Assembly (NCBI GenBank): GCA_011947345.1
Contig: JAAVTG010000675.1
Coordinates: forward strand, 124,001 to 188,000
Source of the DNA: Phytophthora quininea
Taxonomy: Eukaryota; Oomycota; Peronosporomycetes; Peronosporales; Peronosporaceae
Reading direction: 5' to 3'
Length of the DNA stretch: 64,000 bases
The notes under the pieces were generated by a model. The model saw only the letters and a program-made list of their open reading frames with translations. It made no database searches and was not told the DNA's origin. How positions within the stretch are numbered: position 1 is the stretch's first letter; every line of letters begins with the position of its first letter. A program made the position numbers and the translations under genes. Below are positions 1 to 64,000 of this stretch, in pieces.

Positions 1-1097
1 GCGGTATTCCTGCAGAAGCAAGATCTGCTTCTTGAGCTTCATCGCTGTTACTAGCCCCTCCACAAACTGCTCGTGCTCGTCGGGCTTCTGGAATCGTGCG
101 AATGGCCGCAGCTGTGCCAGAAGTTCGCGCTCCTCTTTGGGCCGTTTACGCTCTGTGTGCTGATGCAACTTGTAGTCCAACAGCCCACGCTCGACGACAA
201 ACTTTTTGCGATCTGCACGTTCGTCCAGCTTTTGGTTGTAGATCTCCAGGACTTGGAGCTTCAACTCGCGCTCGGACGGATGGTCGCTCTCGGAGAACTC
301 CATGTCTGCTAGAATTACTTCTGCCTCGTTTTCGTACTCCACGTCAAAGTCTCCTCGCAGCGGCATGTACCCCGCCAGTTGGCTGGGTCCATTCCTCTCT
401 CCAGGCGGCACTCTCAGACTGGCGTTCTCCGCCATGGCCAGCTCTGCCCGGTCTTCTGCTGCCTGCTGTTGCTGCTCCTGCTTCTTCTCAAACGCCTCGT
501 CTTCCTTGCTTTCCTCGTCGCCAATAAATCTGGGCCTCAGGTCCTTCCAGCCCAAGTAGGCCGTCATATAGTGCCTCTCGCACTTCTTGTCCGTCTTGGT
601 GACCACGTGCTCGGCAATGTCTTTCCAGTTGCCCATGCCAAACATCTCGATGCCCTCCAGCAGAGCAGCTCCTCATCTGCGGTCCAGACGGCACTGCTAG
701 GGTCGGTGGCTGTCGGCATGGCAGCTGCGTTGGTGCCCATGGCTTGCGGGGCAGTCTCGACGCTGTCGCTGCCGACGGGCTCCAGCACGATTGGGAAGGC
801 GAGGCAGTCCGAGACCGTGTACTTGTGGCTCTTCTTGTGCTCCCCCAGCTCCGTCCCCACAGCGAAGCACTCGACACATAGCTCGAAGGGAGGTGTGGGC
901 TTGCACTCGGCGCACGTGATGCGGATGTTGCGCGCCAGGTCCTTCTGGCAGTTGAGGCAGAACTTGGTCTTCATGGCGGCGGGCTTGGCGGGCGGCGGCG
1001 CCTCGGAGACGGCGGACGCGCCCTGATCTGGGGAAGCAGCAGGCTCTGACTTGCTCTTCTTGCTGTGGCTGCGGCGCGAGTCGCTCTTGCCGCCCAT
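1..1097 (-). CDS. ADA2: Transcriptional adaptor ADA2 (3' end outside window)
   Basis: ADA2 is a subunit of SAGA/ADA-type histone acetyltransferase complexes in the nucleus; it links the Gcn5 acetyltransferase to chromatin. The protein starts MGGKSDSRR and has a Ser/Lys-rich N-terminus. A ZZ zinc finger follows at about residues 40-90 (CLNCQKDL, ITCAEC, FELCVEC, then His ligands near HKKSHKYTV). A SANT/Myb domain starts WTADEELL and continues LEGIEMFGMGNWKDIAEH. After it comes a charged helical stretch typical of ADA2; the C-terminal SWIRM region lies beyond position 1. The frame breaks inside SANT near 662-665: restoring one C in the CTC-TG stretch gives the family sequence EELLLLEGIEM. The fold is otherwise intact, so I read the break as a sequence error. 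The start is the first ATG in frame, 113 bp after the stop of the upstream gene on the same strand. Confidence 0.9.
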
Positions 1098-1209
1098 ACT
1101 GCTCGGGAGAGGTGCGGGACTTGCGCTCAGTATGAGACTTTCCGCCAAAACCTGTCCCGAAAGAATGCAAAAGAAACCCAGAAAGAGTGGTGCAAATCGA
1201 GTTGGCTCA

Positions 1210-4200
1210 TTAGACAACCTTCCACACGAACAGGGCCTTGTCGTTGGCGCCGATGGAGACCAGCCTCGAGTCGTCGCTCGTGAACGCCACATTGGCCACG
1301 TTCAGCGTGTGGCCGCGCAGTGTGTGCTGTTCGGTGTGCCGCGAGACGCACGGCGTGTTGTACACGCGGATTTCCCCTGGTTCGTGGCCGCCGCCAGCAT
1401 CTCCTGCGTGTTCGCCTTGGCCAAGGCGTACACGTGGTCGTCCGGCCGCCCGGCAGTGTCCCAGACGCCCTGGGCAGCCCAGGCAAAGAGGCAGTTGTGA
1501 GAGGCCCACACTGTGTCAGCGGCGCTAGCAGGAGACGTGATGTGGCTGCCGTCCATCGTGCTGATGAAGAGCAACTCGAAGGCGTCACTCGAAATACGAG
1601 CCATACTGCTGTCTGCGGCAAAGTCGACGCGAGTGACGCGGCCACTCGCTTTGGAGAACTTGAAGCGCAGCGAGAACCCATCGAGTGTCGAGTACAGGTA
1701 CACGCAGTGGTCGGCCGACGCCAGCGCCAGCAGCGTCAAGTCCGGCGAAAAGGTCAAGTCGAGGGCGCTCAGCTTGCAGTCCCGACCTTCGTGCAGCAGC
1801 TCGAGGGTCTGTCCGTCAAGCACAGCGAACGCGCCGTCCTTGTGGCTGTTTTTGTTGGTCGCAGAGGAACCGCCGAACCCGACGGCAAGCCACTTTCCAT
1901 CCGGAGAATAAGCCACACTCCGCAGAGCTCCATCCATTGTGGTCTTGGCGACCACGCAGCGTTTATTCAAATGCCACACCCGCACAGTGTGATCCCCGCC
2001 AGCAGTCGCTACCAGCTCCGGTCTCAGCGGGTGGACGCTGAGCCCATGCAGCTGAGCAGAATGGTCGAAGTGGCTTTCGGTCACCAGAATCGTATCGCCC
2101 GTGGTCCGCGACAACTCGAACAGCTCGGCGCCTTTTGTGCCCAGGAGAAGGCGGTCCTCTGCTGCATCCCAACAAAGCGATCGCACGGCTGCATTTTGTG
2201 GCGCTGGTTGGCACCCGGACACGTCAAAATCGGCCAACGGCGTTAGTGTTGTTCGGGCCCACAACTTAACGTGACCGTCGCGACCTCCCGTCGCACATCC
2301 GAGCGTTGTTGTGTGGATGGCGTACACACTCCCCGTGTGTGCTGGTATCACTCGTCCGACAGCACACGCTTCCCACACATAAAGATGCCCCGAGGCACAG
2401 CCCGTAACCACGAGGCTGCCCATGGAGGCACCACAGAGTACGGGCTGTCGCTGTGCGCGAGCCCCAAACACGCCGTCGCGAGCCGTGAGCGCTGGAGGCG
2501 ATATCTTCCAGAACAGCACGTGATTGTCTCCTCCCGAAACCAATTGACAGCCGCTCGCGCCTTGCGGCTCATCAATAAAGCACACAAAAGACCGAGCGGC
2601 GAGTTGCTCGTGAGCTTGCAAATAAGGCGCCGTCAAACCATCGCCCCGAACCGGAGCGATACACGGCAAGCGAATGAAACTCATCCTGACCCACAGCTGC
2701 AAGCAACTTCCCGTCAGGAGCGCTGAAGGCCATCGACGTCACAGCTTTGCGGTGGAATGCGCTGAGCTCCACAACACGTATGCAAGTTGCTGGTTCCCAA
2801 ATGTGGATCCGTGGTCGCTCGTGCGCAAAGCTGTGAGCACAAATCTCGCCCGACGCCACATAAGCTCCGGATGGAGTCGCGTTCATACAGAAGATGGGCC
2901 GCGAGTGGCCCATGTAGAACTGCTGCCGGTGCTCGCGTCGGTCGTAGCTCACTCCCATGCATCCCACAGGGAAGATGACGAGCTTCGGTCGAGCATACAG
3001 GGCGTTCTGGCGAACGTCGTGCGAGCGAAACCCGAAAACATGCTCCAGCTCAAACGCACGGTGGCGAGCTACCCCTTCAGCCCCACTTGGTTCGTGCGCA
3101 TCGCCTGAAGGTGGCAGGATGGAACTTACGTACGGCTTTACTTCCGTTTGGGCGCCTCCTCCATCGTTTACGAATGCTTCTGGCAGGAATCGGCCCTCAG
3201 CTTCCACATCCGGGTCGGTTTCAAGGTCTTTTGCTACACTGGCATTGCCATTTGCTGTCGCTTCACCATCGCCAGTGGCACCCGAAAGGCGTCTCCACTG
3301 AAACATGCATCGATCTGAGCGCCCGATACTGAGACAGAAACTCCCTCCAACCCCGAGAACCCGAGCTGAGCAACGGGCCCGCTGTGGCCATAGTAAGTCT
3401 TAGCACCAGCTCCTTGCACGAAGCTGGGAAACTTGGAGATGCTAACGACCCCGTGCGAGTTTCCTGCGGCCAGTATGGCCGAACTGCCGAGATATGGACT
3501 ACCAGGTTGGGAGATAGCGCAACATGTGATCTCACGCACTACAGCATCGCCAAGCCCCGGCGGTGCGACTGGCCAAATGCCTTGATTGGACCAGTTGTAA
3601 ATGGTGCTGCAAGAGTCCCATGTTTGATTGCGCAGTGCTGTGGCACTTGCTACATGCGACCCTGTCGTTACATCAGCGAAAAGCAACTCAAAGCCGCGAC
3701 AATTGCTGCGCAAATACTGCGAATCACTGGCCAAGTCGAGATGTGTGACCGGGGCCTTGTGCCTGGAGAAGACGGCGCGCTTGGTGTAATTGCTGGGAAC
3801 GTCGTAGATATACACAGATCCATCTAACGCACCACACACCAATGACTGACCGTCGGGCGAGAAGCGTAAAACAGTCACGGACTGCTTCGTATCGCGAGTT
3901 TCATACACAAGCTCCACGCTTTGGCCACGGTCTTCAAACACCAACATACTGCCATCTTTTTGTGCCGTCTGCCAGTTCCGCCGCTACCCAAGCCGACAGC
4001 AATAAAGTCTCCATCGGGGAGTATGCGCACGCACGACTGCTGGTCTCCAGCTTGGACGAAAGGATGAGGAGATGGTGTGCTAAGTCCCATACGCGAAGCA
4101 TACCGTCGTCACCGGTTGTGCAGCCTCGTGCCTTGTGGTAGCAAACACCAAGGCCATGAAGCTCACCTCTTGCATGGGCCTCCATGGATACCACGGGTGT

Positions 4201-7200
4201 GCCGCCTGGTGTTTTCAGCACCAACGGCGTTCCATCCAGGGACGAGAGCAGGTGAATCGTGCTGCCGCGAGTGCCTGCGACCAAAGTGTCTCGTGTAGCG
4301 TCCCAATAGATGCTGCGGATCGCGTATCGCCCGGACGCATTGAACTCCCCAAATTCAGCCAGACACTCTAGGTCACCGTTCCAAAGCTTTACGAGGCCGT
4401 CTTGTCCTCCGCTGGCAATGCTACCAGATGCTGCAGAAGTGCTGAACAAGGCTGCCACCCCACGTGAGTGCGCTGGTACGATGTTGGACAACTCCGTGCC
4501 CTTAAACTGATACAAGTCCCCGCTGACCGTTCCCGCGACGGCGTCTTTGCCACAACATACTACGCTTAGAAAGAAGGTGGCGCTCCTTGTCGACCTTTTC
4601 GCCCAAGCAATGCATCCTTTTTAACAAATGTCTTGCCTGCGGCAAGTCTCCAAAATGATGCCGATTTACCACCGACGGTAACGACGACAACGGGTGCCAC
4701 AGGGATGTCCCCGGGGCTTATGGTGACTTCCGGATCTGCAGCGCCTGGAATAGTTTTAGAGGCTAGCTCTTGCTGAAAGCTAATACCAAGGATACGACCC
4801 ACGGATGTGGTGCTAGCGTGGGCTAGCAACTCACCACTACGCCAGTCATACAGCGCGAGGGAGTTCCGATCATCAAGGCCAACACTTGCCAATAGGTTTC
4901 CAGCAGAATTAAACCGCAATTCAGCGATTCCATGACGATGAAACCCTCGCAAGGAAGACACTACCTCCAGCGTATCGATACGCCACACGTGGATGCTTGG
5001 GCGGCGACCCATCTGTCCGGACGCTGCAAATTCCTGTGCCGTGTTGCTGGATTTACCGCTTACTCCGAAGTGGGTAGCAAGACTCGTGACTTCATCGGTG
5101 TGTTGTTTGAAATGGCGCTGCAGCCAGAGCTTGGTGTCGAGAATTACAACTACCGTCGCAGCTGGATAGACCAACAACCCCTTGGCACGTGTCAGGAAAA
5201 TATTGTTGCGTGCATCATGACAACGATAGCCGTAGACCCACTCCAGCTCCAAACTGTCATTTGGCACGGTCGAAAGCTCTAAGTTGCTTTCATCTGGTGC
5301 CTCGGCAGGAGGGACACTGCTACTTACCCACGGCTTGGATGGAAGTGATGCTGGTGCCGCCGAATATGCGGCAGGCTTTGAGGATTCCTCTTCAGTCGCA
5401 CCTTTCTCGTCTTCCTCATCAGTGGACGGATCCTGAAGTCTCTCAGCTAAAAGCTCAAGCGCGAAATCCCCCACAGTTATGGCCTCCTCAAACGCAGAGC
5501 GTTCGCTTCCATGACTGACCTCTCTCTCATCGTCGGATGTAGCGGGAGCGTCGCCGTCATCTCCAACGCCACCGAATCCCCGTTTGCATCTAGCTCTTCA
5601 TGTTCAATTCGCCACTGGAAGATGCATCGCTCATCCCGCGTTGTCGCTACGACCGAGTTACCATCGGCAGTAAAACGCACGGACGAGATTGTGCTGGCTG
5701 CGCCACGTGCGACCTGGCACAATGATTCCGGGCTCACGCACGGATAGCGAAAAAGCCGTAGCGAGCCGAGTGTATCCCCTACCACAAGCATCGGCATCTC
5801 TGAGCCAGGCGACCGATCAACTACGGATATTTCGTACGCTTGGTCCTTGTGAATAGGCCAAGCTCCTTGAGTGCCCCATCCATAAGGGCATGAACAGGAA
5901 AGCCACTCGACGTCCTTGAGAGTCGCCACACGTGTGATCTCAACGCCCGACGAACTTTCAAAGAACACCATCTCGCCGCGATTCCGTGAGTTTGCCATAA
6001 TGTATTCTCCTGTTGATGAAAAGTCAAAAGTGGTGAGGACGACGCCAGCATCACGTGCACGGCATTTGCCCTTGGACGCCCAATCCTCCGTATGATAAGA
6101 GTAGATGCAGTTGTCGTTTGAGCCCACAGCTAGAGTGAGTCCGTCGCCTGAAAAACGCAGTGTTCGAATAGATCTCTTGGAGTCCTTCGCCTCGAATTTT
6201 ACGGCCAAAGATGCCTCATTCAACACAGTGAAGACGCCTTGCTTGTTCGCGTTTATCAGCTTAGGCTGTTGTCGCCTTCTCCAGGCCAACAGCTCTGGAT
6301 CCGTTGCCACGGCGACTTCCTCATCCTCATCTTCAGCGCCTTGGCCTACAGCAATGCTGGACCCATCTGGCGAGTACGCGCAAGCTCGAGCAGGGGCATC
6401 TAAAACCGCGATCCGAAGTTGACGATGAGCCGAAAGGTCCCATACGCGCACAGTGCGGTCGTCTCCAACGGAGCAACACTCGCGACGGAGAGGGTGCACG
6501 GCAAGTCCGTGCAGCTGAAATGATGAGTGGCCGCACACCACGGGGCCAAAATGCAGATTTGCGCCGTCGCTCGAAGCTATCTCGTAAATTTCAGCCGCTG
6601 CGGTCGCGATGAGGAGTTTTGCTCCGCCGTCAGGAGAAGCCACAAGGCTACGTACACGAGGTGCAGAACTGCCCATAGCAACAAGATCGAATTGGGCCCC
6701 AGGCTCCAGCCGTCGACTCCACACACGAACTTTTCCATCCTTGCCACCACTTAGCACGCCACCAGCGAAAGTGTATAGCATTGTTACGGCAGCTGCATGG
6801 GCATACAATACGCGAACACAATTACGCCCTTCAAACAACAGCAATTGTCCCCGCGCTGTACCAGCTAATGCACCAGTTCCCTGCGTATCGCCCGGTAAAG
6901 CTGCCACACTCATGATCGTTTGAACTTTTGCCTTGCGTCCGAGAACTCCCGGAAGGCGAGCGAAAAGTGCATGATGGCTTGGGTAGCGTGCATCACGCTC
7001 ACGTGACCAAAAGAACAGGTGTCGTCTTCCGCCGGTCACAAACTGCGATTGTCCCGACGGACCATTCAATACAGTCAGAGCATGCACAGGCTCCCGACCA
7101 CCACGTCCAGCAAAAATGAGCTCAGCAGGTTTACTCCAGTCTGCGAGGTCGTTGGTACCATTCCCATCCGCTGAAGATGCCCTCTTTTCCCACTGATAAA

Positions 7201-8579
7201 CTGCAACGCAGTTGAATTCGTCTTGACCGACAGTCACGATGGTTCGGCCGTTAGGCATCCACGCTAAGTGTGAAACACCACATCTATGAAAGCCGCGCAG
7301 TACGCTGAGTACTCCACCGCCGCCTCCAGCGCCGCTCTCGCTCAGAGTCTGTGTCGTCCAGATGACAATCTTGGGCTGTAAAGCAGCTTCGCCGGTAGCA
7401 ATTACGCGACTATCGGTTGGATGCACGGCCAAAGTCTGGACCATTCCTGCGTGGTGGCATGCGAATCGCTGACGGTGTGCCACGGTGTCATAGACGACCA
7501 CGACGCTGCCTGCTGGGTAGACAACCTCAGCAGGAGACACGTAGTGCACGATATTGCGCAGGTCGCTGTTGAAGCCATAGATCCACTCGAGCTCGAGACT
7601 GGCGGCTGGCATGCTTGGGTCTATCGTAGGAGGAGCACTAGGTGTGGCATTTGCCACTACCAGTTGCCATGGACGACGAGGAACCATTTTGTCAGCCGTG
7701 AAGTCCGGCGTTGCTACGTCGACAGGATAACTGGCGTCCCGCTTCCGTGCAGTAGCCTCGTCATCTTGTGCGGATGGTGCGAGGAGTCCTGCAGCAGCCT
7801 CGCGTTCTGCATCACTGTCGTCTCCGTCCTGCTCGTCCACGCACTCGTTTGGACAGTCGAAGTAGTCTACCCACGAAGTCACTTCAGGCGTCGTGTCCGC
7901 GAAGCGCAAGAACTCCGTAAGCGATAAGAACTCGTCCACACCTGGTTTCTGCGCACGCTGGAAGGCATGTTGAGCCAGGTCTTCCAGCACGAGCTCCGTG
8001 GGGCAGGACACCGCCACGCACAGCTTGCACAGGCCCGTTAACGTCGACTTGAACGCCAATGTCAGTTCGTCCAGCGACAACTGGCCCGTCTCGTTGAAGT
8101 CGTAGCAATTGTACACGACTGCAGAAGAACATCAACGCAGCGTCAGTGGCAGCAAGGTAGGGACAGGAGCAGATAACGGGGCCGCACACGTGAGCTTTTG
8201 CGGGACGGGCATGGCCGACATCATGGCCATCGTGCCCAGGAACTCGAGCGCGTCCACGAGTCCGTTCTCGTCCGTGTCCAGCGCCGTGAACAGGCCGGCG
8301 CTCAGCTGGTCCATCTCGTTGCGTGCGTGGATCTCCAGCGTCGACTGCAGCGAGCGGCAGATCTCCACGAGCTCGTCCTGATTGAGCCCGAAGCCCTCGG
8401 CGACGTCATTGAAGCACTCCCAGAGCTTGTTGACGTCGCGCTCGGAGGCTGCAAACGGGAACAGAAAGTTAGGGCGACAGAACCGCAGAGATGGACATGA
8501 TGATAAAGAGAGGTTGACTACCATTCAGGAAGGGTGTCGAGGCTTTGAGGTACGCGGCCTTGCCCTGGAGCTGCCCCAT
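1210..8579 (-). CDS. EF-hand + triple EMAP-like (EML/HELP) WD40 protein, ~2,400 aa
   Basis: EMAP-like proteins bind microtubules through paired beta-propellers introduced by a HELP motif. Here three such units lie in tandem, the architecture of animal EML5/EML6. HELP-type starts are visible as LELEWIYGFNSDLRN (about 7560-7600), LELEWVYGYRCHDARNN (about 5205-5255) and ELEHVFGFRSHDVRQN (about 3005-3050). Each is followed by many WD-type blades such as RVWDLSAHRQ and VRVWHLNKR. Ahead of them is an EF-hand region (LDTDENGLVDALEF, then YDFNETGQLSLDEL). The predicted start MGQLQGK carries a Gly2 compatible with N-myristoylation. Introns are 8449-8521 and 8119-8187. The frame breaks near 1375, 2588, 3313, 3958, 4017, 4597 and 5572. 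Almost all need one base restored in a homopolymer and one (2588) an extra T removed; the blade pattern continues in the new frame every time. A role in flagella or the microtubule cytoskeleton is inference. Confidence 0.85.
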
Positions 8580-8664
8580 GCGATCGATCAGAGTGCTGGA
8601 TACGAAAGATCGTTCACAAAGTAGCTAATTAATTTCTGTTAAGGCATACATGGCCTTGGTCGAT

Positions 8665-9919
8665 CTACTTGCCAAAGCGGCGTTTGCGGCGGTTGAACTC
8701 GAGGATAATGCCTTCTACGTCGTCGCGAGTCATCTCTGGCCACATCTTGTCCAGGAAGATCAGCTCCGAGTACGCGATCTGGTACAGCAGGAAGTTGCTG
8801 ATGCGCAGCTCGCCCGACGTGCGGATGAGGATATCTGGGTCCGGCAGACCGCTATCGCAGCAAGATAAACGGTTAGCAAGTGGTTCAGTCATCTAATAGA
8901 GCTGTATCGGCAACCGAACGTACGCTGTGAGCATGCGCTGGCTGAGCAGGTCTTCATCGATGTCTTCGACGGCCGTCTCACCGTTGGCAACCTCCGTGGC
9001 GATCTTTTGCAGGCCCCCACGATCTCATTACGCGCGCCGTAGCTGAAGCATTGTATCAAATAATGTGTTAAACGATGCAACAGCAGAACCAGCCAAGATG
9101 CCAGCCAATTGTACCTGACGCAGATGTTAAGACTGAAAGCAGAGCAGTGCTTCGTCTCAGCTTCGATCGTCTCTATCGACTCCACGATGTACGCTGGCAG
9201 CTTGCGGCCGTCCGACACCAACACGCGCACGCGGACATCTCTCTTCAGCGACTCGGGCACAATCTCATTCATGAACTGGTTGAACAGACTCATCAGCGCA
9301 TCCACCTCGGACTGCTCTCGATTCCAGTTCTCTACAGCAACAACAACACACGTCAGGCACGGTAATAGCTGCATTACAATCCCAACATTTTAATCCACCA
9401 GTAGAGAACGCAAAGACCGTCAGCGCCTTGATGCCAGCGTCGATGCACCAGTCCGTGAAATTGACGAGTGTCTTGCTGCCGTCCGAGTGGCCTCTCACGC
9501 CCTCCGTATTTGCTCTTGCCATATCGTCTATTGCCGTCCATGATGACCGCAATGTGACGAGGAATCGTCAAGTTCTTGGCGTCCGCCAGCAGCTCCGCTC
9601 TCGTCTGCTGGGTCAGAACTTCCAAGTCCACGCCGGCGGCCTTCGCCAGCCACTTCCTCGCTCTCCACAGAACACTAGGCAGCAACTTATGCCAGCGAAC
9701 GGAGCTGCCGATCCCGCTGACGCCCGAGGCCAGCGAGAAGCTCAGCAGTGTGAGCACAAACACGAGCGTGATGGGCATCCCGGCCAACCACCACATCTCG
9801 AAGCCGTTGTAGAAGCTCTTGGCCAGCCCCAGGTCGCGCACATCTTCCAGCTGCGACAGCGTCTGACGTCCGAGACTCTCGCGCAGTCCCCACACCACTC
9901 CGCTGGCGTTCTCGTCCAT
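8665..9919 (-). CDS. cis-prenyltransferase (dehydrodolichyl/undecaprenyl diphosphate synthase)
   Basis: This enzyme chains isopentenyl units in cis to make the polyprenyl diphosphate precursor of dolichol, at the ER. The signature [16 protein letters not shown] contains the catalytic Asp of the DGNRR motif. It is followed by [22 protein letters not shown] and [18 protein letters not shown], all hallmark cis-prenyltransferase blocks. The protein ends RRKRRFGK, which retains the C-terminal RxG motif, so it may work without a NgBR partner. An N-terminal extension of about 110 residues contains a hydrophobic segment ([19 protein letters not shown]). Introns are 9332-9398, 9043-9114 and 8852-8923, each joining conserved blocks in frame. 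Frame breaks lie near 9497 (one extra base after GGRE) and 9012 (one A missing in AAAA). The start ATG at 9919 faces the methyltransferase gene across a 120-bp divergent promoter. Confidence 0.9.
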
Positions 9920-10039
9920 GGCGTGCGTCCAGGAGCCAACGCGGCAATACGGCGACACGCGGTCTTTTCCACAGAAGTATTCACTACGGGCGGGCAGTCA
10001 CTTTTGACTGGCAATTCCGGCCAGTCAACGTGAACAGCA
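9920..10039. promoter_or_regulatory. Bidirectional promoter with TGACTG inverted elements
   Basis: This 120-bp gap separates the divergent start codons of the cis-prenyltransferase and the tRNA methyltransferase. Within 33 bp it holds CAGTCA (9995-10000), TGACTGG (10005-10011) and CCAGTCA (10021-10027), that is, three copies of one hexamer in alternating orientation. The arms at 10005 and 10021 form a palindromic site with a 9-base spacer. It could be a dimeric transcription-factor site shared by both genes, but no factor is identified and the function is inferred from position and symmetry only. Confidence 0.4.
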
Positions 10040-10840
10040 ATGATGCACTCGAGATGGCTGCGTCGCGGCGGTGCCGTGCGCCCCACACTCGCCTACAACC
10101 AGAGCCAGACCGTCGATCGTTTTCTACGAGGCTTCGGCAAGTCGAACGCGCAATTTAGCTCCGCATCGCCCGTCGGGTCGTCGACTGCGGGCACCTCCCA
10201 CTCGGGCTCCAAACGGTTCCGACAGCACGTGAATCCGCTTTCCAGCGTCTACCGCGAGCCGATTGAGCTGCCCAATTGGATGGAATGCTTCGCCGACCCA
10301 ACGCTCCCCATCCACCTGGACATTGGATGCGCCCGCGGCAAGTACCTGATGGACGTGGCGCACACGCAGGCTGCCAAACAGAATTTCGTGGGCGTGGAGA
10401 TCCGCCGCAACGTGCTGGTCGAGGCTGAACGAGAGGCAAAGGAGCGAGTGATCGACAACTTGGCATTTGTCCATGCCAACATGAACATCCAGCAGAAACG
10501 ACTGCTGCAGTCGCTGCCGGCCCCAGTAACCAGTGTGTCCATTTTCCACCCAGACCCGTGGATGAAAAAGCGCCATATCAAGCGCCGACTAGTAAACGGC
10601 GGATTTGTTGCCGACTTGGCCAAGTTACTACCAAACGGGACCCCGATCTTCGTGCAGACTGACGTGGAGGAACTGTTCGAGTGCATGGTAGAGATCTTCG
10701 AGATGTCGAAGCTATACGACCTTGACGCGTTGCTCAAGAATCCGTTCGGAATCCCCACAGACAGAGAAAAATTCGTCCGTGAGCAAGGAGGGAAAATCTT
10801 CAGAGTGAAGCTGATGGTTGACAAGAACCATAAGTCATGA
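10040..10840 (+). CDS. TRM8: tRNA (guanine-N7-)-methyltransferase catalytic subunit (TrmB/Trm8/METTL1 family)
   Basis: The enzyme transfers a methyl group from S-adenosylmethionine to N7 of G46 in the variable loop of tRNAs; in eukaryotes it usually works with a WD40 partner (Trm82/WDR4). The 266-residue frame is unbroken and intronless. After an N-terminal extension of about 80 residues (Ser-rich, possibly organellar targeting), the Rossmann fold begins LPIHLDIGCARGKYL, the SAM-binding loop. It is followed by FVGVEIRRNVLVEAE and the family signature SIFHPDPWMKKRHIKRRLV. The C-terminal block IPTDREKFVREQGGKIFRV is also typical. The first of two adjacent ATGs is used. Unlike most of its neighbours it shows no frame break. 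The last codons and the stop are part of a perfect inverted repeat. Confidence 0.92.
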   Translation: MMHSRWLRRGGAVRPTLAYNQSQTVDRFLRGFGKSNAQFSSASPVGSSTAGTSHSGSKRFRQHVNPLSSVYREPIELPNWMECFADPTLPIHLDIGCARGKYLMDVAHTQAAKQNFVGVEIRRNVLVEAEREAKERVIDNLAFVHANMNIQQKRLLQSLPAPVTSVSIFHPDPWMKKRHIKRRLVNGGFVADLAKLLPNGTPIFVQTDVEELFECMVEIFEMSKLYDLDALLKNPFGIPTDREKFVREQGGKIFRVKLMVDKNHKS

Positions 10841-10927
10841 GTTTTGTCTCATCTATTGACGAGCATAGATACATTTTTTTGGCTTGCTATTGAATGCCAA
10901 AACTCATGACTTATGGTTCTTGTCAAC
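10817..10927. repeat. Perfect 30-bp inverted repeat across the stop codon of the tRNA methyltransferase
   Basis: The left arm 10817-10846 is perfectly complementary to the right arm 10898-10927, with a 51-base spacer that includes a run of seven T. The left arm begins gttgacaagaacc and holds the last eight codons plus the TGA; the right arm ends ggttcttgtcaac. The transcript could fold into a 30-bp hairpin. A shorter direct repeat (aatgccaaaac) recurs just downstream near 10938. It may reflect a fold-back duplication or 3'-end signal; no mobile element is seen. Confidence 0.9.
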
Positions 10928-10968
10928 GCTACTCAGTAAATGCCAAAACACGTCATGTACCAATAGTG

Positions 10969-12792
10969 TCAAGCTTGCTGTATCCACGAAAACTGGAAGC
11001 TATAATCCACACCTACATGAACGACAAGCACTCCAGTTATGGTAAAGAATCGGACAGTATCCCATCTGACAAGCACTTACCGTTGTGCTTGAGGAAGAAG
11101 AAGAAGCAATAGGGGATAAACATCGCCAGCTTTGCTTGGATATCGTCGGCAGCCGTCTCGAGCACGAAGGCCAATTGGTGTAGCACTGAAAACTTCAAAC
11201 GTCGGCGCAACCACCGCACAAATATGGCCAAGGAAAAGACTTTCGTGGACACGAAGACTAGCATGTTGATTTGTGTGCGATGCAGGTCGTGGGGCGTGGC
11301 TTTGGCCAGGGACGGGTAGTAAATAGCGTTGGGCAGGCCAACTAGAACGACCTGGAAGATGCCATACATGGCGGGAATGATGCACTTGACGTATTCAACG
11401 AGCAGAAAGTATTCCGTCATTGAAAGCGTCTCCAAGCGCGAAACTTCATCGACGATATCTTGAGACCTGTGAGTTTTCAGCTTTTCGCGTTCTGGTCGTG
11501 GATTATCGTCACATTCTCTTCGCGCCACTGATCGACGGGAGTGCCGCGACTTGCTGGACGTTCTGCTTCTGCTGCTCGACCGTTTAGCCAACTTGATCAT
11601 CAGTGACCCTGTTGCAAGCACCGCAGATAAGCGTTGACTTGCTGAAGCGCGGCGGGCAGTACTCGAAAATCGTGTTGACACCGCAGAATTAATGACCGAG
11701 AGCTTTGTAGATGGAGCTGGCAGCAATACTGAGTCCAAAACAGGCACAACCACGCTCAGAGCGTGCCGACTCGGGCCCCATATTTCGGCTGGGATGAAAA
11801 CCATCGAAGGGCGCTTCAGTAAGTGACGCACGCTTACCAAGGATCCGGCCGTGTCAAACAGTGAAAACCCGATCGTTGCCCAAATGGTGACGCGGTCTCC
11901 TTGCAAGCACGCGGTGAGATACAGTACATGAAACAATTCGGTGCTAAACACAACGACCTCGGGAAGCCTCGCTCTCCATCGCTTCTCATCTCCAACACCA
12001 CCCTTGCCGCGCTGCAGGACGTACGCCATGATAAATCGCATGACGACTTTGAGTACGTAGAGAACGAGCATAAATGCTAATTGTTGGGCACCTTGAAGTA
12101 CTCGGAAGACAGCGTTGAAGGCTGGATACACAAACACGATGACAAGTTCCACAATAAGGACGCCCTTGAGAATCCGTACGCGGGCTGACAAGCGAGGCGT
12201 ATTCGCGAGGGTTTTCCATCCAATGACAACCACAAAGAGACCGAGAAAAACAAGTGAACGCCCCAGTCGTCAACACGCACGAAAAAGGAATCGGAAATAC
12301 CCACACGGTGCTAATCAGAACCAGAGTGGCGAAATAAGCCGCTGTCGTGGAGACGGTCAACGATAGCGCTTGTTTCAACGAGACTTTGAGTGGCGAGAGA
12401 AAGATGACGGCTTGGCGAATGTAGCTCAGCGTCAACACCATGAACGTGACGGCAGACCTGATGAACCACCGATAGTTGTCTTTCCAATTCTGTGCTGGTG
12501 CTTCGAGAGGCACAATCTCCTGTAGAAGTACGAAGGCGAGAACTGGTAACGGCGTAAGAATACACACGGACAATACCCGTGCAAGCGATGCCGAGCGGAC
12601 GTATCGCACCAGCGCTCGGGCTCTTCGACCAGTGTAAGCTCCATGTCGACTAACTTGGACGAGTTCCCAGACGGCGTAGATAGCGCTAAACCGCTGAAAA
12701 GCCCAGCGGCCAGCGTTTGCGACAAGGCCAGCCTGGACTGGCGGATCTTGCGCATCCACCTCCGGGCCATCGGGGACTATAGCCGCTGACAT
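10969..12792 (-). CDS. Polytopic membrane protein, oomycete-type family, paralogue A
   Basis: This is a multi-spanning membrane protein of unknown function, about 580 residues, related to the gene directly downstream on the + coordinate axis (13039-14633). Several hydrophobic segments are visible (LARVLSVCILTPLPVLAF, VTFMVLTLSYIRQAVIFL, LIVELVIVFVYPAFNAVF). A Ser/Arg-rich loop precedes the conserved C-terminal block FSVLHQLAFVLET, shared with paralogue B. An intron (11013-11080, donor GTAAGT) follows HNG. The last exon encodes VDYSFQFSWIQQA and stops at 10969, closely matching the last exon of paralogue B. The frame breaks near 12250 in a T/A run, inside a membrane segment. The family appears in expanded copy number in oomycetes as far as I recall, but no activity is known to me. 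Confidence 0.75.
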
Positions 12793-13038
12793 TCACGAGT
12801 CTTGAACTGAAGGACGCTCAGCGAACTGCTTTCATCTCCTCGCCGACAAATATAACCCCATGTCCAACCCAGTATTCTTATCAGCGCAGTATGGAGTGGG
12901 GCGGAAACAGTGCTCGTTTTGCCGAGATAAGCAGCCTTGTCAAGCACAAAGTTCAACAGCATATTCATCGTTCCGAGAGAAATCTTTTCCGTTGCAGTAA
13001 ATATTTCTCTGTGATGAGTAGAAGACAACTTTGCCGGC

Positions 13039-14633
13039 TCATGAGCGATGTATCCACGCGAACTTAAAGCTGAAATCAGCACCTGCGTTAGTAGTATAAC
13101 CACAGCCGATGAGTCCTTTTCAGAAAACAATCAATTCCATGCCGGTATGTATTGCTCACCGTTGTGGTCCAGGAAAAATAAAAGCAGTAAGGAATAAACA
13201 TGGTTAGCTTGGCTTGGATGTCGCCGAGAGATGTCTCCAGCACGAAGGCGAGCTGATGCAGCACTGAAAACTGGAAACGATGGCGAAGTATCTCGCTGAA
13301 TACAATAAGCGCTAACACACGAAATAGCCCGTACACTGCCACATTAACCTCAGACGCCTGGACTTCAGAGGATGTAGCGATCGCCAGTGACGAATAGTAA
13401 ATCGCATTCGGTAGTCGAGATAAGACGGTTCTGAAGATGCCGGCAATAATCGGGATGATACACGCCACATACTCAACGAGAATAAAGTACTCCGTCATAG
13501 GCAATATCTGGAATTGCAGCACTGCGGAGATTTCTTGACGGGGAGGCAATTCAACTTTTTCGCCGGCTTTCGGGACAATGGACCGTGATAAGGATTTTTC
13601 GACGGACGAGTAGTCGACTGCCGCGACATTCTAGAAAGTGATCGCTGTGCTAGCCGTGACAGGCCAATGCCGCATTCGATGGGCCTTCCAATGGCATTAT
13701 CGTGGCCGAGGTCATTAAACTGTGTCTTCGCGAGCCAACTAGTATCGAGGGTGCGCGTCTCCATATAACAAGCACCAACGTGAGAGTATTAACTGACGCG
13801 ACACCAACCGCCGCCCAGACCGAAATGCCTTGCTCTTGAAGACAACTTGTGAGGTAAATTAAGTGTACGAGCTCGCTCGCAAACACCACGCGTTCTGGAA
13901 GTCTCGCTCGCAAACGAACTTTAAGCTTGCTTTCGTCGCTGGAAGAGCATGCTTTAACTGCGAGCAAACGCGATACCATCCTGAGTAGGTAGAGCACCGG
14001 TATAAACGCCAGTCGATACGAACCGCGAAGTATGCGGAAGATAGCGATAAAACCAGGGTAGACAAAGCACAGCGCTCCTTCAATAGCCGATATGTTGTAC
14101 ACGACCTGCATCTGGGTCGAGAATTTCGGCGTCTTTGCCAGTGTTTGTCGACCGAAAACAACCACAATGCAGATGATGAAAATGACGGCAAAGAGCGCTC
14201 CTGTGAGATGGAAGACGAACGGAATGGGAAAGACCCAGCCAGCCATGATCGCCAGCAGCACCACAAAGTACGAGCTCACGCAGATGCAAGTGATGGCCAG
14301 CGCTTGTCCGAGCGTGACGTTGAGCGAGGTCACCACACTCGCTGCTTGGTGGAGGCAGCTAAGCGTGAGAAAGCTGAACACGAAGATGTAGCGCACGATC
14401 CACGCCGAGTTTTGTCTCCACCCGTCGCTCGGTGGACTAAGCGGCAGTGATTCCATCGCGATGACGAAGCCCAGAATGGGCAGTGGAGTGAGCAGCATCA
14501 TGGCGAGTACGCGTGTGCATGAGGCTGTCTGGCAGTATTTCTCCAATGCGCGTACGCGGCGTTCGGTGTAGGCTCCGCAGGGGCTGGCCTGAGTGCACTC
14601 CCATAGCTTGTACAGTTTGTCGGAAGTCGCCAT
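13039..14633 (-). CDS. Polytopic membrane protein, oomycete-type family, paralogue B
   Basis: Tandem paralogue of the gene at 10969-12792, same strand, 246 bp apart. About 500 residues with multiple membrane segments (CTRVLAMMLLTPLPILGFVI, YFVVLLAIMAGWVFPIPFVF, ALFAVIFIICIVVVFG). It has the C-terminal block SVLHQLAFVLETSLGDIQAK. The N-terminal pattern GAYTERRVRALEKY parallels GAYTGRRARALVRY of paralogue A. The intron 13083-13159 has a clear branch-point-like CTAAC just before the acceptor. It joins HNG to the final exon ADFSFKFAWIHRS at the same position and phase as in paralogue A. Frame breaks fall near 13180 (one T), 13553 (one A) and 13750. I start at the ATG at 14633 because the longer frame begins with GTG. 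It diverges from UreF across 150 bp. Function unknown. Confidence 0.75.
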
Positions 14634-14783
14634 GCTTGATGACTCAGCTGGTTTATCACTGCGGTTTGTCACTGCAGCCCCGAAGCTCGCAAAAATAGCG
14701 GTCAGTGCTTGCCGTTCTCAGATCCGCTTCAACTTGTCAACCAATCCAATCGCTCCGATCAGATTAAACGTTTGCACATCACA

Positions 14784-15527
14784 ATGACCTTCACTTTGAA
14801 TTCCGCTGGCATGGGGGAGATCTCGGGCCTCGGGCGCTTGGGCGCAATGGCAGATGCTGGACTCCTTGTACCCGACCGGCGGTTTCGCGCACTCTGGGAC
14901 TGGAGGCCGCCGCACAGGAGGGGCTTGTCACTGCCGCCTCGCTGCGCGAGTTCCTTTCGGCGTCACTGCACCAGGCCGCCAACTTCGCTCTGCCGCTCGT
15001 CTTCTCGGCCCACCAGGCCGCCTCAGGCGCCCCCGACGCGCTTGCGGACGTAATTCTAGAGCTTAATGGCCGGGCCACTGCGCTCTACTCGAACCACGTG
15101 GCTCGCAAGGCCTCCTTCGCGCAAGGGGCGGCTCTGCTGAGACTCGCGCTGTCTACGTACGCGCCGACGCTGACGCGCTTCCAGACGTTGCTTACGATCC
15201 GCAAGGAGGCCAAGAAGAGGGACCAGGGGAGTGCACCATGCGCTGCTGTTCGGTCTGGTGTGCGCCTTGCTGGAGGTGGAGAGCCACCAGGCTCAGAGGA
15301 TGTACCTGTTCGTGACGACGAGGGATGTGCTGAGCGCGGCCACGAGACTGAACCTGGTGGGGCCCATGGAGGCGGCCAGACTGCAGTTCGAAACCACGCC
15401 GCTGATCGAGATGGTGTTTGAGCGCAAGAAAGACAGGAGTATCGAGGACTCGTACTCGTCCGCGCCTGTGCTAGACCTCGTGCAGGCCATGCACGACCAG
15501 TTGTACACGCGCATCTTCAACAGTTGA
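14784..15527 (+). CDS. ureF: Urease accessory protein UreF
   Basis: UreF is a helical chaperone that joins UreD/UreH and the GTPase UreG to load nickel into urease. The diagnostic N-terminal block is QMLDSLYPTGGFAHSGG followed by LEAAAQEGLV. The C-terminal half shows HHALLFGLVCALLEVE and a long helix through TTRDVLSAATRLNLVGPM, consistent with the all-helical UreF fold at about the usual 240 residues. The frame breaks near 14840 (one base), 14895 (one G missing in the HSGG codons) and 15232 (one extra G in GGGG). The start is the ATG at 14784, with a second candidate at 14811. No other urease gene is in the window, so the pathway assignment rests on family membership. Confidence 0.82.
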
Positions 15528-15712
15528 GTCCGAGACGAGTTGGATCGAGAAGTATGCAAGGGTGAGTAGACTGTTGATGGTAATACGATGAGATGGCCTC
15601 GTTAACAGGCTGTGTGGTCTTGTTGTCTAGTGCGCCGATTTTTTTACAAGTAGAGGTTGTGTTGAAGAGTCACACGACGGATCGGATCGGGACAGCGCAG
15701 ATCGGTATCAGC

Positions 15713-18700
15713 ATGGATGTGGAACTCAGTGCAAGCGCTGATGCTCCTGAGGATGGCCAGGAACCCAGCCACGAAAATGAGCAAGGCGTCGAGGCGCAGG
15801 AATCCAAAGACTACGCGACCTCGGATCTCGTGCGCCCGCTGATGAACTGGGAAATCTCGCGAGATCACCTCGTGTTCAATGGAATGTGCGGGTTGGACAC
15901 GGGCAAACGCCACATATTGCATCTCCTGGAGCCCAGACACGAAGGTGCCCATGGAGGGATCCTGCTTACTGCCGCTGGTAATACCGTGCAAGTCCTCGTG
16001 ATGGCCGCACATACTGTACCTGGTGGCTCAAATATCGTCAGTCGCCGCTATCTGTTTGGATTCGGCGGTAGCGGTATCGGTAGCTTGGCAGTCCATCCGT
16101 CTCGAGAGTATTTTGCTGTCGGCGAGAAGGAGTGAAGCCCAACATTTCAATCTATCGTTTCCCACAGACCACAGTATTCCGAGTGCTTCGGAATGGCACT
16201 GAGCGCGCTTACGCCAGCGTGGCCTTCAGCAAGGACGGCGAGACGTTGGCATCTGTAGGGAGTGCACCAGATTTCTTGTTGACCGTGTGGAATTGGCGCG
16301 AAGAGCAGACGGTGTTGCGGTGCAAGGCTTTTAGTCAAGATGTATTTAGCGTTCGCTTTGCACCGACTGACAGCGGCTTTCTCGCGACGAGCGGTGTTGG
16401 GCACATTCGTCTCTGGAAGATGGCTGCAACTTTTACGGGACTCAAACTGCAAGGAGACATCGGTAAATTCGGCAAGAGCGAGCTTAGCGACATCGAAGCA
16501 TTTTGCGTGCTTCCTGACAAGAAAGTGCTTAGTGGTACTGAGCGTGGTGTGTTGCTACTGTGGGATGGAAATTTCATTAAATGTGAAATTCTAACGTCGC
16601 GACGCCATTTACCCCACGCCGGCACCATCAACGTCGTGGATTTTGACGAAGAAGAAGGTCACATTGTGACGGCTGGCAAAGATGGCTATGTGCGTTTTTG
16701 GAGCTTCGACTCGATTGATAGCGCAGATGTTGCGGCTGATGAGACTGTTGCACTTGTCCCTATGAAACGACAAGTGCTTGTGGAGCCCCGAATGGACATT
16801 CGAGCTGTTGTAAAGCGGTCCACTGGCGAATATCTCGTCCAGGATGGTAGTGGTGGTGTGCATTTGTTGCTGTTTCAAGGTAACGACGAGGAACATGTCG
16901 ACTTTGACTACATTCCAAATGACACAGGACGCGCAATAGGGATTTCTTGTTCACCTTACGAACACCTCGCGGCTACATGTGGCGAAGATGGCAGTGTCCG
17001 CGCGTGGGACTACGTCTCTGGAACTTGCCTGATGACCGTGTTCCCGGAACAAACTTTTACAAATGTGCGAGAACAAAGCAATGACACTGAGCGTACCGCT
17101 CTGTCGGCAGCAACTGCAATTGCCTGGGTTCCCAATACTGCTGCCGTACTCAACGAAACCATCCCGGCGAGCCGGCAGATAGCGGTGGGCTTTGATGATG
17201 GTTTGGTTCGGGTGTTGCTAATGGATGTAGATCATCGTGCATGGGTTCGCATTAATGTGTTTAAGCCACACAGCAAGCGTGTGACCTGCGTAGCGTATTC
17301 ACACGCAGGCACAGAGTTTGTGACTGCCGGTACAGATGGGACCTTCTTCCTCTTCCAGGTCGTACCCAACGTAAAGTCATCGAAGTTCGCCAAGTATCCA
17401 CCAGAATACAAGCCCTACGGTTTTCAGCGTGTACCAGCAACAGTGACGGCCATTTCCTGGCGCGATGACGATGAAGCCCTGCTAGCTACGCTTGCGAACG
17501 GCCAAGTATTGGAATTCTTTCTCCCAGTTGATCATCAAGGTGATATGTCTGGGCAAAAAAGGAAGCTGGAGAATCAGAGGGTGAATCTGAAGCCACAAGA
17601 ATGGCACGAGCAGGGGAGGACGCAGAAGAACGAGAATCATATGAACTCCATCTCACGTCCCGCGAGTGGACATTGCAGCAACGCAATCGCTTCATGAGTA
17701 CCAAAGAACTAGTAACCCTTGAGGCACAGTATCCAAATACCAGCGCACCTCAAGTGGAAGAAAAATTCGCAGCCAGTTTCAAATGGAAATGAAACCTGTA
17801 AACGGCACGTCGAAAGCGTGGGCAGCTCTGTATGTCCCCACGTCTAGTAACGATAAGAGCAAGCCGCCAAGCCGTTCAAGTAAGCATCGAATCTATCTTA
17901 CCTGCCAAGGTCCTTTAGACGGAAGTCTGTATGTGGTACAGCATGATCACCCCACCCCACTACAGGAACTTGCCTCAGAGACTTCAGGGCATATCACGTC
18001 ACTGGAACTTTCAACATCGGAGAGATTCCTGCTTTGTGGACTGTCGAATGGCAAGTTTCAAATACGATCTGTGCGTCGACCGCATGCTTTCTTGAGTGGC
18101 GAGTTTCATGACTACACAACGGCGACCAAGAGTAGCAGACTATGTCTCGCATTGTCGTTTGATGACTCGTATGTTGTTGCAGCGGGGAACGATGGTAACC
18201 TAAGCGTCTCTCGGTTGCATAGCGAGAAGGTAGAAGAGTCTGCGAAGCTGGTCGGAGGGAAGTTTGAGAGTCTGTTGGCTGAGGCCGCAATCGCACGTGA
18301 TCAAGCTTGTGAAAAGCAAGAAACGGTAGTGACGATGCAGCAGAAAGCGCTCTCAGACGATAAAAGCGACGATGACCCCAGCGCCGGGGAGGGATCGGAG
18401 CTGGCAACGAGTTGAACGCGCTGCCAATGTTCTACGGAGCCAAAGCATACGCTGCTTATATCGAGGGAAGGTTGTCTCTCAGTATTGGAAAGGAAAATGA
18501 GGCGTTCCTAGGCGTCGTCCGTCTCGCTAGCGATCCAGGCGCTGTTCAAGATCTTCCGAAAGTGACAGCACCAATTAATGACAGCATCGACGTGAAAACG
18601 GGAGTGCCTGCTGCGGGACTGCTTCAACTCGGTGTAGCAGATTTGGCAAACCCGAAAGAGGCATATACAATTGAGGATGCAAAGCTAAAGAGTGAGGCTG

Positions 18701-21670
18701 ATGCACGAGCAAGATCTACACTGAGCAAGCAGGACTCCACCCGTGCAGTGTTATCCAAGATGAGGTCCCAGCTGCAAGAACTTCAAGTTCAAGACGCAGC
18801 AATGCCACTCCAGAGCCGCGTTAATCCAGAGGAGTGGGAAATCGATCTCGATTATGGTGACTTGTTGACAAGGCAAGGCGACGAAGCCTGCGATGAGGTG
18901 CGCAAAGAGCTCGCGTTTGCGACTGAAAAGGAAGAGCTTTTGCTTCTTAAAATGCGCAATACGTATGTTGGCCCGCTGGCGGTGGAGTTGTTAACACTGC
19001 AGGCCTTTGAGAGCGGCTTGACCGTGCAATCCTTTCGTACCATGAAAATGCCGACAACATTGCAAAAGCGGCTCGCAGAGATCCACACAGCGGATACGGC
19101 AGCAGCTAAGAAACAAGCTTTAGCTGGGGGAAGGCAGCAGATTCACCTAGGCGCGCGTCTGTGCTGGACATCATGGAGAAAGACTTGACATTGGACGAGG
19201 AATTTCCACTTAAAGAAGAAGAGCGTCGAATGATCTTGAGCCATACCGATGCTGCTGTCGATGGGAATGGAAACGGAGCAATGGGTTTGTCTCCAGGTGG
19301 TGCTCCATTCGCTCAGGATTCTGGAGGATCCAAATCCGTGCATGGGTTTGAAGCGCGCAGGCGACTGCGAACTGAACGAAAAGAGCGCTTAGCGCGTTGG
19401 ATGAGCAACAAACCAGGCGAGGATGCTGATGATCCGCGCGATATTGTCGCCATCGCGTTTGCACAACGGAATATGGGCGACTACAAATTAAAAACGGCAG
19501 CGAACTACGTGGTACCGGAACATCAGCGAGTGAATGCTGTTAAGAAGCTCCGGCAAATGGCACTTCTTGAAGAGGGTTTGTATGCTGCGCGTTTGCGGTT
19601 TAACGCCAAGGTGCTTGAACTTCGTGAGCTGAAGGTTCAACTAATTAATGAGCTACGTCGGGACCAAGAAAGACTGGTCGAGCTTCATACCGCGTTATCT
19701 GTTAGTGGAGGCAACGAGTCGGCTTCTGCTCAATACACAGCACTTGCAGTAGATCTACGTGAGTGGCCCGAGCAGCGGAGCGTGTCAGTGACGCCGACAT
19801 CGAACTATTTCTACGAGACAAGAAGGTGACGACTCACTCGCAAGCTCAAGATAAGGCTGAGTCCTTCGGCCAGACCAGTTCGACAGACAAGCACCCCGCG
19901 TCAATGGCTGCATTGGATCGGACTATTGACGTGCCCAAGTCAACAACTGGTGTGAGTAGTCATTACGGTGCGAAGCTAGCCATTGGACATCTGCAACTCC
20001 ACATTGAAGACTGTTCGGCAGCAGCTGCGGTGACACCAGCACCTGCTCAACCGAATGACCTTCACGCCGGGAACTTTGACGAAGATGATGTGGCAGTCCG
20101 CGAATACCTTATGCGTCAAGAGGCACTTTTACTAGACTGCAAGCAGCAGCGAGAGGTCATGGCATTCGATGCTGCTGTGGCACACCTTCGACGCGAAAAA
20201 TTGTCGCTCGAGGTCGGGTTCAAGCAGGCGGAACTTCGGCTCTTCACGCTCTACAGCGAGTTGTCGCTGCTTGAATCCTTTGAAAGCAAAGAAAACCTAC
20301 TCAGTAGTAAGCTTGAAAAGAACAAAGGGGAAAAGGCTCAGATCGTGGCGGAGCTGAGAGACGTACATGAACTGCTGGCGAGCAAAAAGCGAGAACTGGA
20401 TGAGTGGGTGAAACAGGAACGAGCCGTGCAAGGCGAGTTCTTGACCCTGGTAAATGGCGGCACAGGATCAAGTGCCACGCCTCACCCAAGCTTCTCACAG
20501 CTGCAGAAGCTTTTCAAACGAAAGATTAAACGTGCCAAAAGAAACCAACTGCCTCTGGCAAGGAAGATGGCAAGGATGGGAATGGCCAGTCTCCGGAAAG
20601 CGCCCGAGACGGCGAGGAACAAGAAGAAGAGGAAGAAGAGGAGGAAGAGGAAGACGACGACTACGACGAGGATGACGACGACGATGACGAAGAAGAAGAG
20701 GATACGTGTCCACCAGGGTGTGACCTTACACTGTACGAGAAGGTCTTGGCGCTGCGTGAGAAGCGCGCAGATGTCGATGATGCTACGAGTGAACTGAACA
20801 AGGCGATCGAGGAACTGCGAAAAGCTGGAGAGCGGCAGGCAGCCAAACAACGCGCCATCGATAAGGAGCTGGCCGCGACGGAACAAGACACGCAGCTTTT
20901 CCAGAGCGAGAAGCAGTCTCGGTTCAACCAATTGGACGTGGTCATGGCGCTCAGCAAGCGTCAGTTGCGGTGTCTCGACCCTCCTACTCCAAACCAGACG
21001 AGCTGGGCGTTGCCAACACAAGCTGCGGGCTGCCTCGTCTTCACAACGCGAGTGTTTTCTGAATTGTCGGAGCGTATCGAGTCGCTGCAAGTCGAGAACA
21101 AGCAGCTCCGCCAGCAATTCCGGGACCTCCACAAGCAGCAGAGCGTGCTAGCTCGAGAGAAGCGCTTGCAGCAAGAAGCGATCGCGCGCGCCCAGGATCG
21201 GAGCGAGCAGCTGCAGCGACTCAAGTTCGGTCAGCTCGTGGACCTGGAGGTGCTGGATCGAGCCTGCGACGCGTCCTCTCTGGAAGACCTCCAGACCAGA
21301 GTGAAGCTGCGCGAGGTGGAAGGCGAGCGCGCGCTTCGGCGCGTGAAGCAGACGCACCCGCAGCTTCAGCTCGCCATTCTGCAGGCGACCGAGCAGAACA
21401 CGGCGCTGCTCGCGCAGATCGCCGCGCTTACGGAGCGCCAAGCCGAGCTGGAGCGCGAGCTGAACAAGGGCCAAGGCAGCGGAAGCGACAGCGGCGTGTT
21501 GCACTTCGCGGACGACGCGGCGCTGGCCGAGCGCGAGATGAAGGAGCGCAACAAGCTCGTGCGACTCGTCAAGTTGCAGGCGCGGGAGGTCGAGGCGCTC
21601 AAGCAGGAGATTGCCGCTGCGCGGCAAGGACGGCAAAGTGTACGCGCCGCGGGGTAGCTGGAGTAGTTGA
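15713..21670 (+). CDS. CFAP44: Cilia- and flagella-associated protein 44 (CFAP44/WDR52)
   Basis: CFAP44 is part of the tether/tetherhead complex that anchors inner dynein arm f to the axoneme, together with CFAP43; here it would serve zoospore flagella. The N-terminal half is WD40 repeats (HIRLWKMAAT, YVRFWSFDS, VRAWDYVSG). The C-terminal half is coiled coil with family blocks YTIEDAKLKSEADAR, NMGDYKLKTAANYVVPEHQR and DTCPPGCDLTLYEKVLALRE. An acidic Glu/Asp run (about 20620-20705) precedes the last block. The encoded protein is about 1,980 residues, similar to known CFAP44. No coding intron is needed; a GT-AG candidate near 15562-15631 lies in the 5' UTR. The frame breaks near 16130, 17557, 17781, 18395, 19140, 19763, 20540 and 21613. 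Several are homopolymers (for example AAAAAA at about 17555) and domain order continues through each. Confidence 0.88.
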
Positions 21671-21830
21671 AGTTGCCTCAACAACGACCGCTGATTGGCT
21701 GAACGGAAAACATACAGAGACGACGCTTGGAACGCCAAAAGCACAGAGCGAGAGAAGAGCGAGTAGCCGGCCGATGCGGTGCACTCGCGGGCATCTCTAA
21801 AAGCCCAGCCACAAGCGACAAGCGACAGCA

Positions 21831-22427
21831 ATGACCACGCGAGCGAGGAAGCGCCACGCGCACCGCCAGCGGCCGCGCGGCCTCTCGCTGGACGAGGAGG
21901 ACGACCACCTGCTGCACACGGACCCAAGTCTCATGACGGAGCGCCAGCAGCTCGCGTTCCTGCTCAAGACCACCGCGCACGAGGCCTCGGACGCCTCGAG
22001 AGCCAGCGACGACAGCCCCGATAGCTCCGACAGCGAGCCAGAGCCCGCCACGCCCTCCCCGCGACGCGTCAAGCGGGCGCGACGGATACGAGGCCAAGCC
22101 GCGGAACAGTCGCCGGCGCGCCGAGGCCGCGGCCGCCCGCCTAAGAGCGCGAAGAGCCCCAGAGCAAGCGAGCTGCGGGTGACGACCACGGCACACAGAC
22201 ACCATCGACAGGAGAGTAAGAAGCACGAGGCCAAGCCCAGTCCGTCCAGCTCGAGTGACGTCGCGCAGCTAGACGCCGCGTTTCCGCGCGCGACCCCGCG
22301 CTGCGCGCTGTGCTGCGACTACGAGACGGCCTATGAGGCGTCCTTCTCGGACGCGCTGTTCCTGTGTCCGACGTGCGACCGCAAGTACCCGACGCAGCAG
22401 GCGCTGGGGCGCATGTGCATGACTTGA
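21831..22427 (+). CDS. AT-hook / C-terminal Cys-cluster protein, paralogue 1
   Basis: An unbroken 198-residue protein rich in basic residues and Ser. It contains the motif MTERQQLAFLLKTTAHEAS near residue 35. An acidic Ser/Asp stretch follows, then an AT-hook core (RRGRGRPPKSAKSP, about residue 103) that would bind the minor groove of AT-rich DNA. The C-terminus is a compact cysteine cluster: CALCCD, then LFLCPTCDRKYPTQQALGR and a last Cys, which could hold one zinc ion. The same order of motifs occurs in the gene at 24092-24866. I do not recognise a named family; nuclear DNA binding is inferred from the AT-hook. It starts 160 bp after CFAP44 on the same strand. Confidence 0.7.
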   Translation: MTTRARKRHAHRQRPRGLSLDEEDDHLLHTDPSLMTERQQLAFLLKTTAHEASDASRASDDSPDSSDSEPEPATPSPRRVKRARRIRGQAAEQSPARRGRGRPPKSAKSPRASELRVTTTAHRHHRQESKKHEAKPSPSSSSDVAQLDAAFPRATPRCALCCDYETAYEASFSDALFLCPTCDRKYPTQQALGRMCMT

Positions 22428-23147
22428 CGGGCGACCGAAGGCAGCACACCAGAGAAGATGGAGACGATCGGCAGGACAAGGCACCAGTCCCAGTTGATAT
22501 TTATTGTTTTTATTTTCCGCCCTAGTGACGTTGAGGAGAGCGAGGCAGCAGCAACCAGTAGCGACGTGCACGAGCAGACAGAGTAGCGAAGGCAAGAAAT
22601 GGACGCAGCACTTGCATTTGACCCAGCCAATACAGTTAGTGGTGCTACAGTATCCTCTCGAAGCGGCGCAGGAATGAGTTGCAAACAGCCAGGAAACCTC
22701 GCTCGCCAAGCTGCCCGGAAAGCAGATGTGATGCCGCATCCGGATGAGCCCGCTGACACTGCCAAGCACGACAAGAGAAAGTCTCAGCACAGCACTGACG
22801 GCTTCTGTGCGGACAGCCAGACGAGCGCATGCCAGCGAAGAGCGCTTCGGGCGCGACAACGGGCCATGATTCCATGATTCGGTCGTGCGCAACGAGCAAG
22901 ACCCCTTGCTGCGCTCCATTATCGGACTGTCCCCAAGAACGCAATCGACCACCGAGAATGTGAGCTGTCGGTTCCGAAAAGGCCCCTTACAAAAATCAAG
23001 TGTAAAAAAGGTCAAACCGACAGCTCAAAATCAGGGTCCATCCAAAATCGAATTGGGTCGGCCCAAAATTCCCGGCCGAAAAAAACAGCCACGCAAACTT
23101 CAGGCGGAAAGAATAGCCCACTACTTGCAGCGTTCTTGAGCAGCAGC
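22428..23147. other. Intergenic, no gene supported
   Basis: This 720-bp stretch lies between AT-hook paralogue 1 and the SNARE gene. Open frames exist on both strands (for example 22599-22877 and 22885-23139, +) but they show no recognisable domain, no shared frame and no plausible splice sites. The segment around 22495-22520 is AT-rich and may be the 3' UTR of the upstream gene. The end of the stretch presumably holds the SNARE promoter. Confidence 0.5.
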
Positions 23148-23740
23148 ATGGCGCCCGCGTTCCCGCCCGGGAAGCCCCGTCCTACGCCAAGCTGGGCAAC
23201 GACGTACGTCTCTCTGTCTCCTGCGATTGATCCATGTTTATCCGACCGCGTCTAACACCGCTGTGCTGCCAGCCTGATGACGCAGGCGACGACTACGTCA
23301 ACGAGCAGCGGCGAGCGCAGCAGCTCGAGCGCCAGAAGCAGGACGAGAACCTGGACGAGCTGCACTCGGCCGTGAAGCGGCTCGGGGACATGAGTCTCAA
23401 CATCAGCACGGAGCTAGACACGCAGAACAAGTGAGACGGAGCCGAGAGCTTGCTCGACATGTGCCAGCAGCCAGTTGACGCTATATTTCACGCTACAGAA
23501 TGCTGGACGACCTGAACGACGACACAGACAAGGCCAAGCAGGCGCTGGAAATCGTGACCAAGCAGACCCAGGAGCTCATCAAGCAGTCAGGTACAGCGGA
23601 ATGCAGGCGGAACCTTTCGTGGATGCAGACTTAGCTTTTATTTGTTGTCGTCGCCTGTAGGCGGCATGAAGAACTTCATCGTAATTATCGTGCTGGTGCT
23701 GATCCTGCTGCTGCTGACGTACTTGGTGATCATGACATGA
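23148..23740 (+). CDS. Short Qc-type SNARE (syntaxin-8/Bet1-like), four exons
   Basis: A tail-anchored SNARE of about 128 residues that would form one Qc helix of a membrane-fusion bundle. The SNARE motif runs from NLDELHSAVKRLGDMSLNI through STELDTQNKMLDDLNDDTDK, with Gln at the ionic zero layer (LDTQN). A C-terminal anchor (FIVIIVLVLILLLLTYLVIM) ends almost at the stop. Only about 35 residues precede the SNARE motif, so there is no Habc domain. Introns are 23204-23272, 23431-23498 and 23591-23660, all GT-AG and 68-70 bp. The first exon needs one base restored near 23168 to connect the ATG at 23148 with EAPSYAKLGND. If the true start lies further upstream, the N-terminus would be longer. Exact subtype (syntaxin-8, SYP5 or Bet1 class) is uncertain. 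Confidence 0.8.
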
Positions 23741-24091
23741 GGCGAAAGTGTTGGAACTCGACCGAGAGTGGGGGCAATAATGAATTTATACGACGCAGAC
23801 AACTCCGGACGAAGGTCGAGCGACGAACGACGTTGGAACTAGCGCTCGACGTGCTGCAGATGCGAGCACTGGCAGCACGCGGGCTTTGGCGAGGGATGAA
23901 GGATACACAGGAATCCATTCAATCAGTTCGAATCCATACAGACAGCTATAGACAAAGTCACGCAGACTGCGCGCTCCTCCGTGCCATCCTCCCTCTTGCC
24001 GCAGCTCCTGTTTGCTGCAATAGCGCTCGCTTTCTGCACTGACGTGACTTTCCGCTTGTTCCACCGCCCTCGTTCTCCTCGCTTTTTGGCG
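23741..24091. other. Convergent 3' intergenic region
   Basis: About 350 bp between the stops of the SNARE (+) and AT-hook paralogue 2 (-). I see no domain, splice signal pair or RNA-like structure; short open frames on both strands look fortuitous. It should contain the two 3' UTRs. Confidence 0.5.
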
Positions 24092-24866
24092 TTATGCCAT
24101 GCACACTCGACCGAGTGCCTTCTGCGTCGGGTACTTCTGATCGCACGCCGGACACAGGAACAGCGGCGCATCACAAAACGGCTCCAGGTCGCAGCAAAGC
24201 GCGCAAAATGGCGCTGCTGAGCCGCCTAGCATGGCGACATCGCTGGCGCTGGAAGGACTGGCCTTCTCCTGCTTCACGGCCAGGTCCTTGGCGTCTTGTC
24301 GTTGAGACTTGGCAGTCGCCTCCTCAGGCGGCTTTATACGGGGTTTCTTGCTCTCGGCAGCGTGGGGGATTCTCCCTCTCGGCGTCTGGCTCCGCGGAGA
24401 CCTGCCCACCCGTCGGTACGCGTTCAAGGCGCCGGGCGGCAGCTTAATGGAGTTCTTGGGCGGCCTCCCTCGGCCGCAATAAATCACGGGGGCTTCAGGC
24501 GTTCCCACCGGCCCATTTCGTCTCGGCGACGCCTTCCCTGCTCCTGCAAAACCCATTGACAACAACGATAAAATATAATTCCCATCATTAGTAAAAACAA
24601 TAAATAAATAAAATAAAACTCCCCCAAGAAACGCTGTGGGCACGTACGTCGCGGTCTGCCTCGCTTGGCTGGTCGTCGGGGCTCATCGTCGGAGCTGCTG
24701 GAGCTGCTGGAGTCGGACTCGGACTCGGAGGCCTCGTGGGCCGTGGCGCGCAGCAGGAAGGCCATCTGCTGGCGCTCCGTCATGCCGCTCGGGTCGTTGG
24801 GCGTGGCGCCGCCGTCGGAGGGCGCCGATCGGCGGCGCTTGAGCGCAGGGGCCCGTGGCGCAGCAT
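24092..24866 (-). CDS. AT-hook / C-terminal Cys-cluster protein, paralogue 2
   Basis: Second copy of the 21831-22427 family, on the opposite strand. It shares NDPSGMTERQQMAFLLRATA, an acidic Ser/Asp run, and two AT-hook-like cores: KRGRPRR before the intron and CGRGRPPKNS after it. The C-terminal cluster FCALCCD ... LFLCPACDQKYPTQKALGR also matches. A 104-bp AT-rich intron (24544-24647, donor GTACGT) splits it after the first AT-hook; paralogue 1 has no intron. The start is uncertain: the ATG at 24866 fits if one base is restored in the GGGCCCC run near 24852, giving a length of about 222 residues. Upstream on the coding strand is a short (gctcg)4 tandem repeat. Function unknown; nuclear DNA binding inferred. 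Confidence 0.65.
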
Positions 24867-24880
24867 GGGCGTGGCAGTCG

Positions 24881-24900
24881 GCTCGGCTCGGCTCGGCTCG
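24881..24900. repeat. (gctcg)4 tandem repeat
   Basis: Four perfect copies of the pentamer gctcg lie just upstream of the inferred start of AT-hook paralogue 2. It is a short microsatellite in the 5' region, with no further role visible. Confidence 0.8.
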
Positions 24901-25030
24901 CCGGCAGCGTGGGCGCGTGGGCGCGGACCTTCCTGGGCTTGGGCTCTCGCTCGACGCTCGCCTCGGTTTGGCTGGTTCTATGGCATTTTTCGCAGAAGGA
25001 TGTGCGTCGCGGCTATGTAGCGTGTAATTT

Positions 25031-25627
25031 CTATGCAAGTGTTTGTATAAGTGCGATTCGCCGCTTTCGCCGATGGCACCGACCGCCACTGCCCCTGCCG
25101 ATGCTGCCCTCGCCGATCGGAGTAGCGGTGTCGTCGTCGTTATCGCGCCCCTCGCAGCACACCTCCACCGCCAGGAAGCTATCAACTCATCCAGGAGGCG
25201 GAACATGTTCACAGCGGCAAAACCATTTTCGATTTTGCGCGTGGATCCATACACTTTGAAAGCTGCAACGAGCCGCTCCTCTTCATCTAGCTGTTCCTGT
25301 TCGCCAGCACATGCTCGAGAAACCGACTGAACCACCTTTTCGCTTCTGTAGTGAGTAAAATGGTTTGAATCTTGGATCATCATTTAGTTGGAGACTCGTG
25401 AATGACAGCATTCACCACCAACGAAAACAAGCCTTCCCTGTCTTCAACTGCGGTGTCTTGTACTCCTCGTCCGATTTTGTTGGGCCAAGTGTTTCCCAGT
25501 TTATCCGACCTTGGGCATCTTGCCTTTGCTGTGGTAAATCTGATGACAACATCGTGAAATAGCATCTCCCACCCATCATTGTTTCGCGGACATCTTGCTT
25601 GTTGACTATGGGTCTATCATCGCTCAT
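25031..25627 (-). CDS. Small protein of unknown function
   Basis: I do not recognise this protein. Starting at the ATG at 25627 (MSDDRPIVNKQDVRETMMGG), three overlapping frames join into about 198 residues if single bases are restored near 25432, 25378 and 25182. The best-looking part is EQEQLDEEERLVAAFKVYG followed by KIENGFAAVNMFRLLDELIA, a helical stretch. The C-terminus is acidic then basic (EGRDNDDDTATPIGEG, HRRKRRIALIQTLA). Support is protein-like composition and a start that faces the nucleotidyltransferase gene across 128 bp, a spacing seen at other divergent pairs here. It could instead be noncoding. Confidence 0.45.
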
Positions 25628-25755
25628 GCTCTTACGATCTCGATCTCGCTCGCTTGATGCGCTGATCGACCTCGTGCTCTATGCAAAATTACACGTAAAA
25701 TACCGTAATATAAAGTCCGATACGCACCAGATCTCTTGCTCTCCATTGCCGTCCA

Positions 25756-28700
25756 TGGACGCCCATCCAGAGCCGCAGGAAGAGCCCGCGCGGCACCGCG
25801 GCCAGCCAAAAAGCGCGCCTTCGCAACACAAGCAAAGACTACTCAACCAGCACTCGAAGACGGCCAAGTCTCCAGCAGAGAGGCGGCTGTTGAAGCCGCT
25901 TTGGGCGACTACCGAGACGCCACGTGGTTCCAGGCTGGAGAGGGAGACCTGGTGTTCGCCCAGTGGCTGCTGGGGCGCTGCAATGGAGTGGGTGACACTA
26001 CATCTCCGCAGTCGCCGGAGAACTGCGGCCGCATGTTTGGGCTGTTCAAGACGCAGAGGAAGCTGCGACTGGAGCTGGCCATGGGCAACAGGAGGGCCGA
26101 GGCGGGCGGGGAAGAAGAGGAGGCCGACGAGCAGGAACAAGACGCCGAGGCAGAGCAAGAAGCGGCCGATGCCGAGCAAGTCGACCTGTGGACGGTGCAG
26201 CAGATCGTGGTGCAAGTTGGGGACGTGCTGAAACCGTCGAGGAAGGCGCTGCAGCTGCTGCAGAGGCAGGCGGAGACGCAGAACCGCCGCTTTGAAGGCG
26301 GACTGGAGAAGATCGTGGTGAACGAGGTGGTGGAGAACGCTACGGAGCTGGTGCTGAGTCGAGCGACGTTGGAACACGAGCAACTGCTGAGACGCTGGAA
26401 GGAGATTTTACAGGAGCAGGCAGAGGAGGAGGTGAAGACTGTTCCTGAGGTGGAGGAGGCTGCAGACGGCGAACACGACTCTGACCTTGCTGCTACTAAA
26501 ACCAAGAAACAGGAACGCAGGGAGAAGAATGCGCGCATGAAAAAGAGCAAGAGCAAGTCGTCTGAAGAAGTGGCCTGCCAGCAAGTAGAGTCGTTTTTAA
26601 TGTTCTTAAAGGAGTCAGGACAGAAGCAAGCGCACGCGCCGGACTCGACGACATCGTCAGATGCCGAGAAATTGTGGACCTCGGAGCTGCAGCGGATTGT
26701 AGAGCTGTCCAGCATTGAGCCAGAAGAGGAACAGCGGCGCTTAGATGTCACTCGCGACATCCAGACCGTGTTACGCCACAACATCAGTAAATGGCGCCAC
26801 TGTGAAGTCGTGCTCTTCGGCAGCTCCATGTCTCGCTATGGTTCCCGAAGTTCCGACCTGGATATGTGCCTGCTTCCGACGGGACGTCGCGTTGGGCAAA
26901 ATCTGGAGCCGCCAAAGCCAGTGGTGGGAGCACGTCAACTGCGGCATCTTATGAATAATAAAGTTGGAGAGGACGGCCACGAACCGTCCACGACTGCTGA
27001 AAACGCTGAGCAGCTTCGGGAATTGCGAGCACAGGTGCACAAAAGTATCGAGAAGCTTACGCAGAGCCTTAACACACTGGATCGATCCGAAAGGAAGAGC
27101 GACAAACACGCCAAGCAGCGCCGTCAGCTGGTGTTCTTCAATACTCAGATGCGGCTACTCCGCAACGCTATCATCGCAGACCTGACTAAATTGGTTGGGG
27201 AAGAGGAGGCTCGAAACAGTTCCTCAGCAACAACCAAGGCTGCCAACCTCAAAACAGTCATCGCGGCCAGTAGGCGTCGGAGCGATGATCTGTACTTGCT
27301 CCGAACCATTTTACAGCGCGCCAAGTGCGAAGTTCGCCACGTGATTGCTGGAGCTCGCGTCCCAATCATTCGTTTTTACACACCCGTAGCGGACGCGAAT
27401 ACGAATGTGACCTGTGCTTCGAGAACGTGCTGGCTACTCGCAACACGTTACTTCTACGTGCTTACGCCTCGTTCGATGGTCGTGCCCGTGCGCTGGGACT
27501 TGCTGTAAAGCACTGGGCCAAGCAACGTGGCATCAGTGATGCTGCCATGGGATTCCTGAGCTCCTATTCTTTCGTGTTGCTGAGTATTTACTACCTCCAG
27601 GTGGTGCACGTGCTGCCGAATTTGCAAGACCCCGACTGCTCGAGCAAGCTGGCATCGCTCCAGAATACTACAACGAAGTGAACATCGCATTTTGTGCAGA
27701 TGTTATTGCTGCTAGATCTTTTCACAAGCAGCACACACCAGCAATCGAGGCCTCCGAGGTTTCCCTGACGACATTGCTTTTGGGCTTCTTCGAGTTCTTC
27801 GCGACAAAGTTTGACTACGCGAAGAGCGTTGTGCTCGTTCGATCTCCCGAGACCCAAGCAGCGAAAATTGCTCATTGGGGAAGCCGCAAGGCCAAAACAT
27901 GGCGCATGAGCATCCAAGATCCCCTAGAAACCTCACGCGACCTCGGCGTCGTCCTGCAGTTCAAGGGTCAAGAAAAATCATTTGCGAGTTCCGTCGTGCA
28001 CACGAACTGCTTCTGCGTGGCGCGAGTTTCTCGGAGGAGATCTGTGAAGTGGAGGTGAAGGCCACCGTGAAAGCAGGCAAAACTGCAGACAAAGTGGACG
28101 CTGAAACTGTGGAGAAGAAATCGAAGCAGAAACAAAATGACGGAGAGAAAAAGCGATCGTATGTGGTGATATTGCAAAGCGATGACCAAGAGCTGACGAA
28201 ACTGATCGTCGAGGACCTTTTCAAAGATTTTGAAAAGTCTTTCCAGATTGGCAAGGTGATCGAGATGCAGCCAGAGGACGGTGCAGACAGGACCGAGTGC
28301 AAGGAGAAGCAATGGCAGGTGGAAGTTCTGTCCAGGGCTCAGCAGTGCCCTCGCACATTAGTCTATAAAACGCGTGTGGACTGGCGAGCTGCGGATGGCC
28401 GGACCGGCCGCGTGTGGATTCATCATCAGGCATTGTATACGACGCCACCATGCCGCACGTGTCTGTCCCCGGAGCACATAACTCGTCGTTGTGTATTAAA
28501 AGAAGAAGGTGACGCCAAACAGGATGGCCAAACGACGGAAAAGAATCGTCGCCGTCATTTACTTCGAGTAACACTTGGCGGTACGCACTCTGGGGCTTTG
28601 ATGAAGAAGGAGCGCCGCAACAAACAGCAGCAGCACTGCAGCGACGCTGCTTCTAACCATATAAACGGCTGCAAATCGAAGCCAAACACGAAGCAGAGCA

Positions 28701-28852
28701 AAGGCAGCCAACCTAGCAAGAAGGAAGTGGTTGCAGCGCCATCTACGTCCACAGCCAACAACGAAAACAAGAAGAAGAAGACGTGGCAACGGCGGGCGCG
28801 GCACAAGCGGGGCGAGTCCAAGGGAGACGTCAGTAACGCAGCAACGGCATGA
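25756..28852 (+). CDS. Non-canonical poly(A)/poly(U) polymerase (Cid1/TUTase-like) with CCHC knuckle
   Basis: A terminal nucleotidyltransferase that would add A or U to RNA 3' ends. The catalytic core is VVLFGSSMSRYGSRSSDLDM, the GS motif plus the first two metal-binding Asp residues (about residue 355). A 150-residue, coiled-coil-like insertion precedes the third strand, ECDLCFENVLATRNTLLLRA, which carries the third Asp. The central domain follows (ALGLAVKHWAKQRGISDAAM, SSYSFVLLSIYYLQ), then a PAP-associated domain (LTTLLLGFFEFFATKFDY). Near the C-terminus sits a CCHC zinc knuckle, CRTCLSPEHITRRC, then a Lys-rich tail. About 1,030 residues; the N-terminal 350 are acidic and Gln/Glu-rich. The frame breaks near 25818 (A run), 27378 (T run), 27660 and 27930. 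Whether it prefers ATP or UTP cannot be decided from what I see. Confidence 0.82.
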
Positions 28853-28972
28853 GCTTGCAGACCTTTGTATTCGTTGCACATTTGCAATTGTAGTCAGTGG
28901 CCATACGTGGGTAGTAGCAACAATAAACACTCTTCGAAAGTGTGAGTGAGGCATGGCTTGCAACCAGTCCGG

Positions 28973-31900
28973 CTAGCCGTCAGCCGTAGCTAGGTTCTCT
29001 GACAATTGCGTTGCAGTACTTTGCTCGAGTGAGACATCGGCAGGAGGTGAAGTTGGGAGCAGAAGACTTGACAATATCCGTGGCGACTCGTTGTCGATGG
29101 CTTTCAATGTCGGCGACGGGATCAGTGACTTGCCTTCTATGGGTTTGTCTTCAGCTTCTACCAGGTCTACGGGATCCGTCATCTTCGACATATCGCCATC
29201 GAAGCTATCCAGGGGCTCTGGCGCGACGGAACTATTCCTCTTTGAAAGAGACGCCGGATGATCGCCAGTGCCAGTCGCTGCTCGTCGGATATGACGAAAG
29301 ACGTTGTTACACAACTTCGCTTCCGATCAAAACAGGGCAGCTCTGCTTTGACGCCACTAACGTTATGGAGCTGGCCGTTGGGCACAATCAGCTGGAGGAT
29401 CGGTCGGAACGAAGCAAACGCGTCAATCTCCCTCCCCACCGAGAGAAACCGGGCTGTCACCTTTAACGTGTTCTTGCGGTGGATGGTGGCGCTCGATACT
29501 TTGTCACTTTCCTCGGAAGGATCTTCATCTGAAGTCGAATTGGCGTCTTGAATCTCCTCATTCTTACGGCGAATGGCTTCGAGTACTGCCGCGCCCCACT
29601 CCGTCTCCGTAGCCGTCACCATAGAACCTACTCGATCCTTGTCCTTCACCATGTGGACTGCTTCGGCAGCAATTTCATACGCTACCCTAGTGATCCGGTG
29701 ACTTTGTAAAACACTAAGCAAGCCTTCAGAAGAGAGCGATAATAAATCACACGCACGTAATGTGCGAATGGTGCAAATGCTGACCGAGCATCCTAGAATT
29801 CCTTTATCACCAAAATACGTGCCTTTCGAAATACTTGAGCCACGGTTTGGTTGGGAGTTGATGGTTGAAAAGAGATATCCACGGACGACAAAGTACATGG
29901 AGCGTGTAATACTTCCTTCCACCAAGACATTTTCGCCGCGAGGGTAGCCTTCAAACCTCAACTGCTGCGCAATATCCAGCATGAGTCTGTTCACCATGTC
30001 GAACTCATCAGGATGCGGCAATGGCCGAAATATGTCGTTGACAAATGAGTGCAACGGAGCTTCTGCAATGACGAGGATCGAATCTGTGCGAATACAAGTG
30101 GGGACATCGTCCAGGAACGATTGATAGTCCACGCCTCGATGTGATGACCACAAGGACGATAAGAAAGCTTGCGCACGTCCTTTAAGTTCGCCAGTGATCT
30201 TCCAGCGCGATAAATACAACTCCACTGCGATATGGTTCTTCCGGTATTCAACCTCGTTGCTAATATACGAAATAAAGAGGTTCGCGAACTCGCCGATCAT
30301 GAACGCCATCGTTAGTAAACCGATGAAGCACACTGTGATTGCAAACGCGAAGTGGAAGATCGTATCTGGTAAAAGGTCCGCCCCTTCTTCAGAAACGAAG
30401 TCGTGGCGAAGAAGCAGCCTCTCAGTAACCGAATAGTGCGGTGTCCCGCAGGATCTGAAAGAGTCGCATCAGGTAACCAAGCATTCCACTCATTACCAAA
30501 ATGATCGAACACAGCCACGGCAAAATATAAGCACGCACTCCAGTACATGAGCAGGATGTACAGCATAGACGCAGTCCGCAAACGATGGATCTCTTTATGA
30601 ATACTGCCGCGATTGATTTCGTCCATATAATGCAAGAAATTGCGCAATTTTAGGCAACGATTGATGCTGTATACCGGGCTTGATGAGATACTTGACAGCA
30701 GGTAGTCGAGGGGTAGTGCTGCTAGAATATCCCAGGCCAGTCTTTCGTTCTTGTACGCCTCTCGATGGTCCTGCTCATATAAGTCTACCGACTCGCTGGA
30801 ACTTTGGACTCGCCAGTTTACCCAAATATCGGCCACATAGAGCACTTCGCAAAAGATTTCTAGTTCACGAATGACAACAGGTAACCAGTCTGTGTGCTCC
30901 ATTGAGTCGAACGAAATTCGATACGGGACAACGATGGACATGAACATTGTAGCAGAGATGACAAGCTTGATCCATGAGAGGTGGTAGCTACTCTGGGCGG
31001 GAACTCCGTGGAAAAGCACGGTCAACACCTTCGGCATGCCAAAACGGTCCTTTGGGCGTAAATGTCGTGAGGGATGAGCTACAGCCGACGTTGGTCCTGC
31101 GCGTCGAGACACTGTCTCCCGCCGACTGGCTTTGCTAGCAGTTGAGCGAGAGCGCTTGTGCCGCGCAGATATCACTGCCTGCTCCATTGTTTCAGCGTAG
31201 GCGTTCATGTGATCCTCTTCCGTTAAAACCGAATGCATCGAGTTATGTCTCTCCAACTTGGCAATGTGAGTCAGTCGTAGTTGTTGCTGCTGCAAGTTGA
31301 TCACGCGAAACACTTTCTTTTCCACTGAGGATACCGGTTAAACACTGTCTCCAGCGAGTTTCTAGACAACTTGTACAGAATCGAGGTAGACGTCGCCAGC
31401 ACGAACGCGTTTCTCACGTTGTCCACAAACAATGCGTTTTCTCCAAAGTAATCTCCACTGGTAACCTGCTTAATTTTTGTCAGCTCATCGATATTTAGTT
31501 TGCTACTTGTCCACTCCGCCTGCGGCTGCGGATGGACTTTGCGACTTGAAAGCCTGGGTAAAATGCTCGATCCTTTGGAAAGAGAAGGTAAGTCGGAGGG
31601 CTTTCTACCTGTTGCAGATGCTCTGCGATTAAGAATCGACTTTTGCTCTTCCTCTTGTGGGATTAGAATATCCAAAAGTCCAGCATATACAAAGTACATG
31701 TCACTGCCTTCTTCACCGTATTTGTAGACGAACTCGTCCTTGACGATCATCACCTGGCTGAAATGTGAGACTAGCATTCGTGTAATGCTTCCATTCATAC
31801 CCGCTAGAAAAGAGACTTTTTCAATCATCGGCTGGAGATGAACCATTCGAATGTCCGTCAGGAGAGATGGCGGGAGATAGCTTTCCAGTAAATGTTCTTT

Positions 31901-34900
31901 CGTAATCGAGTGATACCGCTTAAAAAGAAGTAGGCTTTGAAGCGCTCTTGAATGGGTATTGGTAGGTTAAAATGTTGCAATAAAAGTCTGAATGAGCTTA
32001 GAGTGGCATAATACTCGCGATTTTCCGCATCCATGAGATCAATGATGTCGGCGAAATTCCCAATCACGTAGGCAAAGAGGAAAAAGCCGCAGGTTTGCGT
32101 GATAATGTTAAATAGGCATTGAGATGTCGTCTTGGGAAACTCTCCAGGATATGATGCGGACATGATTCCGAATGACCAAAAGAGCGACGAAAAATATTGC
32201 AAAGGGTATCCTCCTTCGAGCAGCGATGCGTCAGGCAACCACGCCACTTCGCTGATCAGAGTGCTTTCGTGGAAGAATCATTATCCCATTCGCCATGAAT
32301 AAGAGACGCACGCGACCGAAAGTCAAACCAGAAACACCCTAGTGTGTGCGACAGAATAAACGTGTAGTACACAAGCTTGAACAGTCTGATGTGCAGCGTA
32401 AACTTGAGATGTTTGTTCTCCAGCTCAGCGAACAGCACAGGCACCTTAAACAGTCGAACCAGTTTATTCAGGTTGACGATCTCGATATGCTGGTGCCCTA
32501 TGCTGACCAACCCCACTCAATGAAAAATAACGGAATCAGTGCAATCGTGTCAAATACGAACGCTCGCGACTGCATATAGTTCTTTTGATCAGCCGCAAAT
32601 CCATGATCTTGTTTCCGAATTCGTGAAAGCCCAAGTGAAAGCGCACAAACATATCGAGCATGAAGATGACCTCGATCAAGAAGATGACGATATCAAGGAC
32701 CTGATACGCTTCAGAAGACTCGTGACGGAAGCAGATTGTCGACACTGTCAGTACACACTGGATCGTCATCACAATAAAGATCCAAACTTCCCACACAATC
32801 ATCACGCCCGAATCCGGGTCGAATACAAGATCCACGAGCCAACTCAGAAAGAAGGGGTAGTTATGGGACGACGCACTCTCGGTCGCCATCTCCGATGCTT
32901 TGAGAAGTTTGGGGTCCAGAAACCTTTTCTCAAGAGCATACAAAGCTTCCGGCAGACTCTGGAAGGTATTACGCAGTAGTTGCAGCTGCTCTCTCGAAAC
33001 ATGTAGCACGATACACCCGCTGATCGCCATCACACGTTCAGAATAACTGGGAGAGCTATTTACAAAATCTAAAGCAGCAGTGCCGACAAATCCTCCTTGC
33101 GGGACGCTGCGAGGTGTCCCACCATTGGCAATAACGCAAAACTCACCTTCCAACAAGAAGAAGAGCCCTCCTGCATAATCACCCTGTCTGTAGACAACCT
33201 CTCCTTGACCGTAAAGAACAAACTTGACATTCTCAATAAACACTTGCTCCAAATCGTTCAGGACGGGCCGAACGCCAATCAGTAGAGCCAAAGTTTGCAA
33301 TGCAGGCTTGCAGATACTCTTCGTAATGTCACTCTTGATGGCTGCAGGAAGCTCATCAAGCAGTGACCCGATGACAGCACCACGGTGAGCAAACCACCAA
33401 AAGTCCAGAAAGGCGCTGACGCGTTTGTGTATCGTCAACGGGACTTTTGTCGTATCAAAAGAGCTGGATCCGAGATCGGTTGTCGAAGAATTCCTTCTGC
33501 TCATATGCAGAGGCCGTAAATCGCTTCTGGACATTATCGACAACAATTGCTGTGATGAAAAACCCACTCAGCATGAAAACGAGCGCAGCACCAAACTGAG
33601 TATCGCTGGCAGGCTCTGCAGGCTTGCCTAATGCCGTGAGAACATAGCATGCGTAAAACAGCGATCGGAAGTATTGGTTCAACCCGATACTCAGAACCTC
33701 CGAAGAACCAACGACGTACGTAACATTGGCCGCATCAATGTAGTGAGTCGCGTTGAGTCTTCGCAAATGAAGATCAGAAGACGGGATCCAAGCATTGGGG
33801 TCGGAACTGAAACCTTCGAGGTACGTGATGCTGAAGTACAGACACGCCACGGTGTGGTAGAGCATTCCCATCAGCCACCCGAAGAGAAGTAAACGCCGTT
33901 TGTTGTCCAGATGGAGGTACTCGTCGACTTCCTTTAGATGATCTTTTGAGCGCCAGAAGCGAAACAACTTGAATAGGCAAACGTAGCTAGCTTTTGATGT
34001 ACGAGCAATGGCCCAGTGAGGCAACGCACAAAAGAAATCGAAGACAAAGTGTGTCTTGAGGTATTTCTTGGCAGTGGAGGTGGTGTCCCAAATTTTTCCG
34101 CATTCTCCATGTATGACAAGTTGAAATTGAGGTAGATATCGACCCACAGCGCAATGTCCATTAATGTACTCAGTGCATCAATTCCCCAGTTTGGATGACC
34201 CAACGCCTCAAACGTTAGACGAGTGGGAATCACAAACCAGAAGAAAACAAGGTTGATCTGAAGCCCCAAGATCCACCACATACGCTTCCGTGATTCGTAC
34301 TCGATCGCTTTACGTAACAACAGCACGCTCCAGAGAGAGGCTTTTGAGTCTCTTTTCCAACGAAGCTGAGCGGCAACCATTTGCATCACCGGTGGCATTT
34401 TCAAGCTAGCTTTCTTATGGTAGCCCTCATTTTTGCCGAGTTTAGGGGTAACGACGAGCTCAGCTGGCTGCTGCTCGTCCGTCACCGTAGCTTTAGTGCT
34501 CTCTGCTAACTGTTCGGCTTGTATCGCCTCAAAGCGGTGCCCTGAACTGACTGATTGCACACCGAAGTCACCTTTTCCGAGATAACACGTCCAGAGTTTG
34601 ATTTTGTTTGCTGAGCAGAAGCTGCGTCCTTTTTCGCAAGCGCAATTGCGGTAGCCCAGCCAAAACCCGACGCCTTTTCCTTTTGAATGTGTCTGCGTAG
34701 GAGGCTGGAGATCGTTTTCTTCTTTCCTGCTCCGCCTAACCTGGGCAAGTCTCGTGAGTCCCCACTAAATATCCGCCGAGCCATATCTTCAACTTCTCGC
34801 GGGATCATTTTTGCATATTCGGGATATCCCTCGAGTACTCGTTCAACGTGAAACCGGGCCAGTTTGTACAGTGTGCAGTACGTGTTTGTGATCACCGTCG

Positions 34901-36283
34901 CAAACCGAGGACGGTCCAGGAAAATGCTCATCTCGCCGAAGAAGTCGCCCTTCCGTTCTTCTCGCACCTTGACTCCATCAACCATGACATGAAGAACCCC
35001 GAGTTGACGAAATACATCGCGTCGCCTTTGTCTCCAGCGTTAAATATCACAAAAATGCTGGCAGCGAGATGATCTGGAGCAGGCTGGTGATAGCGACAAT
35101 GAACTGGGCATTACAACCTTTAAAAATGACGACGCTAGCCACCATATCTTTCAGCAACGCCACTTGGACATCTTTCCGGATCGACGGGCACAATAAACGC
35201 ATAGCTTCTCGGTCATTAGACTCGGTATGCGTGTAATAGCGCTTCAAATACTCAATCGCTTGGCTCTGTAATTCGTCCGGAACTCGGTGAAATGAAAGCA
35301 AGTGCTTGAACTGGTTTATCCGCGCTTCAGAAGCTTCGTCCTGGCCGCTCTCACACTTTGAAATTAAAAGAACGTGGCACACAGGTACGTGAATAACAGA
35401 AAGCCACAGACCGCCACAAAAATCGTGAAAATGAATGCTGCTATCGTGTGCGGCAGCTCGCCCTCAAACAGACCGGTCATGACTCCAAACGACCAAAAGA
35501 GCGACATAAGGTACTTGGAGTGCGCAGGCTCTTCGTGCTCCGGTTTAGGAGGCAGCCAATGGTCGTGCTGGTCCTCGTCGTACCCGAATAAAAATCTTAT
35601 ACACGCCAGGAAATGCGAAAGCAGCAGGATGATCACGAACACCTTGAACATCTTGAGCACCACAAAGTACTTGGCGTAGACGTCGTCCAGCTGGGCGATG
35701 TACTTGGGTATCCTCCAGATCCTGATGAGCTTGTGCATTTCCAGATAGGCCACCGAAAAGTGCTCTTTCGCTGGCAATAGCGACAGCGGCACTAACGCCA
35801 CCACGTCGAGGATGAATCTGGCCGATTTGACGTACTTGAGCCTCGACTTCTTGGCGTCTCGTGTGACGTCTCCCCTTCGTAGAAGCCAGTGTTGAGCTCC
35901 ACGTAGACGTCGGCCAGGAACAAAATCTCGCATACGTAGACGACGACCAGCTCCGCCATGTGGATGGACGAGGTGTCCTTGAATGTGACGAGGTAGGGCA
36001 GGATGGTGATCTCGTAGATGACGCAGCCCAGCAGCTGGTGCCAGGCCTGGATGAACTTGGAGTTGGGATCGAACGCGTTGCGCACCTCGAAGAGCAGCAG
36101 CTCCACCGAGTTGGAGCGCGGCCGCATCAGCGAGTTGCGCAGTGGGGAGGTGGACGTTAACGTCGTGCTGCGGCGGAGGCGTTCCGCGGCCGATTGCACC
36201 GAGCTGCGACGCCGCGTCGAGCCCGTCCGGACGCGGACGTCCGACTCCTTCCAGTTCGTCGTGTCGCTGGGTGGCACCGTCAT
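28973..36283 (-). CDS. Four-repeat cyclic-nucleotide-binding-domain cation channel, ~2,430 aa
   Basis: One reading path encodes four successive six-TM + CNBD channel units. Approximate TM/CNBD locations are I 35380-36110/34800-35110, II 33520-34330/32940-33270, III 32020-32830/31370-31800 and IV 30270-31010/29680-29980. Pores: I WSFGVMTGLFEGELP, III WSFGIMSASYPGEFP, II YVLTALGKPAEPAS, IV FATTSFLKKGADLLP; none has GYG. CNBD cassettes I (FGEMSIFLDRPRFA) and III (FGENALFVDNVRNA) are canonical; II and IV lack the Arg and are divergent. The join II-III is inside one unbroken frame (32536-33567), so these repeats are truly fused. I-II and III-IV are joined by overlapping frames with no room for a promoter. 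About 14 breaks are inferred (near 29240, 30382, 31317, 31924, 32260, 32512, 32583, 33458, 34094, 34562, 34998, 35062, 35367, 35873), mostly homopolymers. Start is the ATG at 36283. It resembles in layout the four-repeat CNGK channels of sea-urchin sperm. Confidence 0.85.
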
Positions 36284-36968
36284 GGGGGCGAGGAGAGCAA
36301 ATCTCGCCGGGCCGACCGCCCGCACAACTTGTCGGTTGTCCCCGCACAGCTATTGATAGTTGTTGCGGATAATAAATGCTCGGAGCCCTTGGAGTGATGG
36401 TCCTTCAACTTGCCTTTTGGCAGCGTTCGGCTCTGCCTGCTGTTGCAGGAGAGATGGAAGACCTTCGGTATTGCTGCGCTTCATCAAACAGGATTGCTGC
36501 TAAAGCCGGGCGGTCTGTCATAACTTGTACAGCGGATGAGTCTATACGCTGACGGCAGAGCGACTCGACGTTCTCTGTGCTCTACGCAGCACGCTCGCAT
36601 CTTGTTCGTCGTTCCACTGGAGCTGCAGTCCGCGGGCGCCGACGCTCGCGGTCCATGCGGCGTCACAGGCTATCGTTACGCCGGACCCTACCGTTACGAA
36701 CGGAAGGGCACTAAATGGGCATGAAGAGGGCGTTTGGAGGGCATCAAGCACCTCCTCTTAATGCCACCCCCTCTGGTTTTTTAGGATCTAGACCTTTTTA
36801 GAATTAGAAAAGCCAGGTTGACCAAACGGCCATCGCATCACCTTCCGCTGTAGTGAAGACGCCGCTGTACTCCCTCTCTGTCTACAGCTCCACCGCTCTC
36901 CCCACAGACTTGCTAGGGCCCAGTCGCAGCCCTTCTCCTTCCACAGCGCGTCAGCCCGCAGCCCGCCC
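36284..36968. other. Divergent intergenic region, no gene supported
   Basis: This 685-bp stretch separates the start codons of the channel (-) and the ankyrin protein (+) and should contain both promoters. A 62-codon frame at 36536-36724 (+) has no recognisable domain. I see no TATA-like box or strong repeat that I can defend. Confidence 0.5.
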
Positions 36969-38899
36969 ATGAGCGACGGGCTTTCTCCCCGAGGAAACGC
37001 GCGCGTCTCCGCACCCAGGACGAGGCCCTCCCCCAGGCCAAGACGCCACGCAGAACCTGCCGGACGACGAGCAGCGCAGCCGCCTCGTGTCGTCGTCCTT
37101 CCTGCTGCTGGGACGCACGCGACTGGACGCGCAGATGCAGGACCAGAGCCAGCTCCCGGCCCCGACCGAGGCCGTCGCCGCGGCCGGGGCCCTGGAGGCG
37201 CTGAGCAACAGCGTGCAGGACGAGCCCATGCCCATGGCCATCGCAGTGGCCGCAGAGGAGTCCACGACGGACGACGAGGAGCTGCAGCTGTCCATGGGGA
37301 AGCTGGAGGCCGCCGGGGGCATCCTCCCCAGCGTGGACGGCTCGGCCGCCGTGGAGCTCGAGTACGAGGACGTCGTGCGGTTCCTGTTCAACATGGCCAA
37401 GGGCGACAACAAGACCCAGCAGCTGCACAAGGGCATGCGCACGGCCAAGAAGGCCCGCAACGCCGACGAGATCCTGCCCAAGCTCGTGACCGCAGAGGAG
37501 GAGTCGGGCCTCACTCTCCTCATGGTCGGCGTGCGCAACAACGACCGCGCCTTCTGCGCCATGCTGCTGGAGGCAGGCGCGGACGTCAACTTCAAGACGG
37601 TGCGTGGCTTACGCTGGAGACAAACTTATTGTTCCGGGTGCTGTCTGCATGGAGCATTGTGGCCTGTTCTAACGAGGATTCTTGTGGTGCTTATTGGGGT
37701 TCTCTCCCACAGGAGAAACGCACCTACGCGCTGCTGCTAGCGGCCCAGAAGGGCTTGGAAGACATGACGAGGTTTTTGCTGGAGCGGGGTGCCAACGAAG
37801 AGTCGAAGAACATGGCGCTCATCCCGGCCGCACATTTCGGTCACTTGCCCGTCGTCAAGATGCTGCTGCAATCGGGCGGCAGCCAGAACTACGCCAACAA
37901 GAAAGGCACCACCCCACTGATGCGCGCGGCGCAGGAGGGGCGCGACGAGGTCGTCAAGTTCCTCATCAAAAAGGCGCCGACACGTGCGCCGCCAACAACG
38001 AAGGTATGACAGCGCTCATGCTGGCGGCTCAGCGCGGCCACGCAAACATTGCCACGACGCTCATGAAGTCGGGATCTAACGTGAATAAGCAGACTCGGCA
38101 AGGTAGCACAGCGCTACTGCTGGCCGCTAAGCGCGGGCACACTGCGGCGGTCGAAGCGCTGATGACGGCTGGCGCAGACATTTTCCTCAAGGACGACCGG
38201 GAGAAGACGGCCGCGGAGACTGCGCAGCGGCGAGGGCACGTGGACCTGTTCTTGAAGATTTCGGTGCAGAACCAACTCCGCTTAATGCGCGAAGACCTCC
38301 GACGGCAGAGGTGCTACTCGCTCATGCGCTTGTCGACGCTGTACGTATTATCGCGCGCAGAGCTCGTGCCCGCCGTTAAGAACCCGAAGCGGCAGCAGTA
38401 CAATGCATTGATGGATCGCACACTGCGACTACCAAAGCCGCTACTGCAGAATATCGCGCTGTTCCTGCCGCTGTGCCGGATGTGGGACCGCCAGTTGCGC
38501 TACCTAATTTATGAAGCAGCCCCGCAGCCCAACCGCGTGGTGCAGCAAGGGATCCGCGTGTTGGACGAGGTGCTGCTGAGCGTCAGTCTGGAACTTCGGC
38601 CAAGTTTGCATCGTATCAAGCAGGAATGCGGCGGTCCGGAGCACGTTACAGGACAACTCGGCCTGCTGCGTGATAGTGCAGAGTACCGCGGTCTGTTCAC
38701 GATGGAGACGCGATTACCCATTCCACATCGGATACTCGTCCAGCTGAGGCGAATGGCCGACATCCAAGGCGCGCTCGCGACTTACGCGGCCGGCTCAGCG
38801 ATCCACTTTGGCGCGGAGGTGGCGCAGGACGTGGTGGCGCTGCTGACCGACCTGCTCCATTGGAACGGCGAGCGGAAACGAGCAGAGCTGCTGGATTGA
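36969..38899 (+). CDS. Ankyrin-repeat protein
   Basis: About 605 residues. An N-terminal, probably disordered region is followed by ankyrin repeats from about residue 170: ESGLTLLMVGVRNNDRAF, ALLLAAQKGLEDMTRFLLER, TPLMRAAQEGRDEVVKFL, GMTALMLAAQRGHANIATTL, GSTALLLAAKRGHTAAVEAL, KTAAETAQRRGHVDLFL. The C-terminal 200 residues are a different helical domain; the segment LRLPKPLLQNIALFLPLCRM is faintly F-box-like. Ankyrin repeats mediate protein binding, and the partner is unknown. One intron, 37600-37712 (113 bp), lies between repeats. The frame breaks near 36992 (CCCC run) and 37970 (AAAAAGG). The first in-frame ATG, 36969, is taken as start after restoring the first break; the alternative is a later internal Met such as that near 37135. 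Confidence 0.8.
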
Positions 38900-39074
38900 A
38901 GCAATGTGCAAAAGGACGGCGGGACTCGTTGGAAAACCCCGTTGGTATAGTATCATCAGAGCTGCGGCGAGTGGACAAAGAGTGAAAGCGCACACGCAGC
39001 AAGTAGTAATTTAGATGGCTGGATAGGTAGACAAACAGACCAGCTCTGCAGTCGATCAATGCGTCTTCAAAAGC

Positions 39075-41089
39075 ATGTTGAGATTCAACGACGGTCGCGG
39101 CATTGCGCCTTTGAACGCGACAGTTCGCATCTTGACGTCTTGGTCACACTCGATGGAGTTCCTGGTGCACAACATCTCGCACACCGACCTCGTCGTGGAG
39201 CTCTCATGGCTGCGAGAGGACGGCTCCGCCAGCAGCAGCGTCGCCTCCTCGTCGGCCAGCAATCGCCCCGTCGTGGGCAGCGCGCAGGTCGACGGCGTGA
39301 CGGTGCCGCTGTCCGTGCTGGGGAGACCCAAGTTCAGTCTCTTCCAGCAGACCAGCCAGCAGATTCTCGAGCGCGTGCAGGAGCTGCGCCAGCCGCAGGG
39401 CAACGCCACGCACGCGGCGGCGCTGCTGAGCGTCCCCGAGCCAGCAGAAGCCAAGCCGGGCCTGCATCCGAGTCTGCTGGACATCACCGGCGAGCGTTGG
39501 AAGGCGCGATGCCAAGATACGCAGTCGCCTATTGGGTTTAACCTGGCGGACGCGCCGGTCCCCATCGACAGCCAGGAGCTGCTGCGAGACTTCCAGCTGC
39601 GAGGAGAAGTAGAGACCACCAGGCTCGTGGACAAGTACTGGGACCGCGTGGGCATCACGGCCGTCTACTTTCCGTTGGTGGCGCTGCTGCTGCCCAAGTG
39701 GACGCAGGTGCTCAAGGAGTTCCAGTCGGAGGGCAGCAGACAGCTCGTGTACTTGATCAGCGGGGCTGGCATCCCGCGCAACGTGGAGCACTCGACGAGT
39801 GGCAACTCGACGGAGATCACGGCGCAGCTCATCGTGCTGTTCGTGCACCAGTACTACCCGCACATGACGGCGATCCAGGTGCATTCAGGCTCCAACATCT
39901 TCCGCTTCGACGACAATGTGCAGTTCATGACGCGGGAACTGAGACCGCTGCTGGAAGCACATCGAGAGACGCTCGTGGATCGCTGCGGCGATGCCTGGAA
40001 GTCGCACTTTCACGTCACGATCGCGTATGGCGACGGCCCGCCGGCTCGACTGAGCGCGTTGAACGCCTCGTTGCGGATGTACCGGCCGTCTTATCTCCAC
40101 ATCTGGCAGCTCAAGACGTTTTGGCACGAGCGAAAGCTGTCGATGGCGGATGTGGACTTCCACTCGTTCGAGAACATCGAGGCTTCGCCTTGCGTGGCCC
40201 CCAGCAAGGCCGACGCCATGACGCAGATGGTGGTTCGCGAGATGAGGAAGTTCCGCGACCAATTCTTGGCGGCTGAGGACGAGGGCGAGGTGGCCAGCTT
40301 CTGGCTGCGGAAATCGCGCAAGCCCGTGCTGGCCGTGCTGCTCATCGAGAAGCCGCCCACAGCGCCCGGAGAGCGTCCTACGATCTTGGTGCAGCGCGGC
40401 ATGAATTGCGAGGTCTCGATGCCGACGGGGAGTCTGTGCGCTGAGCGCAACGCCATCGGCAGCGCACTAGCAAGCGATCCGACGCTCACTCGGCGCTCGT
40501 TGAAGATGATCGCCGTGCTGGGCTTAAACCTCGGCGGGGGCCGCAGCAACGTCACCAGCCCCACGCCATCTGAATCGAGCGAGCATCGCGGTGACAGCCA
40601 GAAGAAGCCCCCGGCTGGCCGCCCCACATTGGGCCAAACGGCTGAGTCCACTTCAACGTCAAGCGATCCATCTGCTGCCGCCGCGCTAGTCGAGTCTGGC
40701 ATTGCGTCGCCGGTAAACGAGGCGCTGCCGATTCGAGTCCGGCCGAGCTCCGTGCAGAGCTCGCCCGAACACACCTCGGCGGCGGTTGCGAACCCGCCGA
40801 CGCGCAGTAATGGCAGCGCCGGCCGGGGACGTGGCAAGCGACCGGCGGAGAATAAGAACGCCAACTTGACGTCCCCAGGAAGCCCAAACGGCCGCGGACG
40901 TTCTCGTTCGACGAGGTGGCCGTGGAGGAGATGATGCGCGCCGGCGCGGCGCCCGACCGCAACCCGCTGGCCCCGTGCGGCGCCTGCAAGGAGTGGCTGG
41001 TGAAGATCGCGGAGGCCAACCCGTCCTTCCGCGTGGTCACGTTCGAGAACTCGCGGTGTCGGAACGTGTACATTAACCAGCTCATGTGA
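39075..41089 (+). CDS. Cytidine-deaminase-like protein with long N-terminal domain
   Basis: Zinc-dependent deaminase of the cytidine/CDA class. TGSLCAERNAIGSAL (about residue 455) supplies the zinc-ligand Cys and catalytic Glu; PCGACKEWLVKIAEANP (about residue 635) supplies the other two Cys ligands. In ordinary CDAs these motifs are about 35 residues apart; here roughly 178 residues separate them, most of it Ser/Pro/Gly-rich and probably disordered. About 400 residues lie N-terminal, including LVYLISGAGIPRNVEHSTSG and HMTAIQVHSGSNIFRFDDNV, a domain I cannot name with confidence. Total about 670 residues, no intron. The frame breaks near 40876 (CCCC run); beyond it the sequence continues RPRTFSFDEVAVEEMM into PCGAC, so the domain is complete. 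Substrate (free nucleoside, nucleotide or nucleic acid) cannot be told. Confidence 0.8.
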
Positions 41090-41112
41090 CGCGCAGCCGT
41101 TGCCCGGCGCGC

Positions 41113-42016
41113 CTAGCTAAACTGCAGGCAGCCCATGTCGTGCCGGTGGTTGCGAGGTCGTTCGTAGGAGAAGGAGAGCAGCACGGAATCCCACCCGGAC
41201 TTGCACGTCCGAAATCTCAGCGGCGGTTGCTCCGCGCTGAATGCTTTGAATGCGAACCGCCGTGTTGTCGACGAAAAGTTCAGTCCAAAAGTGTAGGTTG
41301 AAGCGGAGGCTGTCGACGCCGTTTGACGACAGCAGGTTTCGCTGTCGAGCCCAGCGTGGCGCACGCCTTGCGTTCGGGCCGGCAAAGCAGGCACGCCCGA
41401 GCGCCGAGCCTTGGACCAGGATGGCCCGCATCGCCGCGTTGCAGACGAACGGACACGGCAAGGTGTTGACGACCAAGCTGAATGGGCTGCTGCAGAGTAG
41501 ATGATGCGAACTTGCTGCTGCTGCCGAAGAAAATCAGCAGCCAGGCAGTGAGATTTTGCAGAGGGTGCGGACGTCTTTTTGGCGCATGTAGGTGCGGCGA
41601 TTCTCGGCTTGACAATGGCAATCCAACGTCCGCGACAAACAACCTTGGCATCATGGTCGGGAACGACACGGAGGCTGGATTCTGACGTACCTTTGAACGC
41701 TGAATTGCGAGCGGTTTCCTGTCTGGACGACGTGGCATTTCTCATTGCTGTCCAAAGGCGCAGGGCGGACTGCGAACTGCCGTCGCCACTGAGAAACATC
41801 GGCTACGACCGACTCGGTCGGCGGAAAATAAGCATTAAAGCAGCAGCTTCTCGCGGTCGAGCACCCAAATCGCTCCCAATCGCGCGCGTGGTTGAAGTCC
41901 GCTTGCACCGGCTCGGATTGCCCCGCATAAGACGGCCGTTGGAAAATGAATCAACCTCTTGATCATCTGGCCGCCTCTGCTCGAAAAGGGGCGAGCCGAC
42001 AGGAGGGTCTTCCATA
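41113..42016 (-). other. Possible minus-strand gene, poorly supported
   Basis: The 1.2-kb gap between the deaminase and RING-PX genes holds several minus-strand frames. The most protein-like is at 41117-41490 (SLVVNTLPCPFVCNAAMRAI ... DSLRFNLHFWTELFVDNTAV). A donor-like GTACGT lies near 41690, and an upstream frame starts at the ATG at 42016 (MEDPPVGSPLFEQRRPDDQE). I find no recognisable domain and cannot fix exons. It could be a diverged gene, a relic, or noncoding DNA. Confidence 0.25.
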
Positions 42017-42299
42017 GAGAGACGCGGAATCCGGTCCGAGGCGGAGCTCGAGGCACAACAAATGCCGAGCCGCAATGCGCGACCAGCGACAGAGCCCCGG
42101 ACTGTCCTCGACCGCCGCACACACCACGCGCACATCATTTTTGCAGACGATGCAGCGACGTTATGTACGGCTCCACCTACAGTACGCAAAAAACGGCCGT
42201 GGACGAATAGGGCAAACCAAGCTCGTTGCACGCAGCAGTGCCATTCGGGAACTTGCCTCGGCAGCGCCAGTCAAAGCCTCGGCAGTCTCGCCCCTCTTG

Positions 42300-43598
42300 A
42301 TGGGCCTCGAGATCCACGCGGACTCTCTCTTCACCAGCATGGCAGCCCCACTCCACCCGGAGCAGTACGACACCCTCGGCCAGGCCTGGGTCTGGTCCAA
42401 CAGCAACAAGCAGCAGCAGGTCGAGGCCTCGGCCAGCGGCGCCGCGCGCAGAGCCTCGTTGAAGCGCCGCAGCGACCGTCGCGCGCTGCGCAAGAGCTGC
42501 AGCGAGCGGCCCATCAGCTCGCCCGCCGCCAAGCTGCAGCTGCTCGTGGGCGGCGGCAGCGCCAGCGTCTTGGACTGCGACGACGCCACCGACCGCAGCA
42601 GCAACTTGACCGACACGCAGACCGAGGACGACGAGCAGCGGCGACAGCGCATCATGGCGCGCGCAGAGGAGATCCTGCGCGGCAAGCGCTGCGTCGGCAT
42701 GCTGGTGGGCGCGACCTGCCCTGTGTGCCTTGCGGACGACGTCGACACGCAGCTGTCCGAGTGCGGCCACCTCATCCACGCCAAGTGCATCAAGCGCTGG
42801 ATCCAGTCGGGCACGTGCTGCCCCGTGTGCCGAGAGGAGGTGGTCGACGTGCACGAGGCCTTCACGTCTCCAGCGCAGAGTCTGCACCCGATGACCAAGG
42901 ACCGCCTCACGTCGTCGTCAGAAGCGACCTACCTGCCCGAGGACGAAGATGACAACCAGACCGAGGGCGCCGGCTTCGAGTGGGGCTGGTTCGAGGACTT
43001 TGACGACGACGCAGACGACCTGTCGGACGGAGGCTACACGCCCAACAGCGGCAGCGACATGCTCTACTCGTCCCGGAGGTCCATGCCGACGTTCCCCAGC
43101 TCAGCCACCCTGCAGTCCTCGTCGGCGTCGCTCATGAACCGCGAGATGTCGACCACGTTCGACATGTGCCGCACCTTCCCGCCGCTCCGCGAGGCCTACG
43201 ACACGCCCTACCACCAGAGCCCGTACGCCTGGATGCGCGTGCTGCCGTCGCACCGCCACATCGCAGCCAAGATCCAGATCCGCAGCTTCCGCATCGTCGA
43301 GGCCAAGGGCTCCAAGGCGCAGCACGCCGAGTACCTGGTCGAGATGCAGCTGGACGGCCGCTACTTTAGTCGGTGGCGCCGCTTCTCGGAGATCTACCGC
43401 TTCGTGTGCACACTGGACCAGAACCAATTCCGTCAGTCCATGGTGGCGTGGCAGCCCCTCGACGCTAACAGCCGATGGTTCAACCGCCTCGAGCTGAGCT
43501 ACCTGCACCAGCGGTGTCGCATGCTCGAGGAGTTTGCTCACGCCCTGCTGGTCGAGTGCACCAACGCACACCCACTCGCCGAGCTCGTCGAGTGCTAA
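42300..43598 (+). CDS. RING-H2 and PX domain protein (putative E3 ubiquitin ligase)
   Basis: About 432 residues from the ATG at 42300; the frame stays open upstream to an ATG at 42075, so the start is uncertain. The RING-H2 finger at about residues 140-180 shows CPVCLADD, CGHLIHAKCIKRW and CCPVCREE, the C3H2C3 order of E3 ligases. An acidic Asp/Glu-rich linker (EDEDDNQTEG, FEDFDDDADDLSDGG) follows. At the C-terminus a PX domain (AAKIQIRSFRIVEAKG, YFSRWRRFSEIYRFV, ELSYLHQRCRMLEEFAHALL) should bind phosphoinositides, with the basic RWRRFSE block typical of the family. The likely job is ubiquitination at endosomal membranes; that is inference from domain pairing. No frame break or intron is seen. 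Confidence 0.85.
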   Translation: MGLEIHADSLFTSMAAPLHPEQYDTLGQAWVWSNSNKQQQVEASASGAARRASLKRRSDRRALRKSCSERPISSPAAKLQLLVGGGSASVLDCDDATDRSSNLTDTQTEDDEQRRQRIMARAEEILRGKRCVGMLVGATCPVCLADDVDTQLSECGHLIHAKCIKRWIQSGTCCPVCREEVVDVHEAFTSPAQSLHPMTKDRLTSSSEATYLPEDEDDNQTEGAGFEWGWFEDFDDDADDLSDGGYTPNSGSDMLYSSRRSMPTFPSSATLQSSSASLMNREMSTTFDMCRTFPPLREAYDTPYHQSPYAWMRVLPSHRHIAAKIQIRSFRIVEAKGSKAQHAEYLVEMQLDGRYFSRWRRFSEIYRFVCTLDQNQFRQSMVAWQPLDANSRWFNRLELSYLHQRCRMLEEFAHALLVECTNAHPLAELVEC

Positions 43599-44818
43599 CT
43601 TATACACACCTCTGAGAGATTTTGCACATGTAGATAAACTGAAGTACTAGAAGATGAAGAAGTAATAGACGATAGACACGATTGAAATCAATTCATTATT
43701 CCTCGACAAGAATTCCTCCTCTCCTCGGCGACGGATGTTAACTCGCGCGCTAGGCTCGCTGATGCTGGCATGACCGTGTAGGCCGAATATGCGTGGAGAT
43801 GCATGACCAGACCGACGGACCGGTCGTTGGCAGACATCCTTGCATCAGAAGCACGCGGCCTGCGACGGATGCCAGCAAGCGATGTTGCTGCGCGTCATGG
43901 GTCAAGCCGGGATAGCTGATCCCCTTGTTTTTGCTGCTTGGTGTGCATGAGCGTCCAAGCCGTCGGCGTGGAGGGCTGCGGGATGCCAAATGCAGTGGCA
44001 CAGGCCCCTGCTGCTGGCAGGAATCGGCTGCTGGCAATTCTCGTCCAACTCGGCGTCCGTACATGTAGCGGCAACTGCAACCACGAGCAGGACCCGAGGC
44101 GCGGCCGTGCGTGAAATCAACTTCGCCCTCGGCTCGAAAGCAACGCCCGCGGTGGTGCATCAACAGTGGCCGACGGGCAGGCGTCCCACGCGGAGACCGG
44201 TATCCCTCCTCGAAGATGCTTGCATGACGAGACGCCGTGCCGGACGCGGTTGCCGGCTCTCGCTGCACGCGCCGAGCTGATCGCGCTGCACCCTTCACAC
44301 GTGCGCTCTTCGCCACGTCGAAGCTCGCCTATCTGGAGCCGAAGATGCACTCGGCCTAACGTGCGGAGCTGCCACCGCCACGACAGAGCTCCGCTGTGCG
44401 GGGTGGCTCCTTTTGGCAAGGTGCGACAAGCACCGTCGTCTGAGCAGGAAGCGACGAGAGCCGCTGCCCCACGCATTATTCAGCGTCGCCGTGACGAACC
44501 AACCGTACTTGCGTTTGCCTCGATGGCAACTGAAGTTCGGCGCGGGGCTTTCGGGGGCTTGCACGGAGCCCAAACAACGACTCGGCCTGCAGCTCCAGCG
44601 CTCGTCGGCAAGTCACCTCGAGCTCGCCCAATGTCAAGCGGCAAATCGCTTGCAGCGTGCGGGGAATCCAAGTGAACGCAAAGCGCCAGAGCGGCAGCCG
44701 GGATTGGCGGCGCGACTACCAAGAAAGACTGCAACCAAACGTACGGGCTCTCGCGCGCCCGACTCGTCTAACACAACCAACCAGGATCTCCACTGTAGCC
44801 ATGTCGGTGGTCGTAACT
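43599..44818. other. Intergenic, no gene supported
   Basis: About 1.2 kb between convergent genes (RING-PX and the two-pore channel). Many short GC-driven frames occur on both strands but none has a recognisable domain, a consistent start or splice signals. I see no repeat or RNA-like structure beyond the likely 3' UTRs at each end. Confidence 0.5.
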
Positions 44819-47800
44819 CTATTCTCTCACACGTTGGCCGTCCACAGCTTCCACGACGGCGACCGATCTCTCCCTGGACGAGCGCTGCGTGCGCGGCGTG
44901 ACTGCCAGTGGACGAGCCTTCGGACCCGGAGGGACCTGTAGCGATTGCCGCGTCTCCAGCTCCAGCTGACGCTCCTGCGCCTCCCGCAGCGCTGCACTCA
45001 ACTCCTCCAGCTTGGCCTCGTACGCCAGGATCACGTGCTGCGACTGGCTCAGTCGGCTCTTCATGCTCAGCACGTTGCCCTCGAGCTTGCGCATCTCGAC
45101 GTCCTGTTGCGCCAGCTCCTCGTCGCGTTGTTCCACCTGCAGGCTCAGCCGACTCACGTCCGACAACTTGACGGCGTCGAACATTTGCTCGTGCACTACG
45201 CTGCCGCGACGTCGGTACTTGAATCGCACCTCACTCGCCGACGAGTCGGAGACGGAGCCAGGCGACTCGAGGGCTTCTTCTGACAAGCGACTCTGCTGCA
45301 GCTTTGCAACCGGCAGCGGTGGCTTGGTAGCGGTCTCGAGGTCCGTGTCGTGCATGTGGCGCGTCTCCAACAGCGCCATCCGGTTCTCCTCGTCGTCCAC
45401 GGCGACCTCATGCGCCGAGTCCACGTAAATGGTCGACTCGACTGTCTTGGCGTTCGACACGAACGACTCGACCAGGAAACCAACGAAGATCGGAAGCAGA
45501 ACGTTGCTCATGGTCATGCGGTACGCGAAGAAGAAGACGTAGGTCCAATTCGAGTTGGTCATGGCGTGGGCGGCGTCCATGATCGTGTCCCACCCAGCCA
45601 GATTCGCTACGCCAAAGAGCGTCACGAGCGTATTCTCGAACGTTTCTGTTTGGAATTCCTCGCGTTGGGAGTACCAGCCTGGCGCTAGAGGCGCCTTGTC
45701 GGCAGGGAACTCGCGCAGCGCAGCACCGTAGTTGGCTTGCGTGACAATCGCGAACGCGTACATGACACTGAAGATCACGAGCAGCAGTTTGATGATCAGC
45801 GGCATGATGGCCTTCAGTGTGTACAAGATCTCGTGGAACGGGGGAACAGGTTCAACAGCTTGAGGAAGCGCAGCGACCGTATCGCCAGAGCCATATCGTA
45901 AAACACGAGCGAAATGTTGGGCACGTTCGAGAGCGTCGTCATCACGTAGAAGACCCAGCCCACACTTACCACGGCCAGATCAAGCTTGCAGAACGGCCGC
46001 GTGAAAAACTCAGCGTAGCCGAAAGCGAACATCTTGACGACCACCTCCAGGGTGAACAAGTTCAGCAGGAAAAAGCCCAGCAGCCGCCACGAGTGGTTGA
46101 CGGAGAAGGCCAACTGGATGTTGTTCACCTGCACAGCCTGGACGACCGACAAGCAAATAAGCATGCCAACGACAAGCTCCGCAAGCACCACGCGGTAGCG
46201 ACCGAAGACGTGCACCTCGTAGAGCAATGTACTGCGCACTTGACCTCGGAATCTGCGGATTGACTGGCGCTGGCGAGACGTAAAGCATCGACGCATGAGG
46301 CTGTTGGAGAAGAGAGTCGGGCGCTCGAGTTTCACACTGAGCAGCGAGCACAACTGGTAGAAGTCCGTCAAATCCAGGAAGCCGACGTGCTCGATGTCGA
46401 CGGTGTTAAACACGAGCTCGGCGTCTGTTGCCGTCCACTTGGGCTTGAGGAACTCGCACACTGAAATCCACGAGTCCAACGAGATCTGCCGTTTGCTGAC
46501 TGGCGTCACAAGGTTAGCGGTGGCAGTCGAGTTGGAGATGTTGAAGGACGCGCGTCTGTCGAACGTGCCAAGGAAGAACCGCGATGAGCCCCGGCGGTTG
46601 GCCGCGTTCAACATGGGAGCGTTCGAGACCAAATTGATTTCACTCGCGCCGCTGAGCGGCGGCCCGCTCACACCCCAGGAGCCGCAGGGTTGGTCGCCAC
46701 GTCATCATCAAAGTTGACGTTCTGAGCAAGGATGTCGAAGGCGGCATACAGCGCAGCCTTGCGCTTCTGCAGCCGCTTATACAGCATGCTCTCGGTATTT
46801 TTCTTGTACGACTTGTACGACACGGCAATCGACAGCTTGAGTAGGAACAAGTTGGTGAGCAAGACGAACGCCACGAAGAAGATGGCGCTCCAGTGAGTCA
46901 TCTTGTAGTATGGGTACATGCTTTTGGCCATGTGAGGCATGCAGTTGTGGATGAGCAGCATCGTGTACATCGACGACGAGAGCGAGTTGAAATATGTCGC
47001 GGTCGGGTCGTCGCTCGTGTCCGAGAAGATGAGGTACCCCACCAACCCAAAGAACGCCACGAAGCAGAAACTCAGCATCAGCACGATCAAGATCTCGCGC
47101 AGCGCATGCAGCAGGCTGCTGAAGATGATGCGGATGTTGCGTCCTCTCGCGATGAAGAAGAACGGCCTCAGCGCGCGGGAGAAGCGGTACGGGTTGACGG
47201 TCGGGAAGAGCAAGTTCACCAGCAGATCCGCACACGTCACCAGCAACAGGATCATGCGCACCACTGCCCAGGGCTGTCTCGAGATGTACTTGTGCTGCGT
47301 CTCCACAGAGCTCATGTACCATCGGATGGTCAGGTCCACTCCAAACAGAAACAAACACACGAGGTCCACTAGCAAGAACGAGTTGATGTTCTGCTCGCCA
47401 GGGATCTCCACGATGGCCAGCATGGACATGACAGCCACCAGCAGCATGTAGGCCAGTCGGTAGCCCTCCGAGTGGAACAGCTCGTTCAGCAGCAGCGCGT
47501 CTCGGTCCAATCGGTAGCCGATCTTGCGGCCGTGCACGCCGTCTTTGATGAACGAGGCCGCAATCAGGTACCGGTCCTCCTCGAGCGCAGTGCCGTAGTC
47601 CTTGGCCGCCAAGATAGGGTCCTCCTCGCTCTCGTTGTCCACGTCCGCCGAGTCCCCCGTGTCGAAGTGATAGGTCGGAATGCCCGACCCCATTCGACGC
47701 TTCTGCTCGTGCGCCAGTTGCTGGCGGTGCTTCATGAACTCCAGCTGCACCTCGCTGGCCATGCTCTTGGCCGTGCTATTGTCGTCGTCGATGTCCGTCA

Positions 47801-48019
47801 GGCGCTTCCACTTCTTCTGGTTGTCCAGCACGGCGGCATCCAGGCCCACTCGGATCCGCGTCTTGGGGCGGCCAGGGCTCAGGAGCAGCGCGTCACCGCT
47901 CGATGATCCGGACGCCGTTGCGTGCGCGAAACTCGGGGCTGTCGTCGGGTCGGCGTGGTAGCGCGCGGGGGCGTCGACGCCCCCACCAGCGGCGTCTTCT
48001 CGTCGTCCTGAGAGCTCAT
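44819..48019 (-). CDS. Two-pore-channel-like cation channel (TPC family)
   Basis: A 12-TM voltage-gated cation channel made of two six-TM domains, as in plant and animal TPCs of vacuolar or endolysosomal membranes. Domain I (about 46870-47480) includes WYMSSVETQHKYISRQPW, the S4-like RFSRALRPFFFIARGRNIR and pore YTMLLIHNCMPHMA. The linker carries an EF-hand-like helix pair (ATDAELVFNTVDIEHVGFLD), in the place where plant TPC1 has EF-hands. Domain II (about 45480-46240) includes S4-like YDMALAIRSLRFLKLLNLFP and pore LVTLFGVANLAGWDTIMDAA. A C-terminal coiled coil follows (QRDEELAQQDVEMRKLEGN). About 1,065 residues, no intron. Frame breaks lie near 47958, 46673 and 45838, each fixed by one base in a G/C run. 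Start is the ATG at 48019. Subcellular site is inferred from the family. Confidence 0.82.
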
Positions 48020-48201
48020 GCAGCGGTTTTGAAGCAGTTTATGAGATGAGGCTTGTATTGAGCTTTGTATGTGGGTTCACGAGCCGACGATGGAAGGGCG
48101 GAATGGAAATGACGAGTGCTTCAGTTTGCTGGTGCAGCGGCATCTGGACGGGAACTTGGCGGCAGCTGGGCAGATTCACACAACGGGGGACTCTTATACC
48201 T

Positions 48202-49119
48202 TTATCCGACGTACGTGGTGACTTCAACGCCGTCCTTGAGCTCCGCTTGGTACTCGACGAAGGACTCGTGCAGCACCGACGTGAACTTGCTGTTTGCACG
48301 GACGTACTGCAGGTAGTCGGGCAGGTTGCCGGGGCCTGGCGAGAGCACGTTGTCGGCTACCAGCACAGATCCCTACGCGTCAACAAGTGAGTAAAAATAC
48401 TGTCGAAGTGGGAGATGGTTGGGCTGTACCGGCTGCAGCAGGCCGCTCTGCTCGATGAGCTGAAAGTCGCTCAGGTACTGGCGCTTGTCGTGGTCGATGA
48501 AGAACATCTACGCAGCAGCAGCATCGTCGTCAATCCAATTCAACCGACACTTGCTGCGTTATCACTTACGTCCACGTGGTCGATGCCCAACTCCGTCAAC
48601 TTGGTGTAGTTCTCAGCGAAAGGGCCGATGAAGAAGGTAACGACGTCCGAAAGCCCCGCCATCTCCACGATCTGAGCAGCAACGTCAGCGAAGTGGGGCG
48701 AGAACTCGAACGAGTAGTAGTGCGCTGTAGATCCCGACGCCTGCCGCATCTTGTTGGCGAAGCGGACGGCGCTGTAGCCGCAAAGGCGCCGATCTCTGCC
48801 ATCACTCGCGGCTTGGCCTTCTCGATCTCGGCGTCTACGATGGCGCCCTTGACGTCCCCCACGTTCATCATCCACGTCTCGTAGGCGAAGTCGTCCATGG
48901 TGTCGATCACGGACTGTGCGTCCTCCTTGGTGGCGTGCTGGAGGACATACTGGAGACACTTGTCGACCCTGGCAGACCCCGGAAAACCGATTACAACTTG
49001 CGTCCCTGTCCATGCAGGCGACTAAAAACTTACACGACTTCGAACTCGCCAGGGCGAGGCGGAGGAGGCATGCCGTGGTGGCCACGACGCGGAGCGGCAG
49101 CTGCAGCAGCAGAAGACAT
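48202..49119 (-). CDS. COMT: Catechol O-methyltransferase-like, copy A
   Basis: SAM-dependent O-methyltransferase of the COMT family; it would methylate catechol-type hydroxyls with Mg2+. Conserved blocks are WMMNVGDVKGAIVDAEIEK (the family MNVGD(A)KG region), CGYSAVRFANKM (SAM loop), FFIDHDKRQY (metal Asp and catalytic Lys) and VLVADNVLSPGPG (second metal Asp-Asn). The C-terminus is SFVEYQAELKDGVEVTTYVG. About 243 residues with three introns: 48969-49033, 48508-48569, 48373-48429. All three occupy positions also used in copies B and C, but two other introns of B and C are absent. One T is missing near 48786 (GAFCGYS). The N-terminus begins with a polyalanine run after MSS. It lies 219 bp after the START-FYVE gene on the same strand. 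Confidence 0.87.
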
Positions 49120-49338
49120 TGGTGTCATGAAGCTCAAGCAGGAATGAGCTGCTCCTGATTCCAAGCAACGTTCTTTGCCAATCACACAGACCGTTGTCGA
49201 TAGCTTGGGATCACATGTGGATAAGCGAACGAGGATTTCATGCCCGAGCTCTAGGCTCGGAATATACTTAGGGCCAATTTACTTGACTTGGACAGCAACC
49301 ACACACTATCAGTACACGTTTCGAGGCTAGTCATGCGG

Positions 49339-50763
49339 CTAGCCTTCTTCTTCCGGCTGCACACTCGTCGCAAGGCCCTTGCTCTCCAGCATCGCAACTT
49401 GGTCGCCGTTGCACTCTTTCTTCGAGTTTGTGCTTTCCCCTGCTTCTGTTCTGTCTGCTTCGCAGTGGGCGTAGCGATTTGGCTCTTGCTCTCCTCCTTG
49501 GAGCTTGTTGCGACGCCCTTAGGATTCGAACTTGCCGACGGACTCTTGCGTCCGTCCTTCGAGCTCGTACTCGCCTTGCGATCGTCCGTCGTCGCGCACG
49601 ACGCCGACTCGGACGTGGCGTCACTTCCACGGAGAGACCCCATTCAGACGACGACCCGTTCGACCACAGCCGCATTCGCTTCATGCCCGACACGCTTTTC
49701 CAGCGGCCTCCTGCCTCAAGTCCGACGTGGCTGGCGCGGTCATCGAGTCGCGCGCGCACGCTGCACAAAACGTGACCTTCTGCTTGGTCAGCTCGAGGTC
49801 TGGCGTGAGGAACGTCATCTCCTTCTTGACGGCGCAGGAGCTGCACACCAACGCCGAGCACATTTGACACGGAGTGAGCTGCTTCCTGAACTGCCACACG
49901 CGGACCGGCTTGCCACACGTGCCGCATGCGTTTGAGTTCTGCGGAGTGAGCTTCTTCTTCATTTCCGAATAGCGAGCGCCCAACGCCTGCGTCATTTTCC
50001 TCGTCTCTCCACGTCTAGAGAACTTGAGCGGCGTCAGCAGGTTCTTGGCGATCTTCGGCACCACTAGGCGACGAGCTTTGTCGCTCATGGGCTCCATCAC
50101 AGCCATGATGTAGGCCAAGACAGAGTCCCCGCTCACTTGCCGGAAGAAGGAACACACCGAGATCTGAGACCGCACGCGATGCGAGGTGTTGTGTGTCTGC
50201 GGGAAGTTGACCGAGTGCATAACATGGTAGCCCAAACGCTCGCCGGACGGCAGTTCTTTGATGCCCGTGGACTCGACGTAGACGTAGTCCTGGCTTTTGA
50301 CGAGCCCCATGGACTTAAGACGCAGATCGAGCTCCATCCATTTGACGGTCACCGACCGGAATGGGTCCTTCACGGACGGCTCTTTGACGGTCGACAGCAG
50401 GGCCGCATTCTTCGGGCCGGTCGTGTACGCAGTGACGAGACCGTTCATCACGTCGTCCAGTGTGCCGGGAGTCGACCCGACGCAGAGCAGAATCTCCAGT
50501 TCGGGCGTCTCCTCCTCCATCGTGGGGATCGACGGACGCTGCCGACTCTCGCTGCGCTCCATGTAGACGCGGATGTGGTCCTTGCGCTTGATGAGCTTCC
50601 ACTTGCTACGGTCCACGCGGCCGTTATCGTCCTCCACGAACTGCAGGTACCGTTCCTGGTTGGCGTCCACGATGGTCTCCGTAATGACCTGCACCTCGCT
50701 CTTATCGGCCTTGGAGAGCGACAGCCGCCTGAAGGGACTGGACGTGAAGCTGTCCTTCGCCAT
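49339..50763 (-). CDS. START-domain and FYVE-type zinc finger protein
   Basis: An oomycete-typical two-domain protein of about 474 residues. The N-terminal 260 residues form a START-like lipid-binding fold (WKLIKRKDHIRVYMERSES, VTVKWMELDLRLKSMGLVKS, LGYHVMHSVNFPQTHNTSHR). A FYVE-type finger follows at about residues 285-340: CGTCGKPVRVWQF, TPCQMCSALVCSSC and FCAAC, paired cysteines in FYVE spacing. It lacks a clear R(R/K)HHCR core, so PI3P binding is uncertain. The Ser/Lys-rich tail ends QVAMLESKGLATSVQPEEEG. Frame breaks lie near 49690, 49635 and 49440 (GGGG run). The start is the ATG at 50763, not the GTG further upstream. It sits between COMT copies A and B. Confidence 0.8.
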
Positions 50764-51641
50764 GATCTCCGGAATCACAAGAGGCCGTGTTCGTTTCGGT
50801 GCGCGGCGGCGTTAGGCTTCTCGAGCGCGACGACGAGTATCGGAGACCGACCCAGGCTCTACCGGTAGTATCCGGTCCGTTCGACACTCCCAAGGGGACG
50901 GTGATTGCAGCGCTTGTGGGCAGGACGCGTTCAACGCGACGACCGACGTTCATACGGCATGTCTTCACTTCCAATGCAGCATCTGCTGGGGAAAAGTCTC
51001 GGATGGTGACTGCTGAAGACACGAAAAATGCAGGCAAGCGGTGCAGCGCGACGTGAGACTTGCAATGTTAGAGCGCACTGGCGGCGGTGATGGCTTCGAA
51101 GGAAAGCCGCGCCGATCCATCTTTTGAGTTACTTCAACGCGGTCACCAACATCGACTGGCTCAGGACCAACGAGGACAAGTGGCGTCGTTGGATAGAACA
51201 CGTGAGCCTTGCCACGTGCTGCGGACATTTAGCGTTTGACCCCATGGCGGCTGCACAAGAAGCGCACGTGTTCATGGTCTCCAACACGTTTGTAGCCGAA
51301 GAGTCTCCACCAAGTCAAACGTGCTAGAAATGCTAGATGGGGGCTACCGATCACTCACGAGTGAAATCAACGAAATCAAGGACGTTGCAGGCAACCAGCG
51401 TCGCGAATCTCTAGGTCCAGCCATCAAAACTCGCAACTCGGCAGCACTGCAGTTGGGAAGGCAAAACCATTGAGTGACAACGTCAAAGGAGCAGTCGATG
51501 GAGTGGAACGTTGGCACCGCTGCCGGGGATAATCGCTTCCTCGGATTTGATTATGAGAACCTGACCGTCATTCGCAATCCGCCCCCGCTGGAGCTCCGTC
51601 CACACCCAGTTTGACATTCGACCCCAAGCAGAAGCGTGCAG
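50764..51641. other. Divergent intergenic region, unassigned frames
   Basis: An 878-bp gap between the START-FYVE gene (-) and COMT copy B (+). Open frames at 50965-51228 (-) and 51124-51327 (+) overlap one another and look moderately protein-like, but neither has a recognisable domain, and no COMT fragment is detectable here. The region should contain both promoters. Confidence 0.45.
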
Positions 51642-52674
51642 ATGCCTCCCCGTGTTGCGACAACGAAGCCAGGACCTCCGCCTCCTGGCCAACTCGAAAT
51701 CATGTACGTACGAGACGAATTCCACGGTACTGCCAAAAGAGAGAATTCACTACTCGGCTCTTTGTTGGATCCAGTGGCGAGAAATGTTTGGCGTTCGTTC
51801 GTGAAAACGCTATTGCGGGTGACCCCATTTCCGTTCTCAAAGAGATCGACACGTTCGGCTACGACCACCACTGGATGATGAACGTCGGTGACGTGAAAGG
51901 CGAACTCGTGGACCAAGAGATCGCCAAAGTGAAGCCCAGGGTTCGTTCAGCACTACAAGCAAGTAGCCTATGAGTTACCAACGTTTCTCCTCTGTGGTAT
52001 TATAGATTCTCGTGGAACTCGGCGGACTCTTCGGCTACAGCGCCATCCGCTTTGCCAACAAAATGCGTGAGCTGTCGGGGCCTTCTGTGCGCGTCTACTC
52101 TTTCGAGATCTCGCCCGACTTCGCATCGATTGCCAAGCAGGTTAGTTCGGTGGTTTGCCCCCGGCTTTCCTTTTCTCGGTAGGCTAAAGAATTGTTTGTA
52201 GATGGTGGAGTTTGCTGGACTCTCGGACATTATCACCGTTTTTGTCGGCGCCTTTGGTGACAGCTACTCCAAGCTGAAAGATCGCGGTGTTGATCACGTT
52301 GATGTACGTGCCAAACGTCGTGTGCTCTGTGGAAGACGTCAAAGATTTTATAGCCACCTAATGCCGCAGGTTTTCTTCCTCGACCACGACAAGAAGTGCT
52401 ACAAAAGCGACCTGCAACTTATTGAGCGCTGCGGACTTTGCAATCGGTACGTTCCGAAGTCGCACAACAGCCAAGTCGTCGTGCAATATTCATTCGTGAC
52501 TCTTCTGTATTGCAGGGTTCCGTGGTGATGGCCGACAACGTTGTCGCCGCGCGTATTCACGACTACCTCGAGTACGTTCGTGGGCACAGCAACTTCCAGT
52601 CCGTCACGTACGACTCGTACCTCGAATATTCCGACATCAAAGACGCGCTCGAAGTCTCCACCTTTGTGGAATGA
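51642..52674 (+). CDS. COMT: Catechol O-methyltransferase-like, copy B
   Basis: Paralogue of copies A and C, about 233 residues in six exons. Blocks: HHWMMNVGDVKGELVDQE, LVELGGLFGYSAIRFANKM, VFFLDHDKKCYKSDLQLIE (metal Asp and catalytic Lys), VVMADNVVAARIHDYLEYVR (metal Asp-Asn) and SYLEYSDIKDALEVSTFVE. Introns are 51704-51774, 51941-52005 (donor GTTCGT), 52141-52201, 52304-52369 and 52447-52515. One base is missing at the end of exon 5 (near 52436), where copy C reads GLLQ. Exons 2 and 3 are nearly identical in DNA to copy C while the introns are not alike. It is on the + strand, in tandem with copy C. Confidence 0.87.
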
Positions 52675-53227
52675 GCACCGAGCACACTTCTGCCTCTCGG
52701 TCAGGTCGGAATGGTACATGTATTCCACAGTGCAAAATGGAGAACCCATGTTGGTAGTTTAAGGACTCCCGCGCTCACAACCAACGCGTGTACAGGCAAC
52801 AAAATGTACTTCTGCGTGTAAGCTCAGCCCCCTTTAGAACAAGACCATTCATCACGCACTGACAAAGTTTGTGAGTTGGTTGATTCATGAGATCAGGCAC
52901 GCTTCTTCTCATCCCAACTCTCATCCTGCCTGTCTTTTGCTAAGCAGAAGCTGCACGTCTTGGGAACGTATGCCCATGAGTTCCCGTAGCTCTAACGTGA
53001 CGCTCTCTCTTGGATACTTTTTCCCAGTGGCACTTCAACTGATTCAAGTACCGTCGGCCCGGATGGAAATCTTTTCGCCACCTGGTAATGGCGTAGGTGC
53101 TCGTCCTGTCCAATGTTTCCCGTCCCTGATTGCATTCTTCACAATCCGAGGTGGTCCTCTTTCTCATTCGGGTACAATGGATCCTCACTCACTCTTCAAT
53201 AAGCCACGCCGAACGAAAGAGGAAAAG
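52675..53227. other. Intergenic between COMT copies B and C
   Basis: This 553-bp gap should contain the promoter of copy C. The frame of its first exon stays open upstream to about 52871, but that part has no recognisable domain and does not match the other copies, so I treat it as untranslated. Confidence 0.5.
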
Positions 53228-54252
53228 ATGACCCCTCGCATTGCCACCACCAGACCGAGAGCCCCTCCTGCCGACCAACTCAAGGCCATGTAGGCTCCAT
53301 CCGTCTTCTTTGCTGCATGAATATGAATATCTAACATCTCGAATGTCGATGAAGTGGAGAGAAATGCCTCGAGTTCGTGCGTGAAAACGCTGTTGCGGGC
53401 GACCCCATTTCAGTGCTCAAAGAGATCGACACGTTCGGCTACGACCACCACTGGATGATGAACGTCGGTGACGTGAAGGGCGAACTTGTGGATCGAGAAA
53501 TCGCCAAAGTGAAGCCTAAGGTGTGCTAGCCGAGCGTGCGGTTTTGTCCAATGATCAAATCTGAATCTTGTTCACTTTGCGCAGATTCTCGTGGAACTCG
53601 GCGGACTCTTCGGCTACAGCGCCATCCGCTTTGCCAACAAAATGCGTGAGCTGTCGGAGCCTTCTGTGCGCGTCTACTCTTTCGAAATCTCGCCCGACTT
53701 CGCAGCAATCGCCAAGCAGGTAAATCGTTTTCAGCTATTTCATGGTGACAGAGCGAAATGCTGACTCATCCGCTGCGGCTGACAGATGGTCGACTTTGCT
53801 GGGCTCTCGGACATCGTCACGATCTTTGTCGGCACTTTCGGCGACAACTACTATAAGCTCAAGGACCTTGGCATCGATCATGTCGATGTACGTACCTCTC
53901 TGAGTTTACTGACAACACTCGTGATTGAATCCCCCACCTGAATTGTAGGTCTTCTTCCTCGACCACGACAAGAAGGCATACAAGAGCGACCTGCAAATTA
54001 TTGAGAAGACCGGACTTCTGCAAGCGGTAAGCCTTGAGTCTTGTCAATGACCCCTCGAGCTTGCACTAAATATTCTTTTCGTTTTGTTAGGGATCGGTGG
54101 TGATGGCGGACAATGTCGTTTTCATGGAAATGAGCGAGTACCTCGAGTACGTCCGCTCGCACAGCAACTTCGAATCCGTCATGTATGATTCGTACCTCGA
54201 GTACTACGCCGACATCAAAGACGCGCTTGAAGTGTCCACCTACGTGGCGTAA
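53228..54252 (+). CDS. COMT: Catechol O-methyltransferase-like, copy C
   Basis: The cleanest of the three copies: all six exons join in frame with no correction, giving 234 residues. Blocks: EKCLEFVRENAVAGDPIS, HHWMMNVGDVKGELVDRE, LVELGGLFGYSAIRFANKM, VFFLDHDKKAYKSDLQIIE, VVMADNVVFMEMSEYLEYVR and SYLEYYADIKDALEVSTYVA. Introns are 53290-53354 (donor GTAGGC), 53521-53584, 53720-53785, 53888-53948 and 54027-54090, each 61-66 bp and in the same positions as in copy B. There is no signal peptide, so it is probably cytosolic. The substrate is a catechol by family analogy only. Confidence 0.9.
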
Positions 54253-54369
54253 GGAGCGTGTAGGATCAATCGAGGTCTTGTGAGTCGATGTCTACATCAT
54301 CAATTTGACTGTCATCGTCGTGAAGATTCATTTTTCAACTCTTGTTCGTCTTCAACTCTGTTGGATCCA

Positions 54370-57300
54370 TCATCTTTTGCTTTCCACATCTGTTATAGTT
54401 ACGGATGGTGTTGTCGTGGCAGATTTCGCGAGGTGTCTGCGAGGAAGAGGGTCGAGGGTCGTGATGCTATACGCTATTGGGTGGGGCGTAGCTTTTGCTA
54501 CACGAATATTTGCCGGAACTGCAGTGGATTTGGCACGAAGTGGCTCAAGTCTCTGTTTCAGCCTGGAGGCAACCACTTTTCGCAGCTTTTGGCGTCTTCC
54601 CTGCTTAGTCAGGCGGCTCTCGACCATTGCAGATTCGCAGTCAGGTGATAACTTCTTTGTGTCCTTCGTTGGAGATAGCCGCTGGTGGAGCTCCAGCAAT
54701 CGTTGGTCTTCGTCCTGTATAAATTCAAGATGTTCATCACTTGGACCAGCTAGCATGAACGTCGCATCTCGTGGCGGCCCGTATCCTTTTCTCTCACTTA
54801 ACGTTTCCAAGAGGTACTGGAACGTCTTTAGCTCGTTGGGGTCCACATTTGCAGCACTCATCCTTCTACTCTTAGGTCTTCCGCCCGCTCTGGCTGATAC
54901 ATTTACATCTTCTTCAACAGGGTCACCACTTTCATCAAGTTCATCGTTTTCACTTTCATCGGACAATGTTTCCTGCTGATCTTCAAATATACGACGAGTA
55001 TCCCTCATTGTTGCCGTCCTTGAATTTACTGAGGCCTCTGGCACTGAAGAATATCCTTCAAATGACCTCGACAGCATGTTGAAGCGGCCGATAAGATAAT
55101 CGACAGTCTGAATTGCTTTCGAAGGTTGCAATTTTTGTCCTGACGCCATCACAGCCAGCGAAAACGTCGTATCGGGTTCTAAAGCGACGACGGAAAGGTA
55201 GAATCTAACACGGAGAGCTGCTACGTCGGGCTGCTTTGACTGGTAAAGTGACCCTAGTGAAGCTAAGGTGGAGTCACTATCGACGGTTGGATCACTCGGT
55301 ACACGATTGGCTGTCGCAGCAGTGACTACACGAAGCAGATCGTGAGGATACAAAACAATGCGATGACCTTCTCCAGGACCTCTTGCCATTCTTTCACTCG
55401 ATTTCCACATAAAGTCGGTGCCACAAGGCACTTTGGTATCTGTGGACATGAAGACCTCGGCGTCTCCTCTGGCGACGTGCATTTTCAGCGTAATGATCGA
55501 CCCGTGCCCTTCCGGTGAGTAGTAGAAGTGGAAGAAGCAAGTCTTCTCTGTCTTGCACTCTCTTTGAACAGTAACGCCATATTGGAGCTCTTCGCTGAGG
55601 TCGCGACAGCTTTCTCGATGTATTCGTCGCTGTCGGAAATTTGCGTCCACCGCTGCTGAAGAGCTCACAGTTTTGGAAGTCATCAAGTCACTGTTGTGTC
55701 GAGACTGCTGGAGGCGCATCAGATCTTGGTCTCGCTGCTCTTGCCATTTCTTGCGCAACTTTGTCTGTCGTTCCTCGGCCTCTCGCTGCTCTGATTGCTT
55801 CTTCTCAAGCTCACCCCGCAAGGTGGAAAACATCTTTGTCTCTGAATCGTCAAAGAACTGCTGCCACTTTTGCTGCATGGCAGCCTCTGCCTCGGAGCTA
55901 AATGCGATCCCTTCGCCTAGTACATTCAATATGCGTTCGCCATAGAGCTCGCTCTGCGTCTTCATCTAAGCGTACTGGCTTAAGCGGAGCTTCAGGCTGA
56001 TAGTCATCCACATCTTGTATAGATTCCAAACCTTGAGAAAAGTGGTGGTTCCTCATGTCCACAACACTACCTCGCTTATTGCGTTGTGCGGATAAGTTGT
56101 TGCTGTCAGAGTTGTCAGAGAGATCCGAAGAAGGTCTCAGCTTAGACATAGGCGATGCCGCGCTGGATAACGGAGTTGTTGAGGTTATCAAGGTGGCGGC
56201 GGATGCTGAGGTTGATTGAGTTGGACGAATAGTATTCTCGTTTCCACCCCGTTTGGTTTCGATCAGGTGTTCTCGGTCGCTGAAATGTCCGCTCTCCTTC
56301 ATTTCCTTGTCTCTGCTTCCTTTTAAATGCACGTCAATGATTTCGTCGTCTTCACCACTTTCACTATCGTCGTTTGGATTCCACATCGCCTTGCGATAGG
56401 GATTGTTGTCAACCTCTACACTTTGGATAAACTCTGGCTGCTGGGAAAAGCGAAATGCATGGTGGTGGACGTAGACTTCTTTTTCCACGACCTTTTGCGG
56501 CGAATACTCGACAACATTGGTGTGTTCTTCTTGTACAACCGCATTGTCGTTCTCGACCTCTTCGGTCTCCGTATCTGAATTCGATTGTACTTCAACGGGT
56601 AAATCTTCCTGAATTGGTGAAGGCGGCGTATCAATAACTGGTGGATGCGGCGTATCAATCTCCTCCGTCTCTGGAATTTCAGTAACATGTTCAATTGCTG
56701 GCACGACCTCGGCTTTATAGTCGATTTGGGGCGAAACATCAAGATCTTCCTCGACAACGGGAATGCTTGCTATAACTTCTGGCTCTGGTGGAATCTGATG
56801 GACTGTTGGTATTGTATCAGCAACGAACTGCAGGAATTCTTCATGGGACTCGTCTTCGCCTTCCATACCCCGCAAATGTTCTTCATCTGAGTCCTGACTT
56901 CGACTAGTTCCACTTTCACTGTCGGGTGGAGTCTCTTCGCGTGAAGATTTCCTTGGCGTTCTCGGTGTAGGTGGAGGGAACTCGGCATCCAATAAGGCCG
57001 CCGTTTCTTCTAGTGTAACTCGAGTAGACACTGCTCGTAGCAGTCCCCGTGATGACTGCTGAGAGAGCGTGCCATTTCTTGAACTTTTGCGAGAACCAAC
57101 ATTCGACTCGGCCGTCGGAACGACGACGACTGCTGTCGTGCTTCGTCTCTTTTCAAGAGTGGAGGGTCGACGAGATACAGGCTGAGGCCGGTCGAACGAG
57201 CGCGTTTCTTCTTCTTGAGTCGTTTGCTCAGGGAGAGGCATCGGGATTGTCAGTGACTTAATGCTTGTCGAAGAAGAAGGTCGCGTAAACGATTCTTGGG

Positions 57301-60300
57301 CGACTGGGGGCTCTACCTGAACAAATTTCTCCTCTTGCTGCTCCTTTTCTTCTTGCTGGTCTTCGCGTTCTGAGGTGAATGAGCCTTCTGGACTATCATC
57401 GCCGTCTTCGTTTTCTGTAGATGCTTGCTCAACAATTTGCCGCACTGGATATGCCTTGGCGTCGATGGATAGCTTCGGGCCAATACGTTTGCGAACTGGA
57501 GGAACCTCTGGAAACTGAATGTACATATTCGTGAATTCTTCATCAGTGGGGCGACCTTGAAGTGTGTTTTTCGTAGCATCAATTGCTTTCGGATACGAGT
57601 GAGTACTATCCGGAGCAAAAGAGTTAATCTCATTTTGGTTTGGGGAAAACCATTGTTTCCTATGGTCGACACCCTTAGAGGTGCAATTCGCTTTGGAGTA
57701 GGCCCAGTGGATCGAACGCCTACTACAAACGGCTCACGACTAAGCCGGTCTCCAGAATGTGAATTGCTGCCAGAATCAGCCCCCACTGATACCGGACGGA
57801 AGAGGTCTAATGCTGTAACACTAGCACTTTGTCGAGTTGCAGGGGCAGCGCCGTCGACGAACAGTCCACGTCGTTGTCTGTTTTCTCTCGATAGAAGCTC
57901 TTGCGTTGAAAGGGAGTTTTTAACGTCTTCCCCATGTGAAATGTGCCATCATGTAAACCGCCTACACGACGGCGGTGCTGACGCAGGGACTTCTGATCGA
58001 ACGAACTTTTTCCGAGGTGGAGTCCTTTCGGCAACAGAAGCGTGCTCGACAATTGCATGTAGCTCCACAGAATATCCACAAGTTCTGCGACTTCCAGTCG
58101 GTAGTCGCGGCAAAACGACGGAATGTCTCGAAGACGAATCAAACTGCGCGTCTTCACCGCTACGATGTACAGCATTGCCCAGAAGTCAAGGTAGCACAGC
58201 TGACCGTCATGATTTACGTCGATGAAGCGCTTTTTGGAGGCCAATATCATAGCTTCGAATACAAAAGAGTCTTCCTCTGGCCACAGATACTGCAGCTTTG
58301 CGAGCAGAGTCTCAAAGTCAAATATCGCCATTGCCCCAGCACGTTCATGGTCGTAGAACACGAAGCAGCTCAGCATCAAGCGTAGTTTGTCCAGTGTATC
58401 CCCTTCGAATGCCACGTCACGTTGAGGGTGCACAAAAAGCAATTCATCGGCCATCTGGAACTGGGCATTCTGCTGTTTCCATTCTGCAACGAGGAGACGC
58501 AAAAAGCGATGCAACTCAATCCACGAACATTGTGCAGTGCCGTCTGCGTCACCAATGTTTACTGTTTCCATGGTCTGCGGTCGATTTGGCTTTCGTTGCG
58601 CGTATTCTTGCGTGAGGATCATAATGTTGTTCAGGAATCCGGGGCTAACGAGCGGATACAGCAGGTTGTCCTGAGCGCACAGCAACGCGTGCTCGATACG
58701 GACAAACTGCCAATAGTTTGTTCCGTCCTTTGCCGAAGTGACTTCGTTGGCAGTTCCAGCACTACCCCAGCCGTCGACACCACGTCCAAAACAGTCCCCG
58801 TTGGTCACCATTCCTCGGGAGTAAAACCACGAGTAGCAGCAAACACATAGTGCCACTACACTGCTAGGTGCCTGCTCGTATTCGCCAGCGTCTCCTGTTA
58901 AGTGAAGACCTAGCAATTCGCCAAAAACTGCAACGGCATCGTACTTGCGCATGAAATGGCACAGAGAGACTAGAAAAGCTTCAATTTCTTCTCCGCAGCA
59001 CTGCGCATTCCATACGTAGCTAGAAACACAGCAACAAGTGCTCCGAAAAGCGAGAATTCCGAAGAGGGATGCTTGTCCGCAGAGCCGCTCTTGTAAAGGC
59101 GTGCATGTGCAGTTGCTGTCAGCCTGTTGTAAACGTCTAGGATGATGGCAAACGTTGCGTTCCGCGAGAAAGAAGGCGTGTATCCTGCGCGTGGAAGTTT
59201 TACCGTGTGCATACGCTTTCGACAAGTTTCACATTTTAGGCGCTGCTGAATGCGTTTTACGTCATTGTTCGTCTTCGCGTCTTCCTTGTCACTCCAAACG
59301 ATGTGTAGCTGCGGTGCAGACCCACACCAGCAGTAACCCTTTGTCCAGAACTCCTGAAATTTCGCCGACAGCCGAATGTTGTTCATGAGAGTGAGAGTAA
59401 TAGTACTTTCAGAAATGCCCCCGGTTGTATGTCCAGCGTTTACATATACCTCGCTACTCGCGCTGCCTCGGTATGTGGTTTCTTGAGTGGATTCGTTTGG
59501 TAGAGATACCGGGGTGTCTCCATTATTCGTTAAATCTGCATCCGTCGAAATCATAAGAGGGCTAGATGGTTCGGTCGCAAGTATCCCGGCGTTGGAACAT
59601 TCTCGATCAGTAGAAGGCGCTGCATTAGCATCTCTTGGCCCCGCGTGGCGGTTGTTCTTATCCGCTGAGGGAAGCTCAGTTGTTGTGGCAAAAGGTTCTG
59701 CTGTACAATTCTCTTGGGACGCCTCGTCAGTTGTTGGCGATCCTTCTTCAGATGCGCCGCGCATTGAGGGACTTGCTGGGGTGTGCACGATTAAACTGTT
59801 TGTCGGGCTGGCGGGTTGATTGCGAGAAATTCCAGTACTGTTCTCCTCAGGAGTTTCTTCCCATCGAACGGACTTCTCACCAAGTATATTGTACGTCACG
59901 ACTGGTTTTCGTCGTGCCTGTCGTTTCTCGTGTAGCTTTCGTGCGCGGGCTTGTTTGGTAGGTTGCCCCTTCAGCTTTAATTTTCTTGCCGTTGTAGGTG
60001 CATCGGACGATTGCCGAACAGTTGCTGCAGTCTCAAACAATGTTCTCAAAACTTGAAGTGCTTCGCAAGGGTCTACTCGTGCTTGAGCACTAAGTTTTAG
60101 ATCGTGTAAAGTCTTCGCTAACGCAAGTCGTGGTCTCTTCACTGTTGGGAGCTCTGGTCGAAGAGCCAAAAGGTGCGTTAGACGGCTTGCAGATATCGTA
60201 CCTTCCGCACCATAGCGCGAAATGTAATCCTTAAGATAATCGCGCAGAATATCATCATCCACAGACACGTGGCGTGTTTTGTTGTCGCGTTTCGGCTCTC

Positions 60301-63250
60301 GGTTGCCTGTTAGCAATGTATCCGAAGGTTCAGATCTTGAGCTACTAAAGCCTTCTTTCAGTGCCCCAAGAGCGTGTTCATTAGAAGAAGAAGCCTCAAG
60401 ATGCAGTACCGCACTAGGAACCCGAAGCATTAAGTATTCATCCACGCAGCGAGACGGCGATGACTCCCCGGTTTCTCCGGTTTCGTCAACTGAGGGTGCC
60501 GTCGGCGTATCTGAATACTGTTCGCAATTTGTACTGGGATCGGTCTGAAAATTTAGTCCATCTGCGTTGGTGGTTTCCTGGTCCGCTAGGGAAGTTATGC
60601 GGCATCGCTTCGTTGGTGCAAAAACAAACTTGCATACTTCATGAGCCAGCGCAACAATTGCTTGCTCTTGGACTAATGCCATGTCCACAATTGCGCTACC
60701 AACGTCGAAATACCTTTTTCTTGGACAGTTTCCGACACTGAAATCTCCCAATGAATCACGGTCATGTCAAGGAACAGCTCAAAAACTCTGTCGCTGTTCC
60801 CTCGCTTGACATACCGCAGATCTTGGAGACGCTCCTTTCATGTTTTGTGGTCACGTCAAGAAGACGGAACGAGGTTCGCAACGTAATTACTCGCCAAACA
60901 CCCAACCTCCCATCTTCGAAGCCGACACTAAGGAAGAAATCATGCTTGCTAGCATTATCGTTGCTCCAGTGACCGAGCATTGTTTCTATACACGATGGAG
61001 TCGTTGGATACCCTTCAGCTACGCTATTCAGATGCCCGATCATGGCCATTGACGGGATTCTCCACAATTTAACGATACCATCAGCAGCGACTGACGCCAA
61101 GATCACTCGTTCACCACGCCGAGAAGTATCTAAGCAAGAACATTGTACGATGTGAGTCGAGTGAGCAAATTTTACTTTCACTTGGGCTTCCTGGAGCGTT
61201 GTAGTCTTTGGTGACTCGTCGCAAAGTCCTTCCACATTCCAGCTAAATAGTTTCCCGCTCTCTGTTCCGACAACCACGAGTGCTTTTTCAGCTCGGGTTT
61301 CCGCTTCTTTCAGTAGGCTATCAGTCGGGCTGGTCGTGTTACCATTTTGATTCTCGAACAAGTCCTCGTAGGACCGCGGCGACAAATATCCACCATTCTC
61401 TGCTTCGACGGGGTGTACCGTGCCGTTAAACTGGCTACTTTGTCGAAACATGATAGACGAAAGTGCGCTGAGCTGGTCTGTTAGCTCGCAGTCTTGGAGT
61501 CTCATAACACGTCCATGTTGAGCTGCATCGTATATATCGACGACCCCACTACTCCAAGCCACGACTACGAAATGCGTCTGCGTGGCATTGTGCATCATTG
61601 TTTCGATTGCAGCAACGTGTGTTGGCTCTAACGTTGGTGGCGAAAGGAATAGCTCCTGTGTGTGTGATGTCGAACCCGTTTCATGTAACGGGAAGATGTG
61701 CAGCTTGCTTGCTGTAGTACTGCTCAGAGAGATGATTCTGCTCTCATCCTGCTGTGTTATTGCTCGAACTGCAAAAACTTGTTCGCTGGCAGTAAATTCC
61801 TGCATGACGTAGAGAACCGTTTGGATCTTGAGCACGTGTATAATGTCTTCATGAACCACAAGCAACAAATTCTCAAAGCAGCTGCCCATATCGATAGCCA
61901 TGCACATAATCAGCGTCGTGACTTCAGGCCCCAAGTCTCTAACGCTTCTTCTTGAGTTTCCTTTATCATTTCCTCCCGCGTCAAATTTACCCACAAGGTC
62001 GAGCTTAGGATAACGATGCTCCTTTGCGCTTCTATCGGTATCATTCGCAAGCAACTTGCTCTCAACCGAAAACCTCCAATGACGTACGATTCCTGAATCC
62101 CTCTCAGCCGCTATTACAATTGTTTCTGGTGATGCTAAAGCTGCAGTATCAGGCGCAGGAGTGACTGTGGTCTCGATCGACGAGACCACTTCACTTTGAG
62201 CAGCTTCGATGCCCTCTCCAGTTGGTCCAAAAGGTGCTGCATCAACTGTAAAAAGTGGAGATGCATTTGTCCGACTTCCATTCACATTCCAGACCTTCAG
62301 ACCTCCCTTGCAAAAGCCAGCAAACAGCCAGTCTCCACACGGAGATACTGCCATCGCAGAGAGTCCTTCTTGAAGCATCACGCGACGAACCAGCACAAAT
62401 TTACCAGCATTGTTAGCTCGCCATTCCAGAAGCGCATTCTCCATTCTACAAGTATCAATACCAATCGACGATCTCCTCCGCCGTTGCTTGACAGCTCCAG
62501 TAGCACCATACAGCTCCTTTAACCCTTTTGATCCGCAAATTAAGTCCAGCGTCTCGGGATGCCGTAGAGACGTGTGTAAATCTTCGATGCACAGCAATGT
62601 TCTTGGGTTCTGCTTGTCTTCATCGTTCAGTTTCTTGGAAAGCTTCAACATCTCAACAATATTCCTCGGTGCGATGGGTAATATGTCTCCTCCTTTGATG
62701 TCTCCGAGTCGTGTTTTTCCTTCTTCAAATGACTTGCAAGTACCAGACGATCTGAGTGTGTATCATAGTGGGAACAGTGCAGCAAATGGGTCGTCGGTCC
62801 CGGATAGAGCAGCAGTTTCCGCAAGGAGAATGGCTCTAGTAGTAATACACTGTGGGTTGCGTCCGTGTCCTCTTGGCTTGGGCCTCTGTATCTGTACACG
62901 CAGATAAACACGTCCAGCTTGGGCGAATAAGACAGCGCCAAGCTGGTCACCACCGTCTCCACGACAGGTTTCTCCTGCTCGGCCTGCTGTTGCTGGAAGA
63001 AGGACGCCCTTTTGCCATGGGGTTCTGCCGTTTGGTCCGTCTTTTGAGGCGTTTGAACGTTTGGTCGGTCGAATAAACTCGCGCTCTTGAGCTCTCGGCG
63101 CAGCGAGAACAGCCGCAGCACGTGCGGCCGCAGCGGGTGCGAGTCGAAGGTCAGCACGTGGTGGCGCTTGGTGTCATACGTGGCGGCGCGCAGACTCAGC
63201 CCGTTGCACGCGAGCTGGTGGCGAAGTTGCAGCGTCTCCTTGGAGCGCAT
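54370..63250 (-). CDS. Giant WD40 / EF-hand / coiled-coil protein, ~2,960 aa
   Basis: I do not recognise this protein by name. The path runs from the ATG at 63250 (MRSKETLQLRHQLACNG) to 54370 through overlapping frames. The N-terminal 850 residues are WD40 type (GGLKVWNVNGSRT, GIVKLWRIPSMAMIG, GRLGVWRVITL). Next is a Ser/Thr-rich linker and a Cys pair region (GYCWCGSAPQ, LKCETCRKRM). A helical domain with EF-hand-like loops follows near residue 1675 (RFIDVNHDGQLCYLDFWAML, preceded by FYDHERAGAMAIFDFE). Then comes an acidic disordered region of about 600 residues, and a C-terminal coiled coil (EKKQSEQREAEERQTKLRKK) plus a beta-rich domain. Frame breaks fall near 62722, 60770, 60715, 58975, 57930, 57645 and 55950. 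Most are one-base losses in homopolymers. It may be two genes if a promoter hides at a break, but I see no stop or gap. A flagellar or cytoskeletal role is weak inference. Confidence 0.65.
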
Positions 63251-63321
63251 TGTGGAAGTGTTAATGGCCCGGTTTTAACACAGAAATCAGTCCATTGAGT
63301 CATTTTGGCTTCATTTCGGCC
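63251..63321. promoter_or_regulatory. 71-bp divergent promoter with a 7-bp palindromic pair
   Basis: Only 71 bp separate the start codons of the giant WD40/EF-hand gene (-) and the LRR gene (+). The gap holds GTGTTAA (63258-63264) and TTAACAC (63275-63281), an inverted pair with a 10-base spacer. T-rich stretches (tcattttggcttcattt) lie next to the LRR start and loosely resemble an oomycete initiator. A shared promoter is inferred from spacing. Confidence 0.4.
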
Positions 63322-64000
63322 ATGCTGCGTCGCCCGGAGGCGCTGCTGCTGCTAGGCGCGCTGCTGTTGAGCCCTCCGGCAGTGCAGACGGCGGTGCTCC
63401 ACGTCAAGTTGCGCGGAACGCACCACGAGCGGCAGCGAGTAGCCCCAGAGACGCTGTCGACGACGTAAGAAGCATCCCCAAAGGTTTACAGCAGGATCTA
63501 ATGTTGTTTATTCAGTGATTGGGCGGCAAGCGGACTCGCCTCATGGAGTGACATCGAAGCCAACCTCTCTTCCACTGCTACGAGCTTGTAAGGACGTCTC
63601 GCGAATATTTGTGTTTTCTTCTTCTTAATTTGATTTATTGATGTGCAGGAATGTGTCTTCGAACGCGTTCGAGTCGATCCAGTTCACGTCCACGCACGAG
63701 CAGTTGACGACGTTGTAAGTTGGAGCAAGCAAAGGCGTAAATAGTGTGGTGTTAACGTTCTACTTGCAGCAATTGTGACAATTCGTCGCTGACGAAGCTG
63801 GATGCAAGCATGACCTACTTGACGACCATCGAAGCGGCGGACAATCTCCTGACGTCATTCGATGACTTGGCGCTGCCTTCGACCGTCGTATCCCTGTAAG
63901 TGCCTTCTAGTAGGTGCGGTTTCCGTAGAATTGCTAATATTTTGTGCAGCGATGTATCAGGAAATCGTTTGTCGGATTGGGGGAATTTCACCCGCCTAGA
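63322..64000 (+). CDS. Secreted or membrane leucine-rich-repeat protein, 5' part (runs off window)
   Basis: The start MLRRPEALLLLGALLLSPPA is a signal peptide with a Leu core, so the product enters the secretory path. After a short spacer come leucine-rich repeats: SSTATSLNVSSNAFESIQF, EQLTTLNCDNSSLTKLDA, YLTTIEAADNLLTSFDDL, LPSTVVSLDVSGNRLSDW. Introns at 63465-63515, 63588-63648, 63715-63769 and 63896-63949 are 51-61 bp. The last three fall at the same place in the repeat, inside the Leu codon just before the Asn/Asp of (S/T)L(N/D), so exons correspond to repeat units. The window ends inside a repeat. Oomycete proteins of this build often continue into a transmembrane segment and kinase, but that cannot be seen here. 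Confidence 0.8.

Follow-up and report, generated by a model that had tools for sequence, protein, structure and literature searches.

A putative single-chain oomycete channel with four cyclic-nucleotide-binding repeats and an unequal filter ring

Results

Gene organization at the locus

The window, meaning the whole 64,000-nucleotide stretch of DNA that was analysed, is G000:C669:124001-188000 of an 87.2-Mb, 993-contig assembly. Open stretches in three minus-strand frames carry, in series, four copies of a six-transmembrane (6TM) region followed by a cyclic-nucleotide-binding domain (CNBD), and no intron was seen across the whole gene (Table 1). An earlier note on this DNA had read the locus as one protein with four such repeats. 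In agreement with it, a genome-wide family search located four minus-strand CNBDs where they were expected (34830-34997, 32974-33213, 31331-31477 and 29698-29946), and the Pfam cNMP_binding domain scored above cut-off in repeats I, II, III and IV (36.6, 38.0, 41.8 and 33.5 bits, respectively). The Ion_trans domain exceeds its cut-off in repeat I only (61.4 bits); the cut pieces of repeats II-IV reach 20-24 bits, short of the 25 required, because the frame breaks described below cut those domains. With the 6TM and C-linker assignments resting on Pfam domains and alignments, the gene shows the arrangement that defines the CNBD-channel class, a 6TM ion-transport domain followed by a C-linker and a CNBD. 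No Pfam family was found in the last open stretch of the C-terminal tail (28976-29326). The fusion of repeats II and III does lie inside one unbroken frame, as the note had said. Its statement that the units follow one another without a spacer fails, as about 135 (I-II), 16 (II-III) and 79 (III-IV) residues separate them, lengths that depend on the repeat limits set in this analysis.

Table 1. Features of the four-repeat channel gene in the window
Feature	Position	Strand	Remarks
Whole gene	28973..36283	-	ATG at 36283; final codon ends at 28976; stop at 28973-28975; about 2,440 codons; frame broken
Repeat I	34767..36076	-	S1-S6, C-linker, CNBD with cassette Glu and Arg; cassette 34893-34949
Pore loop I	35445..35501	-	...MTGLFEGELP; acid at the CNG filter Glu site
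Repeat II	32914..34365	-	S1-S6, C-linker, altered CNBD; CNBD 32974-33213
Pore loop II	33599..33661	-	...LTALGKPAEP; Lys/Arg at the CNG filter Glu site
II-III fusion point	32539..33567	-	unbroken frame of 343 codons containing CNBD II and, from repeat III, the first helices
Repeat III	31281..32865	-	S1-S6, C-linker, CNBD with cassette Glu and Arg; cassette 31400-31456
Pore loop III	32122..32184	-	...MSASYPGEFP; CNG filter Glu site variable, conserved Glu two places on
Repeat IV	29650..31043	-	S1-S6, C-linker, altered CNBD without the phosphate-binding Arg; cassette 29767-29823
Pore loop IV	30372..30428	-	...ATTSFLKKGRTF; Lys-Lys-x-Arg, basic at the CNG filter Glu site
C-terminal tail	28973..29649	-	

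Integrity of the reading frame

The four repeats can be read without a stop only when 14 frame breaks, detected in a frame-shift-tolerant alignment to residues 61-2330 of the orthologue P0003, are read through together with one more frame change in the C-terminal tail; to that extent the note's statement that no stop interrupts the series stands. All 14 breaks have the same sign, and 12 of them lie at most 8 bases from a run of at least four identical bases, compared with 15% of random places (n=20,000). The same kind of abutting frame change, with no gap, is present at several loci in this assembly for Cpn60/TCP1, a family with essential members. Among these, C858 is split into 107732-108382 and 108381-109199, and C3 and C636 are in three pieces each, while the loci on C341, C570 and C639 are whole. 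Introns were rejected as the source of the frame changes, because neighbouring open frames either abut or overlap, and an orthologue can be aligned across them with single-base shifts.

Paralogous loci and relatives

Besides one full-length match, to itself, the gene has ten partial DNA matches, which lie on C264, C747 and C507. In the DNA around these matches are six paralogues, of which C264 carries four and C747 and C507 one each, and the order I-II-III-IV is kept in all. When joins were scored by the best-scoring repeat class, on the DNA and without gene models, the I-II join fell within one unbroken frame at three of the seven own-genome loci (C264a, C264c and C747), the II-III join at four (the window, C264a, C264d and C507) and the III-IV join at two (C264c and C264d). 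At one of the seven loci examined, C264b, no join lies in an unbroken frame.

The X-joined read-through query found 144 relatives at E<=0.001, which are mostly gene predictions and of which the best 120 are considered here. The search admits proteins of 0.55-1.75 times the query length, so short split gene models could not appear among them. The best matches span 98-99% of the query, the best relative being from P. lilii (69% over 98% of the query). We call the window gene and its relatives family A, to distinguish them from a second oomycete four-repeat family, family B. The hosts named among the best 120 of 144 matches are Phytophthora, Nothophytophthora, Globisporangium, Pythium and Lagenidium, all of them oomycetes, and no member of the Saprolegniales or the downy mildews is named among these family A matches. 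Rows from two metagenome-type sources carry no organism.

In an alignment of the window gene with the best 120 of 144 relatives, all four repeats are at least 380 residues long in 88 of the 121 rows, which include paralogues and close species and so are not independent. Four intact relatives (P0003, P0012, P0021 and P0026), drawn from Phytophthora, Globisporangium, Pythium and Lagenidium, were each found to contain exactly four Ion_trans and four cNMP_binding stretches. Of these, P0021 comes from Pythium oligandrum, a mycoparasite with a use in biocontrol. The search of other oomycetes for a single four-repeat protein, which had been proposed as a check, thus found full-length single proteins annotated in five genera. 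That the gene encodes a covalent pseudotetramer is supported by its occurrence as one protein in related oomycetes.

Two readings would deny the window an intact gene of this kind. The presence of 14 breaks within about 7 kb could point to a pseudogene or a decaying copy. We regard this as very improbable, since the breaks all have one sign, 12 of 14 are close to base runs against 15% at random, several chaperonin loci of the same assembly are broken likewise without a gap, and the window copy keeps the filter and cassette residues of repeats I and III. Given the single sign, the nearness to base runs and the similarly broken chaperonin genes, the frame breaks are most likely assembly indels rather than decay. 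The fusion itself might be only apparent, with distinct channel genes side by side, either four or two plus two, and the I-II and III-IV joins do cross frame changes in the raw window. However, every join is found within one unbroken frame at two or more of the seven own-genome loci, one frame of 1,070 codons runs from part of CNBD II to CNBD IV, five genera have an annotated protein that is single and full-length, and the order and identity of the repeats are constant in the rows used, all of which makes separate genes hardly credible. We consider that the product of the gene, with the pore and gating proposed for it below, is probably a pseudotetrameric CNBD-class channel made of a single chain, a relative of the CNG, HCN and KCNH channels.

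Pore loops and selectivity filter

All four pore loops are conserved, but each has its own pattern and the repeats are unequal in this respect. GYG is absent from the family A filter columns, both in the window copy and in the 121-row alignment, and the K+ signature is missing from all four pores, which bears out the earlier reading that they are not of the K+ type. In repeat I, the residue that phmmer aligns with the filter Glu of CNGA2 and CNGA3 is Glu in 110 and Asp in 8 of 118 rows. The corresponding site in repeat II is Lys in 55 and Arg in 52 of 117 rows, the rest being Leu (4), Gln (2), Ser (2), Thr (1) and Glu (1). Repeat III is variable at this site (Pro 31, Glu 28, Gln 22, Ala 15, Thr 13, Ser 10, Phe 1 and Leu 1; n=121), and a Glu follows two places past it in 113 of 121 rows. 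The filter of repeat IV has Lys in all 118 rows followed by Lys (112) or Arg (6), and three places past the first Lys there is Arg in 84 rows, Lys in 29 and another residue in 5.

Four MAFFT set-ups that included one animal CNGA row, and for which two relatives were printed, put Arg or Lys of repeat II at the CNG Glu site; in repeat IV they put there the residue three past the first Lys. Because both possible placements in repeat IV give a basic residue, the site is basic in nearly all rows. An acid-basic-any-basic pattern, with the first Lys taken as the repeat IV column, occurs in 101 of the 111 rows with a residue in each of the four columns, and the ten rows that break it all differ at repeat II. 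With an acid in repeat I and basic residues in II and IV, the family does not have the TIGE-type filter with Glu of metazoan CNG channels. Since this ring stands in the place of both the K+ signature and the glutamate ring of CNG channels, the predicted channel would be expected to lack K+ selectivity and to let little Ca2+ through. Our first guess is a flow of monovalent cations, and the two basic filter residues may mean weak or absent conduction.

Cyclic-nucleotide-binding domains

The Glu and Arg of the phosphate-binding cassette matter for ligand binding by CNBDs. Both are present in repeat I (Glu in 106/106 and Arg in 105/106 rows) and in repeat III (119/120 rows for each). Repeat IV retains the Glu in 101 of 117 rows and the Arg in none, Ser or Gly mostly standing in its place. 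In 99 of 101 rows, repeats I and III each have the two residues and repeat IV has no Arg. In repeat II, Thr replaces the Glu in 104 of 115 rows, and the Arg site is not kept in any of eight rows under three alignment set-ups. The CNBD loop is longer in this repeat, and an Arg or His (62 and 39 rows, respectively) occurs a few residues past the Arg site in 101 of 116 rows. The Arg has probably been lost in repeat II, although on account of the longer loop and the nearby Arg or His this is less certain than in repeat IV. Two of the four ligand sites, those of CNBDs I and III, thus appear to be intact, and CNBDs II and IV lack the residue pair expected of a cyclic-nucleotide-binding CNBD. The description of the repeats as four complete units is therefore correct for the 6TM and CNBD layout, but not for the key ligand-binding residues of CNBDs II and IV.

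Discussion

A possible mode of action for this protein begins with one chain folding into one pore of four unequal quadrants, in which repeat I would lie opposite III and repeat II opposite IV. Cyclic nucleotide would bind the intact, diagonally placed CNBDs I and III, the C-linkers would be pulled and the pore would open, with CNBDs II and IV acting as structural, weakly binding or non-binding partners. Fusion of the subunits would fix the unequal filter ring, which separate subunits could not guarantee. According to a published statement, nearly all P. infestans cyclic-nucleotide genes, including CNG channels, are expressed mostly in sporangia and zoospores. By analogy with this gene class, which gives the one hint towards the zoospore chemotaxis suggested in the note, our guess is that the channel may have a role in sporangia or zoospores.

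The nearest relatives with solved structures are CNGA2, CNGA3 and CNGA1 (E of about 1e-37 to 1e-33), followed by SthK, HCN4 and hERG. Metazoan CNGA1-3 give the best solved-structure match of repeat I (E of about 1e-37), which retains their filter Glu. However, they are made of four separate subunits, whereas in family A the repeats are fused, the Glu is replaced by Lys or Arg in II and IV, and it is not conserved in III. Four unequal repeats with a mixed-charge ring are also found in voltage-gated Na+ and Ca2+ channels and NALCN, the ring being DEKA in voltage-gated Na+ channels and EEKE in NALCN. These belong to a different channel branch and, to our knowledge, have no CNBD, so that the resemblance is one of principle only.

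CNGK, which the consulted parts of the literature describe as a four-repeat channel of sea urchin, zebrafish and a choanoflagellate, had been named as the closest known layout. The likeness holds for the single chain of four 6TM and CNBD repeats, not all of whose CNBDs are functional in CNGK according to the same parts. It does not extend to the GYG/GFG K+ filters stated for CNGK, in whose place family A has an acid-basic-variable-basic ring. The sea-urchin channel is gated by one cGMP at its third CNBD, as an excerpt of PMC4749565 states, whereas family A retains the key residues in CNBD I as well as in CNBD III and has an oomycete host. Fused CNBD channels with two repeats are noted in excerpts of PMC7576140 from oomycetes such as Phytophthora infestans and Aphanomyces invadans. 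They share the fused CNBD repeats, and partly the lineage, with family A but have two repeats rather than four. The portions consulted of the same survey, from 2020, describe filters departing from TVGY/FG as rare and metazoan TIGE as the sole exceptional clade; judging from its filter columns, family A would add another. The excerpts of PMC4820453 give P. infestans up to 25 CNGA1 homologues and contain no statement on a four-repeat CNBD channel. In the literature portions consulted, four-repeat CNBD channels are described from animals and choanoflagellates only and the fused oomycete channels only as two-repeat ones, and no description of a four-repeat CNBD channel in oomycetes was found among the titles and abstracts listed from the open-licence literature.

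Origin of the four repeats

Two trees were built, of 63 and 56 repeats, 31 of them from family A (the window gene and seven relatives); animal CNGK rows and single-unit oomycete channels were not included. Each family A repeat class forms a clade (100/100). Repeats I and III pair at 100/99, and II and IV at 98/97 and 100/98 in the two trees. The tree program warns that the II and IV pair brings together two long branches. The (I,III),(II,IV) pairing implies that a two-repeat ancestor was duplicated, and hence two rounds of duplication. A single origin of all four family A repeats has a support of 54/7, and an animal CNGA row lies beside II+IV at 90/82 in one tree. P0206, a metagenomic four-repeat protein with GYGD filters, forms its own clade (100/98 and 100/97). 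No entry named CNGK was among the best 120 of 226 matches to a mixed animal and bacterial channel query, and these were mostly vertebrate HCN channels.

Because P0206 stands in its own clade and the oomycete repeats pair among themselves, separate fourfold fusions are the better reading of these trees. The independent oomycete invention suggested earlier is accordingly made likely by the separate P0206 clade (100/97) and the mutual pairing, and falls short of proof given the 54/7 support and trees without CNGK rows. Family A could instead belong directly to the CNGK family, by common ancestry or by transfer; the layout is the same, and the same (I,III),(II,IV) pairing is reported for CNGK in excerpts of PMC7576140. 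This seems to us quite improbable, as the CNGK pore has GYG or GFG in the excerpts of PMC4749565, whereas the family A filter columns have no GYG, and a four-repeat protein that does have GYGD filters, P0206, falls in a clade of its own (100/97). An objection of another kind is that the protein might not conduct at all, being a voltage- or ligand-sensing membrane scaffold in which the basic filter blocks ions. The two basic positions in the filter ring are in favour of this, but we consider it rather unlikely; the pore loops are conserved, and acids are kept in repeats I, II and III beyond what a plug would need, although this is weak evidence.

On the reading of family A as an ion-conducting channel gated through CNBDs I and III, we tentatively suggest, as a possibility somewhat short of an even chance, that oomycetes, apart from animals, evolved single-chain cyclic-nucleotide channels with a fixed acid-basic-variable-basic ring and alternating binding and non-binding CNBDs. 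If true, this would be a pore chemistry new to the CNBD class as described in the literature portions consulted. After the Na+ channel type, it would also give another example in nature of an unequal filter fixed by fusing subunits. Family A is conserved in oomycetes, this genome having seven known loci, and would provide a natural covalent concatemer. It would allow study of the number of ligand-bound subunits needed to open a CNBD channel, and of whether an asymmetric filter is what drives subunits to fuse. Because the named hosts are all oomycetes among the best 120 of 144 matches, family A may also matter as an oomycete-specific target, an argument made earlier for the two-repeat channels in excerpts of PMC7576140.

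A second four-repeat family

Another multi-repeat family, family B, is present in the same genome at C573. A search for it gave 86 matches, and every named host is an oomycete, including Albugo; the weakest match, P0206, lies outside the family. Most of the full-length family B proteins have 2,300-2,900 residues. In one of them, P0125, four CNBD, two Ion_trans and one Ion_trans_2 stretches are above threshold, and the family A repeat profile finds four repeats. A single origin of family B has a p-AU of 0.06 with P0209 and the HCN rows and a support of 84/82 without them, and the family groups in one tree and not in the other. Like family A, it has four CNBDs in each chain (about 2,700 residues) in the same genome. 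Unlike family A, with which it does not group in the trees, it has K+-channel-like filters. It thus seems that two four-repeat families exist in oomycetes. The commonest family B filters, among 84 aligned rows, are LLGYDD, VGYGD, LVGSRE and LFYGD.

Genomic neighbourhood of the channel gene

The poly(A) polymerase gene that neighbours the channel gene is split across frames, as the channel gene itself is. Because the P. nicotianae gene model P0005 (2,732 aa) joins channel and poly(A) polymerase in one model, this neighbourhood seems to be kept, though either the orientation or the model itself is doubtful.

Other features in the window
Feature	Position	Strand	Domains or match
Poly(A) polymerase gene	25712-28055	+	MTPAP-like palm, PAP_assoc
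LmjF365940-type CDD/CDA-like deaminase domain, 635-codon frame	39027-40931	+	E 1.9e-44

Other multi-repeat channels and CNBD loci

Another oomycete family of four-repeat CNBD channels, of approximately 2,700 aa, is found on contig C573 of the P. quininea assembly, G000 (loci L025, L026 and L028), and a locus on contig C206 (L031) is perhaps also a member. The filters of this second family are unequal and K+-channel-like, and its search returned 86 matches, Albugo among them. The weakest of these, P0206, a metagenome protein of 2,040 aa, lies outside the family; it is a CNBD channel with four repeats and GYGD in all four filters, and is CNGK-like. Another metagenome sequence, P0209 (3,590 aa), carries six Ion_trans and six cNMP_binding stretches in one predicted protein, with an extra CNBD piece at its extreme N-terminal start; this single model thus holds at least six channel repeats, perhaps seven or more.

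CNBD matches of equal score were found on the contig pairs C669 (at 242489) and C925 (at 41841), and C573 and C866, and therefore both haplotypes have probably been retained in places in the assembly. At G000:C548:191201 (L029), the family search matched a CNBD; reading by eye showed there an open frame of 1,263 codons that carries at least one CNBD and a patatin-like stretch, and no channel.
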